Below, in pieces: positions 1 to 53,749 of a stretch of 53,749 nucleotides of DNA (position 1 is the first letter of the stretch; each line of letters starts with the position of its first letter). The position numbers and the translations under genes were made by a program. The notes beneath the pieces were generated by a model. It had not been told where the DNA came from. It did not search any database and was given only the letters and a program-made list of their open reading frames with translations. Source of the stretch: a virus; the IMG/VR virus record IMGVR_UViG_3300031227_000062, positions 1-53,749 of that record, one strand, 5' to 3'.

Positions 1-1
1 T

Positions 2-184
2 CGATTAGCGGACACACATGACCCAGGCCGTGAACAATGGCTGCTTGATGCAATCTGTAACAAAGCCTGGGAAGGAATAAGGGAAATCATGGAGGAAAAA
101 GAAAAATCAACAACGTCTTGCACTATCAATTTCTCTGATGACACTGAGGGTCTACCAAGCGGGCATTGGCGGGACTTCGATTAA
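2..184 (+). CDS. Hypothetical protein, 5'-truncated by window edge
   Basis: An open frame enters from the left edge and stops with TAA at 182-184. About 60 codons are visible. The peptide is charged, with a run rich in Glu and Lys, and ends GHWRDFD. No domain is recognised. It lies 23 bases before the next gene on the same strand, whose ribosome binding site follows directly, so it looks like the last part of an upstream early gene. The real start is outside the window, and coding status rests only on the open frame and its position. Confidence 0.5.
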   Translation, partial: RLADTHDPGREQWLLDAICNKAWEGIREIMEEKEKSTTSCTINFSDDTEGLPSGHWRDFD

Positions 185-207
185 AGTAAAACTAATGGAG
201 GAAAAAC

Positions 208-702
208 ATGACTAACAAGCCAATGACTAATGAAGAGATAGCCTGGCAGAAGAGGATTCTGGAGTGCCCAGAGTTTGATTGCCCATGGCGGAATTCAACT
301 GTGTGCTACGGATGCCAATCGCCCGAGGGCCTGCCACCCGCAAGCAAGTCCGAAGTTTTGGATAGGATCCGAGCCAAGATGGTTGTTGCTTCAAGGCTTG
401 TGTTTGAAGGTGAGATAACAGAGGGCGACTTGGTCAATGAAGCGTTTCCTGTCTGGCAGGCTGTCATTTCAGAAGAGTTGGACCTCCTGTACGCTGCCCT
501 AAAGGCACGCGGAGTTTCGATCCGGTTCCTGCAAAAAGGCTTGCAGCTTGAGATAGAAGGGAGGCACGATCTGTGGGAGGCCAACAAGGAGCTTCGTTGT
601 CAGGCGCACTGGCATAAGGGTTGGCCTGCTGTTGGGTACTTCAGCTTAGGATTCCTGATAGCCTTCATCGTTGTTGCTATTATGGCACTATGTGTTGGAT
701 AG
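208..702 (+). CDS. Hypothetical protein with Cys-rich N-terminus and C-terminal membrane segment
   Basis: 164 residues. A GGAGG ribosome binding site sits just upstream of the ATG. Residues 19-36 contain four cysteines (CPEFDCPWR, then VCYGC), which could bind a metal or form disulfides. The middle is an amphipathic helical region. The last 20 or so residues (FLIAFIVVAIMALCVG) form one clear transmembrane helix, so the protein is probably tail-anchored with its Cys-rich part in the cytoplasm. It is followed 12 bases later by another small gene with a strong ribosome binding site, so the two are co-transcribed. No family is recognised. Confidence 0.75.
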   Translation: MTNKPMTNEEIAWQKRILECPEFDCPWRNSTVCYGCQSPEGLPPASKSEVLDRIRAKMVVASRLVFEGEITEGDLVNEAFPVWQAVISEELDLLYAALKARGVSIRFLQKGLQLEIEGRHDLWEANKELRCQAHWHKGWPAVGYFSLGFLIAFIVVAIMALCVG

Positions 703-714
703 AGGAGAAAAAAC

Positions 715-918
715 ATGTTCGTAATACCTAGACTTAGTATCAAGGAGATCTCGCCCCTGTGCAACAAAGGTTGGCGAGTGGTGTTGGCTGAAGGTCGCTT
801 TGTTGCCCAAGTTGTGATACTATTTGAGGACACAGCGAATCTTGCTGAAGCAGATTGGCATGGGATTAAAGGGGCTGAAATACCAACATATGTGAAAGTA
901 GAGGCAGAACTGGAATGA
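715..918 (+). CDS. Small hypothetical protein
   Basis: 67 residues, ATG start preceded by GAGGAG. No signal peptide or membrane segment is visible. The composition (alternating hydrophobic and charged residues, many beta-prone stretches) suggests a small folded cytoplasmic protein. Its stop codon overlaps the ATG of the next small membrane protein (ATGA at 915-918), a sign of translational coupling within an early operon. No family recognised. Confidence 0.65.
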   Translation: MFVIPRLSIKEISPLCNKGWRVVLAEGRFVAQVVILFEDTANLAEADWHGIKGAEIPTYVKVEAELE

Positions 919-1085
919 CACTAAGTGATTGGCTATGGGGCGGGTGCTTAGCTCTGACTGTCTTTGTGGGTCCCTGGCTAGTGTTGCACTACCTGACCAG
1001 GCGTCTCAGAAACGATCCGAGGCCCAATGGCAAGACAATAGATGATTGGATTTTACGTGGAGGGAAAAAAGATGGATCTAGCTAA
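915..1085 (+). CDS. Small single-span membrane protein
   Basis: 56 residues, starting at the ATG that overlaps the previous stop (ATGA). An N-terminal hydrophobic stretch (residues 6-27, including CLALTVFVGPWLVLHYL) is followed by a basic patch TRRLR, which by the positive-inside rule puts the C-terminus in the cytoplasm. The C-terminal tail is polar and ends GGKKDGSS. Its last 14 bases overlap the likely start of the winged-helix gene downstream. It could be a small early host-takeover membrane protein, but no function can be read from the sequence. Confidence 0.5.
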   Translation: MTLSDWLWGGCLALTVFVGPWLVLHYLTRRLRNDPRPNGKTIDDWILRGGKKDGSS

Positions 1086-1353
1086 AAGATGCAGCGTCTT
1101 AGGATCTACAACACGGGTTAATATCTTAAACTTTCTTAGGGACAATAGCCCTGCCACTGTGCCAACCATTGGCATAGCACTTCTTGGATCTACATATGAA
1201 CTTGTCTCTCTAAGAAGGCACTTAAAAATCTTATGCAGAGCTGGGTTTTGTGCCCGTCGCCGCATCGGTAGAGCATACAGCTACTACCTGACCGCTGACC
1301 GAGTACCTGTATTGCTGCAGGACATTCAGGAGCTTTTCGGTTTGCACAGTTGA
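1072..1353 (+). CDS. ArsR-like winged-helix DNA-binding protein
   Basis: 93 residues from the ATG at 1072. An in-frame ATG at 1042 would give 103 residues, but GGAGGG lies about 8 bases before 1072, which decides the start. The chain has the layout of a small ArsR/MarR-type winged helix: an N-terminal helix (VLGSTTRVNILNFL), a recognition-helix region (TYELVSLRRHLKILCRAGF) and a beta wing (CARRRIGRAYSYYLT), then a C-terminal helix. It probably binds DNA as a dimer and regulates phage transcription. It is encoded directly upstream of the promoter at 1364-1392, so that promoter is a natural candidate target. The fold is a sequence-pattern judgement. Confidence 0.65.
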   Translation: MDLAKRCSVLGSTTRVNILNFLRDNSPATVPTIGIALLGSTYELVSLRRHLKILCRAGFCARRRIGRAYSYYLTADRVPVLLQDIQELFGLHS

Positions 1354-1363
1354 AAACGGCAGT

Positions 1364-1392
1364 TTGCATAGTCGTGAGTTGTAGTGTATAAT
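1364..1392 (+). promoter_or_regulatory. Candidate sigma70-type promoter for the replication operon
   Basis: A perfect -10 box TATAAT (1387-1392) lies 17 bases downstream of TTGCAT (1364-1369, three of six matches to the -35 consensus). It sits in the only gap (1354-1424) between the regulator gene and the nuclease gene. Transcription would begin near 1399, giving a short leader with GGGGGG before the GTG start at 1425. Confidence 0.6.
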
Positions 1393-1424
1393 AGACGCAG
1401 AGTTTAGAATCGCTTGGGGGGACT

Positions 1425-2573
1425 GTGAAACAATATCCTGTACACATTACGGATATGAGGGCTTTTAAAAGCTGTAGACAGCTTTGGGATTTTACGTCAC
1501 CACTCCGTCGCAACCTAACTCCTCGGTGGCCTAATAAACACCTCTGGGAAGGGACGGGGGTACACATAGCATTTGGTAGATACTACGATCCTGATGATCC
1601 TTTCAACGCCGAAGCAGCAATGTTAGTTTTCAATAACTGGCTTATCCGCTCCTGGGCAGATCTGGAAGAGCAAGACCTTCCACCAGATCGCTGGGAAGAT
1701 ATCTTTCAAGCGGCAATGCAGACTACCGGTATCTTGCAGCACTACTTTGAGTGGGCACCTAAACACGACAAGTTTACCGCTCTAGGGACCGAGATTCCTT
1801 TTCGTATCCCTTTACCACTGTTCCCAGGCAAGCAAGTTTTCTATGAGGGCAAAGCCGATGGACTTGTACGCTGGGAAGATGGTATGTATTGGCTATTGGA
1901 GCATAAAACCACCAGTAGCTATCCAGATTTTAGTTTGCTGTTTTTAGACGAGCAGTGCATTTCTTACCAGTGGGCTGCACAAATAGATCACCGTTTCGAG
2001 GGTACGCGCCCTGTGGGAACGGTGTACAACTTTCTCTTCAAAGCTCTACCGACAATCCCACGGGTGCTAAAACGCGGTGGACTGTCTATAGCTAAGAACA
2101 TTCGGACTACCTATGAGGTCTATCTAGCTGAGATAGAGAAACAAGGTCTCTCAGCGGCAAACTACCAAGGTGTCTTGGCTCGACTAGCAGAGCAAGAGAA
2201 TCCGTTTTTTAGGCGAGTACGAATTAAGCGACAGCCACGAGCGATGAAAACGTTTGGACAGCGTTTCATGAACACCATAGCTGAGATGGTTGATCCACAG
2301 ATACCAATTGTCCCCTCCCCAAATTGGTGGTCTTGTAAGACTTGCCCGTTTAGGAGCCCTTGTGCTATGATAGCGAATGGATTTAGTCCTGAGCCACTAT
2401 TGAAAGCAAACTACCGCAAGCGCGAAGCAATGCCCTCGCCGGTTCCCGAGAAGATCTGCCGCCGCTGTGGAGAGTGGAAACCACTAGAGGATTTTGCAAA
2501 AGATCACCGTTCTAAAGATGGCTTGCAGTCATGGTGTAGAGTTTGTAAAAGCAATAGAAGAAGGAGTAACTGA
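1425..2573 (+). CDS. PD-(D/E)XK nuclease, RecB/Cas4-like with Fe-S cysteines and a C-terminal zinc finger
   Basis: 382 residues with a GTG start after a G-rich ribosome binding site. The PD-(D/E)XK core is visible: Asp145 in GKADGLVRW, then Glu159 and Lys161 in LLEHKTT. Cys17 in the N-terminal helix pairs with a C-terminal cluster Cys304-x2-Cys307-x5-Cys313, the arrangement that holds a 4Fe-4S cluster in AddB, Cas4 and Dna2-type nucleases. Beyond this a separate C-x2-C...C-x2-C segment (ICRRCGEW to WCRVCKS) resembles the zinc ribbon often found next to HNH or VSR nucleases. In phages such enzymes resect DNA ends for recombination-dependent replication, consistent with the RecA-like ATPase and SSB-like genes nearby. 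Its stop overlaps the next start (TGATG). Confidence 0.8.
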   Translation: MKQYPVHITDMRAFKSCRQLWDFTSPLRRNLTPRWPNKHLWEGTGVHIAFGRYYDPDDPFNAEAAMLVFNNWLIRSWADLEEQDLPPDRWEDIFQAAMQTTGILQHYFEWAPKHDKFTALGTEIPFRIPLPLFPGKQVFYEGKADGLVRWEDGMYWLLEHKTTSSYPDFSLLFLDEQCISYQWAAQIDHRFEGTRPVGTVYNFLFKALPTIPRVLKRGGLSIAKNIRTTYEVYLAEIEKQGLSAANYQGVLARLAEQENPFFRRVRIKRQPRAMKTFGQRFMNTIAEMVDPQIPIVPSPNWWSCKTCPFRSPCAMIANGFSPEPLLKANYRKREAMPSPVPEKICRRCGEWKPLEDFAKDHRSKDGLQSWCRVCKSNRRRSN

Positions 2574-2782
2574 TGGCTAACCTGTATGTAACTTTTAAGG
2601 TTCTAATCAGTGAAGATCAGTTTTCGTTTCAGTGTAAGCATACAGAATTGGAGCTACAGTTGATGGCTCCAGAGCAACTGTTGACTCTGATAGATCCTGG
2701 CGAGATGCTGCTGGGAATCATGCACGCAGCGCTTGATGACTATGCTAGATTGCCAGAAAAAGACGAAGAGGAAGAGGTATAA
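2573..2782 (+). CDS. Small acidic hypothetical protein
   Basis: 69 residues. The ATG overlaps the stop of the nuclease gene (TGATG) and its own stop overlaps the next ATG (TAATG), so it lies inside a translationally coupled chain. The N-terminal half is beta-prone (NLYVTFKVLISEDQFSFQC) and the C-terminus is very acidic (EKDEEEEV). No family is recognised. Confidence 0.65.
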   Translation: MANLYVTFKVLISEDQFSFQCKHTELELQLMAPEQLLTLIDPGEMLLGIMHAALDDYARLPEKDEEEEV

Positions 2783-3027
2783 TGTCTACTCCTATAGCCC
2801 AAGATGAACTCGAAAATTACTTATTGGCAAAGTGTACTCACGAGATTGGCTTTGATGGTACCTCTGCTGTAGCTCTTCGGTTACTGCGTAAATATCGAGA
2901 AGCACTAGTGGAAGTTGTACTGTTGCACACAATAGCCAATGAGGCCCCTACTAATTTGACAGAGCAAATTTTTCGCACTGTAAAACAAGCGCTAACTCCG
3001 AATCCAAACACAGCGCAGGGGGCGTAG
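2782..3027 (+). CDS. Small helical hypothetical protein
   Basis: 81 residues, ATG start overlapping the previous stop by one base. The sequence is predicted to be mostly helical and contains no cysteine cluster, membrane segment or nucleotide-binding motif. It is followed by a GTG start that overlaps its stop (TAGTG). Its role is unknown; its place between the nuclease and ATPase genes only suggests an accessory role in DNA metabolism. Confidence 0.6.
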   Translation: MSTPIAQDELENYLLAKCTHEIGFDGTSAVALRLLRKYREALVEVVLLHTIANEAPTNLTEQIFRTVKQALTPNPNTAQGA

Positions 3028-3233
3028 TGAAAGGTGTTTTGGCATTAGAAACTGAGATTAGACGATCTAGAACACGCTTGCTAAAATTGAGCAATGCTGG
3101 TAGACTAGGCGTGTCTCCCGAGGCTACAAGATGTATTGAGCGGTTGGCAGAACACCTGAAACAAGCGAGTTTACTAGCAGGTGCGTTACGACAATATGAA
3201 GTAGGGAGGCGCTCAAGCAGTGATATATTATAA
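3027..3233 (+). CDS. Small basic helical hypothetical protein
   Basis: 68 residues from a GTG at 3027 overlapping the previous TAG. It is rich in Arg and Leu (ETEIRRSRTRLLKLS) and looks like a helical hairpin, possibly nucleic-acid binding. The last 14 bases overlap the following gene, whose ribosome binding site GGGAGG (3204-3209) lies inside this one. No family is recognised. Confidence 0.55.
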   Translation: MKGVLALETEIRRSRTRLLKLSNAGRLGVSPEATRCIERLAEHLKQASLLAGALRQYEVGRRSSSDIL

Positions 3234-4110
3234 AGTAATGAACAAGGACGGCACTATATATCATAGGGATCATAACGACGTTATTAAGGGGTCTTTACCT
3301 GTAAAACAAGAGGATGGGTACTGGATACCGGGTAAATGGATGCCTAAAATTCCAGGGGTAGCTGCAGGAGCTTTAGGCTACAGTGTCTTTACATTGCAAC
3401 AGTTACCAAACTTTTTCTCGTCTGTGTTGTTTGAAGTAGAAGGACGCGGTGAGCACATAGAGGGAACATCTCAACTGTACTGGCAAGAGACTAGATTATT
3501 GCGCAGGATAGACTCCTGGTCTCTACGCGCTGCAAGTCTCTACGCTTGTGATTGTGCTGAGCAAGTGATGGACTTTTTTGTGCGCGAATACCCTCAAGAA
3601 AGGACTCCGCTAGAAGCTATTAGTTATACACGGGGCGGGAGTCTAACAGACGGAGAGCTAGAGTGCCTAGCTAAAGCAACTGCTGGTATCTGTACTAGGA
3701 TTTTAATAGATCTGAAGGAAGTGTACTCGCATCGTAAACTGGCAGCCACGCAAGCTGCTAGTGCTGCAGCATTTGCTTGTGCAAGTGCGTATAGCATTGC
3801 TGCTGTACAGGAGGCTATGGATTATGCGCGGTTAGCCTTTCGACGCGAGGCTATAGCTCATGGAGATAGCGCTGCCGATGATCTTACAGATAAGAAGCCT
3901 ATCATGTCCGTAATTGAAAAACAAATGTGGGATTGGCAAATGGCTAGGCTGCAAGATTATTTGGCCGATGGTACCATAGGTCCTGATGCGCCCTACGGCA
4001 TGAAAGGTATTACTAGCCACACTAACAATATCAGACTAAAATATGGAGCTATGTGGAGAACGGCACCAGAAGTCAAAGATCCATATGGAAATGAGGGGCA
4101 CAAATGGTAA
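3220..4110 (+). CDS. Alanine-rich helical protein, similar to phage proteins often labelled putative immunity protein
   Basis: 296 residues from GTG at 3220, with GGGAGG ten bases upstream; an internal ATG at 3238 is the alternative. The middle follows a recurrent phage pattern: a central segment ending FEVEGRGEHIEG, then ETRLLRRIDSWSLRAA and ACDCAEQVM, then an Ala-rich helical array (about residues 160-215, with ATQAASAAAFACASA) and a C-terminal WQMARLQDYL. In related proteins the Ala-rich stretch expands and contracts. The molecular role of this family is not established, and the immunity name rests on distant resemblance only. It overlaps the start of the ATPase gene by 7 bases. Confidence 0.6.
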   Translation: MIYYKVMNKDGTIYHRDHNDVIKGSLPVKQEDGYWIPGKWMPKIPGVAAGALGYSVFTLQQLPNFFSSVLFEVEGRGEHIEGTSQLYWQETRLLRRIDSWSLRAASLYACDCAEQVMDFFVREYPQERTPLEAISYTRGGSLTDGELECLAKATAGICTRILIDLKEVYSHRKLAATQAASAAAFACASAYSIAAVQEAMDYARLAFRREAIAHGDSAADDLTDKKPIMSVIEKQMWDWQMARLQDYLADGTIGPDAPYGMKGITSHTNNIRLKYGAMWRTAPEVKDPYGNEGHKW

Positions 4111-4931
4111 AGACATTAGGTCCAACAGCAGGTAGCACAAAACCGCATACCGTAAAACCAAACTACAATATGCAGTTCTTTCGGTTTCTGGTTTATGGGC
4201 ACATAGGAGTTGGCAAAACATACCTAATGGGTAGCATATGTGATGTGCCAGAGCTCTGCCCTATTTTGTATTTAGACTCAGATATGGGCACTATGACTAT
4301 ATCAGACAGGGATATCGAAGTAGTTCCTATCAAATGTGCTAAGGATATTGAGGACGTAAACAAATATGTCCGAGCGCACCCTGGAGAATACAAAACCGTA
4401 GTCCTCGATGGGCTGACGGCCTGTTACAATCAGATGATCCGGCTCCGTATGCTGGCCCCTGGGCGCACAAGCAATGAGGACCCATATGTACCAAGTCAGC
4501 GTGACTGGATGCACGGAACGTTCAGAATGCGTCTTGTACTTGATATGCTCAAAACTGCCCCAGTGAATTTCATAGCAACCGCAATGGTTGACATTCGAGC
4601 TAATGAAATCACACAAGCGCCGATGATCCGTCCGGGTTTGTCAAATAAGTTGGCTGGCGAGGTAGGGGCACTTTTTGATATCGTGGGGTACTTGACTGTA
4701 AAAATACAGATCAAGGAAAAAACTCGGCTACTACAGTTAGACCCGTTTGGAGGCCGGGCAGCTAAAAACAGAGCAATTTACCCCCTGCCTGCGGTGTTAG
4801 AACGCCCACACATGCACATTCTCTACGGGCGAGCCGTCCTTGGTCGCCCATTGGAGACACTACAAAAGGAGGCGGCAGAATTGGAACGAAAGCATCAGGC
4901 GCATATTCAATCCCTAATCACGAAGGAGTAA
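4104..4931 (+). CDS. RecA-like P-loop ATPase, Sak4/AAA_24 type (recombination)
   Basis: 275 residues. A Walker A motif GHIGVGKT is at residues 32-39, followed by LYLDSDMG at the end of the next strand and a Walker B-like VVLDGLT near residue 98. This order matches the short RecA-like phage ATPases grouped as AAA_24 or Sak4, which promote single-strand annealing together with an SSB. The partner idea is supported by the next gene, an SSB-like protein only 2 bases downstream. It would act in the cytoplasm on single-stranded DNA during recombination-dependent replication. The exact subfamily is inferred. Confidence 0.75.
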   Translation: MVKTLGPTAGSTKPHTVKPNYNMQFFRFLVYGHIGVGKTYLMGSICDVPELCPILYLDSDMGTMTISDRDIEVVPIKCAKDIEDVNKYVRAHPGEYKTVVLDGLTACYNQMIRLRMLAPGRTSNEDPYVPSQRDWMHGTFRMRLVLDMLKTAPVNFIATAMVDIRANEITQAPMIRPGLSNKLAGEVGALFDIVGYLTVKIQIKEKTRLLQLDPFGGRAAKNRAIYPLPAVLERPHMHILYGRAVLGRPLETLQKEAAELERKHQAHIQSLITKE

Positions 4932-4933
4932 TC

Positions 4934-5329
4934 ATGCCAATCTCAGTTAACATGACAGGGGTAGAAACTCGGCCCACACCGCTACCGCCTGGGTACTACA
5001 GGGCAGCCGTAAGCCAGTGCGAACAGAAAATCAGCAAGACCAACAACCCCTATGTCCTTTGGACTTTTGGAGTTCTTGAGCCGGAGGAGTTTGTCGGTCG
5101 CAAGGCTTTCTTCAACACGAGTCTGCAGTCACACGCCCTTTGGAGTCTCAAGCGTGTTCTCCTGGCCTTTGGCTACGAAAAGGCCGATCTAGAAGGCCAG
5201 GTAGAATTTGAACCTAGTGACTTAATCGGCGTCGAATGTACACTCTCGGTGGTCGAAGACACGTGGGACGGCGAGACAACCGGCAAGGTAGACCAGGTTC
5301 TCGCAGCAGGATCCGAACTGATCATCTAG
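4934..5329 (+). CDS. SSB-like / DUF669-type OB-fold protein
   Basis: 131 residues, ATG preceded by GGAG. Features typical of the phage family that accompanies Sak4 ATPases are seen: the N-terminal PPGYYRAAVSQCEQK strand, KTNNPYVLWTFGVLEP, an F-Y-E-K region around residue 75-80, and a C-terminal strand GVECTLSVVED. The fold is expected to be an OB barrel that binds single-stranded DNA. The stop is TAG at 5327-5329 and the gene is followed by a perfect 16-bp hairpin, ending this sub-operon. The family call is by pattern and context. Confidence 0.65.
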   Translation: MPISVNMTGVETRPTPLPPGYYRAAVSQCEQKISKTNNPYVLWTFGVLEPEEFVGRKAFFNTSLQSHALWSLKRVLLAFGYEKADLEGQVEFEPSDLIGVECTLSVVEDTWDGETTGKVDQVLAAGSELII

Positions 5330-5351
5330 ACTAGCCACAATCAATCACTCT

Positions 5352-5393
5352 TAGCAGCCTGAGCTTGCTGTTAGATTCAAGCTCAGGCTGCTA
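5352..5393 (+). terminator. Perfect 16-bp hairpin between SSB-like and primase genes
   Basis: TAGCAGCCTGAGCTTG (5352-5367) and its exact complement (5378-5393) enclose a 10-base loop. No T-run follows on either strand, so it is not a classic intrinsic terminator. It may be an attenuator, an RNA processing or stabilising structure, or a protein-binding palindrome. It fills most of the gap 5330-5412; the primase ATG lies 19 bases downstream. Confidence 0.55.
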
Positions 5394-5412
5394 CATCTAA
5401 AAACGGGGTCCT

Positions 5413-7980
5413 ATGATTAACGATTGTGGTTTGCTCCTAGCGATCTTTGCTGACCTGGCTGCATCTGAGTGGATAGAATTGTGTCTAGTTACCCAGGAAA
5501 GAAAAGGCCGCCAGTTATTCTTTAGTGATACTTTGCATCTGTTAGAGGCTGCCGAAGCTATTGGCGATAAAGAACACTGTTTTTTCGGTGTTGCGCCTAG
5601 AAAAAACCGTTCTGGCGTAGCCGAGAGCGTTGATCGCATCGGTGTTATTTGGGCAGACTTGGATGCTAAAGATTTCAATGATGATAAAGCTGCGGCATTG
5701 GCTGCTGCAGACCTGTTGGTGCTGCCGCCATCATACATCATAGACTCGGGGCATGGCTATCATGCGTACTGGCTATTACAGGAGGCGGTAGCCGCAGAGG
5801 ACGGTTGCGAGGTAGTTAGACTTGTAGGAACCTTACTTGGTGGGGGGCACGTAGGAGACCCTGCTAGGGTCATGCGGATACCCGGAACCTTCAACATTAA
5901 GGTTGAACCGTATGTCCCATGTACCGTAGTACGCAACAGACCGGAGCTGCGTTATAAATTAGATGATATCATTGCAGCAACTCAGATATCTGATCCTACT
6001 CGCCGCAGCATTTTAACTGGAAAACCAGGGCCTAAAGCTAGGGATAAAACCCGCTCTGGTGTAGACTGGCAAGCAGGCTCAGAACTCACCGATCTGCAAA
6101 TGTCCGAATATGCTATGAAAGCGATTTGGGCGGAGCACATCATTGGAGAGAAATCAAGAGAGGATAGTGGAAGATACTTAGATATCACTCTAAAAAAGCT
6201 GCAAACAAAGCAGCGGACTGCAAAAGCAGCTTATGATCCTAGCAGTTGCTTCTCTATGGCCGATGATGCCTATTTTGTAGTGGGAATAGGTAAGAGGGGC
6301 AAACATGTAGTTTCTACCTTTACCTTTGAACCTAAGCGGTTGCTAGAGGGACCTGACGAGGACATTTTTCTAGGGGACATTCACGCAGATGGTCGCATTT
6401 GGGAGGGGATACAGCTTCCTAAAAGTGCATTTCTCAGAGTGGATTCTTTAATGAAGAAGCTCGGGAAAGCCTCCTGGCAATGGTTAGGGACTGACACCGA
6501 GGTCAGATTTTTACTACCATTCATTATGAAACAATGGAAAGAGTTAGGAAGCCCTAGAGCAATAGCAACCTCTGTACTTGGAAGGCATGAAGATTATTGG
6601 GTAGCATCAGAGTACACGCTGAGTGCTACTGAAACGATGGATCGATACTCAGCTCCTATAGTCTACTCTCCCACAGGCAGAGCAGGGCCAGCGCTAGATT
6701 ACCCTCCAGGGTGTTCATTGCCTCTCTTAACAGAAATTCATGCTAAAATTTCCAAGATCAACGCTCCAGGAATTGTTTGGCCTATCCTAGGTTGGTTCAT
6801 GGCTACCCCCTATAAACCCTTACTTAATGATGCCCGAATTCTAGTACCTCATTTGATACTGTATGGTACCACAGGGGCCGGTAAAACGGCTACGCTAGAG
6901 TCCGCGTTCATGCCGCTATTGGGGTATCGCATACCAGCACACTCAGAAGATTGTAGTACCACGCCTTTTGTACTACTGTCTCTTCTATCTTCAACCAATG
7001 CAGTGCCGATAAGTTTAGCAGAGTTCCGACGGTCTACACTAGGAGAAGTATCTTGGCGCGCTCTGCTTCGCACTCTACTGCTGGCCTATGACGTGGGGCA
7101 TGATTCACGGGGGCGACCTAATCAGACCACGGTAGACTACCCTTTACATGCGCCATTGGTACTAAGCGGAGAAGACGTGATATCTGACCCAGCTGTGCAA
7201 CGGCGATCGATCGTCATTGGAATGACCCCTCGGGACATCGAAATGGGCACAGGGGCGTATGAAGCGTTTATGGATTTGATCTGCTTACCGCTATCACAGT
7301 TTGCTGCTCCCTATATACAGTACACTCTAACAGTATCGCAACAAGAGGCAACAGCTCAATGGAACTCTGCTCTTCAGGAAGTAGCTTCTGTGATAGATTT
7401 TCCATTGACAGAACGAATACGCCGAAACCTGGCTACCGTCTTATTTGGAGCCCGTTCATATGAAACTTTTATGCGGCTCCAAGGTGTTGTGCTAGAGGCA
7501 ACCCCCGCAGAGCACTTCATTGCTCCGTTGGGCGAAGTTCAAGGAGTGTCTATGAAAAGAGGCTACGTGTTATTGGATAGCTTCGTTGAGGAAGTTATCA
7601 ACGAAGCTCAAAAAGCCAGCTCCCAGTTTGTGTACACTCTAGACCTGGAAGGCGTCTTATGGTTTCACTTAACTACGGCGTTGAAGTGGTGGCGCAAAGA
7701 TCGGCTGGCTCGTAAGGAACCAGTTCTAGATAGCGCTGCTGTGAAACGCCAGTTGAGAGAGCTTTCCAAGGATTTGCCTGGGGAGGGACACTATGTTTGG
7801 GGGCCTACGAAGAAGGCCATAAGAGGAGGTGGTGGATCGCACAGAATGTATGGGCTACATATAGCTACCTGTTTTGAATTGGGTTTGGATGTACCAGATT
7901 CGCTGGACATTTTCCAGCAAACCATTACTTTCTCTGGGGGCTCAACTAGGATCCCCGGAAAAATTGAGGAGGTTTCATGA
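5413..7980 (+). CDS. Primase-helicase: RepB-like (AEP) primase domain fused to P-loop helicase
   Basis: 855 residues. The N-terminal domain carries the archaeo-eukaryotic primase signature: a D-x-D pair at residues 82-84 (WADLDAKDF), then SGHGYHAYW (112-120), with an Arg-rich RVMRIPGTFNIK after it, as in RepB-type primases. The C-terminal half has a Walker A GTTGAGKT near residues 485-492 and ISLAEFRRS/SGEDVISD segments, the plan of a DUF927-like or superfamily 3-type helicase. It would unwind and prime the phage DNA at the fork. Its last codons (IEEVS) contain the GGAGG that serves the next gene, whose ATG overlaps the stop (ATGA). Confidence 0.8.
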   Translation: MINDCGLLLAIFADLAASEWIELCLVTQERKGRQLFFSDTLHLLEAAEAIGDKEHCFFGVAPRKNRSGVAESVDRIGVIWADLDAKDFNDDKAAALAAADLLVLPPSYIIDSGHGYHAYWLLQEAVAAEDGCEVVRLVGTLLGGGHVGDPARVMRIPGTFNIKVEPYVPCTVVRNRPELRYKLDDIIAATQISDPTRRSILTGKPGPKARDKTRSGVDWQAGSELTDLQMSEYAMKAIWAEHIIGEKSREDSGRYLDITLKKLQTKQRTAKAAYDPSSCFSMADDAYFVVGIGKRGKHVVSTFTFEPKRLLEGPDEDIFLGDIHADGRIWEGIQLPKSAFLRVDSLMKKLGKASWQWLGTDTEVRFLLPFIMKQWKELGSPRAIATSVLGRHEDYWVASEYTLSATETMDRYSAPIVYSPTGRAGPALDYPPGCSLPLLTEIHAKISKINAPGIVWPILGWFMATPYKPLLNDARILVPHLILYGTTGAGKTATLESAFMPLLGYRIPAHSEDCSTTPFVLLSLLSSTNAVPISLAEFRRSTLGEVSWRALLRTLLLAYDVGHDSRGRPNQTTVDYPLHAPLVLSGEDVISDPAVQRRSIVIGMTPRDIEMGTGAYEAFMDLICLPLSQFAAPYIQYTLTVSQQEATAQWNSALQEVASVIDFPLTERIRRNLATVLFGARSYETFMRLQGVVLEATPAEHFIAPLGEVQGVSMKRGYVLLDSFVEEVINEAQKASSQFVYTLDLEGVLWFHLTTALKWWRKDRLARKEPVLDSAAVKRQLRELSKDLPGEGHYVWGPTKKAIRGGGGSHRMYGLHIATCFELGLDVPDSLDIFQQTITFSGGSTRIPGKIEEVS

Positions 7981-8420
7981 TTACCGGATTGTTCCCTATA
8001 GAGCTCTTAGCCGCCAAAAAGAGTGCAGAGCAACTTCAAGTGGCTTATGAAGAAGTGCTAGAAGAGGTATCAGAGGCTATCGCGGCTGAAACACGTTTGT
8101 TTGATGAGAGTATGCACGCCGGGCGGCAAAACCAATTTGGAGATGTTTCCTATGCACAGAGATGTTCTAGAGATCTAGCCAGAGCTATGAGTCTATTACA
8201 TACAGAGAATCCCGAGGCGGATCTTTCAGTTACCGTCACTGTAGGCGATCTAGTTACAAATGCCTGTAGGTGGTGGGCTTGGCGAAAGGTCCAAGCAGAT
8301 CAAGCTAATGAGACCCATGTCTATACCAGTTACTCAGAACCGGCCTTGGACAAGGAGCCAGAGCCAGAGCCAGAAAACAAACCAACAGGTCTCAGATCTC
8401 TACTGAAGAGACCGAAATGA
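7977..8420 (+). CDS. Hypothetical helical protein between primase and polymerase genes
   Basis: 147 residues. The start overlaps the primase stop and its own stop overlaps the polymerase start (ATGA at both ends), so expression is coupled with the replisome proteins. Residues 10-45 form an acidic amphipathic helix, a second helical block ends NACRWWAWRKVQADQ, and the C-terminus is a Glu-Pro-rich linker (EPEPEPENK) ending LLKRPK. The shape would suit a small replisome adaptor, but no family is recognised. Confidence 0.6.
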   Translation: MITGLFPIELLAAKKSAEQLQVAYEEVLEEVSEAIAAETRLFDESMHAGRQNQFGDVSYAQRCSRDLARAMSLLHTENPEADLSVTVTVGDLVTNACRWWAWRKVQADQANETHVYTSYSEPALDKEPEPEPENKPTGLRSLLKRPK

Positions 8421-10804
8421 AAAAGGACGCTGCACTTTGTGCAACTTGTCCTTTAGGGAACAGGGGGAGGCACGTGCCTCCCTTTGGTCCTGCAAAGGCT
8501 ACAATAGCTTTTCTAGGTGAGGCTCCAGGCAACACTGAGGTTCGCGTAGGCAGGCCCTTCGTAGGAGAGAGTGGAAAGCTCCTTCGTGCCGCTATCTCCG
8601 CCTGTGGACGGGTACCATCAGAATTTTACTATACAAATGCCTGTAAGTGTCAGCTATCTAAAGACAAGGCCATAGATGATAAGGCACTTGCTATCTGCAG
8701 TACCACCTTAAAAGAGGAGTTCCAATCCAGAGGTGTAGAGATCATCGTTGCGATGGGCAACTCTGCTATGCAAGGCTTGGGCCTTAGCACGCAGGGAATC
8801 ACAAAGATGCAGGGGCGGCCATTAAAATGGCATGACTTCACAGTTTTCCCAATACTTCACCCAGCGTCAATTCTCCACCATCCAGATAACTGGGTTGACT
8901 TTGCAGACAATCTGGAAGAGGTGCTTAGAGAGGGTGGTCCTAGGCTTGAGCTTGCCCCAGCCTTTAGCAATTACGCAGTTTTGTCCACTGAGGGGGCAGT
9001 ACGTTTTCTTACCTGGTTGAGACAGCAAACTTTCGTATACTTTGACATTGAGACTAGCAATCTCAATATCCTTGATACGACTATCTTGAGCATTGCGTTC
9101 ACCTGTGGTTCAGACTATGTGGTCGTTCTGCCCAAAGCAGTTCTGGATCACGCGGATGTGCGGGCAGCATTACGCCGCGCCTGTGCAAATCCATCCCTAA
9201 AATGGTGTGGTCACAATGCTCAGTTTGACGTAGCCCGCTTGATCACTCAGTATAGGGCGCATCCCTACATTTCAGAGGACACTATCTTAGAGCACTTTGT
9301 ACTAGATGAGCGCCTGGGCACCCACGGTCTAAAGCAACTGGCTATGAAACTTTTGCGGGTACCTGATTGGGAAGCAGATATCAAGAAGTGGATATCTAAA
9401 GAGCATAGCTCGTATGCATTGATTCCCGAGGAAAATCTATGGAGCTACAATGCCAAAGACGTAGCTTACGGCTATGACCTGCATCAACTCCTACGTCCCC
9501 AGGTAGCCTCCGAGGAAGATCTTGAACGGGTATATACAGAGCTGCTCATTCCAGGGACAAATGCCTTAGTAGATATGTCTGTACGAGGCGTCAAGATAGA
9601 CATAGATAGGCTAAAGACTACACAGACTGAAGCGGAACAAACAATAGATAGGCTACGAACCGAAATGCGGACGCTTGTTGATCTCCCTGAGTTCAATCCT
9701 AACTCGCCAAAGCAGGTTGGTCATATCCTGTACGACATATACAAAGCGCCACCATTCTCAAGGTCCAAATCACTGCCTATCGAGCTGATAGAGCCCGTAG
9801 CTGTACCGTATGGACGGAACGATAAAACTACAGCTAAAGATCAAATGGCACGTCTGGCGCAGCCAATCTACCCTTGCGCGCCGTTTGCTAGTTTAATGCT
9901 GAAGTACAAAAAAGCGCATCAATTGGTTAGCACCTATCTCAAGAATCTTCATCCCGAATCTGATGGTAGGATACATCCAGGGCTCAAGCTCTTTGGCACA
10001 GTTACCGGGCGGCTGTCTGGTAGCAAGCCAAATGTATTGAATCTCACTAGGATCGGGCCGGTTCGAGGCTTAGTAGTGCCTGAGCCAGGCAACATTCTTC
10101 TTACTATTGACTACAAAGCGTCCGAGCTGCGTGTCTTGGCTGCTCTGGCTGGGTCTAAGGGACTTCTAGAATTGTTTAGAACAGGCGATGATCCACACAA
10201 CTTTGTAGGAGAAAGCATTTATGGAGACAATTATGATGTTGAGAAACATCGAGTAGGTGTCAAGGGGATCAATTTTGGTGTCGCTTTTGGCCTAGGGATC
10301 CCTGGTATTGCTGCTATGCTAGGCGTTTCCTTCAGTGAAGCTAAAAGGATTCATAGCCTGGTCCTCAGACTGCTGGGCGTTGACGAATGGATGCAGCAAC
10401 AGTTTCGGGATGTCAAAACAAGGCAATATGTTACTACACCTACGGGCCGCCGTAGACGCTTTCCATTGATACTCTCTACATTATGGTCCAAAATCAAAAA
10501 GCAAGCGATCAACATGCCAGTGCAGAGCACAAGTCATGACTTGTGCTTACTAAGTTTGATTGAGACCAACAAATGGCTCAAAGACTTTGGAGGCACCATT
10601 CTCTTCCCAACGCACGATTCATTGCTACTGGAGTTTCCTATAAAACACGTAGACGCAGTGGCCTCTCTAGTAACTAAGGAGATGCTGGATGCAGGTACCA
10701 CTATTCTCGGAGACGATTTCACAGCAGCAGTTGACATCGCAGTCGGGTACTCTTATGACAAGAAAGATATGGGAAAATACATAATAGGGGGAGGGGCAAC
10801 ATGA
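8417..10804 (+). CDS. Uracil-DNA glycosylase (family 4-like) fused to family A DNA polymerase with proofreading domain
   Basis: 795 residues in three parts. Residues 1-185 are a family 4 uracil-DNA glycosylase: four cluster cysteines (8, 11, 78, 94, with the usual 15-residue gap between the last two), GEAPGNTE (34-41) and LHPASIL (His148). Next comes a DnaQ-like 3'-5' exonuclease with DIE at 210-212, NAQFD and YNAKD, so proofreading looks intact. The polymerase has motif A DYKASELRVLA (Asp565), motif B R-x3-K616-x3-F with GVAFG, and motif C HDS (733-735). The usual motif C is HDE and motif B usually ends YG; here Ser and Phe replace Glu and Tyr. The protein would copy phage DNA and could excise uracil at the fork. 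It overlaps neighbours by ATGA at both ends. Confidence 0.9.
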   Translation: MKKDAALCATCPLGNRGRHVPPFGPAKATIAFLGEAPGNTEVRVGRPFVGESGKLLRAAISACGRVPSEFYYTNACKCQLSKDKAIDDKALAICSTTLKEEFQSRGVEIIVAMGNSAMQGLGLSTQGITKMQGRPLKWHDFTVFPILHPASILHHPDNWVDFADNLEEVLREGGPRLELAPAFSNYAVLSTEGAVRFLTWLRQQTFVYFDIETSNLNILDTTILSIAFTCGSDYVVVLPKAVLDHADVRAALRRACANPSLKWCGHNAQFDVARLITQYRAHPYISEDTILEHFVLDERLGTHGLKQLAMKLLRVPDWEADIKKWISKEHSSYALIPEENLWSYNAKDVAYGYDLHQLLRPQVASEEDLERVYTELLIPGTNALVDMSVRGVKIDIDRLKTTQTEAEQTIDRLRTEMRTLVDLPEFNPNSPKQVGHILYDIYKAPPFSRSKSLPIELIEPVAVPYGRNDKTTAKDQMARLAQPIYPCAPFASLMLKYKKAHQLVSTYLKNLHPESDGRIHPGLKLFGTVTGRLSGSKPNVLNLTRIGPVRGLVVPEPGNILLTIDYKASELRVLAALAGSKGLLELFRTGDDPHNFVGESIYGDNYDVEKHRVGVKGINFGVAFGLGIPGIAAMLGVSFSEAKRIHSLVLRLLGVDEWMQQQFRDVKTRQYVTTPTGRRRRFPLILSTLWSKIKKQAINMPVQSTSHDLCLLSLIETNKWLKDFGGTILFPTHDSLLLEFPIKHVDAVASLVTKEMLDAGTTILGDDFTAAVDIAVGYSYDKKDMGKYIIGGGAT

Positions 10805-11145
10805 GTTTGAAAAAGTATGGCGCAACGCTATTCGATCTAAGTCTAGTAAAAGCAGTGATATGTACTGGGGAAGAAGGTCGTTTTCCTTTCAGGATATATT
10901 GGTCTATGGGTGGTCATATCGATATTACTGTCCAGCTCGCAAAGATGTTGCTAGACGATATCGACTCCGAGCAAGAACCATACCCAGAACCGATCACCAA
11001 TCTCGAAGCGCGATTCGAGAAACTGCTACTGGCAGCGAAGGCACTATGCGCAGACTGGGGCCGTAACCTATACGCTGCGTCGGCGCGGCAGCAGGTGGCT
11101 CGCTTTAGAGAAGTGATCGAGGAGGTATCCAGTGGAACTAAATGA
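10801..11145 (+). CDS. Hypothetical protein, paralogue of the next small gene
   Basis: 114 residues, ATG overlapping the polymerase stop. The N-terminal part is beta-rich (FPFRIYWSMGGHIDITVQL). The C-terminal 40 residues are helical: FEKLLLAAKALCADW ... FREVIEEVS. The same layout, FDRLLKAAKETDAAW ... LRQVIEEVS, makes up most of the next protein, so the two are products of a partial tandem duplication. The codons for IEEVS carry GGAGG, which serves the next gene. Function unknown. Confidence 0.65.
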   Translation: MSLKKYGATLFDLSLVKAVICTGEEGRFPFRIYWSMGGHIDITVQLAKMLLDDIDSEQEPYPEPITNLEARFEKLLLAAKALCADWGRNLYAASARQQVARFREVIEEVSSGTK

Positions 11146-11308
11146 TATGGTGCTGAAACGACAAGCTGAGAACGCCCTCCTCAAACAGCGCTTTGATAGA
11201 CTATTGAAAGCGGCGAAGGAAACGGATGCAGCTTGGTGTGAAGGCTCGATACTCGCGTTGGGCATGTCAGTGGATCATTTGAGACAAGTAATCGAGGAGG
11301 TATCATGA
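11132..11308 (+). CDS. Small helical protein, partial duplicate of upstream gene
   Basis: 58 residues from a GTG at 11132 with GGAGG seven bases upstream; the stop overlaps the next ATG (ATGA at 11305). It repeats the C-terminal helical domain of the preceding protein (FDRLLKAAKE, then AAW, then RQVIEEVS). It contains no membrane segment. Coupled overlaps on both sides and a proper ribosome binding site support translation despite its size. Confidence 0.6.
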   Translation: MELNDMVLKRQAENALLKQRFDRLLKAAKETDAAWCEGSILALGMSVDHLRQVIEEVS

Positions 11309-11517
11309 TCACACACAATGGAAAGAACTATCTGACGCCTAGAGAGGCAGCAAGAGCACTAGTGATTCATCTTTCAACTGTATACAGTTGGTGTAAGCAT
11401 CAACAGGTAGAATTGCTAGATCCGGAAGTGCTTCAGGAAGATGTTGTTTCAAAGTATCTAATAGAAGAGGAATCCCTTTATAATCGTCATCACCATGTAT
11501 ACTTGGAGACCTCATGA
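11305..11517 (+). CDS. Small helix-turn-helix protein (excisionase/MerR-like)
   Basis: 70 residues. The segment YLTPREAARALVIHLSTVYS is a typical helix-turn-helix of the excisionase or MerR N-terminal kind: a strand, T-P-R-E-A-A, and a recognition helix with S-T-V-Y-S-W. The C-terminal half is acidic and His-rich. No integrase is present in the window, so it is more likely a transcription or replication regulator than a true excisionase. It overlaps the resolvase gene by four bases (ATGA). Confidence 0.65.
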   Translation: MITHNGKNYLTPREAARALVIHLSTVYSWCKHQQVELLDPEVLQEDVVSKYLIEEESLYNRHHHVYLETS

Positions 11518-11921
11518 GACTGCTAGTATTTGATCCTGGGGAAACTACCGGTTGGGCTTACTTGGCTTATGGCAAAATAGCAGGAGGATCATTCCACCTG
11601 TGGGCGCAGGTCAAGGACCTCATAGATTGCTACCAGCCGGACGTAGTGCTGTATGAGAGCTTTTATCTTAGAGCAAGAGCCTCTAGATATTTGATTGGCA
11701 GTCCTCTGCTTACTGTACAGGTTATTGGAGTGATCCGATACTTGACAGATGAACTGGGTGCGGTCTCTGTTTCGCAGATGCCTGCCCAGAGAACTGGTAT
11801 TTGGCTCAAGAGCCTAAAGGGCTTCGATCGACATGCACGAGATGCCGCAAAGCACGGGTTACGATATCTTATCAAGAAAGGGCTCGCTGCAGGGTATAAA
11901 AGCTACAAAGGGAGGGGATAA
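11514..11921 (+). CDS. RuvC-like Holliday junction resolvase / RNase H-fold nuclease
   Basis: 135 residues. Strand one carries FDPGETTGWA (Asp7), the fourth strand VVLYESF (Glu48), and the C-terminal helix HARDAAKHGLRYL (Asp110, His114), which fit the catalytic set of the RuvC-type RNase H fold. Phage members of this group resolve branched DNA before packaging. It sits after the replication genes and immediately before an SNF2-type helicase, suggesting joint work on recombination intermediates. GGAGGGG near its 3' end serves the next gene, which starts one base after its stop. Confidence 0.75.
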   Translation: MRLLVFDPGETTGWAYLAYGKIAGGSFHLWAQVKDLIDCYQPDVVLYESFYLRARASRYLIGSPLLTVQVIGVIRYLTDELGAVSVSQMPAQRTGIWLKSLKGFDRHARDAAKHGLRYLIKKGLAAGYKSYKGRG

Positions 11922-11922
11922 C

Positions 11923-13569
11923 TTGGGCATACAAATCTCACTAGCGAAGCCAACACCGAGGTCCACAGTTAAATTCCATGTACAGGGGACTTTACCCCCT
12001 GTGCTAAGTGCTTTCTTGGAGCGCGTTTCCGGCGTCAAGATTGAGGATGATGACGCTTGGGTGCCGAAGGAGCCTCGGTTACTTGAGCTTTTATTGAGAG
12101 ATGTTGATTCTGTGCATCTCAATGAAGAGGTTCGTACATGGTATGAAACTCTTTTGACTTATGAGAGAAAAAGTATTGCCTTGACTAAGTTAGAGGATAT
12201 GTCGTCTTTAGACGTTGATGAACGGTTAGTTGCATATCAGCGGGTGGGGGTAAACTTCATTCTCAAAACCAGAAGGTGTATTCTAGCAGACGATTCAGGC
12301 ATGGGAAAAACAGCGCAAGCGATTGAGGCGATTGAATTGTCTGAGGAACATAAACGCATCTTGATCGTGTGTACCAACTCAGCAAAGTGGTGGTGGAAGG
12401 ACGAGATCGAAAAGTGGTTTCCTGGACAAGACCGCGTTGTAGTCGAAGCAGCCACTAGGAAAGACGATTTCCAAGCCTATCAGGAGACTCAAGGATTCCT
12501 AATTATCAATTGGGAACTTGTTCGCTTGATGCCGGAATTGCGCGGCCTGGCCTGGCGTTGGATAGTGGCAGATGAGGCGCATAAGCTCAAGAATCGCAGC
12601 ACAAAGACGTGGAAGGGTGTTAACAGTCTAATGACGAGGAGATTGCTACTACTCACAGCGTCTCCAATCTCCAATGAACCTGCAGATCTGTGGGCACTAT
12701 TGCACTTGTTGTACCCAGACCGATATCGATCGTATCAACGTTTTTATGAGCTATACGTCAACTATTTCATTGCTCGGAGTGGGTATAGAAAAATAAATCG
12801 ATCTAACCCAGTTAGAAACGTAGACCTGTTACAACGTGAGATTGCTCCGATCCTGCTGCGTCGGGACTGGCAGGGCTACCGAGATACATTGCCCCCTCAA
12901 AACAAGGTCATGCCTCTGAAGCTGACCGCTGCACAGGGGGCAATGTACAAGACTATGGCTAAGAAAATGTATGCTATCTTAGAGGACGGCTCAGAAATTG
13001 AGGTCTTTAATGTAGGAGCTAAGATAGTTCGACTGCGCCAGATAGTCAGCACCACGGCTACGATACAGGCTGGTGACAGTTCCTCCAAACTTGATGCTGC
13101 TGTAGACATAATAGAAAACGCCCCAGGAGAGCAGTTTGTTGTCTTTGCTCTCTTTCGGGCCACTGTCTTAGCATTGCAAAAACGCCTTAGCAAGAAAAAG
13201 ATTGTCTGTGGTACGATCCTTGGAGGACAGCCGCCTAGTGAGAGATACGAGATGATCAAAAGATTCCAAGAGGGTGAAATTCAAGTTATTATCTCTACTG
13301 TGCAGGCGGGGGGAGAATCCATTACGCTAACTGCTTCGCATCAAGTGATCTTTATTGAGAAGCACTATAGTTACACTGTACAACAGCAGGCGATCGGTCG
13401 GGTGGATCGTTTTGGGCAGACGCATCAGTGCTTGATTACAACCTTGCATTGCCCACACACGGTAGATGACCTGGTAGAAAAGATCGTGGCCTCCAAGAGC
13501 TCAATGGTAGATACCGTTCTACGAGGCAAGTTCTTTGAGAGCTTGCAAGATTCGTTGATGTTTCTATAA
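11923..13569 (+). CDS. SNF2-family superfamily 2 helicase
   Basis: 548 residues from a TTG at 11923, chosen because GGAGGGG (11911-11917) lies six bases upstream; the frame is open back to an ATG at 11833, but that would overlap the resolvase by 89 bases and has no ribosome binding site. Motif I is DDSGMGKTAQ (from residue 123), motif II ADEAH (from 216), motif III LLTASPISN, motif V STVQAGGESITL and motif VI QQAIGRVDRFGQ, all in SNF2 order. In phages this family probably moves along duplex DNA to remodel forks or protein roadblocks. It is the last gene of the rightward operon. Confidence 0.85.
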   Translation: MGIQISLAKPTPRSTVKFHVQGTLPPVLSAFLERVSGVKIEDDDAWVPKEPRLLELLLRDVDSVHLNEEVRTWYETLLTYERKSIALTKLEDMSSLDVDERLVAYQRVGVNFILKTRRCILADDSGMGKTAQAIEAIELSEEHKRILIVCTNSAKWWWKDEIEKWFPGQDRVVVEAATRKDDFQAYQETQGFLIINWELVRLMPELRGLAWRWIVADEAHKLKNRSTKTWKGVNSLMTRRLLLLTASPISNEPADLWALLHLLYPDRYRSYQRFYELYVNYFIARSGYRKINRSNPVRNVDLLQREIAPILLRRDWQGYRDTLPPQNKVMPLKLTAAQGAMYKTMAKKMYAILEDGSEIEVFNVGAKIVRLRQIVSTTATIQAGDSSSKLDAAVDIIENAPGEQFVVFALFRATVLALQKRLSKKKIVCGTILGGQPPSERYEMIKRFQEGEIQVIISTVQAGGESITLTASHQVIFIEKHYSYTVQQQAIGRVDRFGQTHQCLITTLHCPHTVDDLVEKIVASKSSMVDTVLRGKFFESLQDSLMFL

Positions 13570-13575
13570 TCGGAA

Positions 13576-13669
13576 AGCGGGGAGAGGCAGCCCTCCTCCC
13601 CGCTCTCACACGGCAAAGGCGGGGGGACCCTTACCTTGCCGTAAGCAAACAGGGTTTATTAGACCCTGT
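13576..13669. terminator. Hairpin cluster between two convergent operons
   Basis: Three inverted repeats fill the 106-base gap: AGCGGGGAG/CTCCCCGCT (13576-13604), ACGGCAA/TTGCCGT (13610-13642) and ACAGGGT/ACCCTGT (13649-13669). They separate the end of the rightward early operon from the end of the leftward late operon. Only the third is followed by a short T-run, on the minus strand (TTTGCTT). Together they could stop transcription from both sides. Confidence 0.6.
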
Positions 13670-13675
13670 ATACTC

Positions 13676-13951
13676 CTACCACCACTTGTAGCCTGCCACG
13701 CCTATGCCCTTCTGGGTGTCATAGAGCTCAGCCGCGACGAGCGCATAAAATAGCACATTCCATACTCGCTCGTACCAAACTAGAAACGCCGGATACGTTG
13801 CTGCGATCTCATTGCACGCCAGCAATGCGATGGCTACAACGAACGCAGCAAAGAGCGCCTTCGTTGTAGACAACCCCAACCTCTTCAACCAGTTCACAAT
13901 TCGCTTTATGACCAGAGATCCAGCGACACCGAACACCATGAAGTCTTCCAT
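13676..13951 (-). CDS. Holin-like small membrane protein
   Basis: 91 residues from the ATG at 13951, which has GGAGG (13957-13961) at the right distance; a TTG four codons upstream is inside that site. Hydrophobic stretches are FMVFGVAGSLVI, then KALFAAFVVAIALLA, and VWNVLFYALVAAELY, so two or three membrane helices with a basic loop (KRIVNWLKRLG). Last gene of the late operon, directly after another membrane protein and near a predicted glycosidase, it is a good holin candidate. No family was identified with certainty. Confidence 0.6.
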   Translation of the reverse strand: MEDFMVFGVAGSLVIKRIVNWLKRLGLSTTKALFAAFVVAIALLACNEIAATYPAFLVWYERVWNVLFYALVAAELYDTQKGIGVAGYKWW

Positions 13952-13969
13952 CGTAACCTCCAAACTAAA

Positions 13970-14224
13970 CTATTGGCCCCCCGATTGCCTACGAAGCCAT
14001 GAAACATCTGTCTGTATCCCTGCTAATTGCACTTGAATATCCACAAAGGTATCTACTATGGTGTCGATTCTAATTATTTGTGCCTCTACAGTCTGAGTTA
14101 CTGTATCTACTCGTTCCTGTAGCACTGCAAAAGCTGTAGTACACGCGATAATGACGGCGATAATAGGAATCCAGAACTTGATGGACGCATGAGTGATAGA
14201 ACCGTTGGCTTTAGTGCCTGGCAT
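13970..14224 (-). CDS. Membrane-anchored coiled-coil protein, possible lysis accessory (spanin-like or XhlA-like)
   Basis: 84 residues, start supported by GGAG upstream. After a short polar N-terminus there is one membrane helix (KFWIPIIAVIIACTTAFAVL), then a heptad-rich segment (residues 37-75) with regular Val, Ile and Leu positions. The layout of one helix plus a periplasmic or cytoplasmic coiled coil resembles inner-membrane spanins and haemolysin XhlA-type phage proteins. Its place next to the holin-like gene supports a lysis role, but the family is not proved. Confidence 0.5.
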   Translation of the reverse strand: MPGTKANGSITHASIKFWIPIIAVIIACTTAFAVLQERVDTVTQTVEAQIIRIDTIVDTFVDIQVQLAGIQTDVSWLRRQSGGQ

Positions 14225-14233
14225 GTTGTTCTC

Positions 14234-14491
14234 CTACCTCCAACCTTTACGTAGACGCTCTTGATAGGTGCTTCGATCTATCCAGTCAGGTCGGCTTTTT
14301 ACTCTGGTACCTCCTTCAAATCTAGTGCCAAGATTTTTATCCACTGCAGCCTCCCAAGTATCAAATTTCAACCCGGCATATTTCGCCAGTTGTTCTGCCC
14401 AAGAGCCTATTAAGAATTCTACATCACACTCATGTACTCCGCTTCTCAGAATCGCAATAGCTAAAGCGGTGCGATACCTAGTTAGTGCCAC
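14234..14491 (-). CDS. Small hypothetical protein of the lysis/tail region
   Basis: 85 residues, GTG start overlapping the end of the glycosidase gene by 10 bases. The N-terminus is helical (YRTALAIAILRSGVH) and the C-terminus basic (RSTYQERLRKGWR). It is not hydrophobic enough to span the membrane. No family recognised; position suggests an accessory to lysis or tail assembly. Confidence 0.55.
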   Translation of the reverse strand: MALTRYRTALAIAILRSGVHECDVEFLIGSWAEQLAKYAGLKFDTWEAAVDKNLGTRFEGGTRVKSRPDWIDRSTYQERLRKGWR

Positions 14492-15513
14492 CAGCTACCT
14501 TCTTGTGCATTCTTTGAGATACGATACGACAGTTTGATCAACGAAAGCCTAATCTCATTTGCTCGCTCAAGGTTCCCTTGCTCATACATTCGCTGCATTT
14601 CTTCTAACCACCATCTCAATTTATCCAGCAGGTGGATAAGATCTCCTTGCTCGTGCTCTGGCAAAGGCCCGGTATCCTGCGTGTGGATACTTAGCATATA
14701 TTCTGCCAGTTTACGTGCGTTTGATTCGTCAAGATCGAAATCTATCCATTTCTTGCGCGCACCTGCAACAAAGATAAACGCAGCAGTGACATAGATGTCT
14801 TTCTGTATCTCTTCGTCAAACCATTGAAGCTGCGGGACATATTGCTCGAAATTGCCCTTGCAATAGGTTTTCCAACCTGTTTCTGCTTTGTGAATTGGCG
14901 CTACACCACCGTCAATCCCAACCTCTCCTAGCAACAGCGGTGGGGGCTCAAACCGGGATACTTCTTTAATTGTATCGTAAAGCCACCGATAACGCAAACA
15001 GTGCGAGCCAGCACGGTCCATCATCGTTGGGGCACTGTATTCATGAGCAATAATGTAGTTAGCTTTCTGGAACATAGGAGCTAACTCCGCAACGTGTGAA
15101 GGATCAATGTGAGGCCAGCCAACACTAAATGCTCCTACACCATTCTGAAAACCGTTCTCGTGCATCAACTCTGTCCAGCGTATAGTAAACTCAACAAGCA
15201 TCAAGCGGAAAGTATGCTCACCTACAGGAGGCTCGTTTGGTCCTTGCCAGACCGTCACGTAGCGTCTAGCATCGTAAGTCCCCGCTAGACGCTCAAAGTA
15301 TTCTTCAGCACCTTTTCGACCCTTCAGAATATATCGTAGTTCCTCACTATCTCCCCCAGGTAGAGGAGCCCTAGCAAGGATATTCACCTGGCCCTCAAAG
15401 GGATCTTTTTCTGGCGCTTCAATTAGCAGGCACCAGGCCGCCTGTGCTGACAGCACTACATCTTTGGCCCAAGAAGGTATCTTCTGAAATTGAAAAGCAA
15501 GTTTGGTGCTCAT
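14482..15513 (-). CDS. TIM-barrel glycoside hydrolase-like protein (clan GH-A), possible cell-wall or glycan hydrolase
   Basis: 343 residues from the ATG at 15513, which overlaps the upstream stop (ATGA). Two catalytic-looking glutamates sit in clan GH-A contexts: Glu94 in VWQGPNEPP (Asn-Glu-Pro, the acid/base strand) and Glu197 in LLLGEVGID (the nucleophile strand), with IIAHEYS between. The C-terminal 70 residues are helical (LLDKLRWWLEEMQRMYEQGN). No signal peptide is seen. It could be an endolysin of unusual type or a virion glycosidase that trims host polysaccharide; the gene order next to probable holins favours lysis, the gene order next to fibre genes favours the virion. Confidence 0.65.
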   Translation of the reverse strand: MSTKLAFQFQKIPSWAKDVVLSAQAAWCLLIEAPEKDPFEGQVNILARAPLPGGDSEELRYILKGRKGAEEYFERLAGTYDARRYVTVWQGPNEPPVGEHTFRLMLVEFTIRWTELMHENGFQNGVGAFSVGWPHIDPSHVAELAPMFQKANYIIAHEYSAPTMMDRAGSHCLRYRWLYDTIKEVSRFEPPPLLLGEVGIDGGVAPIHKAETGWKTYCKGNFEQYVPQLQWFDEEIQKDIYVTAAFIFVAGARKKWIDFDLDESNARKLAEYMLSIHTQDTGPLPEHEQGDLIHLLDKLRWWLEEMQRMYEQGNLERANEIRLSLIKLSYRISKNAQEGSWWH

Positions 15514-16445
15514 TCGATCACTTCCCATGCAGTGCCAGGGTAACATTCGGCTAGAATGTACCCTCCATATTGCATAATGAATATACGTCCACTCGACTCG
15601 ACTTCGATGGCAATCATGTTAGAAAAAGCCAAACACGTAACCCAATCGCCATCATACTGTACACGGAAGATGCCTGTCTCTGGGCGGCCAGCAGGAATGC
15701 GCCAGTTCTTTGGCCCCTCCGAGTTGTAGCCCTGTACCCACAATGCTACAGTGCCATTATGCGTTAGTGCTGCCCAATAAATCCGATGTTGCTGTATTAC
15801 CAACAACACAGGGGGGTTCGTCTCCTCTTCCTCCAGACTGTGTTCCTCGATCATTTTTAACAAGAGCCACGGCAAACGCTCATTTGGATCCAGCGTTGCG
15901 GGCGGTTGTGGCATAGGGGGCCAGGTAGGTGTTGGTGGCTCCCATACGGTAGGAGTAGCAGACGGTCCCGGTGTAGGCGTGCTTGTTGGCTCTGGTGGTA
16001 GACTTGGACTAGGCGTTATTGTCGGTTCAGGGGAAGCCACAAATAATGTAAAAGGCCCTGACGATGCACCCGGAGTGCTATTGAATTTGAATCTGGCTCG
16101 CTTACCACTCATCAGCATCACTGAGGCATTGCTAGGTCCTCGAATGCCCTCAATGCTAATAGGCCCACCGCTGTCAAGTACAAACTCGTACCACTGTCCA
16201 GCAATAACGGTAATAGAGTGCTTCCAAACCCCCTGTGCATCTGTTACCCAACAGCGGGTTTGCCAACAAAGGAGCTCACCAGGCACAGGGGGGTCTAGCT
16301 TGACTGTGCAGAGCGTGTTGGTTTGAGATTGGGCGGCGACTGTGTGAAATTTCTCAGACTGTGGACCCCACCACCCTAACGTCCACCCGCCGAATAGTGC
16401 TAGTATCAGTAAGAGTGCCCAAAATATAGCCCAAAAGAGTTTCAT
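15510..16445 (-). CDS. Membrane-anchored or secreted protein with Pro/Thr linker and catalytic-looking C-terminal domain
   Basis: 311 residues. An N-terminal signal anchor (MKLFWAIFWALLLILALFGG) is followed by a beta-rich domain (residues 35-140), then a long linker rich in Pro, Thr and Ser (about 140-190, with PTSTPTPGPSATPT), and a C-terminal beta-rich domain (200-311). The linker style is common in surface proteins of Chloroflexota. In a phage this could be a lysis or superinfection factor placed outside the membrane. Its stop overlaps the glycosidase start, so the two are probably made together. No domain family was recognised. Confidence 0.6.
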   Translation of the reverse strand: MKLFWAIFWALLLILALFGGWTLGWWGPQSEKFHTVAAQSQTNTLCTVKLDPPVPGELLCWQTRCWVTDAQGVWKHSITVIAGQWYEFVLDSGGPISIEGIRGPSNASVMLMSGKRARFKFNSTPGASSGPFTLFVASPEPTITPSPSLPPEPTSTPTPGPSATPTVWEPPTPTWPPMPQPPATLDPNERLPWLLLKMIEEHSLEEEETNPPVLLVIQQHRIYWAALTHNGTVALWVQGYNSEGPKNWRIPAGRPETGIFRVQYDGDWVTCLAFSNMIAIEVESSGRIFIMQYGGYILAECYPGTAWEVIE

Positions 16446-16465
16446 CTATTTGTCTCCAGTATACA

Positions 16466-17635
16466 CTAGATTTTTTGTATTTCTACCCAAACCTGACAAT
16501 TCTTACCCCCGCCTTCACTTCTTGCTTCACAGGTTATCTCTGTGCCTGCATTGAAAATAAACTCAGTTCCAGAAGGAACAGATAAACCTTCTCTTTTATT
16601 AGCATCAAACTGGTAAGTATCGAAGTATGTAGCCCCGCTATCAGCACTGAATCTAACATTCCACCATTCTGTAGAAGCTGGTGCAAATGTAGCACCAACT
16701 ATTCTAAATGGGAAATCCAGCTCGTCAGCAGCAAACACAGTAAGAGTGTTACCCCAAGCAACACCAGCCCCCGAAGTTACAGTTTCTCCAACTAGATCAT
16801 CCGGATCTATTGTAACAGCAAATTGTCCTCGTATATTACTCCAGAGATGGTCATTTACTTCATCATCTACGTTCGTTTTGTTCCCGTGAAACAATACACT
16901 CCTAAAATGTTGTTCACTACCAGCGTCTAAGTTTAATGCAATTCCACTAGCATGGGAACACTCGCCTATATCTATGTCGTTAAATGTATTACCGTCTGAA
17001 GTAGCCCCAACAATCTGAATACCCTCAAGACATGAGTGTATGCGTAAATCCCTAAAACAAGATCGAGCAAAGTTATCAACCAGTATGCCTCTACAATAAG
17101 TAATGTTGCCAAGTATATCTACATCAATAACCTTGGCATGTTTGCCTGTTGTGGCATGATCTAAGTGTATGCAAGTCTTTATTGAACCTGCTAAATCCTC
17201 ACCGACAAACTGGCACCGGGTAATTCTTGACCCGCCATGAGTCATAATTACACCGTTATTGCCTGTCCCTAGATGGAAGTTTAAATCTATCAGGGCCACC
17301 TTGCCTGTAAACTTCATTACTGCGGTAGCCGATCCATGAGTGTTCTCTATTTTAGCCCAATTCCTTTGTGAGCCTAGTAGAATATAGTTGCCGGTATATG
17401 TCGGATTGCCTGTGGTGTATATGTCGTAGTTGCTTGTATGAGGAGAAATCATTATTAGGGTACAGTCACCACCATCAGTTGAGGCTGCCGCTAATGCTGC
17501 TTGAATAGTGGTAAAAGCCCCACCCCATGTCTTTCCGTTAGTTCCTGCCCCATTTGGTGAAACATAAAGAGTCTCAGTAACTGCTCTACCGATAATCCCT
17601 GCGCCTATTTCTGGTAGATGGCTTATAAATGCCAT
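16466..17635 (-). CDS. Right-handed beta-helix protein (pectate-lyase-like), tail spike or receptor-binding protein
   Basis: 389 residues. After a short N-terminal tail, residues 20-250 carry a typical beta-helix opening (ETLYVSPNGAGTNGKTWGG, FTTIQAALAAA) and repeated short strands ending in Gly-Asn (ITRCQFVGED, VIDVDILGN, CFRDLRIHS). This fold is usual for spikes that bind or cut polysaccharide. The C-terminal 130 residues are a separate beta-sandwich-like region. It lies one base from the fibre-like gene upstream. No catalytic residues are claimed. Confidence 0.75.
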   Translation of the reverse strand: MAFISHLPEIGAGIIGRAVTETLYVSPNGAGTNGKTWGGAFTTIQAALAAASTDGGDCTLIMISPHTSNYDIYTTGNPTYTGNYILLGSQRNWAKIENTHGSATAVMKFTGKVALIDLNFHLGTGNNGVIMTHGGSRITRCQFVGEDLAGSIKTCIHLDHATTGKHAKVIDVDILGNITYCRGILVDNFARSCFRDLRIHSCLEGIQIVGATSDGNTFNDIDIGECSHASGIALNLDAGSEQHFRSVLFHGNKTNVDDEVNDHLWSNIRGQFAVTIDPDDLVGETVTSGAGVAWGNTLTVFAADELDFPFRIVGATFAPASTEWWNVRFSADSGATYFDTYQFDANKREGLSVPSGTEFIFNAGTEITCEARSEGGGKNCQVWVEIQKI

Positions 17636-17636
17636 T

Positions 17637-18419
17637 TTAGAACACTCTCCAATTTTCTGTGGTTTCCCATATAATTATAACGGAGTCTTCATCACTTAAC
17701 AACTGGGTTAGCTCTCCATTTATCGTTTCTGCACCATTTCCGTCTATGGTTAAATCATTGCCAGAAGTGCCACAATTGGTGATGAAAAACCTTTGTCCAT
17801 CAACCCCTACTGGCAAGGTTAGAGTCCAAGCACCACCATCAGTATCACAATAAATAGTATCGTCTGTAACTAGGGCAGTGTAGGTTGTGGTTACTCTAGT
17901 TGTGTTTACTACTCTACCACCACTTGTTTCAAGCGAAGTGTCTATTTTTAGGCCATTTAGCAGCGTTGTGGGCACACCAATTTCTAGAGTTTCAGCAGAG
18001 GCGTCTACGAAAATAGCAATTAATGTGTCTGTCTTTACTGTAAGGTCGCTATCTGTACTGGACCCACTATCATTATTGACTGTTAGTCCTTCGCCCAATA
18101 TGATACTGCCAGAGTAGACCCTATCTACATTTTCAATTGTAGGGATACGATAGGTTACTCGATCACCAGGATTGCCCATCAATTCTACCCAGACACTAGC
18201 ATCTGCTGTAGCAGGGATACCCATGTTACGTGCTCGCACGGTCCTAGCAGAGTCTCCAAGCAGCCGAACGTAGACATAACCAGTTCTTCCTGGTACATCT
18301 ACTATACCTACCGCATCTCCTAGGGTACCTGGCACAAAGCGGTGGGCAGGCTCTACATCATCAAACAAGGCAGCCAGACTGCGTACCGCTCGTGCTTTTA
18401 GTGTTGCAAGTGTAGACAT
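17637..18419 (-). CDS. Tail fibre or baseplate-associated protein
   Basis: 260 residues. The N-terminal third is compact (RTGYVYVRLLGDSARTVRARN), the middle beta-rich, and the C-terminal part (about 195-260) has the phage fibre pattern WTLTLPVGVDGQRFFITN followed by GNDLTIDGNGAETINGE, a beta domain that often ends trimeric tail fibres. It lies between the tail-tip gene and the beta-helix spike, so it probably links the two or forms a side fibre. Assigned by pattern and position. Confidence 0.65.
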   Translation of the reverse strand: MSTLATLKARAVRSLAALFDDVEPAHRFVPGTLGDAVGIVDVPGRTGYVYVRLLGDSARTVRARNMGIPATADASVWVELMGNPGDRVTYRIPTIENVDRVYSGSIILGEGLTVNNDSGSSTDSDLTVKTDTLIAIFVDASAETLEIGVPTTLLNGLKIDTSLETSGGRVVNTTRVTTTYTALVTDDTIYCDTDGGAWTLTLPVGVDGQRFFITNCGTSGNDLTIDGNGAETINGELTQLLSDEDSVIIIWETTENWRVF

Positions 18420-18420
18420 G

Positions 18421-21400
18421 TTATGCCCCTATGCCTGGGCGTCGTAGATAGGCAAAGGCTACCAACTGTAATTCTGTAGTCAATAGGCCAGTTTGGAAAT
18501 CGATCGCGTTAGCTACAGCTTCCACAAAGAAACGCTTGTTGTCCCAAGCAAGTCCGTACCTGGTATCTGCAGCAGCTAAACTAATTTGGATCCCGCCAAG
18601 ATCCGCGAGATCTACGAAACTATAGTTCCCCAAGCATTTTATTACGACTCTCGGGTAGGTGTTGTTCTGTATTGAGAATAGCCCCTGAGCTAAGAACTCT
18701 GCCTCGTTTTGACTAGACAGTACGCACCCGCTTCTTGTTTGAATGCGCCCTCGATAGGTAGGAAGCTCTCCTGGATGATAGCCAATAACTGCGGTTGCTG
18801 TAGCCCCATCAAATGCAATTCCCTCGACACAAATTACACTAGTAACGGGTTCATCTACGAACTCAATTGTGAGGGGGGTTTCCCAGTCCAGAGTACCGAA
18901 AGTGTACGGCACAGGGAGATCAGCCCACAAATCGGCTTCAATGGTGTGCTGAGGATCGTTACATATAGATACTCTCCCAAACCTATCCACGATGATACGA
19001 GCAAAAACATCTTTAGCCAAACTGTCCATTTGTCTCCATAGTGCCCCACGACCAAAATCCTGATATTTCACCAAGTAGTCGGATGCCTTGTGGGAAATAC
19101 TTTGCCATAGCTCATAGTAATAAGCTGGCAGAAAGACATCGGTAAGGCGCATTAGGGTACTGTTCCAAAGTAGCAGGTTCACGAAGGCATAGTTAGGAGT
19201 GAGTACATCCTGCTTGGTCCAATCGTCTGCTGTGGTTTCAGCCACATAATCTAGTGCCAGGCTAAAGTTGTCCCTGTTTTTCATGAGTGTCTGGACACCA
19301 GATGTTCGGAATCGTGTAACTCTAGTTTCTGGATCTTTGGTCACACTACCACCAATGATGTACCCTACATACTTGACTTCGGAACGATATTCTGGGGGTT
19401 CCTCAGAACCAAAATCATACCCGCCTAACTCCTCTTCGGCAAATAGAATAACCTGGGCACCTTCAGGGAAGTCAGCAATATCTACATCGGTGTAGACCTC
19501 AAATTCCGCGTTCCAGCCGCCCTCGGATACGCTTCCACTTAGATTCAAGACATTGAAGTTTGTATAGGGGGCATTCTCACCTGTGCGCTCAAAAATGTGT
19601 ACGTATCGGAAAGCGGGATGCCCTCTCCAAGTAGGAACACCTGTTTCTACTTGACACTCTACACGAAATACACCCGCTGTTGCCCAGGTAATATCACCGG
19701 GGGTCTCTAAATTGGAAGATGGAACTCCTTCAGCGTCGTAAAACTTCCAAGACCACCACGCTGGCGGAGTGAGCGGGTTGACGTTGTAACTGTCCTTTGC
19801 TGTAAAGTATATGGACGCTGATCCATCCTCCAAAAAGGCGCATGTGGGAGGGCCTATGATTGGTACACACATAGTATGTGCCGCTTGCATTGGAAAGTCT
19901 ACATCCGCTGGTGTGATGTTCCAATCACGATACCAAATCAGCTTTGTGGGATCTCCAGGATCTATAATCACCCTTGGGAATCTTGCCCACAACTCGATAA
20001 CGTCATATATCTCAAAGAGGTCTCCAATAGCCCAATCAAGGTCATCTTGCTCTGCCACGTGGAGAGTAGCAGCACCTAACTCGTAGCGAAGACGCACTTT
20101 GCCTTTGTACACTCCTGCGCTAGTGTAGACTTTTACAGTCATTCCGTGTACACAAATGAGTCGTTCTCCTACTGAGTTGATATAAGTTACTTCGGTGCCA
20201 CCCACACCTGGCGTAACGCTGTCTACTTCGCCACAGAATATCTTCTCTGGTTTATGCACAGCGAGGTAGTATTTCCCCCTGTGCGGATGGTTACGTGACG
20301 TTGATAGCCTGCCTGAAGGACCACCAGAAGTAACTGTGTCAATCAAGGTCAAACTATCTTCTAGGGTACCTTTATCGATTAATCCACCAGGCCAAGTCTG
20401 CTCTGCTTCTAACTCTCCCGAGAAAGTGACTCTACCTGTACGTGATCTATGGAACGTAATACCTGTCTCAGGTGGGTGTGGGGGATCAGGCGGATCATCA
20501 TCTCGCCTGGTACCAATGTCACTGACACTATCTCCATCGCCTCCGCTCCAAAGTGCTCCCTCAAGCTCTTTCTTGAACTCTGTTCCACCTGGTGGGGCTG
20601 GAGGAATAAAGGCGTCAGTATGACCAAAGAGATTTAGAAAGGTAATAACGCCTGTATAGACCTTATGCCAGATAGTGCCGCCAGGTTCTTGTGGTTTGTC
20701 AGGATCTTCAGGGTCAAATTCTGGATCGTCTGGAGGAAAAGGTTTGTATATATTCCATGGACGCGTATTACCCTGAAGGCCATCAAAGGTTAAAGAACCC
20801 TCTAAGGTTTTGAAATAAGGCGTCTTTGCTGGTGTGAGAGTACCAGAGAATGTGAGCTCCCCAGCAAGTTCTTTTGTGAATTTCTTAGCAGGAAACCCGA
20901 AACCGACTCCGGTGGGGCTAAGTCCTGGGCTGTCAAAACTGTCTGAAATGATGCCTGAGAATCCAGTGTGAATGTAATGTTTGGCGGCAAATAGGTCAGC
21001 ACTGATTACGTTTGTTCCGTCCCAAGTGATGCCGGTGGGCTCACTGTCTGGACTAGAATAACAATTGCTAACCGTGTTAGAGAATCCGACATGCAAATAA
21101 TGTTTCTGGGAGGAAGCATCTGCACTAATTACATTGGCTCCGTCCCAAGAAATACCTGTTGGTTGCGTAAAAGGACTGCTATAGCTGTCTGAAATAGAGC
21201 TAGAAAACTGTACATGTTTGTAATGTCTATTTGCATTGTTATCTGCGCTTAGTACGTTTGCTCCGACATCCGTTGTTATTCCTTGTGGGTCTGTACTTGG
21301 GCTCCAATAGCTATCTGTAATTGCTGCTGAAAATCCACTGTGTTGATAATGCCTCATTTCGGCATTATCTGCACTAATGGCGTTGTTTTTAAGTGTCCAA

Positions 21401-22152
21401 GCAATGCCTTGCGGGCTAGGGCCTGGTGAAGCATAACTAGTTATAATAACGCTAGACGATTCCAAGTGTAAATAATGCCTGGCTGCTAGAGAATCTGCAC
21501 TGAGCATGTGCCATATGTTAGTGTAAAAATATCGCCCATCCCAAGTGATTCCAGTTGGAAAGGTACTTGGGCTTGAATAACAATTGCTAATTGAGGCAGA
21601 AAAGCCTACGTGTAGATAGTGTTTATTGACAAGCGCGTCCGCACTAATAACGTTTGTGCCATCCCAAGTGATTCCAGTTGGGTCGGTACTTGGGCTTGAA
21701 TAATAATTGCTAATTGAGGCAGAAAAGCCTACGTGTAGATAGTGCTTCGGGCCAGGAGCATTGTATACACTAATAACGTTTGTGCCATCCCAAGTGATGC
21801 CAAAAGGATCTGGACTAGCATAGCTATTGCTAATTGAGGCGGAAAAGCCCGCGTGTAGATAGTGGCTCTGAACTGTAACGTTATCTGCACTAATAACGTT
21901 CTCATCATCCCAAGTGATGCCTCTAGGACCATACCAGGGGCTTGAATAACAATTGCTAATTGAGGCAGAAAAGCCCACGTGTAGATAGTGCTTATCATAA
22001 TTCCTGTCTGCACTAATAACGTTTGTGCCATCCCAAGTGATCCCCATTGGGTTATTGAATGGGCTTGAATAGCTTTCGCTAATTGAGGCAGAAAAGCCTA
22101 CGTGTAGATAGTGCTTATCGGCTTGTGCGTCCGCACTAATAACGTTTGCCAT
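18421..22152 (-). CDS. Tail-tip protein with ten-blade beta-propeller-type repeats
   Basis: 1243 residues. Residues 1-415 are ten copies of a 41-residue unit built on KHYLHVGFSASI ... YSSP ... GITWDGTNVISAD, the pattern of a beta-propeller blade. Residues 420-600 hold short GELTFSGTL-like hairpin repeats separated by Pro-rich linkers. The C-terminal 640 residues resemble siphovirus tail-tip or Tal-like proteins, with Ig-like strands and a hub-like region (ALWRQMDSLAKDVFARIIVDRFGRVSI). A propeller at the N-terminus of a tip protein is unusual and may bind glycans. The related gene at 39819-40931 carries five copies of the same blade. Confidence 0.75.
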   Translation of the reverse strand: MANVISADAQADKHYLHVGFSASISESYSSPFNNPMGITWDGTNVISADRNYDKHYLHVGFSASISNCYSSPWYGPRGITWDDENVISADNVTVQSHYLHAGFSASISNSYASPDPFGITWDGTNVISVYNAPGPKHYLHVGFSASISNYYSSPSTDPTGITWDGTNVISADALVNKHYLHVGFSASISNCYSSPSTFPTGITWDGRYFYTNIWHMLSADSLAARHYLHLESSSVIITSYASPGPSPQGIAWTLKNNAISADNAEMRHYQHSGFSAAITDSYWSPSTDPQGITTDVGANVLSADNNANRHYKHVQFSSSISDSYSSPFTQPTGISWDGANVISADASSQKHYLHVGFSNTVSNCYSSPDSEPTGITWDGTNVISADLFAAKHYIHTGFSGIISDSFDSPGLSPTGVGFGFPAKKFTKELAGELTFSGTLTPAKTPYFKTLEGSLTFDGLQGNTRPWNIYKPFPPDDPEFDPEDPDKPQEPGGTIWHKVYTGVITFLNLFGHTDAFIPPAPPGGTEFKKELEGALWSGGDGDSVSDIGTRRDDDPPDPPHPPETGITFHRSRTGRVTFSGELEAEQTWPGGLIDKGTLEDSLTLIDTVTSGGPSGRLSTSRNHPHRGKYYLAVHKPEKIFCGEVDSVTPGVGGTEVTYINSVGERLICVHGMTVKVYTSAGVYKGKVRLRYELGAATLHVAEQDDLDWAIGDLFEIYDVIELWARFPRVIIDPGDPTKLIWYRDWNITPADVDFPMQAAHTMCVPIIGPPTCAFLEDGSASIYFTAKDSYNVNPLTPPAWWSWKFYDAEGVPSSNLETPGDITWATAGVFRVECQVETGVPTWRGHPAFRYVHIFERTGENAPYTNFNVLNLSGSVSEGGWNAEFEVYTDVDIADFPEGAQVILFAEEELGGYDFGSEEPPEYRSEVKYVGYIIGGSVTKDPETRVTRFRTSGVQTLMKNRDNFSLALDYVAETTADDWTKQDVLTPNYAFVNLLLWNSTLMRLTDVFLPAYYYELWQSISHKASDYLVKYQDFGRGALWRQMDSLAKDVFARIIVDRFGRVSICNDPQHTIEADLWADLPVPYTFGTLDWETPLTIEFVDEPVTSVICVEGIAFDGATATAVIGYHPGELPTYRGRIQTRSGCVLSSQNEAEFLAQGLFSIQNNTYPRVVIKCLGNYSFVDLADLGGIQISLAAADTRYGLAWDNKRFFVEAVANAIDFQTGLLTTELQLVAFAYLRRPGIGA
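20960..22150 (-). repeat. Tandem 123-bp repeats encoding propeller blades (ten copies)
   Basis: In-frame tandem repeat of about 123 bases, clearest at 21540-22150 where several copies are nearly identical in DNA. Copy 3 (counted from the gene start) is shortened and copy 5 carries an insertion of about seven residues; copies 6-10 are more diverged. Confidence 0.85.
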
Positions 22153-22154
22153 TA

Positions 22155-22622
22155 TTATGCCAGTTCAATCCGCAAACGTATTAGCCAGGTTTGACCGGCA
22201 CGTTTTTCACCTTGATCAGACACCTTTCGGTTAAGATTCGTTCCTCCTGTTCTGTTGCGTACACAGAACTCGTTCCAATAGTATTCAGCCTCACCGTCTG
22301 CGAAGGAGCTTCTAAAGTCTACTCTCTGTAAAGCTCCAGAAACAGGGTATCCTGCCTCCATTCCGTTATACTTGGTGTTCACGGCAGCCTGCAAACCCAG
22401 TTGAGCGCCTGCAGCAGCGGTGTCATCATCACCTACGCCAATCTCTGCATTGGAGTTATCGAAATGGTTAGCATTTGCGCCAGTCATCAAGTCGAACAGT
22501 AGATTGATACCCGCGTGCAATCCACAGTTATGCTTGAATTCAGTCACATTGTAGGGCTCAGTAGCCCCTGTGATGTAACGCTCAATACGCCAGGAGGCTT
22601 TCCATTGCAATAGCTCCTTCAT
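22155..22622 (-). CDS. Virion protein with a phage-wide IGVGD/NEFCVRN-type domain
   Basis: 155 residues. The segments EIGVGDDDTAAAGAQLGLQA and YYWNEFCVRNRTGG, with RKVSDQGEKRAGQTW near the end, form a domain seen repeatedly in phage structural genes. The C-terminal half of the protein at 42688-43275 shows the same pattern (YHDSGVGTTPAV, then ITEHGLFN, then LLDRHVFSAINVENGDSI). It lies between the tail-tip gene and a small tail gene, so it is likely part of the tail tip or a fibre attachment. The precise role is not known. Confidence 0.6.
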   Translation of the reverse strand: MKELLQWKASWRIERYITGATEPYNVTEFKHNCGLHAGINLLFDLMTGANANHFDNSNAEIGVGDDDTAAAGAQLGLQAAVNTKYNGMEAGYPVSGALQRVDFRSSFADGEAEYYWNEFCVRNRTGGTNLNRKVSDQGEKRAGQTWLIRLRIELA

Positions 22623-23006
22623 TTATACAGCCTCCAGGTGAGTGAATCTAAAGGTGATATTGGTCCAGCCACCCATTGTAGGCGTGGCCTCGTCTGGTAT
22701 TATAGGCCGGTGCATAACGGCAGAGTAGGTGGCATAGGTGTTATCTGGTCTTCGTGTGTTTATGTAGAGGCTGATAGAGGCGTCTGAGCCAAGGAAGGCT
22801 AACATAGTAACCCAGTCATTCCAGGATAGAAAATCGAAAACCCACTGGCACAGGGGGTACCCATCGCCTACAGCAATTCCTGTACCTCCTGTGTGGACGA
22901 CGGGAGTGTACACGAACGTTGTGCCGGTTGGTGGCGTATCAATAATATCTTCTATGTTGTCCATATCTGTTGATGAGGTATCTATTTTATACTCGTAAGT
23001 TGCCAT
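22623..23006 (-). CDS. Tail protein near the tape measure gene
   Basis: 127 residues. A beta-rich chain with VFVYTPVV-like strands, WVFDFLSWNDWVTMLAFLG and a C-terminal strand WTNITFRFTHLE. It is directly downstream of the tape measure gene in transcription order, where siphoviruses keep the distal tail or tip adaptor gene. No family motif was recognised; the role is inferred from position. Confidence 0.55.
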   Translation of the reverse strand: MATYEYKIDTSSTDMDNIEDIIDTPPTGTTFVYTPVVHTGGTGIAVGDGYPLCQWVFDFLSWNDWVTMLAFLGSDASISLYINTRRPDNTYATYSAVMHRPIIPDEATPTMGGWTNITFRFTHLEAV

Positions 23007-23010
23007 GTGC

Positions 23011-26000
23011 CTACCTCTTTAGTGTTTCTAACGCACGTTTGGAAGCATCTGCGATGGCCTCGTAAGAGGCTTCATAGGCAATCTCTCTAACTTGTTCTAG
23101 TGTTTCCTTAGAGGTGCCTGTAGGCAGGTTCCACGTATTTTGCTGTGTAATCTGAGTGGTCACTGTATTAGATGTGCTACCAAACTTTCCACCGTATGGA
23201 GGCTCTACAGGGTGGAATCTGTTATATGGTTCTCCTATGCGTCCTATAGGTGTAATTCCTCCTGGAGGCTCTACAGGATGGAATCTGTTATATGGTTCTC
23301 CTATGCGTACATCGTATCTGATATCTGGAGGCTCTACAGGATGGAATCTGTTATATGGTTCTCCTATGCGTACATCGTATCTGATATCTGGAGGCTCTAC
23401 AGGATGGAATCTGTTATCGTAATCTTTTCTGGCCCATCTATCCCTAGCCTCTATATCTGTGTCAAATTGCCGATCTGCAACCGTTTTGAATAGCTGCTGA
23501 TTCAAAGGACCAAAACGGCCTTCTAATGCACGAACAGTATCTGAATTGAGAACATACTCCTTGCCAGCCTCGCCTAGCCAGTATTTTCCAAAGACTGCAT
23601 AGCCTCCTGTCTGTCGCCCCCAAGGACGAGTATACCCAGGTTCGTCTCCACCTAATCTAGGGCTATCAGGTAGTTCAGGTATAGAATCAGCTAGGTCCTG
23701 TAGTTGATCCCAAATGTATTGGTAATCATCTAAAAATATCTCAACATCACGTAATAGCCTATCATAATGATCCTGATAGGAACCCTCTAGTTCATCCCAA
23801 TATCCAGCCAGTTTGCGTAGCGCTGCTAGGTGAGCATCCCGTACTAGCTGCTCTTCTTCCTCTAGTTCTGCGGCTAGTTGGGCTAGTTGTTTTTCGTACT
23901 GTGCCTTTCTCTTTTCGTGCGCCTGTTTGTTCCTCTCATCTTCAGCTTCCATTGCCGCTTCAAACTGTAGCGCTGCGGTCTCTTCCTGGCGAGAAAACGC
24001 TTCGGCAGCCTGTTGCTTTGCGCGCTCATAATCTTCAGCGCGTCTCTCTGCGGATCTGGCATAGCTTTCGGCCTCCTGGCGTTGACTTTCCTCAAAGTGT
24101 TGCTGCTGCTGAACTCTCTGTTCTGCAAATCGCTCTCTCTCTTCTACTACTTGTTGCTCGTATGCTTCACGACGCAAGACACCTTCACGAGCAAAGTTCT
24201 CAGCAAGCTCTTGCCGCCGCAGTTCGTACTCGGCTTGCCGTTTTGCCTTCTGATCAGCATATCTAGTGGTCTCTTCAGCTACTTGTTCTGCATAGCGTGC
24301 TCGTTCCTCAGCAACACGCTCGTCATATTCTGCTTTACGATCGGCTTTACGCTCTTCGGCACGTTCTTTCTCTTCGGCAACCTGCTCTTCATACTCTTCC
24401 TGACGGCGTAATTTTTCCTCTGCCGCTTGTTCTTCTAATTCAGTTCTACGTTTCTCATACTCGTCTTGTCGTTGCTGTCTCTCTTTTTCTGCACGCTCAT
24501 TCTCTTTTTGTATGCTCTCTTCATAATCTTCTTGTCGCTTACGGGCTGCTTTTTCAGCACGCTCTTTTTCTTCTTTTACTTGCTCTTCGTAGTCCTCGCG
24601 TCGCTGCTTCTTTTGGTCTGCATAGCGCTCTTTTTCCTCATTGACACGATCCTCGTAATCTTCCTGGCGTCGTCTTTTAGCATCAGCAAAATTCTCTTCT
24701 TCTTCTCTTGCGCGGTCTTCATAATCCTTTTTGCGTCTATCTTTGCCTATTTCATAATCTTCGTTTGCTTCATCTCGATTACGCGCAAAGTCTCGTAGCT
24801 CTTTCAAAAGACCTCGTGCATCCCTAGTACGGATGAGATCGTTTAAGCGGTCTCGGTGGTCCTGTTCCATTCGCTCCATACGGAGCAAGTGATCTTCGGC
24901 AGCGCGTTCATCTGCTTTCTGAGCTTTTTCTGCCAAGTCTGAAATCTTTTTTGCGTGTCGTTCTGCATCGTCCTCTATAGCATCTTGGTAATCTTTATCC
25001 AGGTCTTCAAGGCGCTTTGCATGATCCTCAGCATCATCAATAATGTCTTCGTTATAGTCCTTTAATATGTCTGCTAATCTCTCGGCATGATTCTCAGCAG
25101 CTTCCTCTACAGCCTCATAATAGCTAGTCTCAAGATCTGCCAAACGCTCTGCATGTCGCGCCGCATCATCTGCTAGAGTCTCTTGAAGATCTTTGGCAAT
25201 ATCTGCAAGGCGTTCTGCATGACGTTCCGCTGCATCTTCTACTTCCTCGTGATAACTGGTCTCTAGATCAGCAAGACGTTCGGCATGTTGTTCTGCATCG
25301 TCTAAGGCATCCTCTTGGTACTGTTTCTCTATATCTGCAAGGCGTTCTGCATGTTCCTCAGCAGCTTCACGAATTGCTGTCTGGTACTCTTCCTCTAACT
25401 GGACCAAGTTTTGTTGGTGATCCTCAGTTATCTGTTGCTGCTGTTGCTGATATTCCTCAATAGCTTGAATGTCAGCGTTACGCGCATCTTCGCCTAACTC
25501 TATCAATCTAGCGTTATGTTCTGCAGCGGTATCCTCTAGTTCCTTGAGGTGCGCTACCTCTGCATCTGCGATTTTTAGACGGTAATCTTCAAGGGCACGA
25601 ACCTCCTTAAAAGCATAGTCCTCTTCCGCTTTTTGTCTGCTAAGAGTATAGTCTGCTAATCGTTTTTCTCGACTAGCTGCGTATTTTTCCTCTAAATCAG
25701 TCTTGCGCTGCAGATGAGACTCTGTAGCATCTTCTTGCCATTCAGCCCAAGAGGTTTGTGCAGCAGCAATCTTCTCTTCGTTTCTTATATGCAGTTGGAG
25801 AATGTCATTTTCATATTTTTCTTGAAGATCAACAAGTTTATCGTTGAGCTCTTTTTGTGCTGCTGCATCTGGTGATACACCCATACCTGGGGGGAACATA
25901 CCTTCTTGAGCATCCTTTTGGGCCTTCTCTATATCCTTCCATCCTCGCATCCAGCCTTCTTCTTCGCCACCCATCCGCCGTTCGGCAAAGGCATCTGCTG

Positions 26001-28317
26001 TTTCTTGGACGCTATCTCGAATAGCACTGTGTATTTTTGCTAGTTCTGCACCCTGAGAAATCCAAGTCTTATTCTCGCCCAGTATATCCTGAATTAACTT
26101 CTCACCTTCTTCAGTACGAGCCACCCAATCTCCATAGGGGGCTCCAGCGCGTTGCTTACGGAATAAGTCATCAAACATTTGTTGAGTAACTTGAGATTCT
26201 TTTTCTAACTGTTCCCTAATACTTTTTTGACGTGTTGTAGCTGCGATAACACCAACGGCTATTGGAATCAACCCAGCAGCTACAGCACCCCAAGCAGCAA
26301 AGGAGGCCGCTCCTACTGCGCCTGCAGTGCCTACTGCAACACCAGTGCCTCCTGCAACTGCAGTTGTTGCTGCTGCTGATGCTACCTGAGCCGCAGTTAT
26401 ACTCTGCATTATAATAAAGTAACTGGCTACTGCTTGAGCCAACTGACCCATTGCAATAGCAATACCGCCCAACACTAGACCACTACCTGCAGTAAGCATG
26501 GCTCCTGTAACTAGCATAGGATATTTATCTATTAAATCAGCAAGTTGCTGCATGACGCTAGAAAGCGTCTCCATAGCAGGTAATCCTGCTGTTACAAAAT
26601 TCTGCCCCATATCCATGAGGGCTGCATCCCAGCGGGCGCGCATTCGTTTTGCACGCGAAGAGTCCTCACCTTCCCAGCGCGTCCACATTTGATCCCAAAG
26701 ACTATGTGCTCCTTGCAATGCAGCGGTCTCTTCTTCAATAATGTTGATCCCTTCCTTCTGGCTTTTACGCATTTCCTCCATAAGAGTAATAAGGATAGGC
26801 ACTTCACTAGCTCTTGCTATAGTAGCTATTAGAGCATTGCGCTGTGCAGCAGTCCAATCTTCAGTAACAGCTACTAGAAACTCAATATATCTGGCCAGAG
26901 TTATAGCTTCGTCTTCAGGAAAGGCAATATCTTTCCAAGACTCGCCTAGTTCCTCACTTAATCCAAGAGCCTCATTCATAGCATCGTTGTGGGCCTTTGT
27001 TGGCTTTAATAGATGAATAAACATCTGGTTCAATGCACGTCCTACACGGGTACCCTTTAGATTTGCATTTGCTAAGATACCAACCGTAGCAGTTAGCTCT
27101 TCAAAGGTTACTCCAAGCGCTGCAGCCATTGGTCCTGCATACGCAGCAGCATCACCGATGTCTGTAACGTTGGCAAAGCTCTTAGCAGATACAAAGTTAA
27201 GTACCTCAGCAATGTGCGCAACATCATCGAGGTCCATCCCAAAACCTTGCATAATGCCACCGGCGATCTCCGTTACTGAGCCTAACTGTACCATGTTCAT
27301 CGAAGCAAGTTTCTGCAGATCAATGGTTTGTGCTAGAATTTCGTTAAGGTCTTCCTCAGTTTGGATCACCACTCCTGTACCAGCAGCCCATAATCTCAAA
27401 CCTTCAGCAAGTTCTGAAGGAGTGTACAATCCCAATGCTCTAGAACTATCCAGAATCTTCTCTTCTAAAACATCCTGCATCTCAGCTTGCATTTCCATAG
27501 CCATAGCTGCGCGGGTAGCTGCCTCATTGAAATCTAGGTAAGCTTCCGCAGCGGAAGTCATAAACTGGACAATTTCTTTACCTGTCCTAGTCATAGATCG
27601 ACCTACAGATTCAAGTCCGTAGCCCAACCTGCGTAAACCAAACCATTGTAGAGATGCTTGGTTCAATCCTTCATTAAATGCGTCGAACCAACTCTCTACT
27701 ACAGGTTGGGTAGTCTGCATAGTCCGGGCGACTTTGGATATACCAGTCCAGAAATCAACATTAGTAGACCCGGCAGTACCACCTAATAGGGACATACCAG
27801 AAACTGCAGGGATACCAGTTTTACCAAGATTTACAATAATCTGTTGCAGCTTTTTAGCATCTTCCACCGCAGAATCGAAAACAACACTTCCCTGAGCTGA
27901 GATACGCTGGTATATTGCTCTTATCTTTGCTTCCATATCTGGTATGATAGACTGACCAACTATCTCATTTGAAGCCTTTCTAGCACTGTTAGTTAGCGGG
28001 TCGAAGACAGCCGCTCCAGCCCCAGTTATAACAGAGTAAAGATTCATAGTAGTGGTGCCCAAAGTGGCGACGCTACCTCTTACCTCATCTACTCGTTTTC
28101 TGTAATTACCGAACCGTCGAGTCTGAGAGGTGATGGACTTGTTGGTTATATCAAAAGCAGCCCCAAGGTCTCGCTCTGTTTCTGCGAGTACCTTGTTCGT
28201 TGCGTTGGCCTTTTCCAGAGTTTGTTCTAGGGTTTTAGCAATGGCTTTAGCCTTGCTATCTATATTGCTCTCAATTAAATCTATCTCAAAGAGATATCTG
28301 GTTGTGTAATCAGCCAT
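23011..28317 (-). CDS. Tail tape measure protein with long 22-residue (hendecad) coiled-coil repeats
   Basis: 1768 residues. Residues about 230-450 match the phage tail tape measure core (AMEMQAEMQDVLEEKI, VTEIAGGIMQGFG, FEELTATVGILANANLKG). Hydrophobic stretches at about 590-620 and 640-690 are possible membrane-inserting segments used during DNA entry. From about 850 to 1530 the chain is an almost pure charged helix in strict 22- or 33-residue units, first HAERLADI-type, then RQEDYEEQV-type. The C-terminal region holds four 21-residue repeats (PYNRFHPVEPP) and ends in a helical tail. It sets tail length; at 0.15 nm per residue the maximum would be about 265 nm. Confidence 0.92.
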   Translation of the reverse strand: MADYTTRYLFEIDLIESNIDSKAKAIAKTLEQTLEKANATNKVLAETERDLGAAFDITNKSITSQTRRFGNYRKRVDEVRGSVATLGTTTMNLYSVITGAGAAVFDPLTNSARKASNEIVGQSIIPDMEAKIRAIYQRISAQGSVVFDSAVEDAKKLQQIIVNLGKTGIPAVSGMSLLGGTAGSTNVDFWTGISKVARTMQTTQPVVESWFDAFNEGLNQASLQWFGLRRLGYGLESVGRSMTRTGKEIVQFMTSAAEAYLDFNEAATRAAMAMEMQAEMQDVLEEKILDSSRALGLYTPSELAEGLRLWAAGTGVVIQTEEDLNEILAQTIDLQKLASMNMVQLGSVTEIAGGIMQGFGMDLDDVAHIAEVLNFVSAKSFANVTDIGDAAAYAGPMAAALGVTFEELTATVGILANANLKGTRVGRALNQMFIHLLKPTKAHNDAMNEALGLSEELGESWKDIAFPEDEAITLARYIEFLVAVTEDWTAAQRNALIATIARASEVPILITLMEEMRKSQKEGINIIEEETAALQGAHSLWDQMWTRWEGEDSSRAKRMRARWDAALMDMGQNFVTAGLPAMETLSSVMQQLADLIDKYPMLVTGAMLTAGSGLVLGGIAIAMGQLAQAVASYFIIMQSITAAQVASAAATTAVAGGTGVAVGTAGAVGAASFAAWGAVAAGLIPIAVGVIAATTRQKSIREQLEKESQVTQQMFDDLFRKQRAGAPYGDWVARTEEGEKLIQDILGENKTWISQGAELAKIHSAIRDSVQETADAFAERRMGGEEEGWMRGWKDIEKAQKDAQEGMFPPGMGVSPDAAAQKELNDKLVDLQEKYENDILQLHIRNEEKIAAAQTSWAEWQEDATESHLQRKTDLEEKYAASREKRLADYTLSRQKAEEDYAFKEVRALEDYRLKIADAEVAHLKELEDTAAEHNARLIELGEDARNADIQAIEEYQQQQQQITEDHQQNLVQLEEEYQTAIREAAEEHAERLADIEKQYQEDALDDAEQHAERLADLETSYHEEVEDAAERHAERLADIAKDLQETLADDAARHAERLADLETSYYEAVEEAAENHAERLADILKDYNEDIIDDAEDHAKRLEDLDKDYQDAIEDDAERHAKKISDLAEKAQKADERAAEDHLLRMERMEQDHRDRLNDLIRTRDARGLLKELRDFARNRDEANEDYEIGKDRRKKDYEDRAREEEENFADAKRRRQEDYEDRVNEEKERYADQKKQRREDYEEQVKEEKERAEKAARKRQEDYEESIQKENERAEKERQQRQDEYEKRRTELEEQAAEEKLRRQEEYEEQVAEEKERAEERKADRKAEYDERVAEERARYAEQVAEETTRYADQKAKRQAEYELRRQELAENFAREGVLRREAYEQQVVEERERFAEQRVQQQQHFEESQRQEAESYARSAERRAEDYERAKQQAAEAFSRQEETAALQFEAAMEAEDERNKQAHEKRKAQYEKQLAQLAAELEEEEQLVRDAHLAALRKLAGYWDELEGSYQDHYDRLLRDVEIFLDDYQYIWDQLQDLADSIPELPDSPRLGGDEPGYTRPWGRQTGGYAVFGKYWLGEAGKEYVLNSDTVRALEGRFGPLNQQLFKTVADRQFDTDIEARDRWARKDYDNRFHPVEPPDIRYDVRIGEPYNRFHPVEPPDIRYDVRIGEPYNRFHPVEPPGGITPIGRIGEPYNRFHPVEPPYGGKFGSTSNTVTTQITQQNTWNLPTGTSKETLEQVREIAYEASYEAIADASKRALETLKR
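23198..23417 (-). repeat. 63-bp tandem repeats in the tape measure gene
   Basis: About three and a half near-identical 63-base units encode PYNRFHPVEPPDIRYDVRIGE. Two copies are almost identical in DNA, indicating recent expansion. The unit length is a multiple of three, so copy changes keep the frame. Confidence 0.85.
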
Positions 28318-28811
28318 TAACCACCCCTAACAAGTTCAGCTAATTGGAAAACTAGATCCCCTTCTATAGCCTCAGCAAGCGCTTCTCTATAGCGCGGACC
28401 CACAGGGGCAATAGGTCGAGCAGGCATAAACCGTGTTCCTTCTTGGTGCCAAATAAATCTAGGATCAGAGGTCCCGAAACGTAGTGTAAAGCTATTCGCC
28501 CCTAGAGGGATTTGCTCTACAACACCGCCACCCAGAAAAGACTCCTTAAAAGAGCCTGTTCGATACAGAATAGGGTGTTCTGGCGGAAAACCTAAGTACA
28601 ATCGTTGAATAATCGTTGGAACAGCAAGAGAGAGCCACGGTGGGACTCCCTCTTCTGCAAACATACTTTCTATGTACTCTACATAATTACGGTGGGCTAT
28701 CTCTGGAGCTATTTTGACAAAAGCACTAACTGCTCTTCCTGGTTTTGCTAATGTACGACTAAAAGCGCCTTTGGAAGAAGCGCTGGGTTTCCAGCCAATT
28801 GCAAACAGCAT
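28317..28811 (-). CDS. HK97 gp10-like or virion-morphogenesis tail completion protein
   Basis: 164 residues, ATG with GGAGG upstream; its last base overlaps the tape measure ATG. It carries PILYRTGSFKESF, then FGTSDPRFIWHQEGTRFMPA and RPIAPVGPRYREALAEAI, the pattern of neck or tail-completion proteins of the virion-morphogenesis group (an HQ-G..PARP motif). In most siphoviruses this gene precedes the tail tube gene; here it lies between the tail chaperones and the tape measure gene. Confidence 0.6.
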   Translation of the reverse strand: MLFAIGWKPSASSKGAFSRTLAKPGRAVSAFVKIAPEIAHRNYVEYIESMFAEEGVPPWLSLAVPTIIQRLYLGFPPEHPILYRTGSFKESFLGGGVVEQIPLGANSFTLRFGTSDPRFIWHQEGTRFMPARPIAPVGPRYREALAEAIEGDLVFQLAELVRGG

Positions 28812-28817
28812 TGTGCT

Positions 28818-29075
28818 TTAGCCTCCTCTGGACTGAACTCCTGCAGGAGCCCCTTTCATCATGTCTTCTATGCGCCTTCTCCGCCAGGCAATAGTAGCCA
28901 AGTCCTCCAAAAGCCACTCTGGTTGCTCTAGCAGCCCTCCATGGAAAGGTAAGAATTTCCAATCCATAGCTTCGAGCAGATTCCAAATACGCCAAGATTC
29001 TATAGGGCTATGGAGATCCCATTCAGGCGGATCCTCTCCAGACGGTCTCTTTCTCTCTGTGAGCCAAACGAGCAA
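28818..29075 (-). CDS. Tail assembly chaperone, frameshift-extended part (gpT-like)
   Basis: 85 residues from a TTG start as a free ORF. The frame is open further upstream and overlaps the end of the preceding chaperone gene, reading KRREELDQKLLVWL before this start. It contains DLHSPIESWRIWNLLEAMDW and GGLLEQPEWLLEDL, a pattern common in second-part tail chaperones. It is most likely made as the C-terminal part of a fusion by ribosomal -1 frameshifting rather than from its own start. The chaperones bind the tape measure protein during tail assembly. Confidence 0.65.
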   Translation of the reverse strand: MLVWLTERKRPSGEDPPEWDLHSPIESWRIWNLLEAMDWKFLPFHGGLLEQPEWLLEDLATIAWRRRRIEDMMKGAPAGVQSRGG

Positions 29076-29083
29076 CTTCTGGT

Positions 29084-29497
29084 CTAGTTCTTCTCGTCGT
29101 TTGGCTCTAGCGCTTCCCCCTTCGTCTCCTCGACGGATTCTTTAGCCGCTCGTTGGATGTCCCAATGAGGGTTCAACTCAAAGACAATTTGCTCCCATTG
29201 AAACACCATCACATCGGGAAGTACTAGAAAGGCGTCTGTAGACATGTCTTCTTCGAGCTTCTTTACACTTTTCCTGTGCTTAAATGTAGAAACAGACAAA
29301 CAGGCAGGATAAGTATGCAACAACAGAAGTCGTGTTATCCTGGATTCAGAAGCCAGCTTTGTATCAGTTACAGCGGGTAGAGTATACATCTGCGCTACTA
29401 GAACAGATCTATGGATTCCATCTGCTACTGTAGCCTGTCTTACCGTGATATCTACATTGTAGTTCTCGTCTTTGTAGGTCAGCACTTTTTGAGTCAT
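29084..29497 (-). CDS. Tail assembly chaperone (gpG-like)
   Basis: 137 residues, ATG start. An N-terminal beta hairpin (VLTYKDENYNVDITVRQA) is followed by a helical domain with TRLLLLHTYPACLSVS and an acidic tail ending EPNDEKN. Size, composition and its place between tail tube and tape measure genes fit the first tail chaperone of siphoviruses. A G5 run near its 3' end allows a -1 shift into the next frame. It is not part of the virion in known systems. Confidence 0.7.
   Translation of the reverse strand: MTQKVLTYKDENYNVDITVRQATVADGIHRSVLVAQMYTLPAVTDTKLASESRITRLLLLHTYPACLSVSTFKHRKSVKKLEEDMSTDAFLVLPDVMVFQWEQIVFELNPHWDIQRAAKESVEETKGEALEPNDEKN
29115..29123 (-). promoter_or_regulatory. Candidate -1 ribosomal frameshift site in tail chaperone genes
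   Basis: On the coding strand the zero frame reads AAG GGG GAA GCG. A -1 slip on the G run continues as GGA AGC GCT AGA and stays open into the downstream ORF ending at 28818. The P-site codon GGG re-pairs perfectly; the A-site codon GAA re-pairs poorly, so the site is not a classic heptamer. Confidence 0.6.
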
Positions 29498-29530
29498 AGG
29501 TCCCCCTCTTATCTAACGTCGAAACTTTGT

Positions 29531-30364
29531 CTAGTCCTTGTAGTCATACTCGATGATGATCTTAGCACCGTCATCAGGAGCGCCTGCGGAGATTGTTACC
29601 ACTCCGTCGGTCTCTGTATAGGCTGCTACAACCCCATCAATGTATACTTGGATGAAACTGAGAGTCTGCAAGTGGGCACCTTGGGTGAGTGTAAATTCGT
29701 CTTCGATACCATCACCTTCAAAGGCATCCAACCAGAACTTGTATCTCGTCACAATCATCAGCACAGGGGCCTTAGTAAAGCCGTGTGTCGCTGTCGAGAA
29801 GGACGTGCCAAACTCATCAAGAGTCACTGGGCTGGTGATGATACTATACGAGAACTCACCTACGGCTGCATCTTCCATCGTAGCCGGTCTTACTGCAGCC
29901 TCACACGAGAGTAACATGTAGGTTTGCCAGCACTTCTGGCCGAAGGTATCACTTCCTTCCTCACTATCAATAGCTTCTCTGCAACCCCACAAGCATAGGG
30001 TTTCCTCACTCCCCTGCTTGTCAGTTGCCAGACCAACCCGTCTAGCCTTTGCAGATCCAAACGACTCAGTGTCAGTGATCAGTGCAATGGCAGCCAAGTT
30101 TGTCTTGGTCACTCTGAGCTCTGCAGATGGGTTCTCAGTAGGCGGTAGCTGGAACGTATGGTACGGCTGGTCGTCCCCTCGCGCCGTCACACGCTGGGGC
30201 TCTGGAACAGCTAGTGTAAGTGCCAAAGCACCACTGATCTGTACACCATCGTATGCCACTCCTGCCGCCGGGCTACCTGCTATTTGGATAGTCCCATCTG
30301 TGTCGCGCAATGCGACTCGCACCATCCTAAGACCTATTCCCGTAGAGATTTCATTCTGAGCCAT
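29531..30364 (-). CDS. Major tail tube protein with C-terminal Ig-like domain
   Basis: 277 residues, start with GGAGG upstream. The N-terminal 200 residues are a beta-rich tube domain (LTLAVPEPQRVTARGDD, FSYSIITSPVTLDEFGTSFS, VLMIVTRYKFWLDA). The last 65 residues (DGIEDEFTLTQ, then FIQVYIDGVVAAYTETDGVV and IIIEYDY) form an immunoglobulin-like add-on domain that in other phages decorates the tail surface. It lies directly before the chaperone genes, as expected for the tube gene. Confidence 0.75.
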   Translation of the reverse strand: MAQNEISTGIGLRMVRVALRDTDGTIQIAGSPAAGVAYDGVQISGALALTLAVPEPQRVTARGDDQPYHTFQLPPTENPSAELRVTKTNLAAIALITDTESFGSAKARRVGLATDKQGSEETLCLWGCREAIDSEEGSDTFGQKCWQTYMLLSCEAAVRPATMEDAAVGEFSYSIITSPVTLDEFGTSFSTATHGFTKAPVLMIVTRYKFWLDAFEGDGIEDEFTLTQGAHLQTLSFIQVYIDGVVAAYTETDGVVTISAGAPDDGAKIIIEYDYKD

Positions 30365-30367
30365 TTC

Positions 30368-30859
30368 CTAGCCTCCTTGTTTTACTACCCTGAACGCGTA
30401 ACTGATCACCTCATATCCGACCGCAAAAGCCATATCATAACGATAGCCTGTGCGATCGTTGTAAGACAGAGAAAGGATACCCTGACCTTGCCCGGCTGCC
30501 AAATTCTGCATAAACACTGCTGGGCTCAGTATACTCATGATCTCCATGCGAGCTGTTCTAAGATTACGGTATCCTCTGGCTCTGTCGTACACCCTTATTG
30601 AAACAAACTGGAAAAAGTGTTGTGCAATGTGGGGAGCAGGACGTTCCCCAGCATCTTGCACTGAGATTGTCAGTACCTTGTCGGTCTCTTCTGCATCCCT
30701 CCTTGTACTTACAGCCCCCGCCAAAACACTTTCAGTAACATCGCCTGCTTCCAATACATTATCCGCTCCTGAGACGACTAAAGCTCTCAAGTCGGTTGCC
30801 AAAGCGTTTGTTTTGAGAAAGTCCCAAACTAATTGGGCAGAATCAATTGATACTACCAC
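30368..30859 (-). CDS. Tail terminator or neck protein
   Basis: 163 residues from the GTG at 30859, which has AAGGAG five bases upstream; the frame extends to a TTG at 30874 inside that site. It reads ISVQDAGERPAPHIAQHFFQ, VSIRVYDRARGYRNLRTA and a C-terminal YDMAFAVGYEVISYAFRVV, which fits small alpha/beta tail terminator proteins. It is placed just before the tail tube gene, the standard position. It overlaps the upstream zinc-ribbon gene by 17 bases. Confidence 0.55.
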   Translation of the reverse strand: MVVSIDSAQLVWDFLKTNALATDLRALVVSGADNVLEAGDVTESVLAGAVSTRRDAEETDKVLTISVQDAGERPAPHIAQHFFQFVSIRVYDRARGYRNLRTARMEIMSILSPAVFMQNLAAGQGQGILSLSYNDRTGYRYDMAFAVGYEVISYAFRVVKQGG

Positions 30860-31058
30860 GCCCAGCTCCTTCAAGAGCGATTTGCCACTCTCTCATATTG
30901 CCACATATAGGGCAAACCATTCGTACTACCACATAGCTCTCAGCTACAGCCACCTGCACGGTCGTAGTTATTGACCAGCATATTCCGCAGCGGAAAACCC
31001 CAACCTTGTCTGCACTCGGTACAACTAAACTGTCTATTTGAGGCTCACTCACGCTCAT
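30843..31058 (-). CDS. Small zinc-ribbon protein
   Basis: 71 residues. Two Cys-x2-Cys pairs (FRCGICWS and VCPICGNM) separated by about 24 residues form a probable zinc ribbon. The rest is beta-rich with a polar tail. It overlaps both neighbours by 14-17 bases. Zinc ribbons between head-tail connector genes are uncommon, and no function is assigned. Confidence 0.6.
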   Translation of the reverse strand: MSVSEPQIDSLVVPSADKVGVFRCGICWSITTTVQVAVAESYVVVRMVCPICGNMREWQIALEGAGRGSIN

Positions 31059-31425
31059 CTAAAACCACCTCATGCTTATAGGCATATTGTCCAGCATAAG
31101 CCACTCGGAACGTTCTTTTTATTGACGAACTTTGCTGTGTTGCTACAACTATATCTCTTGTTAACATACGAGTTGCATCGTATGGAGCCAATAGCGCCCA
31201 ACCATAGTACCCTACAGGGTGCTCTCCACGTAATGCTGCTGCGTATGGAGTCTCCTCACGGGGGGCTCCTCTAGCCCCTACAGGTTGAATACGCCCAACG
31301 AAACTAAAAGTGACTTCTTCATCATCAGGCGTGCGTCCTTCCCGGTATATTACAACGTCCCAAGGATCATCATTGATGATCTTGAGTGTATTTCGCTTTC
31401 TAACAACCAGGTTTACAGGTGTCAT
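31045..31425 (-). CDS. Head closure or head-tail joining protein
   Basis: 126 residues starting at an ATG that overlaps the upstream stop (ATGA). It is beta-rich with segments VVIYREGRTPDDEEVTF and FSFVGRIQPVG and a C-terminal TFRVAYAGQYAYKHEVVL. Position after the connector gene and before the tail terminator suggests the head closure (stopper) protein. Sequence alone gives only weak support. Confidence 0.5.
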   Translation of the reverse strand: MTPVNLVVRKRNTLKIINDDPWDVVIYREGRTPDDEEVTFSFVGRIQPVGARGAPREETPYAAALRGEHPVGYYGWALLAPYDATRMLTRDIVVATQQSSSIKRTFRVAYAGQYAYKHEVVLDERE

Positions 31426-32123
31426 CTCGCTATAGCTATCCCAGATCCGCCATACTTGCCCTCAACACCTCGATGCAAGCGTTGAGTTGTTGCCAAAAGA
31501 TTACCAGGTATAAAATGAGCTGTCAATTTTTGAAGCCCCTCAGCATAGTCAGCCTCTAAAGCGGACTCATTCATACGGGCTTGCAAGTATACCGCTGTCG
31601 TCAGATCTGCAATGATATCAAGGTCCTCATCAGGGAGAGTATCATACCCATCTTCAGCAGTGTTCAAAACATGAAGCGCTGCGTAGACGATCTCTAGATC
31701 ATCATCTCCAGCAGATGCGGGAGTTGGGAAAATTATCAACGTTTTATTACGCTGTACCCAAGTCCCTTTCGTAGCCCGTATATGGGCACTTTGATTGATG
31801 TTGTCAATAACTCTATCCGAAGGCATGTGATATCTGGAAGTGCGATTCAGCAAGTACATTTGCTCGGCACCAGCGCGCATTTCGGCGAACAACTGTCCCG
31901 AGGCCCACCAATCGCACTCTAGCACCCACAGACAGTTGAGAGCTGACAGATCATATTCCTCTTCATCTGCAATGGTGGATATCTTAGTAGATGCTACTAC
32001 AGGATTATACCTAGAATACTCTCGAACTGCATTTGCAATCATTCGATCCAGGCATTCGGTAGCAATCGTTTCAGTTGTGATGCGATCAGTAGTTACAGCG
32101 GTACGGATTACCGTTATCAGCAC
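31422..32123 (-). CDS. Head-tail connector (adaptor) protein
   Basis: 233 residues, GTG start with GGGGG six bases upstream. The chain is helical with VREYSRYNPVVAST near residue 35, a central beta part (VQRNKTLIIFPTPASAG) and a C-terminal helical block (LDIIADLTTAVYLQARMNES). This is the shape of gp6-like adaptors that sit below the portal. It follows the capsid gene and the inserted glycosyltransferase genes and precedes other neck genes. Confidence 0.6.
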   Translation of the reverse strand: MLITVIRTAVTTDRITTETIATECLDRMIANAVREYSRYNPVVASTKISTIADEEEYDLSALNCLWVLECDWWASGQLFAEMRAGAEQMYLLNRTSRYHMPSDRVIDNINQSAHIRATKGTWVQRNKTLIIFPTPASAGDDDLEIVYAALHVLNTAEDGYDTLPDEDLDIIADLTTAVYLQARMNESALEADYAEGLQKLTAHFIPGNLLATTQRLHRGVEGKYGGSGIAIAR

Positions 32124-32689
32124 CTAGTACCCCCTGCGTTAAAAGTAGCATAGAAAGCGTTCTGTCGCTCTTGTCTTACAATGGTTTTGTAGTGAAGCAA
32201 TAAGCAATCATCTGGTGCCCTAATAAATGTTTCATACGGCGCTATAGGCCGTTCATGAAGCGCGCCAGCGAATCTGTAACCGCTACGAAATATCCTTGGG
32301 TGCCATTCGTAGGTATTTTTCCCGATTGGCTGTTTCCCTACGAGATTGTGTCTCCGAATCCAAACGCCCCCTGTGCCCTGGAGTGGCTGCCAGTATGCTA
32401 TCCATGAAAGCAACCTAACCGTAGGCAACTCGTCTGCATCAATCTGCAGTACCCATGGAGTAGTCACAAAGGCTAATCCTACATTTCTAGCTTCTCCGAA
32501 CCCTCGCTCCATTGTAGTATGACACACACGAGCACCCAAATTCAAGGCTTCTTCTACTGTGCCATCTACTGACCCGGTATCTGTAACGATAATCTCATGA
32601 ACATGGGGGGCTACTCTTGATAGTAATCCATAGATAAATCCTTCTTCATTCTTTGTAAGAACGTGTAAGCTGAGTTTACTTGGCAGCAT
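32117..32689 (-). CDS. Family 2 glycosyltransferase
   Basis: 190 residues from the ATG at 32689, which has AGGA upstream and starts after the stop of the preceding gene; the frame is open 48 bases further into that gene. It begins LSLHVLTKNEEGFI, then EIIVTDTGSVDGTVEEA and LQIDADELPT, where the Asp-x-Asp binds the nucleotide sugar. This is the WaaE-like GT-A fold. It would transfer a sugar in the cytoplasm, possibly to a capsid protein or a carrier lipid. It sits between capsid and connector genes, an unusual place. Confidence 0.85.
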   Translation of the reverse strand: MLPSKLSLHVLTKNEEGFIYGLLSRVAPHVHEIIVTDTGSVDGTVEEALNLGARVCHTTMERGFGEARNVGLAFVTTPWVLQIDADELPTVRLLSWIAYWQPLQGTGGVWIRRHNLVGKQPIGKNTYEWHPRIFRSGYRFAGALHERPIAPYETFIRAPDDCLLLHYKTIVRQERQNAFYATFNAGGTRC

Positions 32690-32696
32690 AATTATC

Positions 32697-34565
32697 CTAC
32701 TTTTTTTTGTGCCAAACACCTTGAAGGGTACGTCCACGTTTACGTTGCACCAAACCCCTAGCCTCTACCGTTTTGTACACTCTACCATGCAGGAAACTAC
32801 GATTAGTCCCATACTCCTCTAAAATACAAGACTCGGAAGAAAGAATGTCCATCCAGTTACCATGTCTTAGAAGTCTTGCGCGTTTAGCATAATACTTAGG
32901 ATAGTACACTGATGGTACCGAAAAAAGCACTTGAGGGACTATACCCAACTGGTTTCGTATTTGTAGAGCTATTTCTTTATTGCCTAACTGTTGTAGTACC
33001 CCCATACTGGCGCAGACTGCAGGCATTGTCACGCCAGATCGATGGAGCACAGGGGGGTCTAACAAACCTTTGGTGCAAGATATTAACTTTGGAGCGTTCA
33101 CACCTCTGGCTGCAAGTTTCTCACGCGCAGTCTCCAAGTTTTCCGGTGCAACAATCCCTACAACCTCATAACCCCGCTGTATAAGACCCTTGTATAGAAT
33201 TCCTTCTCCTACACCCATATCCCAAACAGGCCCAGGTGCGGGTATTAGCTTTGTAAACCAATCAAAGAAACCAGTATGATCTGCAACTGTCTCATTAGGG
33301 GCGTTAGGTATGCGGCTGTTCCGAACGCTAGAGTCTGCAGGGCTAACACCCTCTATTATGTCAAGCAGTTTTCTCCCTACACTAGCAGGGCCATGTTCTC
33401 TTGCGAACCATTGAGCAGCCCGTTGCCCCTTCTGGTACGCTTCCTCTCTATGATTATACACCCAGCGCATCGTTTCAATTAGTTCATCCCAATCTGGGAG
33501 ATACCAGTTCCCTCCTAGTGGCGAGTCCTCTGTTTTACCTGTTTGAATTGGAAAGGTGTACTGTGGATCACACATCGGGATGAGTCCGGTATTGTTTGAT
33601 AGAATTGTGGGTAGCCCAGTAGCTATAGCTTCCCGAGGGGGCATTCCAAAACCCTCCCCTTTGGATGCAAACACCATAGCATCCGCGTTGTGCATCCAAT
33701 CTAACATCTTTTGAGGAAACCAATCGGCGCTGATAATGCTGACTCTTGGATCGTTACCTGTGCCTGGAAGCTGGTTTTCCCCCCAACCGAAATACCCCAA
33801 ACGGGTCTTGAATTCAAATCTAACATTAGGATATTGCTTCAGTGGAAACGCTTTTTTGAAGGCATCCAGAGTTTCCAAAGGGGATTTTCGCCCTGATAAT
33901 GTTCCAAAAGTGATAAAAGTGAACGTGTCTTTAGGTTCTCTCTTCGTTGCTGTATGATACATTGGATTGATTGACAGCGGCGACACCACTACTGGAGCAG
34001 TCACAAACTGTTCAAATACATCTTTACAATAACTACAAGGAACTACTAGCAAATCAACCTCTCCACAGTCATGCTTCCATTCAGGTAAGTTTACTAGCGG
34101 GTCGTCTGACTCGTACATGGTCAACCCTATTCTATAGGGAGTAGGTAGCTTCTTGAATTCTCCTGGAGTTGCCATACAAATGCCGACTCTGTGTGCTCGC
34201 TGTTCTGGCTTCCGCAGCATTGCTATAGTCTCAGGCAAAAGTCCCTCTTTGGACATGAACCAACATTGATTCACAGATATTTGACAACCCACGCTCGTTA
34301 GTGCATGTATCATGTTCTCAGCAGCAGTTGCGTAACCGTCTCCCATACTGAATGGGCTCAACCAGTAAACATGAGTTCCTTCAGGAGTCTTCCAAAGCAG
34401 ATCCTTAGAATCTTCAAGATCATCCAGATCGGCCTTTCGTCGTGTGTTCATCCAAATAGCGTCTAGGTAGCTGACTTCTTCCGGGACCTTCAACCAAACG
34501 CCCGGAAGAAGCCAACTTCCATGAGGAGCTACTTGTGTAACCCCTGTGCTGTTACGTACTCGCAT
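32697..34565 (-). CDS. Family 4 glycosyltransferase fused to a C-terminal methyltransferase-like domain
   Basis: 622 residues, ATG with a G-rich site upstream. Residues 60-390 are a GT-B fold: FSMGDGYATAAENMIHAL at the start, FITFGTLSGRKSPLETL in the hinge region, and FASKGEGFGMPPREAIATG (the E-x7-E motif). Residues 430-560 resemble a class I SAM methyltransferase (VWDMGVGEGILYKGLIQRG, motif I, then YEVVGIVAPENLETA). The last codons form an A8 run before the stop. Inserted between the major capsid and connector genes, the enzyme may glycosylate and methylate a virion glycan. Confidence 0.8.
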   Translation of the reverse strand: MRVRNSTGVTQVAPHGSWLLPGVWLKVPEEVSYLDAIWMNTRRKADLDDLEDSKDLLWKTPEGTHVYWLSPFSMGDGYATAAENMIHALTSVGCQISVNQCWFMSKEGLLPETIAMLRKPEQRAHRVGICMATPGEFKKLPTPYRIGLTMYESDDPLVNLPEWKHDCGEVDLLVVPCSYCKDVFEQFVTAPVVVSPLSINPMYHTATKREPKDTFTFITFGTLSGRKSPLETLDAFKKAFPLKQYPNVRFEFKTRLGYFGWGENQLPGTGNDPRVSIISADWFPQKMLDWMHNADAMVFASKGEGFGMPPREAIATGLPTILSNNTGLIPMCDPQYTFPIQTGKTEDSPLGGNWYLPDWDELIETMRWVYNHREEAYQKGQRAAQWFAREHGPASVGRKLLDIIEGVSPADSSVRNSRIPNAPNETVADHTGFFDWFTKLIPAPGPVWDMGVGEGILYKGLIQRGYEVVGIVAPENLETAREKLAARGVNAPKLISCTKGLLDPPVLHRSGVTMPAVCASMGVLQQLGNKEIALQIRNQLGIVPQVLFSVPSVYYPKYYAKRARLLRHGNWMDILSSESCILEEYGTNRSFLHGRVYKTVEARGLVQRKRGRTLQGVWHKKK

Positions 34566-34586
34566 CTCTAAGTCCCCCCGATACGA

Positions 34587-35789
34587 CTACTCTGCGACGG
34601 TAATAGTTGAGTACAGTTCCGAGACCACCATTTTCTTGGCGTTTCGAGTTCGCACGTTTCGCGTCCATTTATCAACGTTCACATACGCGCCCGGCAGAGT
34701 TGCATCAGAAGGTCCCAAGGTCTCTGCATAGACTAGCGGCATAGGCGAAAGCGGGATATATGGTGCAAAAACGTAGCCAGTATCGATAGTGCTTCGGGGA
34801 TAGCACCCCATAATCCCTCTGGTTGCTGGGATATATGGAGTCATGTACACGTCCCAGAAGCCCTCCACACGACCTACAAATTCCACTCCGGATATTGAAC
34901 GAGGCCCCGGCGGTGTCATTCGTTCTGCGGGTTTCCAAGTTGCTGACTTCATCAGATAGGTGATGACAGTGCGCCCGCCAATAACCCAGTCCGAGTTACG
35001 ATATCGCTGGGTATAGATCAGGCTCTCGGCGTCGATAAGCGCGTGATGAAGCGTCTCGTACCACTCCCGGTTAGATTGTCCAGTAGGTACAGTCCAGCTC
35101 CAATCTACGTTACCGGCTCCTGCACCATTTAGAATCTCTCGAAGGCTACGGTACTCAAGCTCTCTGAGGATCTCTTCGGCGCACTGATTTACCAACTCGG
35201 ATTCGACGTCGATATTCAGCGCCCCACGAGCGTCCTCTTGAACCTCAGTAGACCAACTAGCGTTCAGGATATCCTTGGTGGCAGTAACAGTCTCTTTGGT
35301 GATCTCCATCTTAATGCGGTTAGGTACCTCGTTCTCACCCTTGAACGCATAATCGCTGTCCATCACCGTAGTGCTGGTCTCGGGATCAACATCCTCGCGC
35401 TTGAAATCCATGTAAAAGATTTGCATCACGCCACCAGATGACAAAGGCATCGGCTGGATTGAGGCGATCTTTGCCAGGATCAACTGCGGGAACACCTTGC
35501 GCACAATCGGCAAAGCGTACTTCACAGGCAGAGCGACATCAGTTGTCATCGTCTGCTCCATGACGTTGCTGCCAGCACTAATTATACTCTGGTTCTCAAA
35601 CAGAATCGCCATGGTCTCCCACATCTTCTGCGGGATTGCCTCCATGGGATTTCTCTTAGTTCCTGTGCCCAAGAGCCACTCCCATTTGCCCACTAGGGCA
35701 TCTAGATAGGCTCTACGGCCAGCCAGGAAATCCTTATAAGACGCACCTACATCCACAACCGACATATCTGGAACATTTCCTCTATTCAC
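34587..35789 (-). CDS. Major capsid protein, T4 gp23-like
   Basis: 400 residues from the GTG at 35789, which has GGAGG at 35795-35799 with a five-base spacer; an ATG at 35804 is the alternative. Diagnostic stretches are LPIVRKVFPQLILAKIASIQ, PMPLSSGGVMQIFYMDF and ASWSTEVQEDARGALNIDVE (then SELVNQCAEEI), which follow T4 gp23-type HK97-fold capsid proteins. The portal and protease genes just upstream are of the same type. Cleavage by the prohead protease near the N-terminus is expected for the family. Confidence 0.8.
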   Translation of the reverse strand: MNRGNVPDMSVVDVGASYKDFLAGRRAYLDALVGKWEWLLGTGTKRNPMEAIPQKMWETMAILFENQSIISAGSNVMEQTMTTDVALPVKYALPIVRKVFPQLILAKIASIQPMPLSSGGVMQIFYMDFKREDVDPETSTTVMDSDYAFKGENEVPNRIKMEITKETVTATKDILNASWSTEVQEDARGALNIDVESELVNQCAEEILRELEYRSLREILNGAGAGNVDWSWTVPTGQSNREWYETLHHALIDAESLIYTQRYRNSDWVIGGRTVITYLMKSATWKPAERMTPPGPRSISGVEFVGRVEGFWDVYMTPYIPATRGIMGCYPRSTIDTGYVFAPYIPLSPMPLVYAETLGPSDATLPGAYVNVDKWTRNVRTRNAKKMVVSELYSTITVAE

Positions 35790-35821
35790 TGTAGCCTCCT
35801 TCATGTACCTGTATAAATAGA

Positions 35822-37207
35822 TTACCCAGCCAAGCGCATGAGCGCGATTTGACCCTCAGTGAATGTGACCGGATCCTCGCTCTCGTCAGTATTGCTATCG
35901 TCCTCTTCTCCGTCAGCCTTAAACTTGGCTATCCCTTTCGCAGTGCCTACACCAGGTGATCTAGACAAAGCGCGCATTAGAGCTACTTCTCGTACTGCCT
36001 TCAGTGTTGCAGGAATTTCCTCTACCGAGGTTACACTTTCCTTCAAAGCGGCAGCAATTTCGCGGCCAACACCAATCTGTGCCGCCTGTTCAATTGCCAA
36101 GGACAGCTCCAGTGCGGCTACTTGTGCAATAGTGTCCTCAGTAGGCTCCTGGGTCTCCAACAAAGTATCTCTCTCTGTGGTAACTGTCTCAAGAGCCGCC
36201 GTTGCTGTATCGAGAGATTCCTGAAGGGTTTCACTGTGACCGGTCGCAACCTCTAAAGCCGTTGCAACATGATCATCCAGCAAGTCCTTCCGCTTTTCGA
36301 TAAGCATCTCCAGAGTTAGTTCCTCCCAATTGATCTCCATGACCTTCTCCTCCTCTTTTTCAGTGGGTTTCCACACTGGAAACACCATCGCTGATTCAAG
36401 CACTTTAACTAGACCTGCTCCGGTTATGCCCGCCTGATCGCACATGTCAATTCCTTGGATCTTAGCGGTTTGCATCTCCTCTATGTAACCATAATCCTCT
36501 CCTTCTCCGTCTCCACCATCTTCAGAACTAAGACTGTGCATAATACTATGCACCTCTGACATACGTACAGAGGACTCCCCCATTACTTCATCGTAAAGCA
36601 GGGTAATTACATCTTTTCCTTCAGATGTAGGTGAAATATACCCATGATACCGGATCTCGGGGCCATCTCGCCATAATTCTCCTTTGATTTTTCCGATAGG
36701 ATTCTTTGTGTCCGAGGTGAAGATGGACCCTCCAGCGCTACCATGCTTATTGTACATCGTTACAGTGTGACCAAGCTCCATGAACTTGTTGGTGTTCTCC
36801 ATGCAAAGCTCATTGAATTCTGGAGCGTAATACCGTTCATAGCCAGTCCCTAACTGGCTAACAACAAAGTCAATCAGGGCTATTCCCTCAAAATTGAATC
36901 CTTCCCTAAGAGCCTTATCGAGGGATTGCTCTTCGAGCCATGTTACTGGCTTACTTATTCTGGCCTCATATGTGGGGAAAGCTGCCATAGCCTCATGTGA
37001 TTTACTCCATTTGCCATCTTTTGCTTTGCGATAGCCTGCTTGGTACAACGATTTGCCCATTACTCCGTGGGCTTGTCTATAAGCGGCGCCTTCGTCCTGT
37101 GTCTTCTTTAGAACGCTATTGAAGACTTCAATGAATTGATTTAGGAATTCTTGGGGTATTCCTTTACCGGCCAACTTCCGAGGAACTGTATTCTTCTTGA
37201 ATGGCAT
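35822..37207 (-). CDS. Prohead protease-scaffold fusion with an N-terminal ChaB-like domain
   Basis: 461 residues. Residues 17-70 resemble ChaB (IPQEFLNQFIEVFNSVLKK, then EGAAYRQAH and KDGKW). Residues 100-220 are a serine protease of the phage prohead type, with His155 in MYNKHGSAGG and Ser212/213 in GESSVRMSEV as the likely catalytic pair. From about 290 to 400 it is an acidic coiled coil (ETLQESLDTATAALETV), a scaffold-like part, and it ends in an acidic tail. It lies between portal and capsid genes and its start overlaps the portal stop by one base. Joining scaffold and protease in one protein is known in other phages. Confidence 0.75.
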   Translation of the reverse strand: MPFKKNTVPRKLAGKGIPQEFLNQFIEVFNSVLKKTQDEGAAYRQAHGVMGKSLYQAGYRKAKDGKWSKSHEAMAAFPTYEARISKPVTWLEEQSLDKALREGFNFEGIALIDFVVSQLGTGYERYYAPEFNELCMENTNKFMELGHTVTMYNKHGSAGGSIFTSDTKNPIGKIKGELWRDGPEIRYHGYISPTSEGKDVITLLYDEVMGESSVRMSEVHSIMHSLSSEDGGDGEGEDYGYIEEMQTAKIQGIDMCDQAGITGAGLVKVLESAMVFPVWKPTEKEEEKVMEINWEELTLEMLIEKRKDLLDDHVATALEVATGHSETLQESLDTATAALETVTTERDTLLETQEPTEDTIAQVAALELSLAIEQAAQIGVGREIAAALKESVTSVEEIPATLKAVREVALMRALSRSPGVGTAKGIAKFKADGEEDDSNTDESEDPVTFTEGQIALMRLAG

Positions 37208-38616
37208 TATTCATCTCCTTCTGGTTCAACAGTTGGTTTTGGTTTCGGAGCTGCCGCAATTCTGTCTATCTCTATCTTGGACATTCTTAAATGTCTTGTC
37301 TGAATAAATTCAGAGTCTACCAGACCTAATGCCAGAAGTTTTTCATCTGCTTCGGCAAAGTTCTTAGTTGCAGCACTCCCTTCCAACACATCTGCCCAAG
37401 AGGGAGTAGGCCACATAATGATAAGCTCAACGCTGTTTGGATCTATCCCTAGTAAAACTAATTGGAGCTTGATAGTGTGCTCAATAGCCTCACTCAGCAT
37501 AGACTGAATTCTTCGCAGTATTCGCAAAAAGCGCCTGTCCTGCTGTTGCAGAGTAGCCTTCGCATTGATGTCACGTTCCAAACCTAAGTGTGCTTTGGGT
37601 ACTCTTAGAGATGTCATTACTTTGTTCTGGTAATACTCAATTGGCGAGAGATTCAAAAAGCCTGAATTGGCCGTATCAAGTATCTTAACATCTGTCTGGC
37701 CTGGATACGCCCGACCGCCAATATCGTGCATTGCCCGACCAATGTAAATGTCCTTCACAACAGAGAGCTCGTCCTTACCTTTTACTCCCGAGGCAATTGC
37801 TCTAGTAGTAAGAGATGTAGCGAAGGTATTGATATATGCTTCGGCCTCTTTCGGAGTTTTACCAGTAACATCTAAAATAAAGAGCAATCTAGCAAAGGCT
37901 CTAGTCAGCCAGTTGATGACTAGAGCTTCTTCCATTGCCTGCCACTTTTTCCAAGCTGTACGTGCTGTAGAGAGCAATGAGCGACCATACACTCTAGAGC
38001 CAGAACGGTTCCAACGTATGTGCTCTATCTGATAAGGGTACCACCAGGCAACTCTCTGATTGGTGCCGGGGCGGTACTGTTCAAAAGCGGCCTCTCCAGG
38101 CTTTGTACCCTCAAGCAATAGCCCAGCATCGTTTTCATTTCGGAACATCGACACAGGGGGCATGTACATTAAGCGAACTAACAGTAGATTCTTATCGATA
38201 ATGTACTGCAAAAACGTATCACCATACAGTATCGTGTCCCTGGCTATTGCATACGCTTTTTCTCTCCATCTAGTGCGTTTGATAACCTCTTCTACGACTG
38301 TACTATGCTCCTTTCCCTCTTGAAATACAATCGTGAAAGCGCCCTTAGAGCCGTCTTCTGAGTTTACAGAGTTATCTGCCAGAATATCTAGTGCCGAAGC
38401 AACTTCATCTACGGTATCATCCATCTCCAAAGCGTCAGAATAGACGGCCATACGCTTTGAATCTATCTCAAAGAAGACACCTTTGAGCTTGCCTACTGTA
38501 GCCTGAGTAACACCTACAGTGGACGTAGCATTAGGTTTAGGAGTCTCTGGACGGGCTTTTTTTCGTACTTTAGCCCATACTTTTCTTAGCCAACTAGGTT
38601 GTTTCTGGTCAAGCAT
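37207..38616 (-). CDS. Portal protein, T4 gp20-like
   Basis: 469 residues. The segments AIARDTILYGDTFLQYIIDK, VWWYPYQ-like AWWYPYQIEHIRWNR, YGRSLLSTARTAWKKW and a C-terminal MTSLRVPKAHLGLERDI follow the T4 gp20 family that forms the dodecameric portal at the DNA-packaging vertex. The N-terminus is a basic linker (KVRKKARPETPKP) and the C-terminus is acidic. Its last codons carry GGAG that serves the protease gene. It is followed by the matching T4-type protease and capsid genes. Confidence 0.8.
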   Translation of the reverse strand: MLDQKQPSWLRKVWAKVRKKARPETPKPNATSTVGVTQATVGKLKGVFFEIDSKRMAVYSDALEMDDTVDEVASALDILADNSVNSEDGSKGAFTIVFQEGKEHSTVVEEVIKRTRWREKAYAIARDTILYGDTFLQYIIDKNLLLVRLMYMPPVSMFRNENDAGLLLEGTKPGEAAFEQYRPGTNQRVAWWYPYQIEHIRWNRSGSRVYGRSLLSTARTAWKKWQAMEEALVINWLTRAFARLLFILDVTGKTPKEAEAYINTFATSLTTRAIASGVKGKDELSVVKDIYIGRAMHDIGGRAYPGQTDVKILDTANSGFLNLSPIEYYQNKVMTSLRVPKAHLGLERDINAKATLQQQDRRFLRILRRIQSMLSEAIEHTIKLQLVLLGIDPNSVELIIMWPTPSWADVLEGSAATKNFAEADEKLLALGLVDSEFIQTRHLRMSKIEIDRIAAAPKPKPTVEPEGDE

Positions 38617-38634
38617 GTATTACTTTCCTAAGAT

Positions 38635-38898
38635 TTACAGTCTTAGCGGCACATTCGTTGGCAACTCTGGACACACGGTACCAAACCAGTTGAACGCATC
38701 TTCAGACTCAACCACGCGCCACGTCAGCACGTCTTCCCGAATGAGCGCTGCAACCTCCTGTAGCTTCTGGCCGTCCGTTTTGTCCATCGCCTCAACAACC
38801 CTCATTGCCGCCGCGTCGATCTCGACAGTGCGGTGAGCACTCCCGACCGGTATATAGGTGGCTTCGCCATCGACAATGACCGGGTGTCCTACCTCCAC
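38635..38898 (-). CDS. Small structural-region protein with uncertain start
   Basis: 87 residues from a GTG at 38898 that overlaps the end of the upstream gene. The frame stays open further upstream and reads QYWHSKYSGSVKFDVEVGHP, which looks coding, so the true start may be non-standard or the gene may be joined to the one upstream by a frameshift. The C-terminus (EDAFNWFGTVCPELPTNVPL) is conserved in style with small phage head genes. It precedes the portal gene. No family recognised. Confidence 0.55.
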   Translation of the reverse strand: MEVGHPVIVDGEATYIPVGSAHRTVEIDAAAMRVVEAMDKTDGQKLQEVAALIREDVLTWRVVESEDAFNWFGTVCPELPTNVPLRL

Positions 38899-39464
38899 AT
38901 CAAACTTGACGCTGCCCGAATATTTACTGTGCCAGTATTGGTCACTAGCGCCTGTACTGTCACACCCACCAATAGCGGCGTGTTAGCTGCCAGTGCCTCA
39001 GCCGTAGCTAGTGCCGCGCACGTTTTCTGTCCACACAGCAGTGTAACAGGTGCGTCTGTAGATACCGGCACTGCCGCTACTCTTAATTCGGTATCAGTTA
39101 ACCCACCTGTGGTTACAGGGAACGTCGCTTGATCACTAGCAATAACAACAGGCTGAGATGCGGCCATGATCTTCTGGCCCAAGGTAGCAATTCTAGCAGC
39201 AAATAGAGTCACCAAGCCGCGTAGTTTACCACTAATGGTTCCATCAGCGTCAGTTACAATAGCAGCATCTGTAACGGTACCCTGCACAGCAGCGATAGCT
39301 GCAACATCTGTACCAGAGCCTCCTATTGCATTCTCTATAGCTCTCAGTCTAGATAGAACTGTATACGTAGTAGGAACTGCTACAACTTCTCCTAACACAT
39401 CATTATCATTGTTATCAATTAGCTGTACTAAACCTGATGGTTCTCTTTCCGGTATGACTGCCAT
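38889..39464 (-). CDS. Hypothetical virion-associated protein
   Basis: 191 residues, start after AGGAGG. It has a coiled-coil-like start (YTVLSRLRAIENAIGGSGTD), then AIVTDADGTISGKLRGLVTL, AASQPVVIASDQATFPV and LTDTELRVAAVPVST, a pattern found in many phage structural genes of unknown role. The C-terminal part is hydrophobic and beta-rich (PLLVGVTVQALVTNTGTV). It is probably a minor virion or fibre-linked protein. Its last bases overlap the next gene. Confidence 0.6.
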   Translation of the reverse strand: MAVIPEREPSGLVQLIDNNDNDVLGEVVAVPTTYTVLSRLRAIENAIGGSGTDVAAIAAVQGTVTDAAIVTDADGTISGKLRGLVTLFAARIATLGQKIMAASQPVVIASDQATFPVTTGGLTDTELRVAAVPVSTDAPVTLLCGQKTCAALATAEALAANTPLLVGVTVQALVTNTGTVNIRAASSLMWR

Positions 39465-39507
39465 GGTGTCCTCCTATTTGAGTATCGATGAATGCGCAGC
39501 TTCCCAA

Positions 39508-39813
39508 TTACCTTCGACCTTTTATTAAAAAGAAACATTCTAAGACCTTGCCCCCTGTTGTGAACTTGATCTCAATTCGATAAGTATGATCGTCGGTAAG
39601 CGACTTTACCACAGGTGTAGTGATTACATCACCGCTGATAGTAGTAGCACCACTTAGTATCTCAGCGGTTACATCTTTATAAGAATCAGATACGTCATAA
39701 GCCTTGACCTCGGCGTTAGAGGGTATAGCTCCCCATGGCGTCGTCGTAAGCGCATAAGGAATCTCTTCATCTTGGCCTTGTCGAATATCAATTTCGACCA
39801 CCTGTAACCTCAT
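39508..39813 (-). CDS. Small Ig-like beta-sandwich protein of the virion
   Basis: 101 residues. It starts RLQVVEIDIRQGQDEEIPYA and ends HTYRIEIKFTTGGKVLECFF, a compact all-beta chain of immunoglobulin-like or BppU-N-like style. It lies five bases from the propeller-repeat gene and may provide an adaptor or decoration domain. No function is proved. Confidence 0.55.
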   Translation of the reverse strand: MRLQVVEIDIRQGQDEEIPYALTTTPWGAIPSNAEVKAYDVSDSYKDVTAEILSGATTISGDVITTPVVKSLTDDHTYRIEIKFTTGGKVLECFFLIKGRR

Positions 39814-39818
39814 AATTA

Positions 39819-40931
39819 CTACCTTTCCGCCAAAGTCAGCCCACTAGTACGTGAATTCAATGTTAACGTCTCCTTACGTATGGCTAACGTCAAATAGATG
39901 TACTCTCCCCCAGTGGTTAAAGCCGCACTCAGTGTGCCTATAAAAGTTATCGCGCCTGTTGCATTCCTAGTGGCTTTGGTCAGCAAGGTACCTACAAAAG
40001 TTGAGGCACCACCGAGAAGTTCTGTAGGTGGTTTAACTAGCGTGCCAATAAAAGTTACCGTGCCGGATAGAGCTTTCTTTGCCTTGCAATATAGGGCACC
40101 TGTTGGAGCAAATGTACCAATAAGTGCTTGTGTAGTTGCAGTGAATAAAGTACCTACAAAAGTGAGCTCCCCTAAATAACTTTTAGAAGATGCTTTTGCT
40201 AGATGACCAATGAGCGTAAGTGCTCCTACAACAGCTTTTTGCGCTTCTTTTATTAAAGAGCCTGTAGGAGTTATTGCTCCTAATACTGTCTCATCGTACT
40301 CTGTAGCTTGGTATCGTCCGTCCCAGGTAATACCTTGAGGGACTGCCAGTGGAGACTGGTAACTATTGCTGATTGTGTCAGAGAACCCAGAATGCAAGTA
40401 ATGACGGTCTGCGGTACTGTCTGTACTAAGAACATTTGTCCCATCCCAGGAAATACCTCTAGGCCCCGAAGATGGACTACTATAGCTAGCAGCTATACTT
40501 GTAGAAAAACCATTATGCTTATAGTGTTTTGCTTCATCACCATCGATACTAATAACGTTAGTATTATCCCAGGTAATGCCTGTTGGTGAGGTAGATGGGC
40601 TACTATAGCTGCTATCCAAAACCGCCGAAAAGCTTATGTGTTTGTAATGTTTGGCCACATCGCTGTCTGCACTAATGACGTTCGTTCCGTCCCAGGTTAT
40701 GCCTCTTGGCCATGTGGACGGACTGGAATAGCTGGCTGTTATGCTTGCAGAAAAGCCACTGTGTTTGTAGTGTGAACGAGTAAACACAACAGCACTAAGA
40801 ACGTTTGTGCCATCCCATGTAATTCCAGTAGAATCTTGCTCGAAAGAATAGCTCTCACTGATTGTGTCAGAGAACCCAGAATGCTTAAAATGTTTTTCAT
40901 TCCAATCCACACTAATGACATTGTAGGCCAT
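39819..40931 (-). CDS. Virion protein with five propeller-type blades and GTL hairpin repeats
   Basis: 370 residues. Residues 1-215 contain five units of the same 41-residue blade as the tail-tip protein (KHYKHSGFSASI, then ASYSSPST, then GITWDGTNVISAD). Residues 220-345 are seven short repeats of about 21 residues with GALTLIGHL, GELTFVGTL, GTVTFIGTL and GAITFIGTL cores. Both repeat types also occur in the 1243-residue tail-tip protein. The protein is probably a virion surface or fibre component that binds glycans, but this is inference. It directly follows a glycosyltransferase gene. Confidence 0.65.
   Translation of the reverse strand: MAYNVISVDWNEKHFKHSGFSDTISESYSFEQDSTGITWDGTNVLSAVVFTRSHYKHSGFSASITASYSSPSTWPRGITWDGTNVISADSDVAKHYKHISFSAVLDSSYSSPSTSPTGITWDNTNVISIDGDEAKHYKHNGFSTSIAASYSSPSSGPRGISWDGTNVLSTDSTADRHYLHSGFSDTISNSYQSPLAVPQGITWDGRYQATEYDETVLGAITPTGSLIKEAQKAVVGALTLIGHLAKASSKSYLGELTFVGTLFTATTQALIGTFAPTGALYCKAKKALSGTVTFIGTLVKPPTELLGGASTFVGTLLTKATRNATGAITFIGTLSAALTTGGEYIYLTLAIRKETLTLNSRTSGLTLAER
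40310..40925 (-). repeat. Five 123-bp propeller repeats
   Basis: In-frame tandem repeats of about 123 bases encode the five blades. They are related in sequence to the repeats at 20960-22150, about 18 kb away, on the same strand. Confidence 0.8.
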
Positions 40932-40933
40932 TA

Positions 40934-41515
40934 TTAGATTGGTACCTCAATCCAGTGTTGTTGTACCAAATTACAGTCTGCCCAGACATCTAACCCAGCC
41001 GCATGAGCTCGATCGCAAAAGTCAAAGTCCTCTGTTCGGACTATAAATCCCTGCTCGTCGTACACACACTGGAACCAAGGATCATGAATAATGTCAAATA
41101 CAGTCCGATGAATCAACAAGCCTGCACAACCCACAACAACATTAGGCCCCTGGAGTCCGACTAAGGGGCGGTGTTGCACATAAGCTCCCTTACCATCGCG
41201 GTCTAATACCATCAGACCTATTTCGTTACCCTTCATGGAGGGGTGTGGAGCAGAGACAATTAGCTGCTTATGGACCAACAGCTTCTGAATAGTTCGGTCC
41301 TGTGGTACACAGTCTGAATCCAACAGAAACATGTGTGAGCAGTCTGTAGCTAAAAAGCGCCTTACCTGCTCACAGCGAGCGTGTTGCAACGGATTAGGTG
41401 TCCTTACTATTTGGACTTCAACATCTGGTGCAAGCTGAGTAAACGCACGCAGCAACCACTCTACGGTAGCTGCGTGCATATGCCCCTTAGTCGCTACAGA
41501 GATACACACTCTCAT
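40934..41515 (-). CDS. GT-A fold glycosyltransferase
   Basis: 193 residues. The order is that of small GT-A enzymes: RVCISVATKGHMHAATVEWL at the first strand, PLQHARCEQVRRFLA, LLDSDCVPQD with Asp-Ser-Asp as the metal/sugar nucleotide site, then VGCAGLLIHRTVFD and TEDFDFCDRAHAAGLDVW near the catalytic loop. It would use a nucleotide sugar in the cytoplasm. It belongs to the glycan genes spread over 32-50 kb. Its stop lies two bases before the propeller gene start. Confidence 0.75.
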   Translation of the reverse strand: MRVCISVATKGHMHAATVEWLLRAFTQLAPDVEVQIVRTPNPLQHARCEQVRRFLATDCSHMFLLDSDCVPQDRTIQKLLVHKQLIVSAPHPSMKGNEIGLMVLDRDGKGAYVQHRPLVGLQGPNVVVGCAGLLIHRTVFDIIHDPWFQCVYDEQGFIVRTEDFDFCDRAHAAGLDVWADCNLVQQHWIEVPI

Positions 41516-41519
41516 AGTG

Positions 41520-42005
41520 CTATCGGCGTCTCGGGGTAAGCGACTTGCCTGTCTTAGCTACAAGGGTAGCCATTGGTTTCAGGCGCTTATTGATCCCTCT
41601 AACGCGACTAGCAGGATCTAGAGCATCCCTATCCTCCTGTGATATAGCAATACCCGCTCCTTGCTTGGCTACAATAGCCTGAAGCCGTGCTGGATCGAGC
41701 ACTACCTCTTCAGATTCGTCGTTGTCGATACGCCATTGCTCCATAAGAGCGTCCGCCTCAACAGCAGTAACCTCTTCCATGTCAGGGCTTGCAAGGTAGC
41801 GATCGGCCACCCCATCGTCCAATAGGATCAAGCAAAATTCATGATCCTGACCCATTCCAATGCCACCAGAATACGCCCCTGTACCGTTGATCCCACAGGG
41901 GCCTAGCCCTGAGCGATCTACCTCCTGCGCATTGTAAGGAGAGGGATAGACCATCATATCCTCTCCCACGCCACCACGCCGAATCTTAACTTTTACTATT
42001 CTCAT
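41520..42005 (-). CDS. Hypothetical protein
   Basis: 161 residues, ATG with GAGG upstream. The first 75 residues are beta-rich with YPSPYNAQEVDRSGLGPCGI and GMGQDHEFCLILLDD, and the rest helical with a basic end (KSLTPRRR). No family is recognised. It begins 97 bases from the antisense homing endonuclease gene, which split it from the upstream late genes. Confidence 0.6.
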   Translation of the reverse strand: MRIVKVKIRRGGVGEDMMVYPSPYNAQEVDRSGLGPCGINGTGAYSGGIGMGQDHEFCLILLDDGVADRYLASPDMEEVTAVEADALMEQWRIDNDESEEVVLDPARLQAIVAKQGAGIAISQEDRDALDPASRVRGINKRLKPMATLVAKTGKSLTPRRR

Positions 42006-42050
42006 CTACCTCAGCCTCCAATAGTTATATACTATGTAAATTAGCCGCCC

Positions 42051-42079
42051 TTGACAATTGGTTACGTTCATGGTATTCT
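42051..42079 (+). promoter_or_regulatory. Sigma70-type promoter of the homing endonuclease gene
   Basis: A consensus -35 TTGACA (42051-42056) and a -10 TATTCT (42074-42079) are 17 bases apart. It lies 24 bases before the endonuclease ATG and on the strand opposite to the late operon. A GGAAGGTG ribosome binding site follows. Confidence 0.75.
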
Positions 42080-42102
42080 AGTTACAAAAGGAAGGTGAAC
42101 TT

Positions 42103-42672
42103 ATGTCTAAAAAGACTGTCCCTGTCAGTAAAATTTGTCCTGTCTGTAAGAAAGAGTTTTTTGTATGCCCACCCGGACGATCTAGTAGATATTATGCACC
42201 TAACAAACAAGTTTGCTGTTCTCGTACTTGTGCTTTTAAAGGGCGCTTCCGTCGTAGCCAGCAGTGTAAGCTACTTTTACCTACTGAAGCTTCATATATC
42301 GCAGGCTTCCTAGACGGTGACGGTTCTATTATGCTCTATAAGAGAGAACGTAAAGCCGCATTAAGAGTGTCTTTTGCTAACTGCAAACGTGAGATCCTTG
42401 ATTGGATACTGCTTAAAACTGGTGTAGGTAACGTAATTGAGAAACCTATTCATGATGCAAAACATAAACCAGCTTTCCTACTCTTTATAAACTCTGGTGC
42501 TGCATTATCTTTACTCGTACAGCTACTACAATATCTCACTATCAAGCGGCCTCAAGCAGAACTCGCTATTTGGTTCCAAGAGCGCAAAAGTGATCCAGCT
42601 ATTAGCTCTAAGACAGATTGGCAACGGAAGGCTAAAGCTAAAATGCAAAGCCTAAATCGGCGGGGCAGATAA
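42103..42672 (+). CDS. Free-standing LAGLIDADG homing endonuclease
   Basis: 189 residues, ATG with GGAAGG upstream. An N-terminal zinc-finger-like part (CPVCKKEFF, then VCCSRTC) is followed by SYIAGFLDGDGSI (residues 64-76), the LAGLIDADG motif, and YKRERKAALRVSFANCK as the following DNA-binding strand. Only one such motif is present, so it should act as a homodimer. It is antisense to all surrounding late genes and has its own promoter. It probably cuts phage genomes lacking it and spreads by repair; no intron boundaries are seen. It splits gene 41520-42005 from 42688-43275. Confidence 0.9.
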   Translation: MSKKTVPVSKICPVCKKEFFVCPPGRSSRYYAPNKQVCCSRTCAFKGRFRRSQQCKLLLPTEASYIAGFLDGDGSIMLYKRERKAALRVSFANCKREILDWILLKTGVGNVIEKPIHDAKHKPAFLLFINSGAALSLLVQLLQYLTIKRPQAELAIWFQERKSDPAISSKTDWQRKAKAKMQSLNRRGR

Positions 42673-42687
42673 AACCCCAATAGACGA

Positions 42688-43275
42688 CTAACCACCAGCA
42701 GTAACAGTAAGCCGATAGGTGTACTCGATCGAATCACCGTTCTCCACGTTTATTGCACTGAATACATGTCTATCTAGCAATGTTACACCGGTTGACGCAT
42801 TAAACAGACCGTGTTCAGTAATTGCCTTTGTAGTAGTGTAAGCAATAGTACCTACGCTTTCATAGATGTTATGTGCATTCTCTACCTGTGTACCAGCCGA
42901 TCGAGCTTCGCCATCTGTAGTCTCAATGTCCGTGTCTCCAACAACAGCCGGTGTAGTACCAACCCCTGAATCGTGATACTTGAAATCGCCCCAGATAGAT
43001 GACTCAGCAATAAGCTGATCCACCATAAGATCCACAAACGCTGTAGTAACGACTCGAAGGCTGACTAGTCCAAAATCGATAATCTCTCCATTAGCCTTTC
43101 GTACTTGAATGGATAGTCGCCCAATAAAGCCTGAGAGATTCAATACCCTAAAGAGCAGTACCCGCCAACCTTTGAGCAAGTTAGGCAGGTTACGTATCTT
43201 CCAATCTAGCCCAGCTTTGGGAGCTCTAATAGTTCTAGTGCGTATTGCCCCACTAAATCCAACGTGGCTTTCCAT
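42688..43275 (-). CDS. Hypothetical virion protein, shares a C-terminal domain with 22155-22622
   Basis: 195 residues, ATG after AGGAG. The N-terminal 80 residues are basic (GAIRTRTIRAPKAGLDWKIR). The C-terminal part shows YHDSGVGTTPAVVGD, TAFVDLMVDQL, KAITEHGLFNAS and LLDRHVFSAINVENGDSI, the same domain pattern as the 155-residue tail protein at 22155-22622. It is next to the inserted homing gene. A role in the virion is likely but not shown. Confidence 0.6.
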   Translation of the reverse strand: MESHVGFSGAIRTRTIRAPKAGLDWKIRNLPNLLKGWRVLLFRVLNLSGFIGRLSIQVRKANGEIIDFGLVSLRVVTTAFVDLMVDQLIAESSIWGDFKYHDSGVGTTPAVVGDTDIETTDGEARSAGTQVENAHNIYESVGTIAYTTTKAITEHGLFNASTGVTLLDRHVFSAINVENGDSIEYTYRLTVTAGG

Positions 43276-43286
43276 ATTACTATCTC

Positions 43287-43412
43287 CTATTTCTTTCCAA
43301 TGGGGACACCGCGAGGACCGTTGCCCTTACCGCGTCCTAGTCCCTGACCCTTGCCACCACTCCTGATCTTGCCTCCTGGACAGGATGGATACGTTGTTTT
43401 CTTCTTAGCCAT
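43287..43412 (-). CDS. Small basic Gly/Lys-rich protein
   Basis: 41 residues, ATG at 43412 overlapping the end of the aminotransferase gene by 8 bases and with a clean TAG stop. It reads MAKKKTTYPSCPGGKIRSGG and then GKGQGLGRGKGNGP with a GKK end. Net charge is very high. A conserved-looking Pro-Gly-Gly-Lys-Ile-Arg-Ser core suggests it is real. It may bind nucleic acid or capsid, but no function is known. Confidence 0.55.
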   Translation of the reverse strand: MAKKKTTYPSCPGGKIRSGGKGQGLGRGKGNGPRGVPIGKK

Positions 43413-44583
43413 TATCAGCGACTCCTTTACTGATTTCTAACGAGTATTTTACACAATGCCGAATCACTTCACAAACCCTAGCAACGTCAGCTTGATTCAT
43501 AGCCATTCCAGTAGGCAGAACAATAGTTCTACTAGCCACCTCCTCTGTCCTTGGGAGCTCCCAATGTCGCTGGCTGTAAGGTCTTGCTTCGTGACAGGGA
43601 GGTGAAAAGTACCGCCGGGCTAAAATGTTCTCTGCCCAAAGCGCTTTTGCAAGCGTATCAGCAGATAATCCCTCTTTCAATACTTCTATGACAACATATT
43701 GATAATTGCTATTCCCTCCTAAAGGATACACCCTAATGCCAGATATGTCAAGTCCTTCAGAGTAAATAGTAAAGTTAGCATAGTTATGATCAATAAATGT
43801 AGGCACACCAGTAAGGTTCATCACGCCTACAGCGGCGTGTAATTCGCTTAGTTTAGCGTTAATGCCTAGTCCGTATACAGAATGATCCCCAGGTTTATCG
43901 CCAGCGAAACCGAAATTGCGTAATTCTCTAAGTTTCAGAGTTAAACTGGGACTATTTGTGGTTATTGCACCGCCCTCAATGCTGTTGAAGAACTTTGTTG
44001 CATGGAATGAAAAGACCTCACAAGCTCCATAATTTCCTATTCTATCCCAGCTAGGTCCACAGAGAAAAGCATGTGCAGCATCAAAGAACAGAGGCAATCC
44101 GTGTCTCCCTGCGATCTCAGTTAGTTCCTTGGGGGCACAGGGGGTACCCCACACATGTACTCCTAATATCCCGACAGTACGATCGGTAATTTTCTTCTCT
44201 ACATCGATGGGATCAAGCACGTGTGTTTTTGGGTCAATGTCCGCAAAGATTGGCGTGTACCCTTGCCAGGCCAGTGCGTGTGGAGTAGCTATAAAAGTGA
44301 AAGATGGCATGATCACCTCGCCGAGCTTTGGCATTAACGCTCTAGCAGCAATCATCAAACCCAAGGTACCGTTAGCTACAGCCACACTCCAAGGTACCGA
44401 CAGTTTATTACACAATTGAGCCTCGAACTGCTGTACCTGCACTCCATTGTTGGTAAGCCACTGACTCTCTAGCACGCTCTTAAAAACTCTTAATAGCATA
44501 TCGTGGTGTACCATGTTAGGGCGGCCCACATGCTTGGGCTTTTCAAACGCTGGTTCGCCACCAAAGATAGCTAGTTTTTTCAT
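43405..44583 (-). CDS. DegT/DnrJ/EryC1/StrS-type sugar aminotransferase
   Basis: 392 residues. PLP enzyme of the DegT group: Lys197 in FSFHATKFF forms the Schiff base, FFDAAHAFL holds the Asp168 that binds the pyridine nitrogen, and IMPSFTFIATPHA and GILGVHVWGTP complete the cofactor site. It transfers an amino group to a 3- or 4-keto nucleotide sugar to make an amino sugar. The next gene is a hexapeptide acyltransferase, the usual partner that acylates the new amine. It is transcribed with glycosyltransferase genes on both sides. The exact sugar cannot be told. Confidence 0.85.
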   Translation of the reverse strand: MKKLAIFGGEPAFEKPKHVGRPNMVHHDMLLRVFKSVLESQWLTNNGVQVQQFEAQLCNKLSVPWSVAVANGTLGLMIAARALMPKLGEVIMPSFTFIATPHALAWQGYTPIFADIDPKTHVLDPIDVEKKITDRTVGILGVHVWGTPCAPKELTEIAGRHGLPLFFDAAHAFLCGPSWDRIGNYGACEVFSFHATKFFNSIEGGAITTNSPSLTLKLRELRNFGFAGDKPGDHSVYGLGINAKLSELHAAVGVMNLTGVPTFIDHNYANFTIYSEGLDISGIRVYPLGGNSNYQYVVIEVLKEGLSADTLAKALWAENILARRYFSPPCHEARPYSQRHWELPRTEEVASRTIVLPTGMAMNQADVARVCEVIRHCVKYSLEISKGVADNG

Positions 44584-44586
44584 GTC

Positions 44587-45162
44587 TTATCCTGTATCCG
44601 CCTCTAATGTTGGGGGCATAGATGTTTCTAGCATTCGCCTTCGGTATATCTCTTGTTCAAGCAGCTTCTCTAGTTCTAAGACACGCTCTTTAGGACGTTC
44701 TCTTATATATCTAACAGGACTCCCAGCGTAAATAGACCACGGCAGCAAAGTAGTGTTTTGTAACACTAGGGACATAGCACCTACAACGACGCCATCAGGT
44801 ATAAACACGCCAGGTAGAATGACTGAGTTAGCACCAACCATGCAGTGCCGACCAATCTCTACCCGAGAGCGGATTGCTACCCTAAAAGGAGCTGGAATAG
44901 CTGCGCCTAACAAACTTGCTCCTGAAATGTCCTCTGTCCCTGTGAAAATGCGTACTCCACTGGACAGAGTAGAATAGTCGCCTATGGAGCACTCTCCACC
45001 ACCTGTTATGGATGCAAACGACGCAATATGCACATAATTGCCCAGGAGGGTCCATCGCTTGCTAACAATGAACACAAAGTCATCTATGATGATATTATGC
45101 CCCCAAACGATGTTTTCAGGGTATGCTAGTTTTGCTAAAGGGAATATCTTATTGTCTAGCAT
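44587..45162 (-). CDS. Left-handed beta-helix (hexapeptide) acyltransferase
   Basis: 191 residues from the ATG at 45162 (GGAG nine bases upstream), overlapping the preceding glycosyltransferase by 14 bases; a TTG at 45177 is the alternative. Hexapeptide turns are clear: NIVWGHNIIIDDFVFI, IASFASITGGGECSIGDYS, VEIGRHCMVGANSVILPG and VVVGAMSLVLQN, with PWSIYAGSP and a C-terminal amphipathic helix. This is the fold of sugar N-acetyl- or N-acyltransferases. It probably acylates the amino sugar made by the aminotransferase encoded next to it. Confidence 0.8.
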   Translation of the reverse strand: MLDNKIFPLAKLAYPENIVWGHNIIIDDFVFIVSKRWTLLGNYVHIASFASITGGGECSIGDYSTLSSGVRIFTGTEDISGASLLGAAIPAPFRVAIRSRVEIGRHCMVGANSVILPGVFIPDGVVVGAMSLVLQNTTLLPWSIYAGSPVRYIRERPKERVLELEKLLEQEIYRRRMLETSMPPTLEADTG

Positions 45163-46210
45163 GAAGAAGCACTCCAAATCTAGTAACCCACTGCTGCGCT
45201 AATACTGTATAATCATGAACTTGCTCTTCAGCTTGTGCCTGCAATTGTATTTTGTACAATTCAGGATTTAGCAGGAGATCACTAGCTGCATTTGCAAAAG
45301 CTAGTTGCCATTCTCCCTTACGCGGGACAACAGTACCGGTGCGCCCTTGAATTACTCTCTCTGGCAAAGCGCTTAGATCAGTAACAACTAGCGCGTTTCT
45401 TGCTGCAGCACACTCCATAGCCGCCATACAACACATCTCAGGAGATGCAGGACTACCTGGGAGTAACATCACCTGGCTCTGTAACTGCTCTTCAATAAGC
45501 TGATTTCTGGGAACATATCCCAAATAGGTGATCCCTTCAACTCCAGTTATACCAACATCTGTAGCCCCAACCCAGAAGGGATCCCCAAGGTGTATCCCCC
45601 ATAACTCCATACCGCCTGTAACGTGTAATGTAGCCCAAGGTACTCTCTTACGGATCAAGGGCCAAATTGTAACTAGAGAGCGTAAACCACGCTCAGGCAC
45701 ACTACAGTAAACACACCTACCACGTACTTTAGATAAACTGCGCCTACTGTAGCCTAAATAATGAATACCTGCATTGCTCAACAAGTACAGACTCTCATCT
45801 ATAGGGTGCTGCTGTTGAAAACGTGCCTTCTGATGCTCACTGATCACAATAACTAATTGGACATCTCCTGCACTGACATAGGCAGGTAAGTTAGGGATGG
45901 CTGGGTCGCAACAAAAGATAGCTTTGACAGGGGCGACCATACCCTTAAGAGCATTAGGAAAACGCAAAGCAATAACTACGTCAAATTCCTCGTTGAATCG
46001 TTCGGGACCCTCGATAGTTCGCCATTCCACACCCCTATGCTCATGTGCATGAGTCCCAGGGATATAGATACGTACATTGTGCCCTAACTTTGCCAAAGCA
46101 AAAGCATACTGCACCATCGCACCCTCGGAGCCCCCGTCGTCACCCATATCGTAAGATCTGCCTGAGAAGTGTGCAGGTCGGCCTGTCTTGTATACAAAAG
46201 CTATGCGCAT
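45149..46210 (-). CDS. GT-B (family 4-like) glycosyltransferase
   Basis: 353 residues. The N-terminal domain has RIAFVYKTGRPAHFSG, GSEGAMVQYAFALAKLGH and VVIALRFPNAL; the C-terminal domain has YLGYVPRNQLIEEQLQSQVM, LLPGSPASPEMCCMAAMECA and ARNALVVTDLSALPERVIQG. This is the GT-B plan with the sugar-nucleotide site in the second half. It is coupled by overlaps to its neighbours. It would extend a glycan using the modified sugar or a common nucleotide sugar. Confidence 0.75.
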   Translation of the reverse strand: MRIAFVYKTGRPAHFSGRSYDMGDDGGSEGAMVQYAFALAKLGHNVRIYIPGTHAHEHRGVEWRTIEGPERFNEEFDVVIALRFPNALKGMVAPVKAIFCCDPAIPNLPAYVSAGDVQLVIVISEHQKARFQQQHPIDESLYLLSNAGIHYLGYSRRSLSKVRGRCVYCSVPERGLRSLVTIWPLIRKRVPWATLHVTGGMELWGIHLGDPFWVGATDVGITGVEGITYLGYVPRNQLIEEQLQSQVMLLPGSPASPEMCCMAAMECAAARNALVVTDLSALPERVIQGRTGTVVPRKGEWQLAFANAASDLLLNPELYKIQLQAQAEEQVHDYTVLAQQWVTRFGVLLHARQ

Positions 46211-47220
46211 TGGTCCTTCTTTCTCAAAAGTACAGACGCCACTTGGACGTTCACTCCCTTAGCGAATACTGGGGGCGCTTGAGCCTTAATAGGCCAATCA
46301 TTCCAATCATTTCTAGCAAAGTCTGCTGGCTGACAAAGAGTGGCAATATCTCTAAAGGGGGTAACTAGACGAGCATAAACCGAGCTCTCATCATAAATAC
46401 GTCGTCCAGTAGTTTTACCGGGATACTCTTCATACCCTTTACCAAAATCAAAGGTGATTGCCAATAACCCATTAGGTTTCAACACTCTTAGCATCTCTGA
46501 AACAGCTTTGCCATCCTCTGGAATATGCTTAATGCAAGCCGTGCAAATAACGTCGTCAAAACTGTTGTTTTCAAATGGAAGATTAGTTGCATCCGCCGCT
46601 TGAACGTGTATTCCTGGTCCCGGCTTGATCTGTACTGTACTGATATCTATGGCAGTAACGGAAGCTCCCATACTCGATAGATAGGTAGGGAGTATACTTT
46701 CCCTGGTACCAACATCTAATATCTTGTGATTTTGTACAACCCCCAAGAAGATTGTGGCTCTGATATGCTCCCATTGGCGCATTAGGGGCATTTTATTGTC
46801 CCCAAAACCCTTAAGCGTAGCTGATTCTTTAGCGAAGCAAAACTCTCGAAAGTCCTGCTCTAAGTAGCCCCCCGAGACACAATCAAGATCGATCCAAGGT
46901 CTAAGAGTTGACATCCAATTCACCTTATTTATATGGCACTCATCCGCCGCGCCTCCGAGATGAAAATCAGCAAACTGTACCCAAACTCGCCTCTTGCCTT
47001 CTCTCCACCAGTTGGCAAGACGGTGCCAACCATCTAACACTACCAGGCAATGCTTACAGATGATGATAGGAGACGCTTCTAATTCTCCACTATGATACTT
47101 TCTCACGCCAGACCAATCAGTGCATGGATGGCACCTGAAGTTGATCCACTCGATAGGCCACAACCTGGCCTCAGTGACCTCTATTTCAGCACCGTCGTAC
47201 ATTGCTCTAGGCATGATCAT
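46201..47220 (-). CDS. ParB-like domain fused to class I SAM methyltransferase
   Basis: About 339 residues from the ATG at 47220; the frame is open to 47346 and several ATGs lie inside the overlap with the upstream gene, so the start is uncertain. The N-terminal part has ASPIIICKHCLVVLDGWHRL (then ANWWREGKRRVWVQF), similar to ParB/Srx-like nuclease or kinase folds. The C-terminal part is a methyltransferase with KILDVGTRESILPTYL (motif I), VTAIDIST, ADATNLPFENNSFDDVICTA and LRVLKPNGLLAITFD. It may methylate a sugar or small molecule; the ParB-like half could phosphorylate or bind a nucleotide. Confidence 0.7.
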   Translation of the reverse strand: MIMPRAMYDGAEIEVTEARLWPIEWINFRCHPCTDWSGVRKYHSGELEASPIIICKHCLVVLDGWHRLANWWREGKRRVWVQFADFHLGGAADECHINKVNWMSTLRPWIDLDCVSGGYLEQDFREFCFAKESATLKGFGDNKMPLMRQWEHIRATIFLGVVQNHKILDVGTRESILPTYLSSMGASVTAIDISTVQIKPGPGIHVQAADATNLPFENNSFDDVICTACIKHIPEDGKAVSEMLRVLKPNGLLAITFDFGKGYEEYPGKTTGRRIYDESSVYARLVTPFRDIATLCQPADFARNDWNDWPIKAQAPPVFAKGVNVQVASVLLRKKDQCA

Positions 47221-47962
47221 ACTGGCGATATTGTTTTGGTATTGGAGCTCCATGCTTTCGGAATATGTAGGGCATCGATTTTTTGTGGCTGTCCAAAAAT
47301 GCTTTATTTCTCTTGTGCCATTGATGGTACCCTGTAATGTCGTCACATGTTAGCAGGTGATACCCAGCATCCGTTAGACACCAGCCAAAATCGCAATCGT
47401 TAGCATTTGCCCCTGGAATGAGCTCATCCCAACCGCCCACGTCATGCCAAGCCTGTAGAGGAATAATCACATTAGCACCTAAAATAGCTCTACAGGACGG
47501 CAAGAGTTTGTAGTCAAACCAGTTCTTTCCATGTACTCCTAGTCGGTGATCTGCCCTAGCTTTAGAGCGGTCTCCTGACTTTGGTATCCAATCGTACCGG
47601 CCTGCTAATACCCGCTTACGATACTTGGCGATGTGCCTATAGGCGTTCTCAATAGCGTCGGGAGAGAATAGAATGTCCCCATCTGTGTACCAAATGTGGG
47701 TGGTTGCTCCAGGTACTGCTTTAGTACCTATATTCAATGTGGCTGCTACCCCAAGTGGGAGAATACCTCCAGTGAACACATGCCTTACATGAAAGGCACG
47801 ACTGTTCGCAATAGATAGTGCCCTAATTGGGTCTGTACTAGCATCATCTGCAACGACTAGAGTGAAGTCTCTCCTAGTTTGTAGCGACCATGCTTTGATC
47901 GATTCTTGGACGTGGTCTATTCGGTTGTGAACTGCCATAACTACACTAATATGTTTAACCAT
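47207..47962 (-). CDS. Family 2 glycosyltransferase
   Basis: 251 residues from the ATG at 47962, with GGAGG 12 bases upstream and an 8-base overlap with the preceding gene; the longer frame to 48073 would overlap it by 119 bases. It begins KHISVVMAVHNRIDHVQESI, then LVVADDASTDPIRALS, IWYTDGDILFSPDAIENAYR (Asp-Gly-Asp) and a C-terminal region with GANVIIPLQAWHDVGGWDEL (then GANANDCDFGWC). This is the GT-A fold of chain-extending enzymes. It resembles the second half of the preceding gene. Confidence 0.8.
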   Translation of the reverse strand: MVKHISVVMAVHNRIDHVQESIKAWSLQTRRDFTLVVADDASTDPIRALSIANSRAFHVRHVFTGGILPLGVAATLNIGTKAVPGATTHIWYTDGDILFSPDAIENAYRHIAKYRKRVLAGRYDWIPKSGDRSKARADHRLGVHGKNWFDYKLLPSCRAILGANVIIPLQAWHDVGGWDELIPGANANDCDFGWCLTDAGYHLLTCDDITGYHQWHKRNKAFLDSHKKSMPYIFRKHGAPIPKQYRQYDHA

Positions 47963-49748
47963 CTGACTTTGGGCCTCCTTTGAAACTAGGGGTGATATAG
48001 ATATCATCGCCTTCGCCCCATATTTGTAATCCAACTGACGCCAAATCGTGTTTTGCAGCGATATAATGGACATTTTCTACAAGCGTCTGACGATTGGCCA
48101 CCTGATTTCTATCATGATACACATGATAGCCATGTACCAACCTGGTGAAGATGACAGGATATCCTGCAAGTTGGGCTCGAATGCTTAACTCACAATCTTG
48201 TCCTCCATGAGTGACCATATTTTCATCAAAGCCTCCTAATTCAGTATAGATATTCCTTGGAAATAGCAACACATCAGCGAAAAGTGCAGCAGCATACTGC
48301 GTTTGTGGGGCACCCTCAAACAGTTCTGGAGAATCTAGCACTCTAGGGTCGGTCCCAATAAGCCCTTTGGTACGCCCCCCAAATTGAGCCGGGGGCAACG
48401 TGCCCTCTACGATCTTGTCCCAATTGGTGTAGATATCATAGGGCCGGATGTGCATTGGGAGCATCCAATCATACTGTCCTGCAATTATAGCCTGCGGATT
48501 AGCCAGCCGCAAGTTATTAAGGTGCTCTAGTGACGTAGGCTCTAATAGGATATCTGACCCCAAGAGCAAGAACGCATCTCCACGAGCGATCGCACAACCT
48601 CGATTGTATGCTAACGATGCTCGATAACCTTTATGAGGTTGCCAACGATACTGTATTGCAAAGCGGTCTTGAAACTCTAATAGCACACCAAGAGGGCTAT
48701 CTACTGAACCATCGTCCGTTACAACTACTTCAATTGGTGCATGATAGTGTTCTAGATTCCGATCGAGAGCACACAGAGCAAGATATAGATTGTCGCGCCT
48801 GTTGTACACAGGCAAAACCACTGAAAGAGAGAAGTTACTGGGCTTAACTGCACGTACAGGCTCCAATGCAGCGGACTGCACAGGAACCTGCACAGGGGGG
48901 ATAATCTCTACCGGTTCGTGCGTAGCTATTGCAGGTACTGATACAGGCGTTCCATCGGACATTGTTGGAGACAGATTGAACAGATGCTCATCGCTGCTGT
49001 AACCTACAAATTGACTTCTCAGACGCTCACGGTTTTTTAGGGAATACTTCTCAACCCACTCAACGCCCGATCCGTGCTCATAGTGATATAGTGTAGCTTT
49101 GGGCTGGTAAATTACTTTATACCCAGCTTCTCTAACCCGCCAACAAAAGTCGATGTCCTCGAAGTTGCCCCCTGTGTAGCCCTCGTCGAGACCTCCGAAG
49201 TCATTCCATATGGAGCGCCGAATTAGCGCGCAAGCGAAGGTGATAGCGTTAAGTTCTCTACGTTTAGCTGCATTAACCGAATCGGCTGGTTGGTTTCGGA
49301 ATGGGTGATAGGGCATACCGTCTACCGTTCGCGCAACCCCAGCGTGCTGTACCGTTAAGCGAATGCCAGGCTCCTTCGTATCAGGATAGAGCAAGCGAGC
49401 TCCTACAATACCTACGTTAGGATCATTGTCTAGTTCTTCAGCCATAGCCTGTAGCCAACCTGGTAGCGGTTCAATATCTGAGTTTAGTAGACAGACGTAC
49501 TCTGATGGCGGTATCTGAGCTACTGCCCAGTTGTTTATCTCAGCATACCCTTTTCTTGTGCGCATTTTGAAGACAGTGGCCAACCCTTTCTCAACAAGTT
49601 CATCCAAATAGTCCTGCAGCTCAGTCTGCGGAGAGCAATCATCGGCTATGTAGATGGTGTGCGGGCGCATAGTACGCTCGACTAAGGCTGGAATACATCG
49701 TTTTATGTGATGTACTCCATTGAACGTAGGAATAACAATAGGTATCAC
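47955..49748 (-). CDS. Tandem-domain family 2 glycosyltransferase
   Basis: 597 residues from the GTG at 49748, which has AGGGGGG directly upstream; a TTG at 49766 is the alternative. Domain one (1-270) reads PIVIPTFNGVHHIKRCIPAL, IYIADDCSPQTELQDYL and LLNSDIEPLPGWLQAMA. Domain two (330-590) reads LSVVLPVYNRRDNLYLALCA, VVVTDDGSVDSPLGVLLEF, LLLGSDILLEPTSLEHLNN and DENMVTHGGQDCELSIRAQL. Two GT-A domains in one chain usually build a repeating disaccharide. A Pro-rich linker separates them. It lies directly after the large terminase gene. Confidence 0.85.
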   Translation of the reverse strand: MIPIVIPTFNGVHHIKRCIPALVERTMRPHTIYIADDCSPQTELQDYLDELVEKGLATVFKMRTRKGYAEINNWAVAQIPPSEYVCLLNSDIEPLPGWLQAMAEELDNDPNVGIVGARLLYPDTKEPGIRLTVQHAGVARTVDGMPYHPFRNQPADSVNAAKRRELNAITFACALIRRSIWNDFGGLDEGYTGGNFEDIDFCWRVREAGYKVIYQPKATLYHYEHGSGVEWVEKYSLKNRERLRSQFVGYSSDEHLFNLSPTMSDGTPVSVPAIATHEPVEIIPPVQVPVQSAALEPVRAVKPSNFSLSVVLPVYNRRDNLYLALCALDRNLEHYHAPIEVVVTDDGSVDSPLGVLLEFQDRFAIQYRWQPHKGYRASLAYNRGCAIARGDAFLLLGSDILLEPTSLEHLNNLRLANPQAIIAGQYDWMLPMHIRPYDIYTNWDKIVEGTLPPAQFGGRTKGLIGTDPRVLDSPELFEGAPQTQYAAALFADVLLFPRNIYTELGGFDENMVTHGGQDCELSIRAQLAGYPVIFTRLVHGYHVYHDRNQVANRQTLVENVHYIAAKHDLASVGLQIWGEGDDIYITPSFKGGPKSDG

Positions 49749-49758
49749 GATCCCCCCT

Positions 49759-51588
49759 CTAGGCAAACATAACTGGAACGAATATCTTTTTCGGCTCTGG
49801 AATTGTTTCTGGATCTACACCGGCTGCTATTGCTGCAGCAACCTGCATAGCATGAATCTTATTCTCTGCTAAAGCGTCGTATTTTGCATATGGATCCGTC
49901 TCATTAGGCGCAAGTAATCCAGCATTTGGGGCTCTACTAGGCGTAAATTCGTGCGCCTGAGCTTGGATTAACTCTGTAGATATCTGTGCCTCCCAGCCTT
50001 TAGCTAGGGTTCGGCAACCTTCTAGAGCATCCAGTCCGTCGTCGTATGCGCCCATCGGCCACTCGGTCAGCTCTTTCTTGAGCTCTGTCTGTCCATCTTC
50101 CAAGATTAACAAATAGCCGTTAAGAAGGTCCGGCTGTAGGGAATCAATGCGCATTTTCTTATTAGATAGCTGGTTATATGGCTCTACCGGTAGATAAATG
50201 CCCTCTTCCATAGATCGGCGTGCTGATTCCGTTGCAAACAACGCCTGGAAAGCGTTTTTTTCGATTCTCCAACGAGCAATAGGATATTGTTTGGCATGTT
50301 TGTTCTGCGCATTGATGATTTGATTCGGAGGGCGCCGTTTGATATCTGCAACGATGGTAAACATTTGCCGGGTGGGTGCTTTAGCAACCAGAATGATTGC
50401 TGAAAAGTCTGATCTAGTGGTAGATCCCATACTGGGGTCAGTAAAGCCAAATATAGCACACGTACTAAGCTCGACTGCAGGCGCACCATCGGTGGGTACC
50501 AACCATATGCTTGCTGTTTCCTGTCTATGTTCCATGCGGAAGGTTTGCCACTCCTTGAAAAGCCTACTTTCTGGGTCTACAGGCTCATTCTGTAACTCTG
50601 TAGCGAATGTAGCAGAACCGCCTGATACTCTAGTAAGCATCAAATCATAGTAGCTAAAAGCCTCCGGCCAGGCGGACTCCGCGCCCTTGAGCATATCGGC
50701 CTTGTTCTGAACAAAGAAGGCATGAGCTGTCTTCTCCTTATCGGGGTCGGCAATGTTGGTAACTAACTCGGTCCATTGATCCCACAAGTCTTGATTCTCA
50801 GCCCAAGATACCACAGCACGGTATAGCCTGGAGTGGAACATAGGGTTGGCTTCAAGATTTTTGAGCAGACAATCAAAGTGGAGGAAGTTGCCTACCACGA
50901 ACACCTTAGTATCAGACCAACCGGCGTTCATAACAGAGCGCCAGAACCATTTGCGGTGGGCCTCTCTTCGAGTTGCCGACTGGACCCCTTCTAGGTTCTC
51001 CGAGTCGTCTACAATAATCAGGTCTGGGCGGTACTGCAGGAACTTGCGTCCTCGTATCTTCATTCTTGCGCCCAAGGCGATTAGCTTCACCCTGTTGGCA
51101 GTGGTGATATCGTCCTCTTGCCACTTTGCACCCTGGAGATCCCCGAAGTCCTCCTTGATGCGGTCGTTGTGCTCTATCTCATCTTTGATAGTAGCAAGCT
51201 GTTGTTTGGCCTGGGTATGTGCGTCTGAGATGATTACAATGAACCGGCGCTTTTTAAAGCAGACGGTCCACAGGGGGAGGGCCAACGTGGTTGTAGTCGT
51301 TTTACCGAAACCACGAGGCCACACTAGAGCGTTATTGACCTTGCCTGGGGCAGCCATTGCGCTCTGCATAGTACGATAGGTCTCTTTGTGCAAGGGTGCA
51401 GGTGTGCAATCGAAGTGGTTGGGTAGGTAGAATCTGGCAAAAAACTCAAGATCTATCTCAGCCAGCAGCATCCACAGCTCTTGAGCAGGTGGCCTATCAA
51501 GATGGCCGCTCTGGGCCAGAGCCTCTAGCGAAAAGTTCCGCTGAAGGGCCTCTCGTATAAGAATGAGGTCATTTGTAGTTAGTTCCAT
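49759..51588 (-). CDS. terL: Terminase large subunit
   Basis: 609 residues. The ATPase has Walker A PRGFGKTT (residues 91-98) and Walker B LIIVDDSE (190-197); the C-terminal RNase H-like nuclease has FTDPSMGSTTRSDFSAIILV and AYDDGLDALEG. It packages DNA into the prohead through the portal. The ATG is two bases after the stop of a short ORF and has no strong ribosome binding site. Its stop TAG is followed at once by the glycosyltransferase gene. Length and motif order are normal for the family. Confidence 0.92.
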   Translation of the reverse strand: MELTTNDLILIREALQRNFSLEALAQSGHLDRPPAQELWMLLAEIDLEFFARFYLPNHFDCTPAPLHKETYRTMQSAMAAPGKVNNALVWPRGFGKTTTTTLALPLWTVCFKKRRFIVIISDAHTQAKQQLATIKDEIEHNDRIKEDFGDLQGAKWQEDDITTANRVKLIALGARMKIRGRKFLQYRPDLIIVDDSENLEGVQSATRREAHRKWFWRSVMNAGWSDTKVFVVGNFLHFDCLLKNLEANPMFHSRLYRAVVSWAENQDLWDQWTELVTNIADPDKEKTAHAFFVQNKADMLKGAESAWPEAFSYYDLMLTRVSGGSATFATELQNEPVDPESRLFKEWQTFRMEHRQETASIWLVPTDGAPAVELSTCAIFGFTDPSMGSTTRSDFSAIILVAKAPTRQMFTIVADIKRRPPNQIINAQNKHAKQYPIARWRIEKNAFQALFATESARRSMEEGIYLPVEPYNQLSNKKMRIDSLQPDLLNGYLLILEDGQTELKKELTEWPMGAYDDGLDALEGCRTLAKGWEAQISTELIQAQAHEFTPSRAPNAGLLAPNETDPYAKYDALAENKIHAMQVAAAIAAGVDPETIPEPKKIFVPVMFA

Positions 51589-51589
51589 A

Positions 51590-51643
51590 TTACCGTTTAT
51601 TATCTGTGTGCTGTGTCACTAAGGCGTCGTCCAGCATGGTCAT
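51590..51643 (-). CDS. Very short ORF ending in the repeat, possibly translated
   Basis: 17 residues, MTMLDDALVTQHTDNKR. Its ATG overlaps the stop of the small membrane protein (ATGA) and follows a G-rich run. The frame is open upstream and reads AGVCTVLAVVAGG. It may only be a leftover of the duplication that produced the 20-bp repeat. Translation could couple the terminase gene to the upstream one. Confidence 0.25.
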   Translation of the reverse strand: MTMLDDALVTQHTDNKR

Positions 51644-51786
51644 ACCCCCAGCCACCACCGCAAGGACAGTACAAACGCCTGCAGCGTTCCAACCATGATG
51701 AATACTATGAGGGCTACTATCCCTAGCGCGAACACGACGCGCATTACATCCCGACACCGCTCTCCAAAGCGCTCTGCCTTGTTCAT
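51640..51786 (-). CDS. Small single-span membrane protein between terminase genes
   Basis: 48 residues, ATG at 51786, overlapping the stop of a 16-codon ORF (ATGA). A charged N-terminus (MNKAERFGERCRDVMR) is followed by a membrane helix (VVFALGIVALIVFIMVGTL) and a short amphipathic end with RWWLGV. The whole gene lies inside the cassette bounded by the 20-bp repeats. Its role is unknown. Ribosome binding site is weak. Confidence 0.45.
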   Translation of the reverse strand: MNKAERFGERCRDVMRVVFALGIVALIVFIMVGTLQAFVLSLRWWLGV

Positions 51787-51838
51787 CCCAACCGCCAGCG
51801 CATCAGTAGTTGTACATTGTCCTGTAAAATCATTTTAA

Positions 51839-52405
51839 TTACCGTTTATTATCTGTGATCTGGATACCAGTCATTTCAAACATCAGGGCACGGAGAGTGG
51901 GCACAGGGGCTCCACTGGCTAATGTAGTCGTTTCGCCTTGTGGTAGGGCGGTAGCACCTTTCATAGGCAGAGCACCGATCGATTGCTGAATAGCGACAAA
52001 CTCTCGGAGCATTTTCCAGTAGGCGGCGATGGCTGTATCCAAGTATGGAATCCGTTCGAGACGTGATTTCTCTATGTTTATTACCGCACCCATGCGGTCT
52101 GAAGACAACCGCAATAAGCGCTCCATTTCACCTAGCGCATCAACTTTGATAGAGAGATTGTTATATTTTGCTTGCAGAATGGACATTTCAAGAATGTCAT
52201 CCGCAGGAATGCTATCGAGGTACGTATAGATGTCAGCAACAGGTATGATGACGTTCTTGGTTTCCCGCATGAAAGAGAAGATCCTTGGTGGAGACCAGCA
52301 GGAACACAAAAGCTCCCTAACCTCCTGTTCGTAGGGAGCAATGCTCTCGGGAACAGCGAGAGGGACAAGCGCATTATTTTCTGCGTCTAGGATTTCGACT
52401 TTCAT
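51839..52405 (-). CDS. Possible terminase small subunit
   Basis: 188 residues. Residues 25-75 are helical with APYEQEVRELLCSCWSPPRI and an ADIYTYLDSIPADDILEMSI segment; residues 80-135 form a second helical block, and the C-terminus ends MTGIQITDNKR. Gene order (just before the large terminase in transcription) is the main argument for a small terminase role. No clear helix-turn-helix motif can be pointed to, so it may be another packaging accessory. Confidence 0.5.
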   Translation of the reverse strand: MKVEILDAENNALVPLAVPESIAPYEQEVRELLCSCWSPPRIFSFMRETKNVIIPVADIYTYLDSIPADDILEMSILQAKYNNLSIKVDALGEMERLLRLSSDRMGAVINIEKSRLERIPYLDTAIAAYWKMLREFVAIQQSIGALPMKGATALPQGETTTLASGAPVPTLRALMFEMTGIQITDNKR

Positions 52406-52426
52406 ATACTTTATGTCTTAAGAGGC

Positions 52427-52708
52427 TTAGTCAGGCTGCTCTGAGAGCCGCCAGCTCGCAAAAGTATCTGCTATTGGTACACAGCCCATACCACCGTGTA
52501 TAGAGTTGCCGTAGTGATAGCAAACAACCCCTGCCTGCCAATCAACTACTCGCAATATCGGCACACCGTGCTTTACGCCGTTCTCCCATCGTGGGTAGAT
52601 TTTCGTTAGAGTCATTTGGGTGTCAGTGGCAGGCTTAGTGTTAGAGTCTGGTATACATCCACAGACCATAATCAGTATCAAAACAATCAAGGCCAATCGG
52701 TTTCTCAT
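52427..52708 (-). CDS. Lipoprotein
   Basis: 93 residues from the ATG at 52708, which has AAGGA upstream and overlaps the preceding stop (ATGA); an ATG 24 bases upstream has no site. The N-terminus is a lipoprotein signal: MRNRLALIVLILIMVCGC with a short basic head, a hydrophobic core and a lipobox cysteine. The mature part contains two further Cys and YHYGNSIHGGMGCVPI. Phage lipoproteins often act in superinfection exclusion or lysis. It is the second gene of the late operon, an uncommon place. Confidence 0.7.
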   Translation of the reverse strand: MRNRLALIVLILIMVCGCIPDSNTKPATDTQMTLTKIYPRWENGVKHGVPILRVVDWQAGVVCYHYGNSIHGGMGCVPIADTFASWRLSEQPD

Positions 52709-52932
52709 TTTCCTTGCTCCGGCGGGTTCCATTCATTCCATCTGCTACAACTTGGACAGTGAACGTATATGCGGCCATCTTTGAAAACAGCTACTCGATC
52801 TAGTGTTTGCATAAATGCTGCAGTAAGGTCTTTAGTTAGAACGGCTCCACACATTATACAGCACCATACAGAGGCCACAGCAGGGTCAGTTTCTACAGCT
52901 CTATATGCGGCTACGAATTCTGGGTCCTGCAT
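52705..52932 (-). CDS. Zinc-ribbon protein, first gene of the late operon (conservative start)
   Basis: 75 residues from the ATG at 52932. Two pairs, CCIMC and CPSC, about 35 residues apart form a likely zinc ribbon, with DGRIYVHCPSCSRWNEWNPP at the end. GAGGAGGT lies 13 bases before this ATG, rather far. The frame upstream stays open and looks coding (HEEVLKRWMQDPEFVAAYRA continues through the ATG), so this is probably only the C-terminal part of a longer gene. See the next entry. Its stop overlaps the lipoprotein ATG. Confidence 0.6.
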   Translation of the reverse strand: MQDPEFVAAYRAVETDPAVASVWCCIMCGAVLTKDLTAAFMQTLDRVAVFKDGRIYVHCPSCSRWNEWNPPEQGK

Positions 52933-53151
52933 CCACCGTTTCAGTACCTCCTCGTGTGTGATATTTCTCTTGGGCGACGGCGGCTCGGGCTTGGGCGGAT
53001 CCCACCAAAAGTCAGGCGGGGGGCGCTGGCTCCCATTAGTAGCAAACCAACGATCATCATATGCCCTTACACACTTTTCAACATCATCACCCCAACGTGC
53101 ATAGATGCAACTCCCCCGGACGGGCTATTGCTCATTAGGTCTTTGCCACAC
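52933..53151 (-). other. Upstream coding-like frame of the first late gene, with in-frame TAG
   Basis: The minus-strand frame that enters the ATG at 52932 is open from 53124, and reads ARWGDDVEKCVRAYDDRWFA then RPPPDFWWDPPKPEPPSPKR. It holds no ATG, GTG or TTG. Eight codons further upstream, across a TAG at 53125-53127, a GTG at 53149-53151 follows GGGGGG (53156-53161) and reads MWQRPNEQ. The simplest reading is one gene of 148 codons with an amber codon at position 9, either read through, mutated or a sequence error. Confidence 0.5.
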
Positions 53152-53172
53152 AATTCCCCCCTTTAAGACATC

Positions 53173-53293
53173 AGCGGCTGGCGGGAATTGCACCCGCCAT
53201 TTACCCTAGCGCCGCTATCTAGCAAGCCCTGACTCGGGCTGATCCTGCTACGGCGGTGGGCTGGAGTTGCACCAGCCGTGCCTTTGCACCGCC
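53173..53293 (-). ncRNA. Structured 5' leader of the late operon: two matching hairpins with T-loop-like loops
   Basis: In the leftward transcript the first hairpin (53252-53293) has an outer 7-bp stem GGCGGTG/CACCGCC, a 9-base bulge on the 5' side, an inner 6-bp stem GGCTGG/CCAGCC and the loop TGCAACT. The second (53173-53216) repeats the plan: AGCGGC/GCCGCT, a 12-base bulge, GGCGGG/CCCGCC and the loop TGCAATT. Between them a third hairpin (53220-53250) pairs TAGCA/TGCTA and AGCCC/GGGCT. The loops fit the U-N-N-A-A rule of T-loops. Function is unknown; antitermination or translation control are the best guesses. Confidence 0.5.
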
Positions 53294-53321
53294 CATTTGT
53301 GCCTTCCCAGGTAATACACAT

Positions 53322-53350
53322 AGTATAGCACAGGTTGAGTGGGAATACAA
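53322..53350 (-). promoter_or_regulatory. Leftward late promoter with extended -10
   Basis: On the minus strand TTGTAT (53345-53350) and TATACT (53322-53327) are 17 bases apart, and TGC directly before TATACT gives an extended -10. Transcription would begin near 53315 and enter the hairpin leader. It is the best promoter upstream of the 39-kb late operon. Confidence 0.65.
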
Positions 53351-53697
53351 GGCGCGGTGGAAGGAGACGAAATAGTTGCACTAAATGTACACATTGCTAA
53401 AAGTTGCTGGAGTTTGTGAGAGAGAGGCCATACCGCTTTCAGCACCCCACCCCAGTTTTTATCACTCGCTTACTGTTTATACCTGCTATCACACATACAT
53501 GCGGACATGATACCATTACCTTGCACTCGACCAGCTCAAAGACATTATGTAAATAGAACAAATGTAGTAGGCATATATACCTAGACGCCTAGGCCAAAGA
53601 GCCTAGAGAAATATAGGTAAAATGGCGGATGTGAAAATGGCCACGCTATGGTAGGATGTGAATGCAATGATCGATACACTCAAATGAAAGGGGCAAC
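53351..53697. other. Divergent intergenic control region
   Basis: No gene is supported here. There are three CCTAG elements (53580-53584, 53588-53593, 53602-53606) enclosed by TACCTA/TAGGTA, which may be operator boxes before the rightward gene at 53698. A weak promoter-like pair TTGCAC (53521) and TATGTA (53546) has poor spacing. No other repeats or RNA genes were recognised. Confidence 0.35.
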
Positions 53698-53749
53698 ATG
53701 GTGCTAGATACACCTACTGAGACAAACTTGGCAACCTTGCAGGACGCGC
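53698..53749 (+). CDS. Start of a rightward early gene, 3'-truncated by window edge
   Basis: An ATG at 53698 is preceded by GAAAGGGG at a good distance and 17 codons follow to the window end (MVLDTPTETNLATLQDA). It points the same way as the early operon at the left edge, so on the real genome it may be the first early gene. Joining the two window ends directly gives a stop within two codons, so they are not simply contiguous. Confidence 0.45.
   Translation, partial: MVLDTPTETNLATLQDA

Follow-up and report, generated by a model that had tools for sequence, protein, structure and literature searches.

The 53,749-nucleotide viral DNA analysed here (IMG/VR record IMGVR_UViG_3300031227_000062, positions 1 to 53,749, hereafter the window) raises the question of what two hairpins of the same architecture do at the head of a 39-kb leftward operon. 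A first-pass annotation had proposed that they recall the put RNA of phage HK022, which makes polymerase resistant to terminators, and that the leader might be a new antitermination or translation-control RNA. Our analysis points elsewhere: structurally, the two hairpins are very probably minimal mimics of the tRNA elbow, and they belong to a family that recurs in many other phages.

Leader of the leftward operon

The leader (53350–53150, minus strand) contains a probable promoter, the two hairpins of the same plan with a third hairpin between them, a strong ribosome-binding site (RBS) and a GTG start codon at 53151. The probable promoter (53322–53350, minus strand) has the form TTGTAT-17 nt-TATACT, with a TGC directly 5′ of the −10 box making it an extended −10 promoter, and we infer a transcript start near 53315. 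The assignment, which the first-pass annotation had also made, draws support from a relative (L005) whose large terminase is 77% identical to that of the window and whose counterpart promoter, TTGCGT-17-TATACT, shares its layout, its 17-base spacer and its TGTGCTATACT; on the other side, 53350–53322 was absent from the matches of a consensus promoter scan. In L004 and L005, a like promoter (at about 4452) lies approximately 7 bases before the start of the gene preceding the large terminase, which in L005 is the counterpart of window 51839–52405, a gene with no Pfam or PHROG match. Because of this short distance, an almost leaderless transcript lacking the tRNA mimics is predicted for L005, and the 65-kb L005 record gave no match to model R1, with which we searched for the elements.

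Downstream of the leader, minus-strand genes for terminase, sugar modification, portal, major head and tape-measure proteins follow, in agreement with the earlier view that the leader heads a long leftward operon. Glycosyltransferase, methyltransferase and aminotransferase genes lie between terminase and portal (43405–49766, minus strand), with another glycosyltransferase gene after the major head gene (32697–34565, minus strand), and these sugar genes appear to be as for a surface-sugar pathway. Inside the operon, an HNH endonuclease open reading frame (ORF) occupies the opposite strand (42103–42672, plus strand).

The first gene after the leader (52705–53151, minus strand) is preceded by an AGGGGGG RBS and consists of a GTG, eight codons, an in-frame TAG and then 139 open codons. 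This 139-codon part carries two Cys-x-x-Cys pairs, has no ATG, GTG or TTG near the TAG and gave no PHROG match. Reassignment of the stop codon throughout the genome was ruled out, as TAG ends 14 of the 41 listed window genes; since TAG is thus an ordinary stop elsewhere in the window, that of the first gene may be read through, or may close a leader peptide.

Architecture of the two hairpins

Element 1 (53252–53293, minus strand) is formed by a 7-bp outer stem (53293–53287 with 53258–53252), a 9-nt bulge on the 5′ side (53286–53278) that includes a D-loop-like A53283-G53282, a 6-bp inner stem GGCTGG/CCAGCC (53277–53272/53264–53259) and the loop TGCAACT (53271–53265). Element 2 (53173–53216, minus strand) repeats this plan with a 6-bp outer stem (53216–53211 with 53178–53173, and a U-G pair outside it), an 11-nt bulge (53210–53200) including A53207-G53206, a 7-bp inner stem TGGCGGG/CCCGCCA (53199–53193/53185–53179) and the loop TGCAATT (53192–53186). 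The two match model R1 at 34.6 bits (E 7.6e-8) and 52.4 bits (E 1.8e-13), respectively, both sequences being part of the seed of that model. The third hairpin lies between them (about 53250–53220, minus strand; fold z −2.5). The earlier description of two hairpins of one architecture (53293–53252 and 53216–53173), separated by a third, is therefore accurate, and both loops obey the T-loop rule, as had been noted.

Folding energies gave z scores of −1.8 and −2.2 for elements 1 and 2, with 10 and 6 of 200 shuffled sequences folding as well. The complete 221-nt leader reached no more than −1.2, a value that 25 of 200 shuffles equalled or bettered. Taken by itself, folding energy carries little weight; it is the combination of features that exceeds chance. 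The opposite strand of the leader was rejected as the functional one: it folds similarly, but its loop is not a T-loop. Neither Rfam nor ARAGORN returned any tRNA in the window, leaving both copies unrecognised, and tRNA was not among the three Rfam matches found at E ≤10 in 52900–53500, where matches to Plastid-ycf2 and snoR28 were discarded as weak and below cut-off. Within the window's own lineage, the search for homologous leaders returned only identical or near-identical contigs, plus L005, which has no element.

Relatives in other phages

Pattern scans of viral contigs for the inner stem and loop returned at least 119, 50, 9 and 51 stretches in overlapping sets; the loop TGCAAYT was found in 51 stretches, compared to none when the loop was reversed as a control. 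Relatives do exist in other phages. A descriptor scan free of any rule for the bulge gave 47 matches in 1.31 Mb of retrieved loci and none in one shuffle. Since most of these loci had been retrieved through a TGC T-arm, which shuffling destroys, the fair part of the 47 consists of the 11 TTC-loop matches outside tRNA-array loci, copies that no scan had asked for and that are nevertheless present in the same contigs. After removal of seven matches overlapping ARAGORN tRNAs, 48 descriptor matches were left in 1.72 Mb. When the loop was loosened (T..RA..) and the outer stem made stricter, 35 matches were obtained, true tRNAs included, 31 of which had loops starting with TGC or TTC, compared to 5.2 matches per shuffle with scattered loops over five shuffles.

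Many of the pattern matches depart from the short-bulge form. Among 107 distinct ones, 87 had a fully paired inner stem, and when their flanks were shuffled for comparison only 19 of these 87 had an outer stem at p ≤0.05; the others were hairpin-in-bulge forms, T-arms whose outer stem was unclear, true tRNAs and chance matches in genes. Five loci (L019, L042, L046, L102, L109) have a T-arm, GGTAGG-TGCAATT-CCTACC, that likewise shows no obvious outer stem and is followed within a few bases by an apparent intrinsic terminator. Bacterial and archaeal chromosomes were rejected as the home of the family: one pattern gave 31 stretches in 257 Gb, of which 28 lie in stop-free frames of at least 100 codons, and one of the 31 is identical in sequence to L110. 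A single phage record can carry several copies, with four R1 matches in one record and three in each of three others. Rfam scans of the window, 18 loci and 18 further loci yielded only tRNAs and Glutamine-II riboswitches, none of them on an element, and no Rfam 15 family reached its cut-off on an element in these sequences. Nor was the family found in the literature searched, which covered titles and the beginnings of abstracts of open-licence papers.

Elbow contacts and helix length

Positions 18 and 55 of tRNA touch each other. We compared the corresponding bases in alignment A6, which comprises 33 matches to model R1 and was reduced to 31 rows for the elbow count by dropping two partial rows without outer stems. 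Elements with TGC loops had AG in the bulge in 16 cases and GG alone in none, whereas all 11 elements with TTC or TCC loops had GG (Fisher p 8e-8, leaving out four ambiguous AGG rows with TGC); R1 had been seeded with both TGC and TTC kinds, so this sample is not blind. The unconstrained list of 48 matches follows the same rule with exceptions: the TTC loops of L153 and L056 are accompanied by AGG, which fits either class, and neither AG nor GG is clear in L026, L139, L142, L209 and L220.

The same rule was seen in true tRNAs. ARAGORN identified 152 tRNAs in the retrieved loci, mostly in phage contigs and some in bacterial ones, and among those that could be parsed, a TGC T-loop was accompanied by AG in the D-loop in 49 of 52 cases (GG in 3), a TTC T-loop by GG in 75 of 78 (AG in 1, other in 2) and a TCC T-loop by GG in 5 of 5 (p 1.5e-30, with nine odd T-loops set aside, identical sequences counted once and relatedness uncorrected). 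True tRNAs of the tRNA-bearing loci, including L121, L083, L024, L095 and L131, often have TGC with AG instead of TTC with GG. Because elements and true tRNAs follow the same AG/TGC and GG/TTC rule, the elements keep the tRNA elbow in the same two dialects. Comparison shows that the one-sided bulge supplies a D-loop-like AG or GG that covaries with the T-loop in the manner of tRNA positions 18–19 with 55–56.

Used by itself, MAFFT did not bring the elements into register. A6 was fitted to a structure-favouring model, and its related rows were not down-weighted; with this alignment, 96.3% of 380 cells are paired, two-sided changes number 127 compared to 32 after shuffling, and the covariation score is 0.82 compared to 0.16 shuffled and at most 0.16 slid. 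The covariation that had been read from the window's two copies, with pairing kept despite changes in the stems, extends to the family. No A6 row lacks the closing G-C pair, C56 or A58, and in all 31 full rows AG or GG stands early in the bulge, features that R1 favours; the first AG or GG follows the outer stem by three bases in 19 of 31.

For helix length, 31 of the 48 matches were kept after 4 redundant ones (L014, L096, L028, L032) and 11 loci were dropped by hand, the latter being the tRNA arrays L024, L121 and L131, the coding or weak matches L139, L142, L209, L026, L043, L151 and L220, and the bacterial L196. The stacked helix measures 10 bp in 1 element, 11 in 8, 12 in 14 and 13 in 8, placing 30 of the 31 at 11–13 bp, with both window copies at 13. 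Comparison shows that outer and inner stems stack into a helix of about 12 bp like the acceptor and T stems of a tRNA. The terminal pair shows no G-C bias (6 G-C, 9 A-U, 5 U-A, 1 C-G and 10 unpaired). In a set of 33 elements, reached by dropping 10 redundant or weak rows from the 43 elements used for placement (below), CCA was found near the 3′ edge in 1, compared to 55 of 146 tRNAs, and TT within three bases after the element in 18, against a background of 13% and 31 of 91 CCA-less tRNAs; the window copies are followed by neither TT nor CCA.

Placement among genes

The position of the elements relative to mechanically called ORFs was determined for 43 elements, a set that leaves out the window's own two along with L024, L121, L131, L139, L142, L209 and L196 and adds four elements of L226. 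An upstream ORF was within reach of 36. In 27 of these, the element starts −14 to +12 from the stop codon of that ORF, a count that becomes 20 of 28 once redundant and weak rows are removed; in some relatives the stop codon falls inside the element itself. The next start codon lies 20 to 368 nt downstream in 36 elements, at a distance of 20–60 nt in 21. By eye, a plain hairpin follows just after the element in several related loci, as it does in the window.

Genes adjoining an element encode ribonucleotide reductase, amidoligase and a single-stranded DNA (ssDNA)-binding protein, with a DNA polymerase gene 322 nt further on; one element has a minor head protein on one side and a scaffold protein on the other, and other elements have integrase, terminase and helicase genes no more than about 2.5 kb away. 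With 14 of 20 neighbour proteins having a PHROG match, this association with non-late genes led us to reject late-gene specificity, and the special link to late operons that had been expected was not supported in the viral-contig search.

Capsid leaders of cyanophages

From 1354 phage records matching a capsid query, 14 cyanopodovirus capsid-gene regions were taken, and 8 of the 14 have a T-arm upstream of the capsid gene. The leader of S-TIP37 (TTCGATT with TGG) matches R1 at E 1e-6, those of P-SSP7, P-SSP2 and S-CBP42 at E 0.002 to 0.005 and those of Syn5, S-CBP2 and S-SBP1 at only 0.14 to 0.29, with Syn5 fitting the plan by eye and by descriptor (outer stem GGTAG/CTACC, TGG in the bulge, loop TTCGATT). 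The eighth T-arm is that of NATL1A-7, where a genuine tRNA-Gly (L242:2225–2295) stands just 5′ of the capsid gene, at the site that in its relatives is occupied by the mimic or by another hairpin.

This other hairpin, with the loop CACCTCAGAGTCGGA, takes the place before the capsid gene in 5 of the 14 cyanopodoviruses, and a script found neither it nor a T-arm before the capsid gene of P60. It consists of a variable paired stem closing an invariant GCACCTCAGAGTCGGAC (L236, L238, L239, L246, L247 and loci from L249 on). The loop CACCTCAGAGTCGGA was found in at least 120 viral contig stretches, and the retrieved loci contain 111 distinct sites, mostly about 110–160 nt before a long capsid-like ORF (judged by eye outside the five named phages); where an upstream ORF was present, the distance from its stop codon to the start of the hairpin was 2 to 18 nt in 34 of 76 cases. 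Twenty loci from the scan for this loop gave no R1 match at E 0.1, the hairpins of the five named phages gave no Rfam match, and the letters of the loop were not found in the open-licence literature searched. Glutamine-II riboswitch aptamers were seen in 8 of the 14 cyanophage capsid-gene regions (L235, L237–L239, L242, L244, L246, L247).

Comparison with known RNAs

The element shares with transfer RNA (Rfam RF00005) an acceptor stem stacked on a T stem, the T-loop, the D-loop contact and the AG/TGC and GG/TTC dialects, but it has no anticodon arm, D stem or CCA, and the window bulges are only 9 and 11 nt long. The tRNA-like domain of tmRNA, which has a D-loop without a D stem, a T-arm and an acceptor stem, is similar in all three respects; however, no tag ORF or pseudoknots were seen, and ARAGORN found no tmRNA in the window. 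In the RAGATH-21 consensus (RF03097), too, UAG follows the outer stem, and a hairpin with UGCAAUU directly adjoins the 3′ strand of that stem, but the stem is longer and there are extra hairpins; with element 2 scoring 16.1 bits against an Rfam gathering cut-off of 70.3, assignment to this family was rejected. Phage T7 has intercistronic RNase III sites, and these, like the elements, are intercistronic hairpins in phage operons; T7's are processing sites with another fold and another enzyme.

RNase P model substrates such as AT1, along with phage and other mRNA substrates, combine an acceptor stem, a T stem and a T-loop at a 12-bp distance (PMC11143913, in part), as does the element, a putative substrate that differs in having no 3′ RCCA. 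HK022 put is a V-shaped RNA of roughly 70 nt with two stem-loops and an RNA triplex in the first stem (PMC9378689, in part), and the window leader resembles it in placing two hairpins after a phage promoter. The leader does not appear to be the put sequence, as had been noted earlier, and by eye its secondary structure also has a different layout from the published description, in which, as far as the passages drawn on extend, no tRNA elbow is described for put (PMC9378689, in part).

Candidate functions of the elements

The explanation we favour, at a probability of roughly 0.4, is that the elements are tRNA-elbow mimics read by RNase P-type enzymes and that they punctuate or protect mRNA. 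Host tRNA-processing enzymes, RNase P in the first place and perhaps RNase Z on the 3′ side, would recognise the elbow fold together with its helix of about 12 bp and cleave the phage transcript at the element's edge. Where elements lie between genes, such cuts would punctuate polycistronic mRNA, as tRNAs do in mitochondria; in the window leader, about 20 bases would be lost from the 5′ end, giving an mRNA that starts with a stable hairpin just 5′ of the first RBS. According to a review, RNase P gauges a conserved distance of 12 bp between the T-loop and the 5′ end and cleaves model hairpins made of an acceptor stem and a T-arm; interference is seen at G19, G53 and A58, and T4 gene 32 mRNA and other phage RNAs are among its substrates (PMC11143913, in part). 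The RNA of RNase P stacks on the tRNA elbow (PMC13254310, in part). The T-loop, G19, A58 and the 12-bp measure are present in the element and the 3′ RCCA is absent; it is because the element keeps just the features that RNase P recognises that cleavage by this enzyme is the first choice. We also count the genuine tRNA-Gly in the element's place in NATL1A-7 in favour of this reading. Against the RNase P reading stand the missing 3′ CCA, which helps many RNase P enzymes, together with the lack of a terminal G-C bias; the stop codon inside some elements, where cleavage at the 5′ edge would deprive the message of its stop codon; the fact that L005 does without the element; and the restriction of the window lineage to identical or near-identical copies.

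Overlap with stop codons would be harmless if the compact fold instead acted uncut, at a gene end or the start of a leader, as a barrier that blocks exonucleases or Rho and stabilises the neighbouring message. We regard such a barrier as unlikely though the nearest competitor: the placement of 27 of 36 elements at −14 to +12 of a stop codon would suit a 3′ barrier, as would the second hairpin seen by eye after the element in a number of loci, but a plain hairpin would suffice for the purpose, leaving the kept contact between D-loop and T-loop and the 12-bp length unexplained, and the window element sits in a 5′ leader, a place where a barrier of the 3′ type would have little to protect. In a role in translation, the mimic would contact the ribosome or a tRNA-binding factor and so control re-initiation, or initiation at the following gene. 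This would fit the many elements that occupy the space from a stop codon to the next RBS, with the start 20–60 nt downstream in 21 of 36, and the L1 stalk of the ribosome is another partner that stacks on the tRNA elbow (PMC13254310, in part). Against it, the spacing between element and next start ranges from 20 to 368 nt, and we consider this role rather improbable.

The put RNA suppresses termination by way of the zinc-binding domain of the RNA polymerase β′ subunit. Antitermination in its manner, with leader RNA binding RNA polymerase so that terminators are ignored over the long operon, had been the main idea of the first-pass annotation and now seems quite improbable. Two hairpins just after the promoter of a 39-kb operon do recall putL, which lies just downstream of PL (PMC9378689, in part), but position is all that speaks for it: the architecture of put differs (PMC9378689, in part), the relatives lie inside operons, mostly at upstream stop codons and beside non-late genes, and the tRNA-like features would go unexplained. 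Least probable of all, in our judgement, is that the elements are decayed tRNA genes, now functionless; the elbow dialect shared with true tRNAs of the retrieved loci and the true tRNA at the same site in NATL1A-7 would agree with such an origin, but pairing has been kept through 127 two-sided changes, the elbow rule is obeyed and several copies occur in one record.

Returning to RNase P-type enzymes, similar folds between genes in many other phages suggest that viruses may use fake tRNAs to mark sites where mRNA is cut or protected. More tentatively than for the elements taken by themselves, we propose that many phages may punctuate their mRNA at stop codons with miniature tRNA mimics read by host tRNA-processing enzymes, that these mimics and the true tRNAs of such phages share an alternative elbow with A18/G55 in place of G18/U55, and that in cyanophage capsid leaders the mimic may be exchangeable for a whole tRNA or for an unrelated hairpin with an invariant 17-base loop.

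tRNA-like structures inside messages have been known one by one. The elements described here are a recurring, multi-copy family of tRNA-like structures in mRNA that matches no Rfam 15 family in the sequences scanned. The culturable cyanophages S-TIP37, Syn5 and P-SSP7 make this family directly testable, and the paired change at positions 18 and 55, common to the elements and to true tRNAs, is a natural experiment on how a tRNA elbow is built and read. If our reading is true, the elements would represent a general way for phages to shape their mRNA through the tRNA enzymes of the host.
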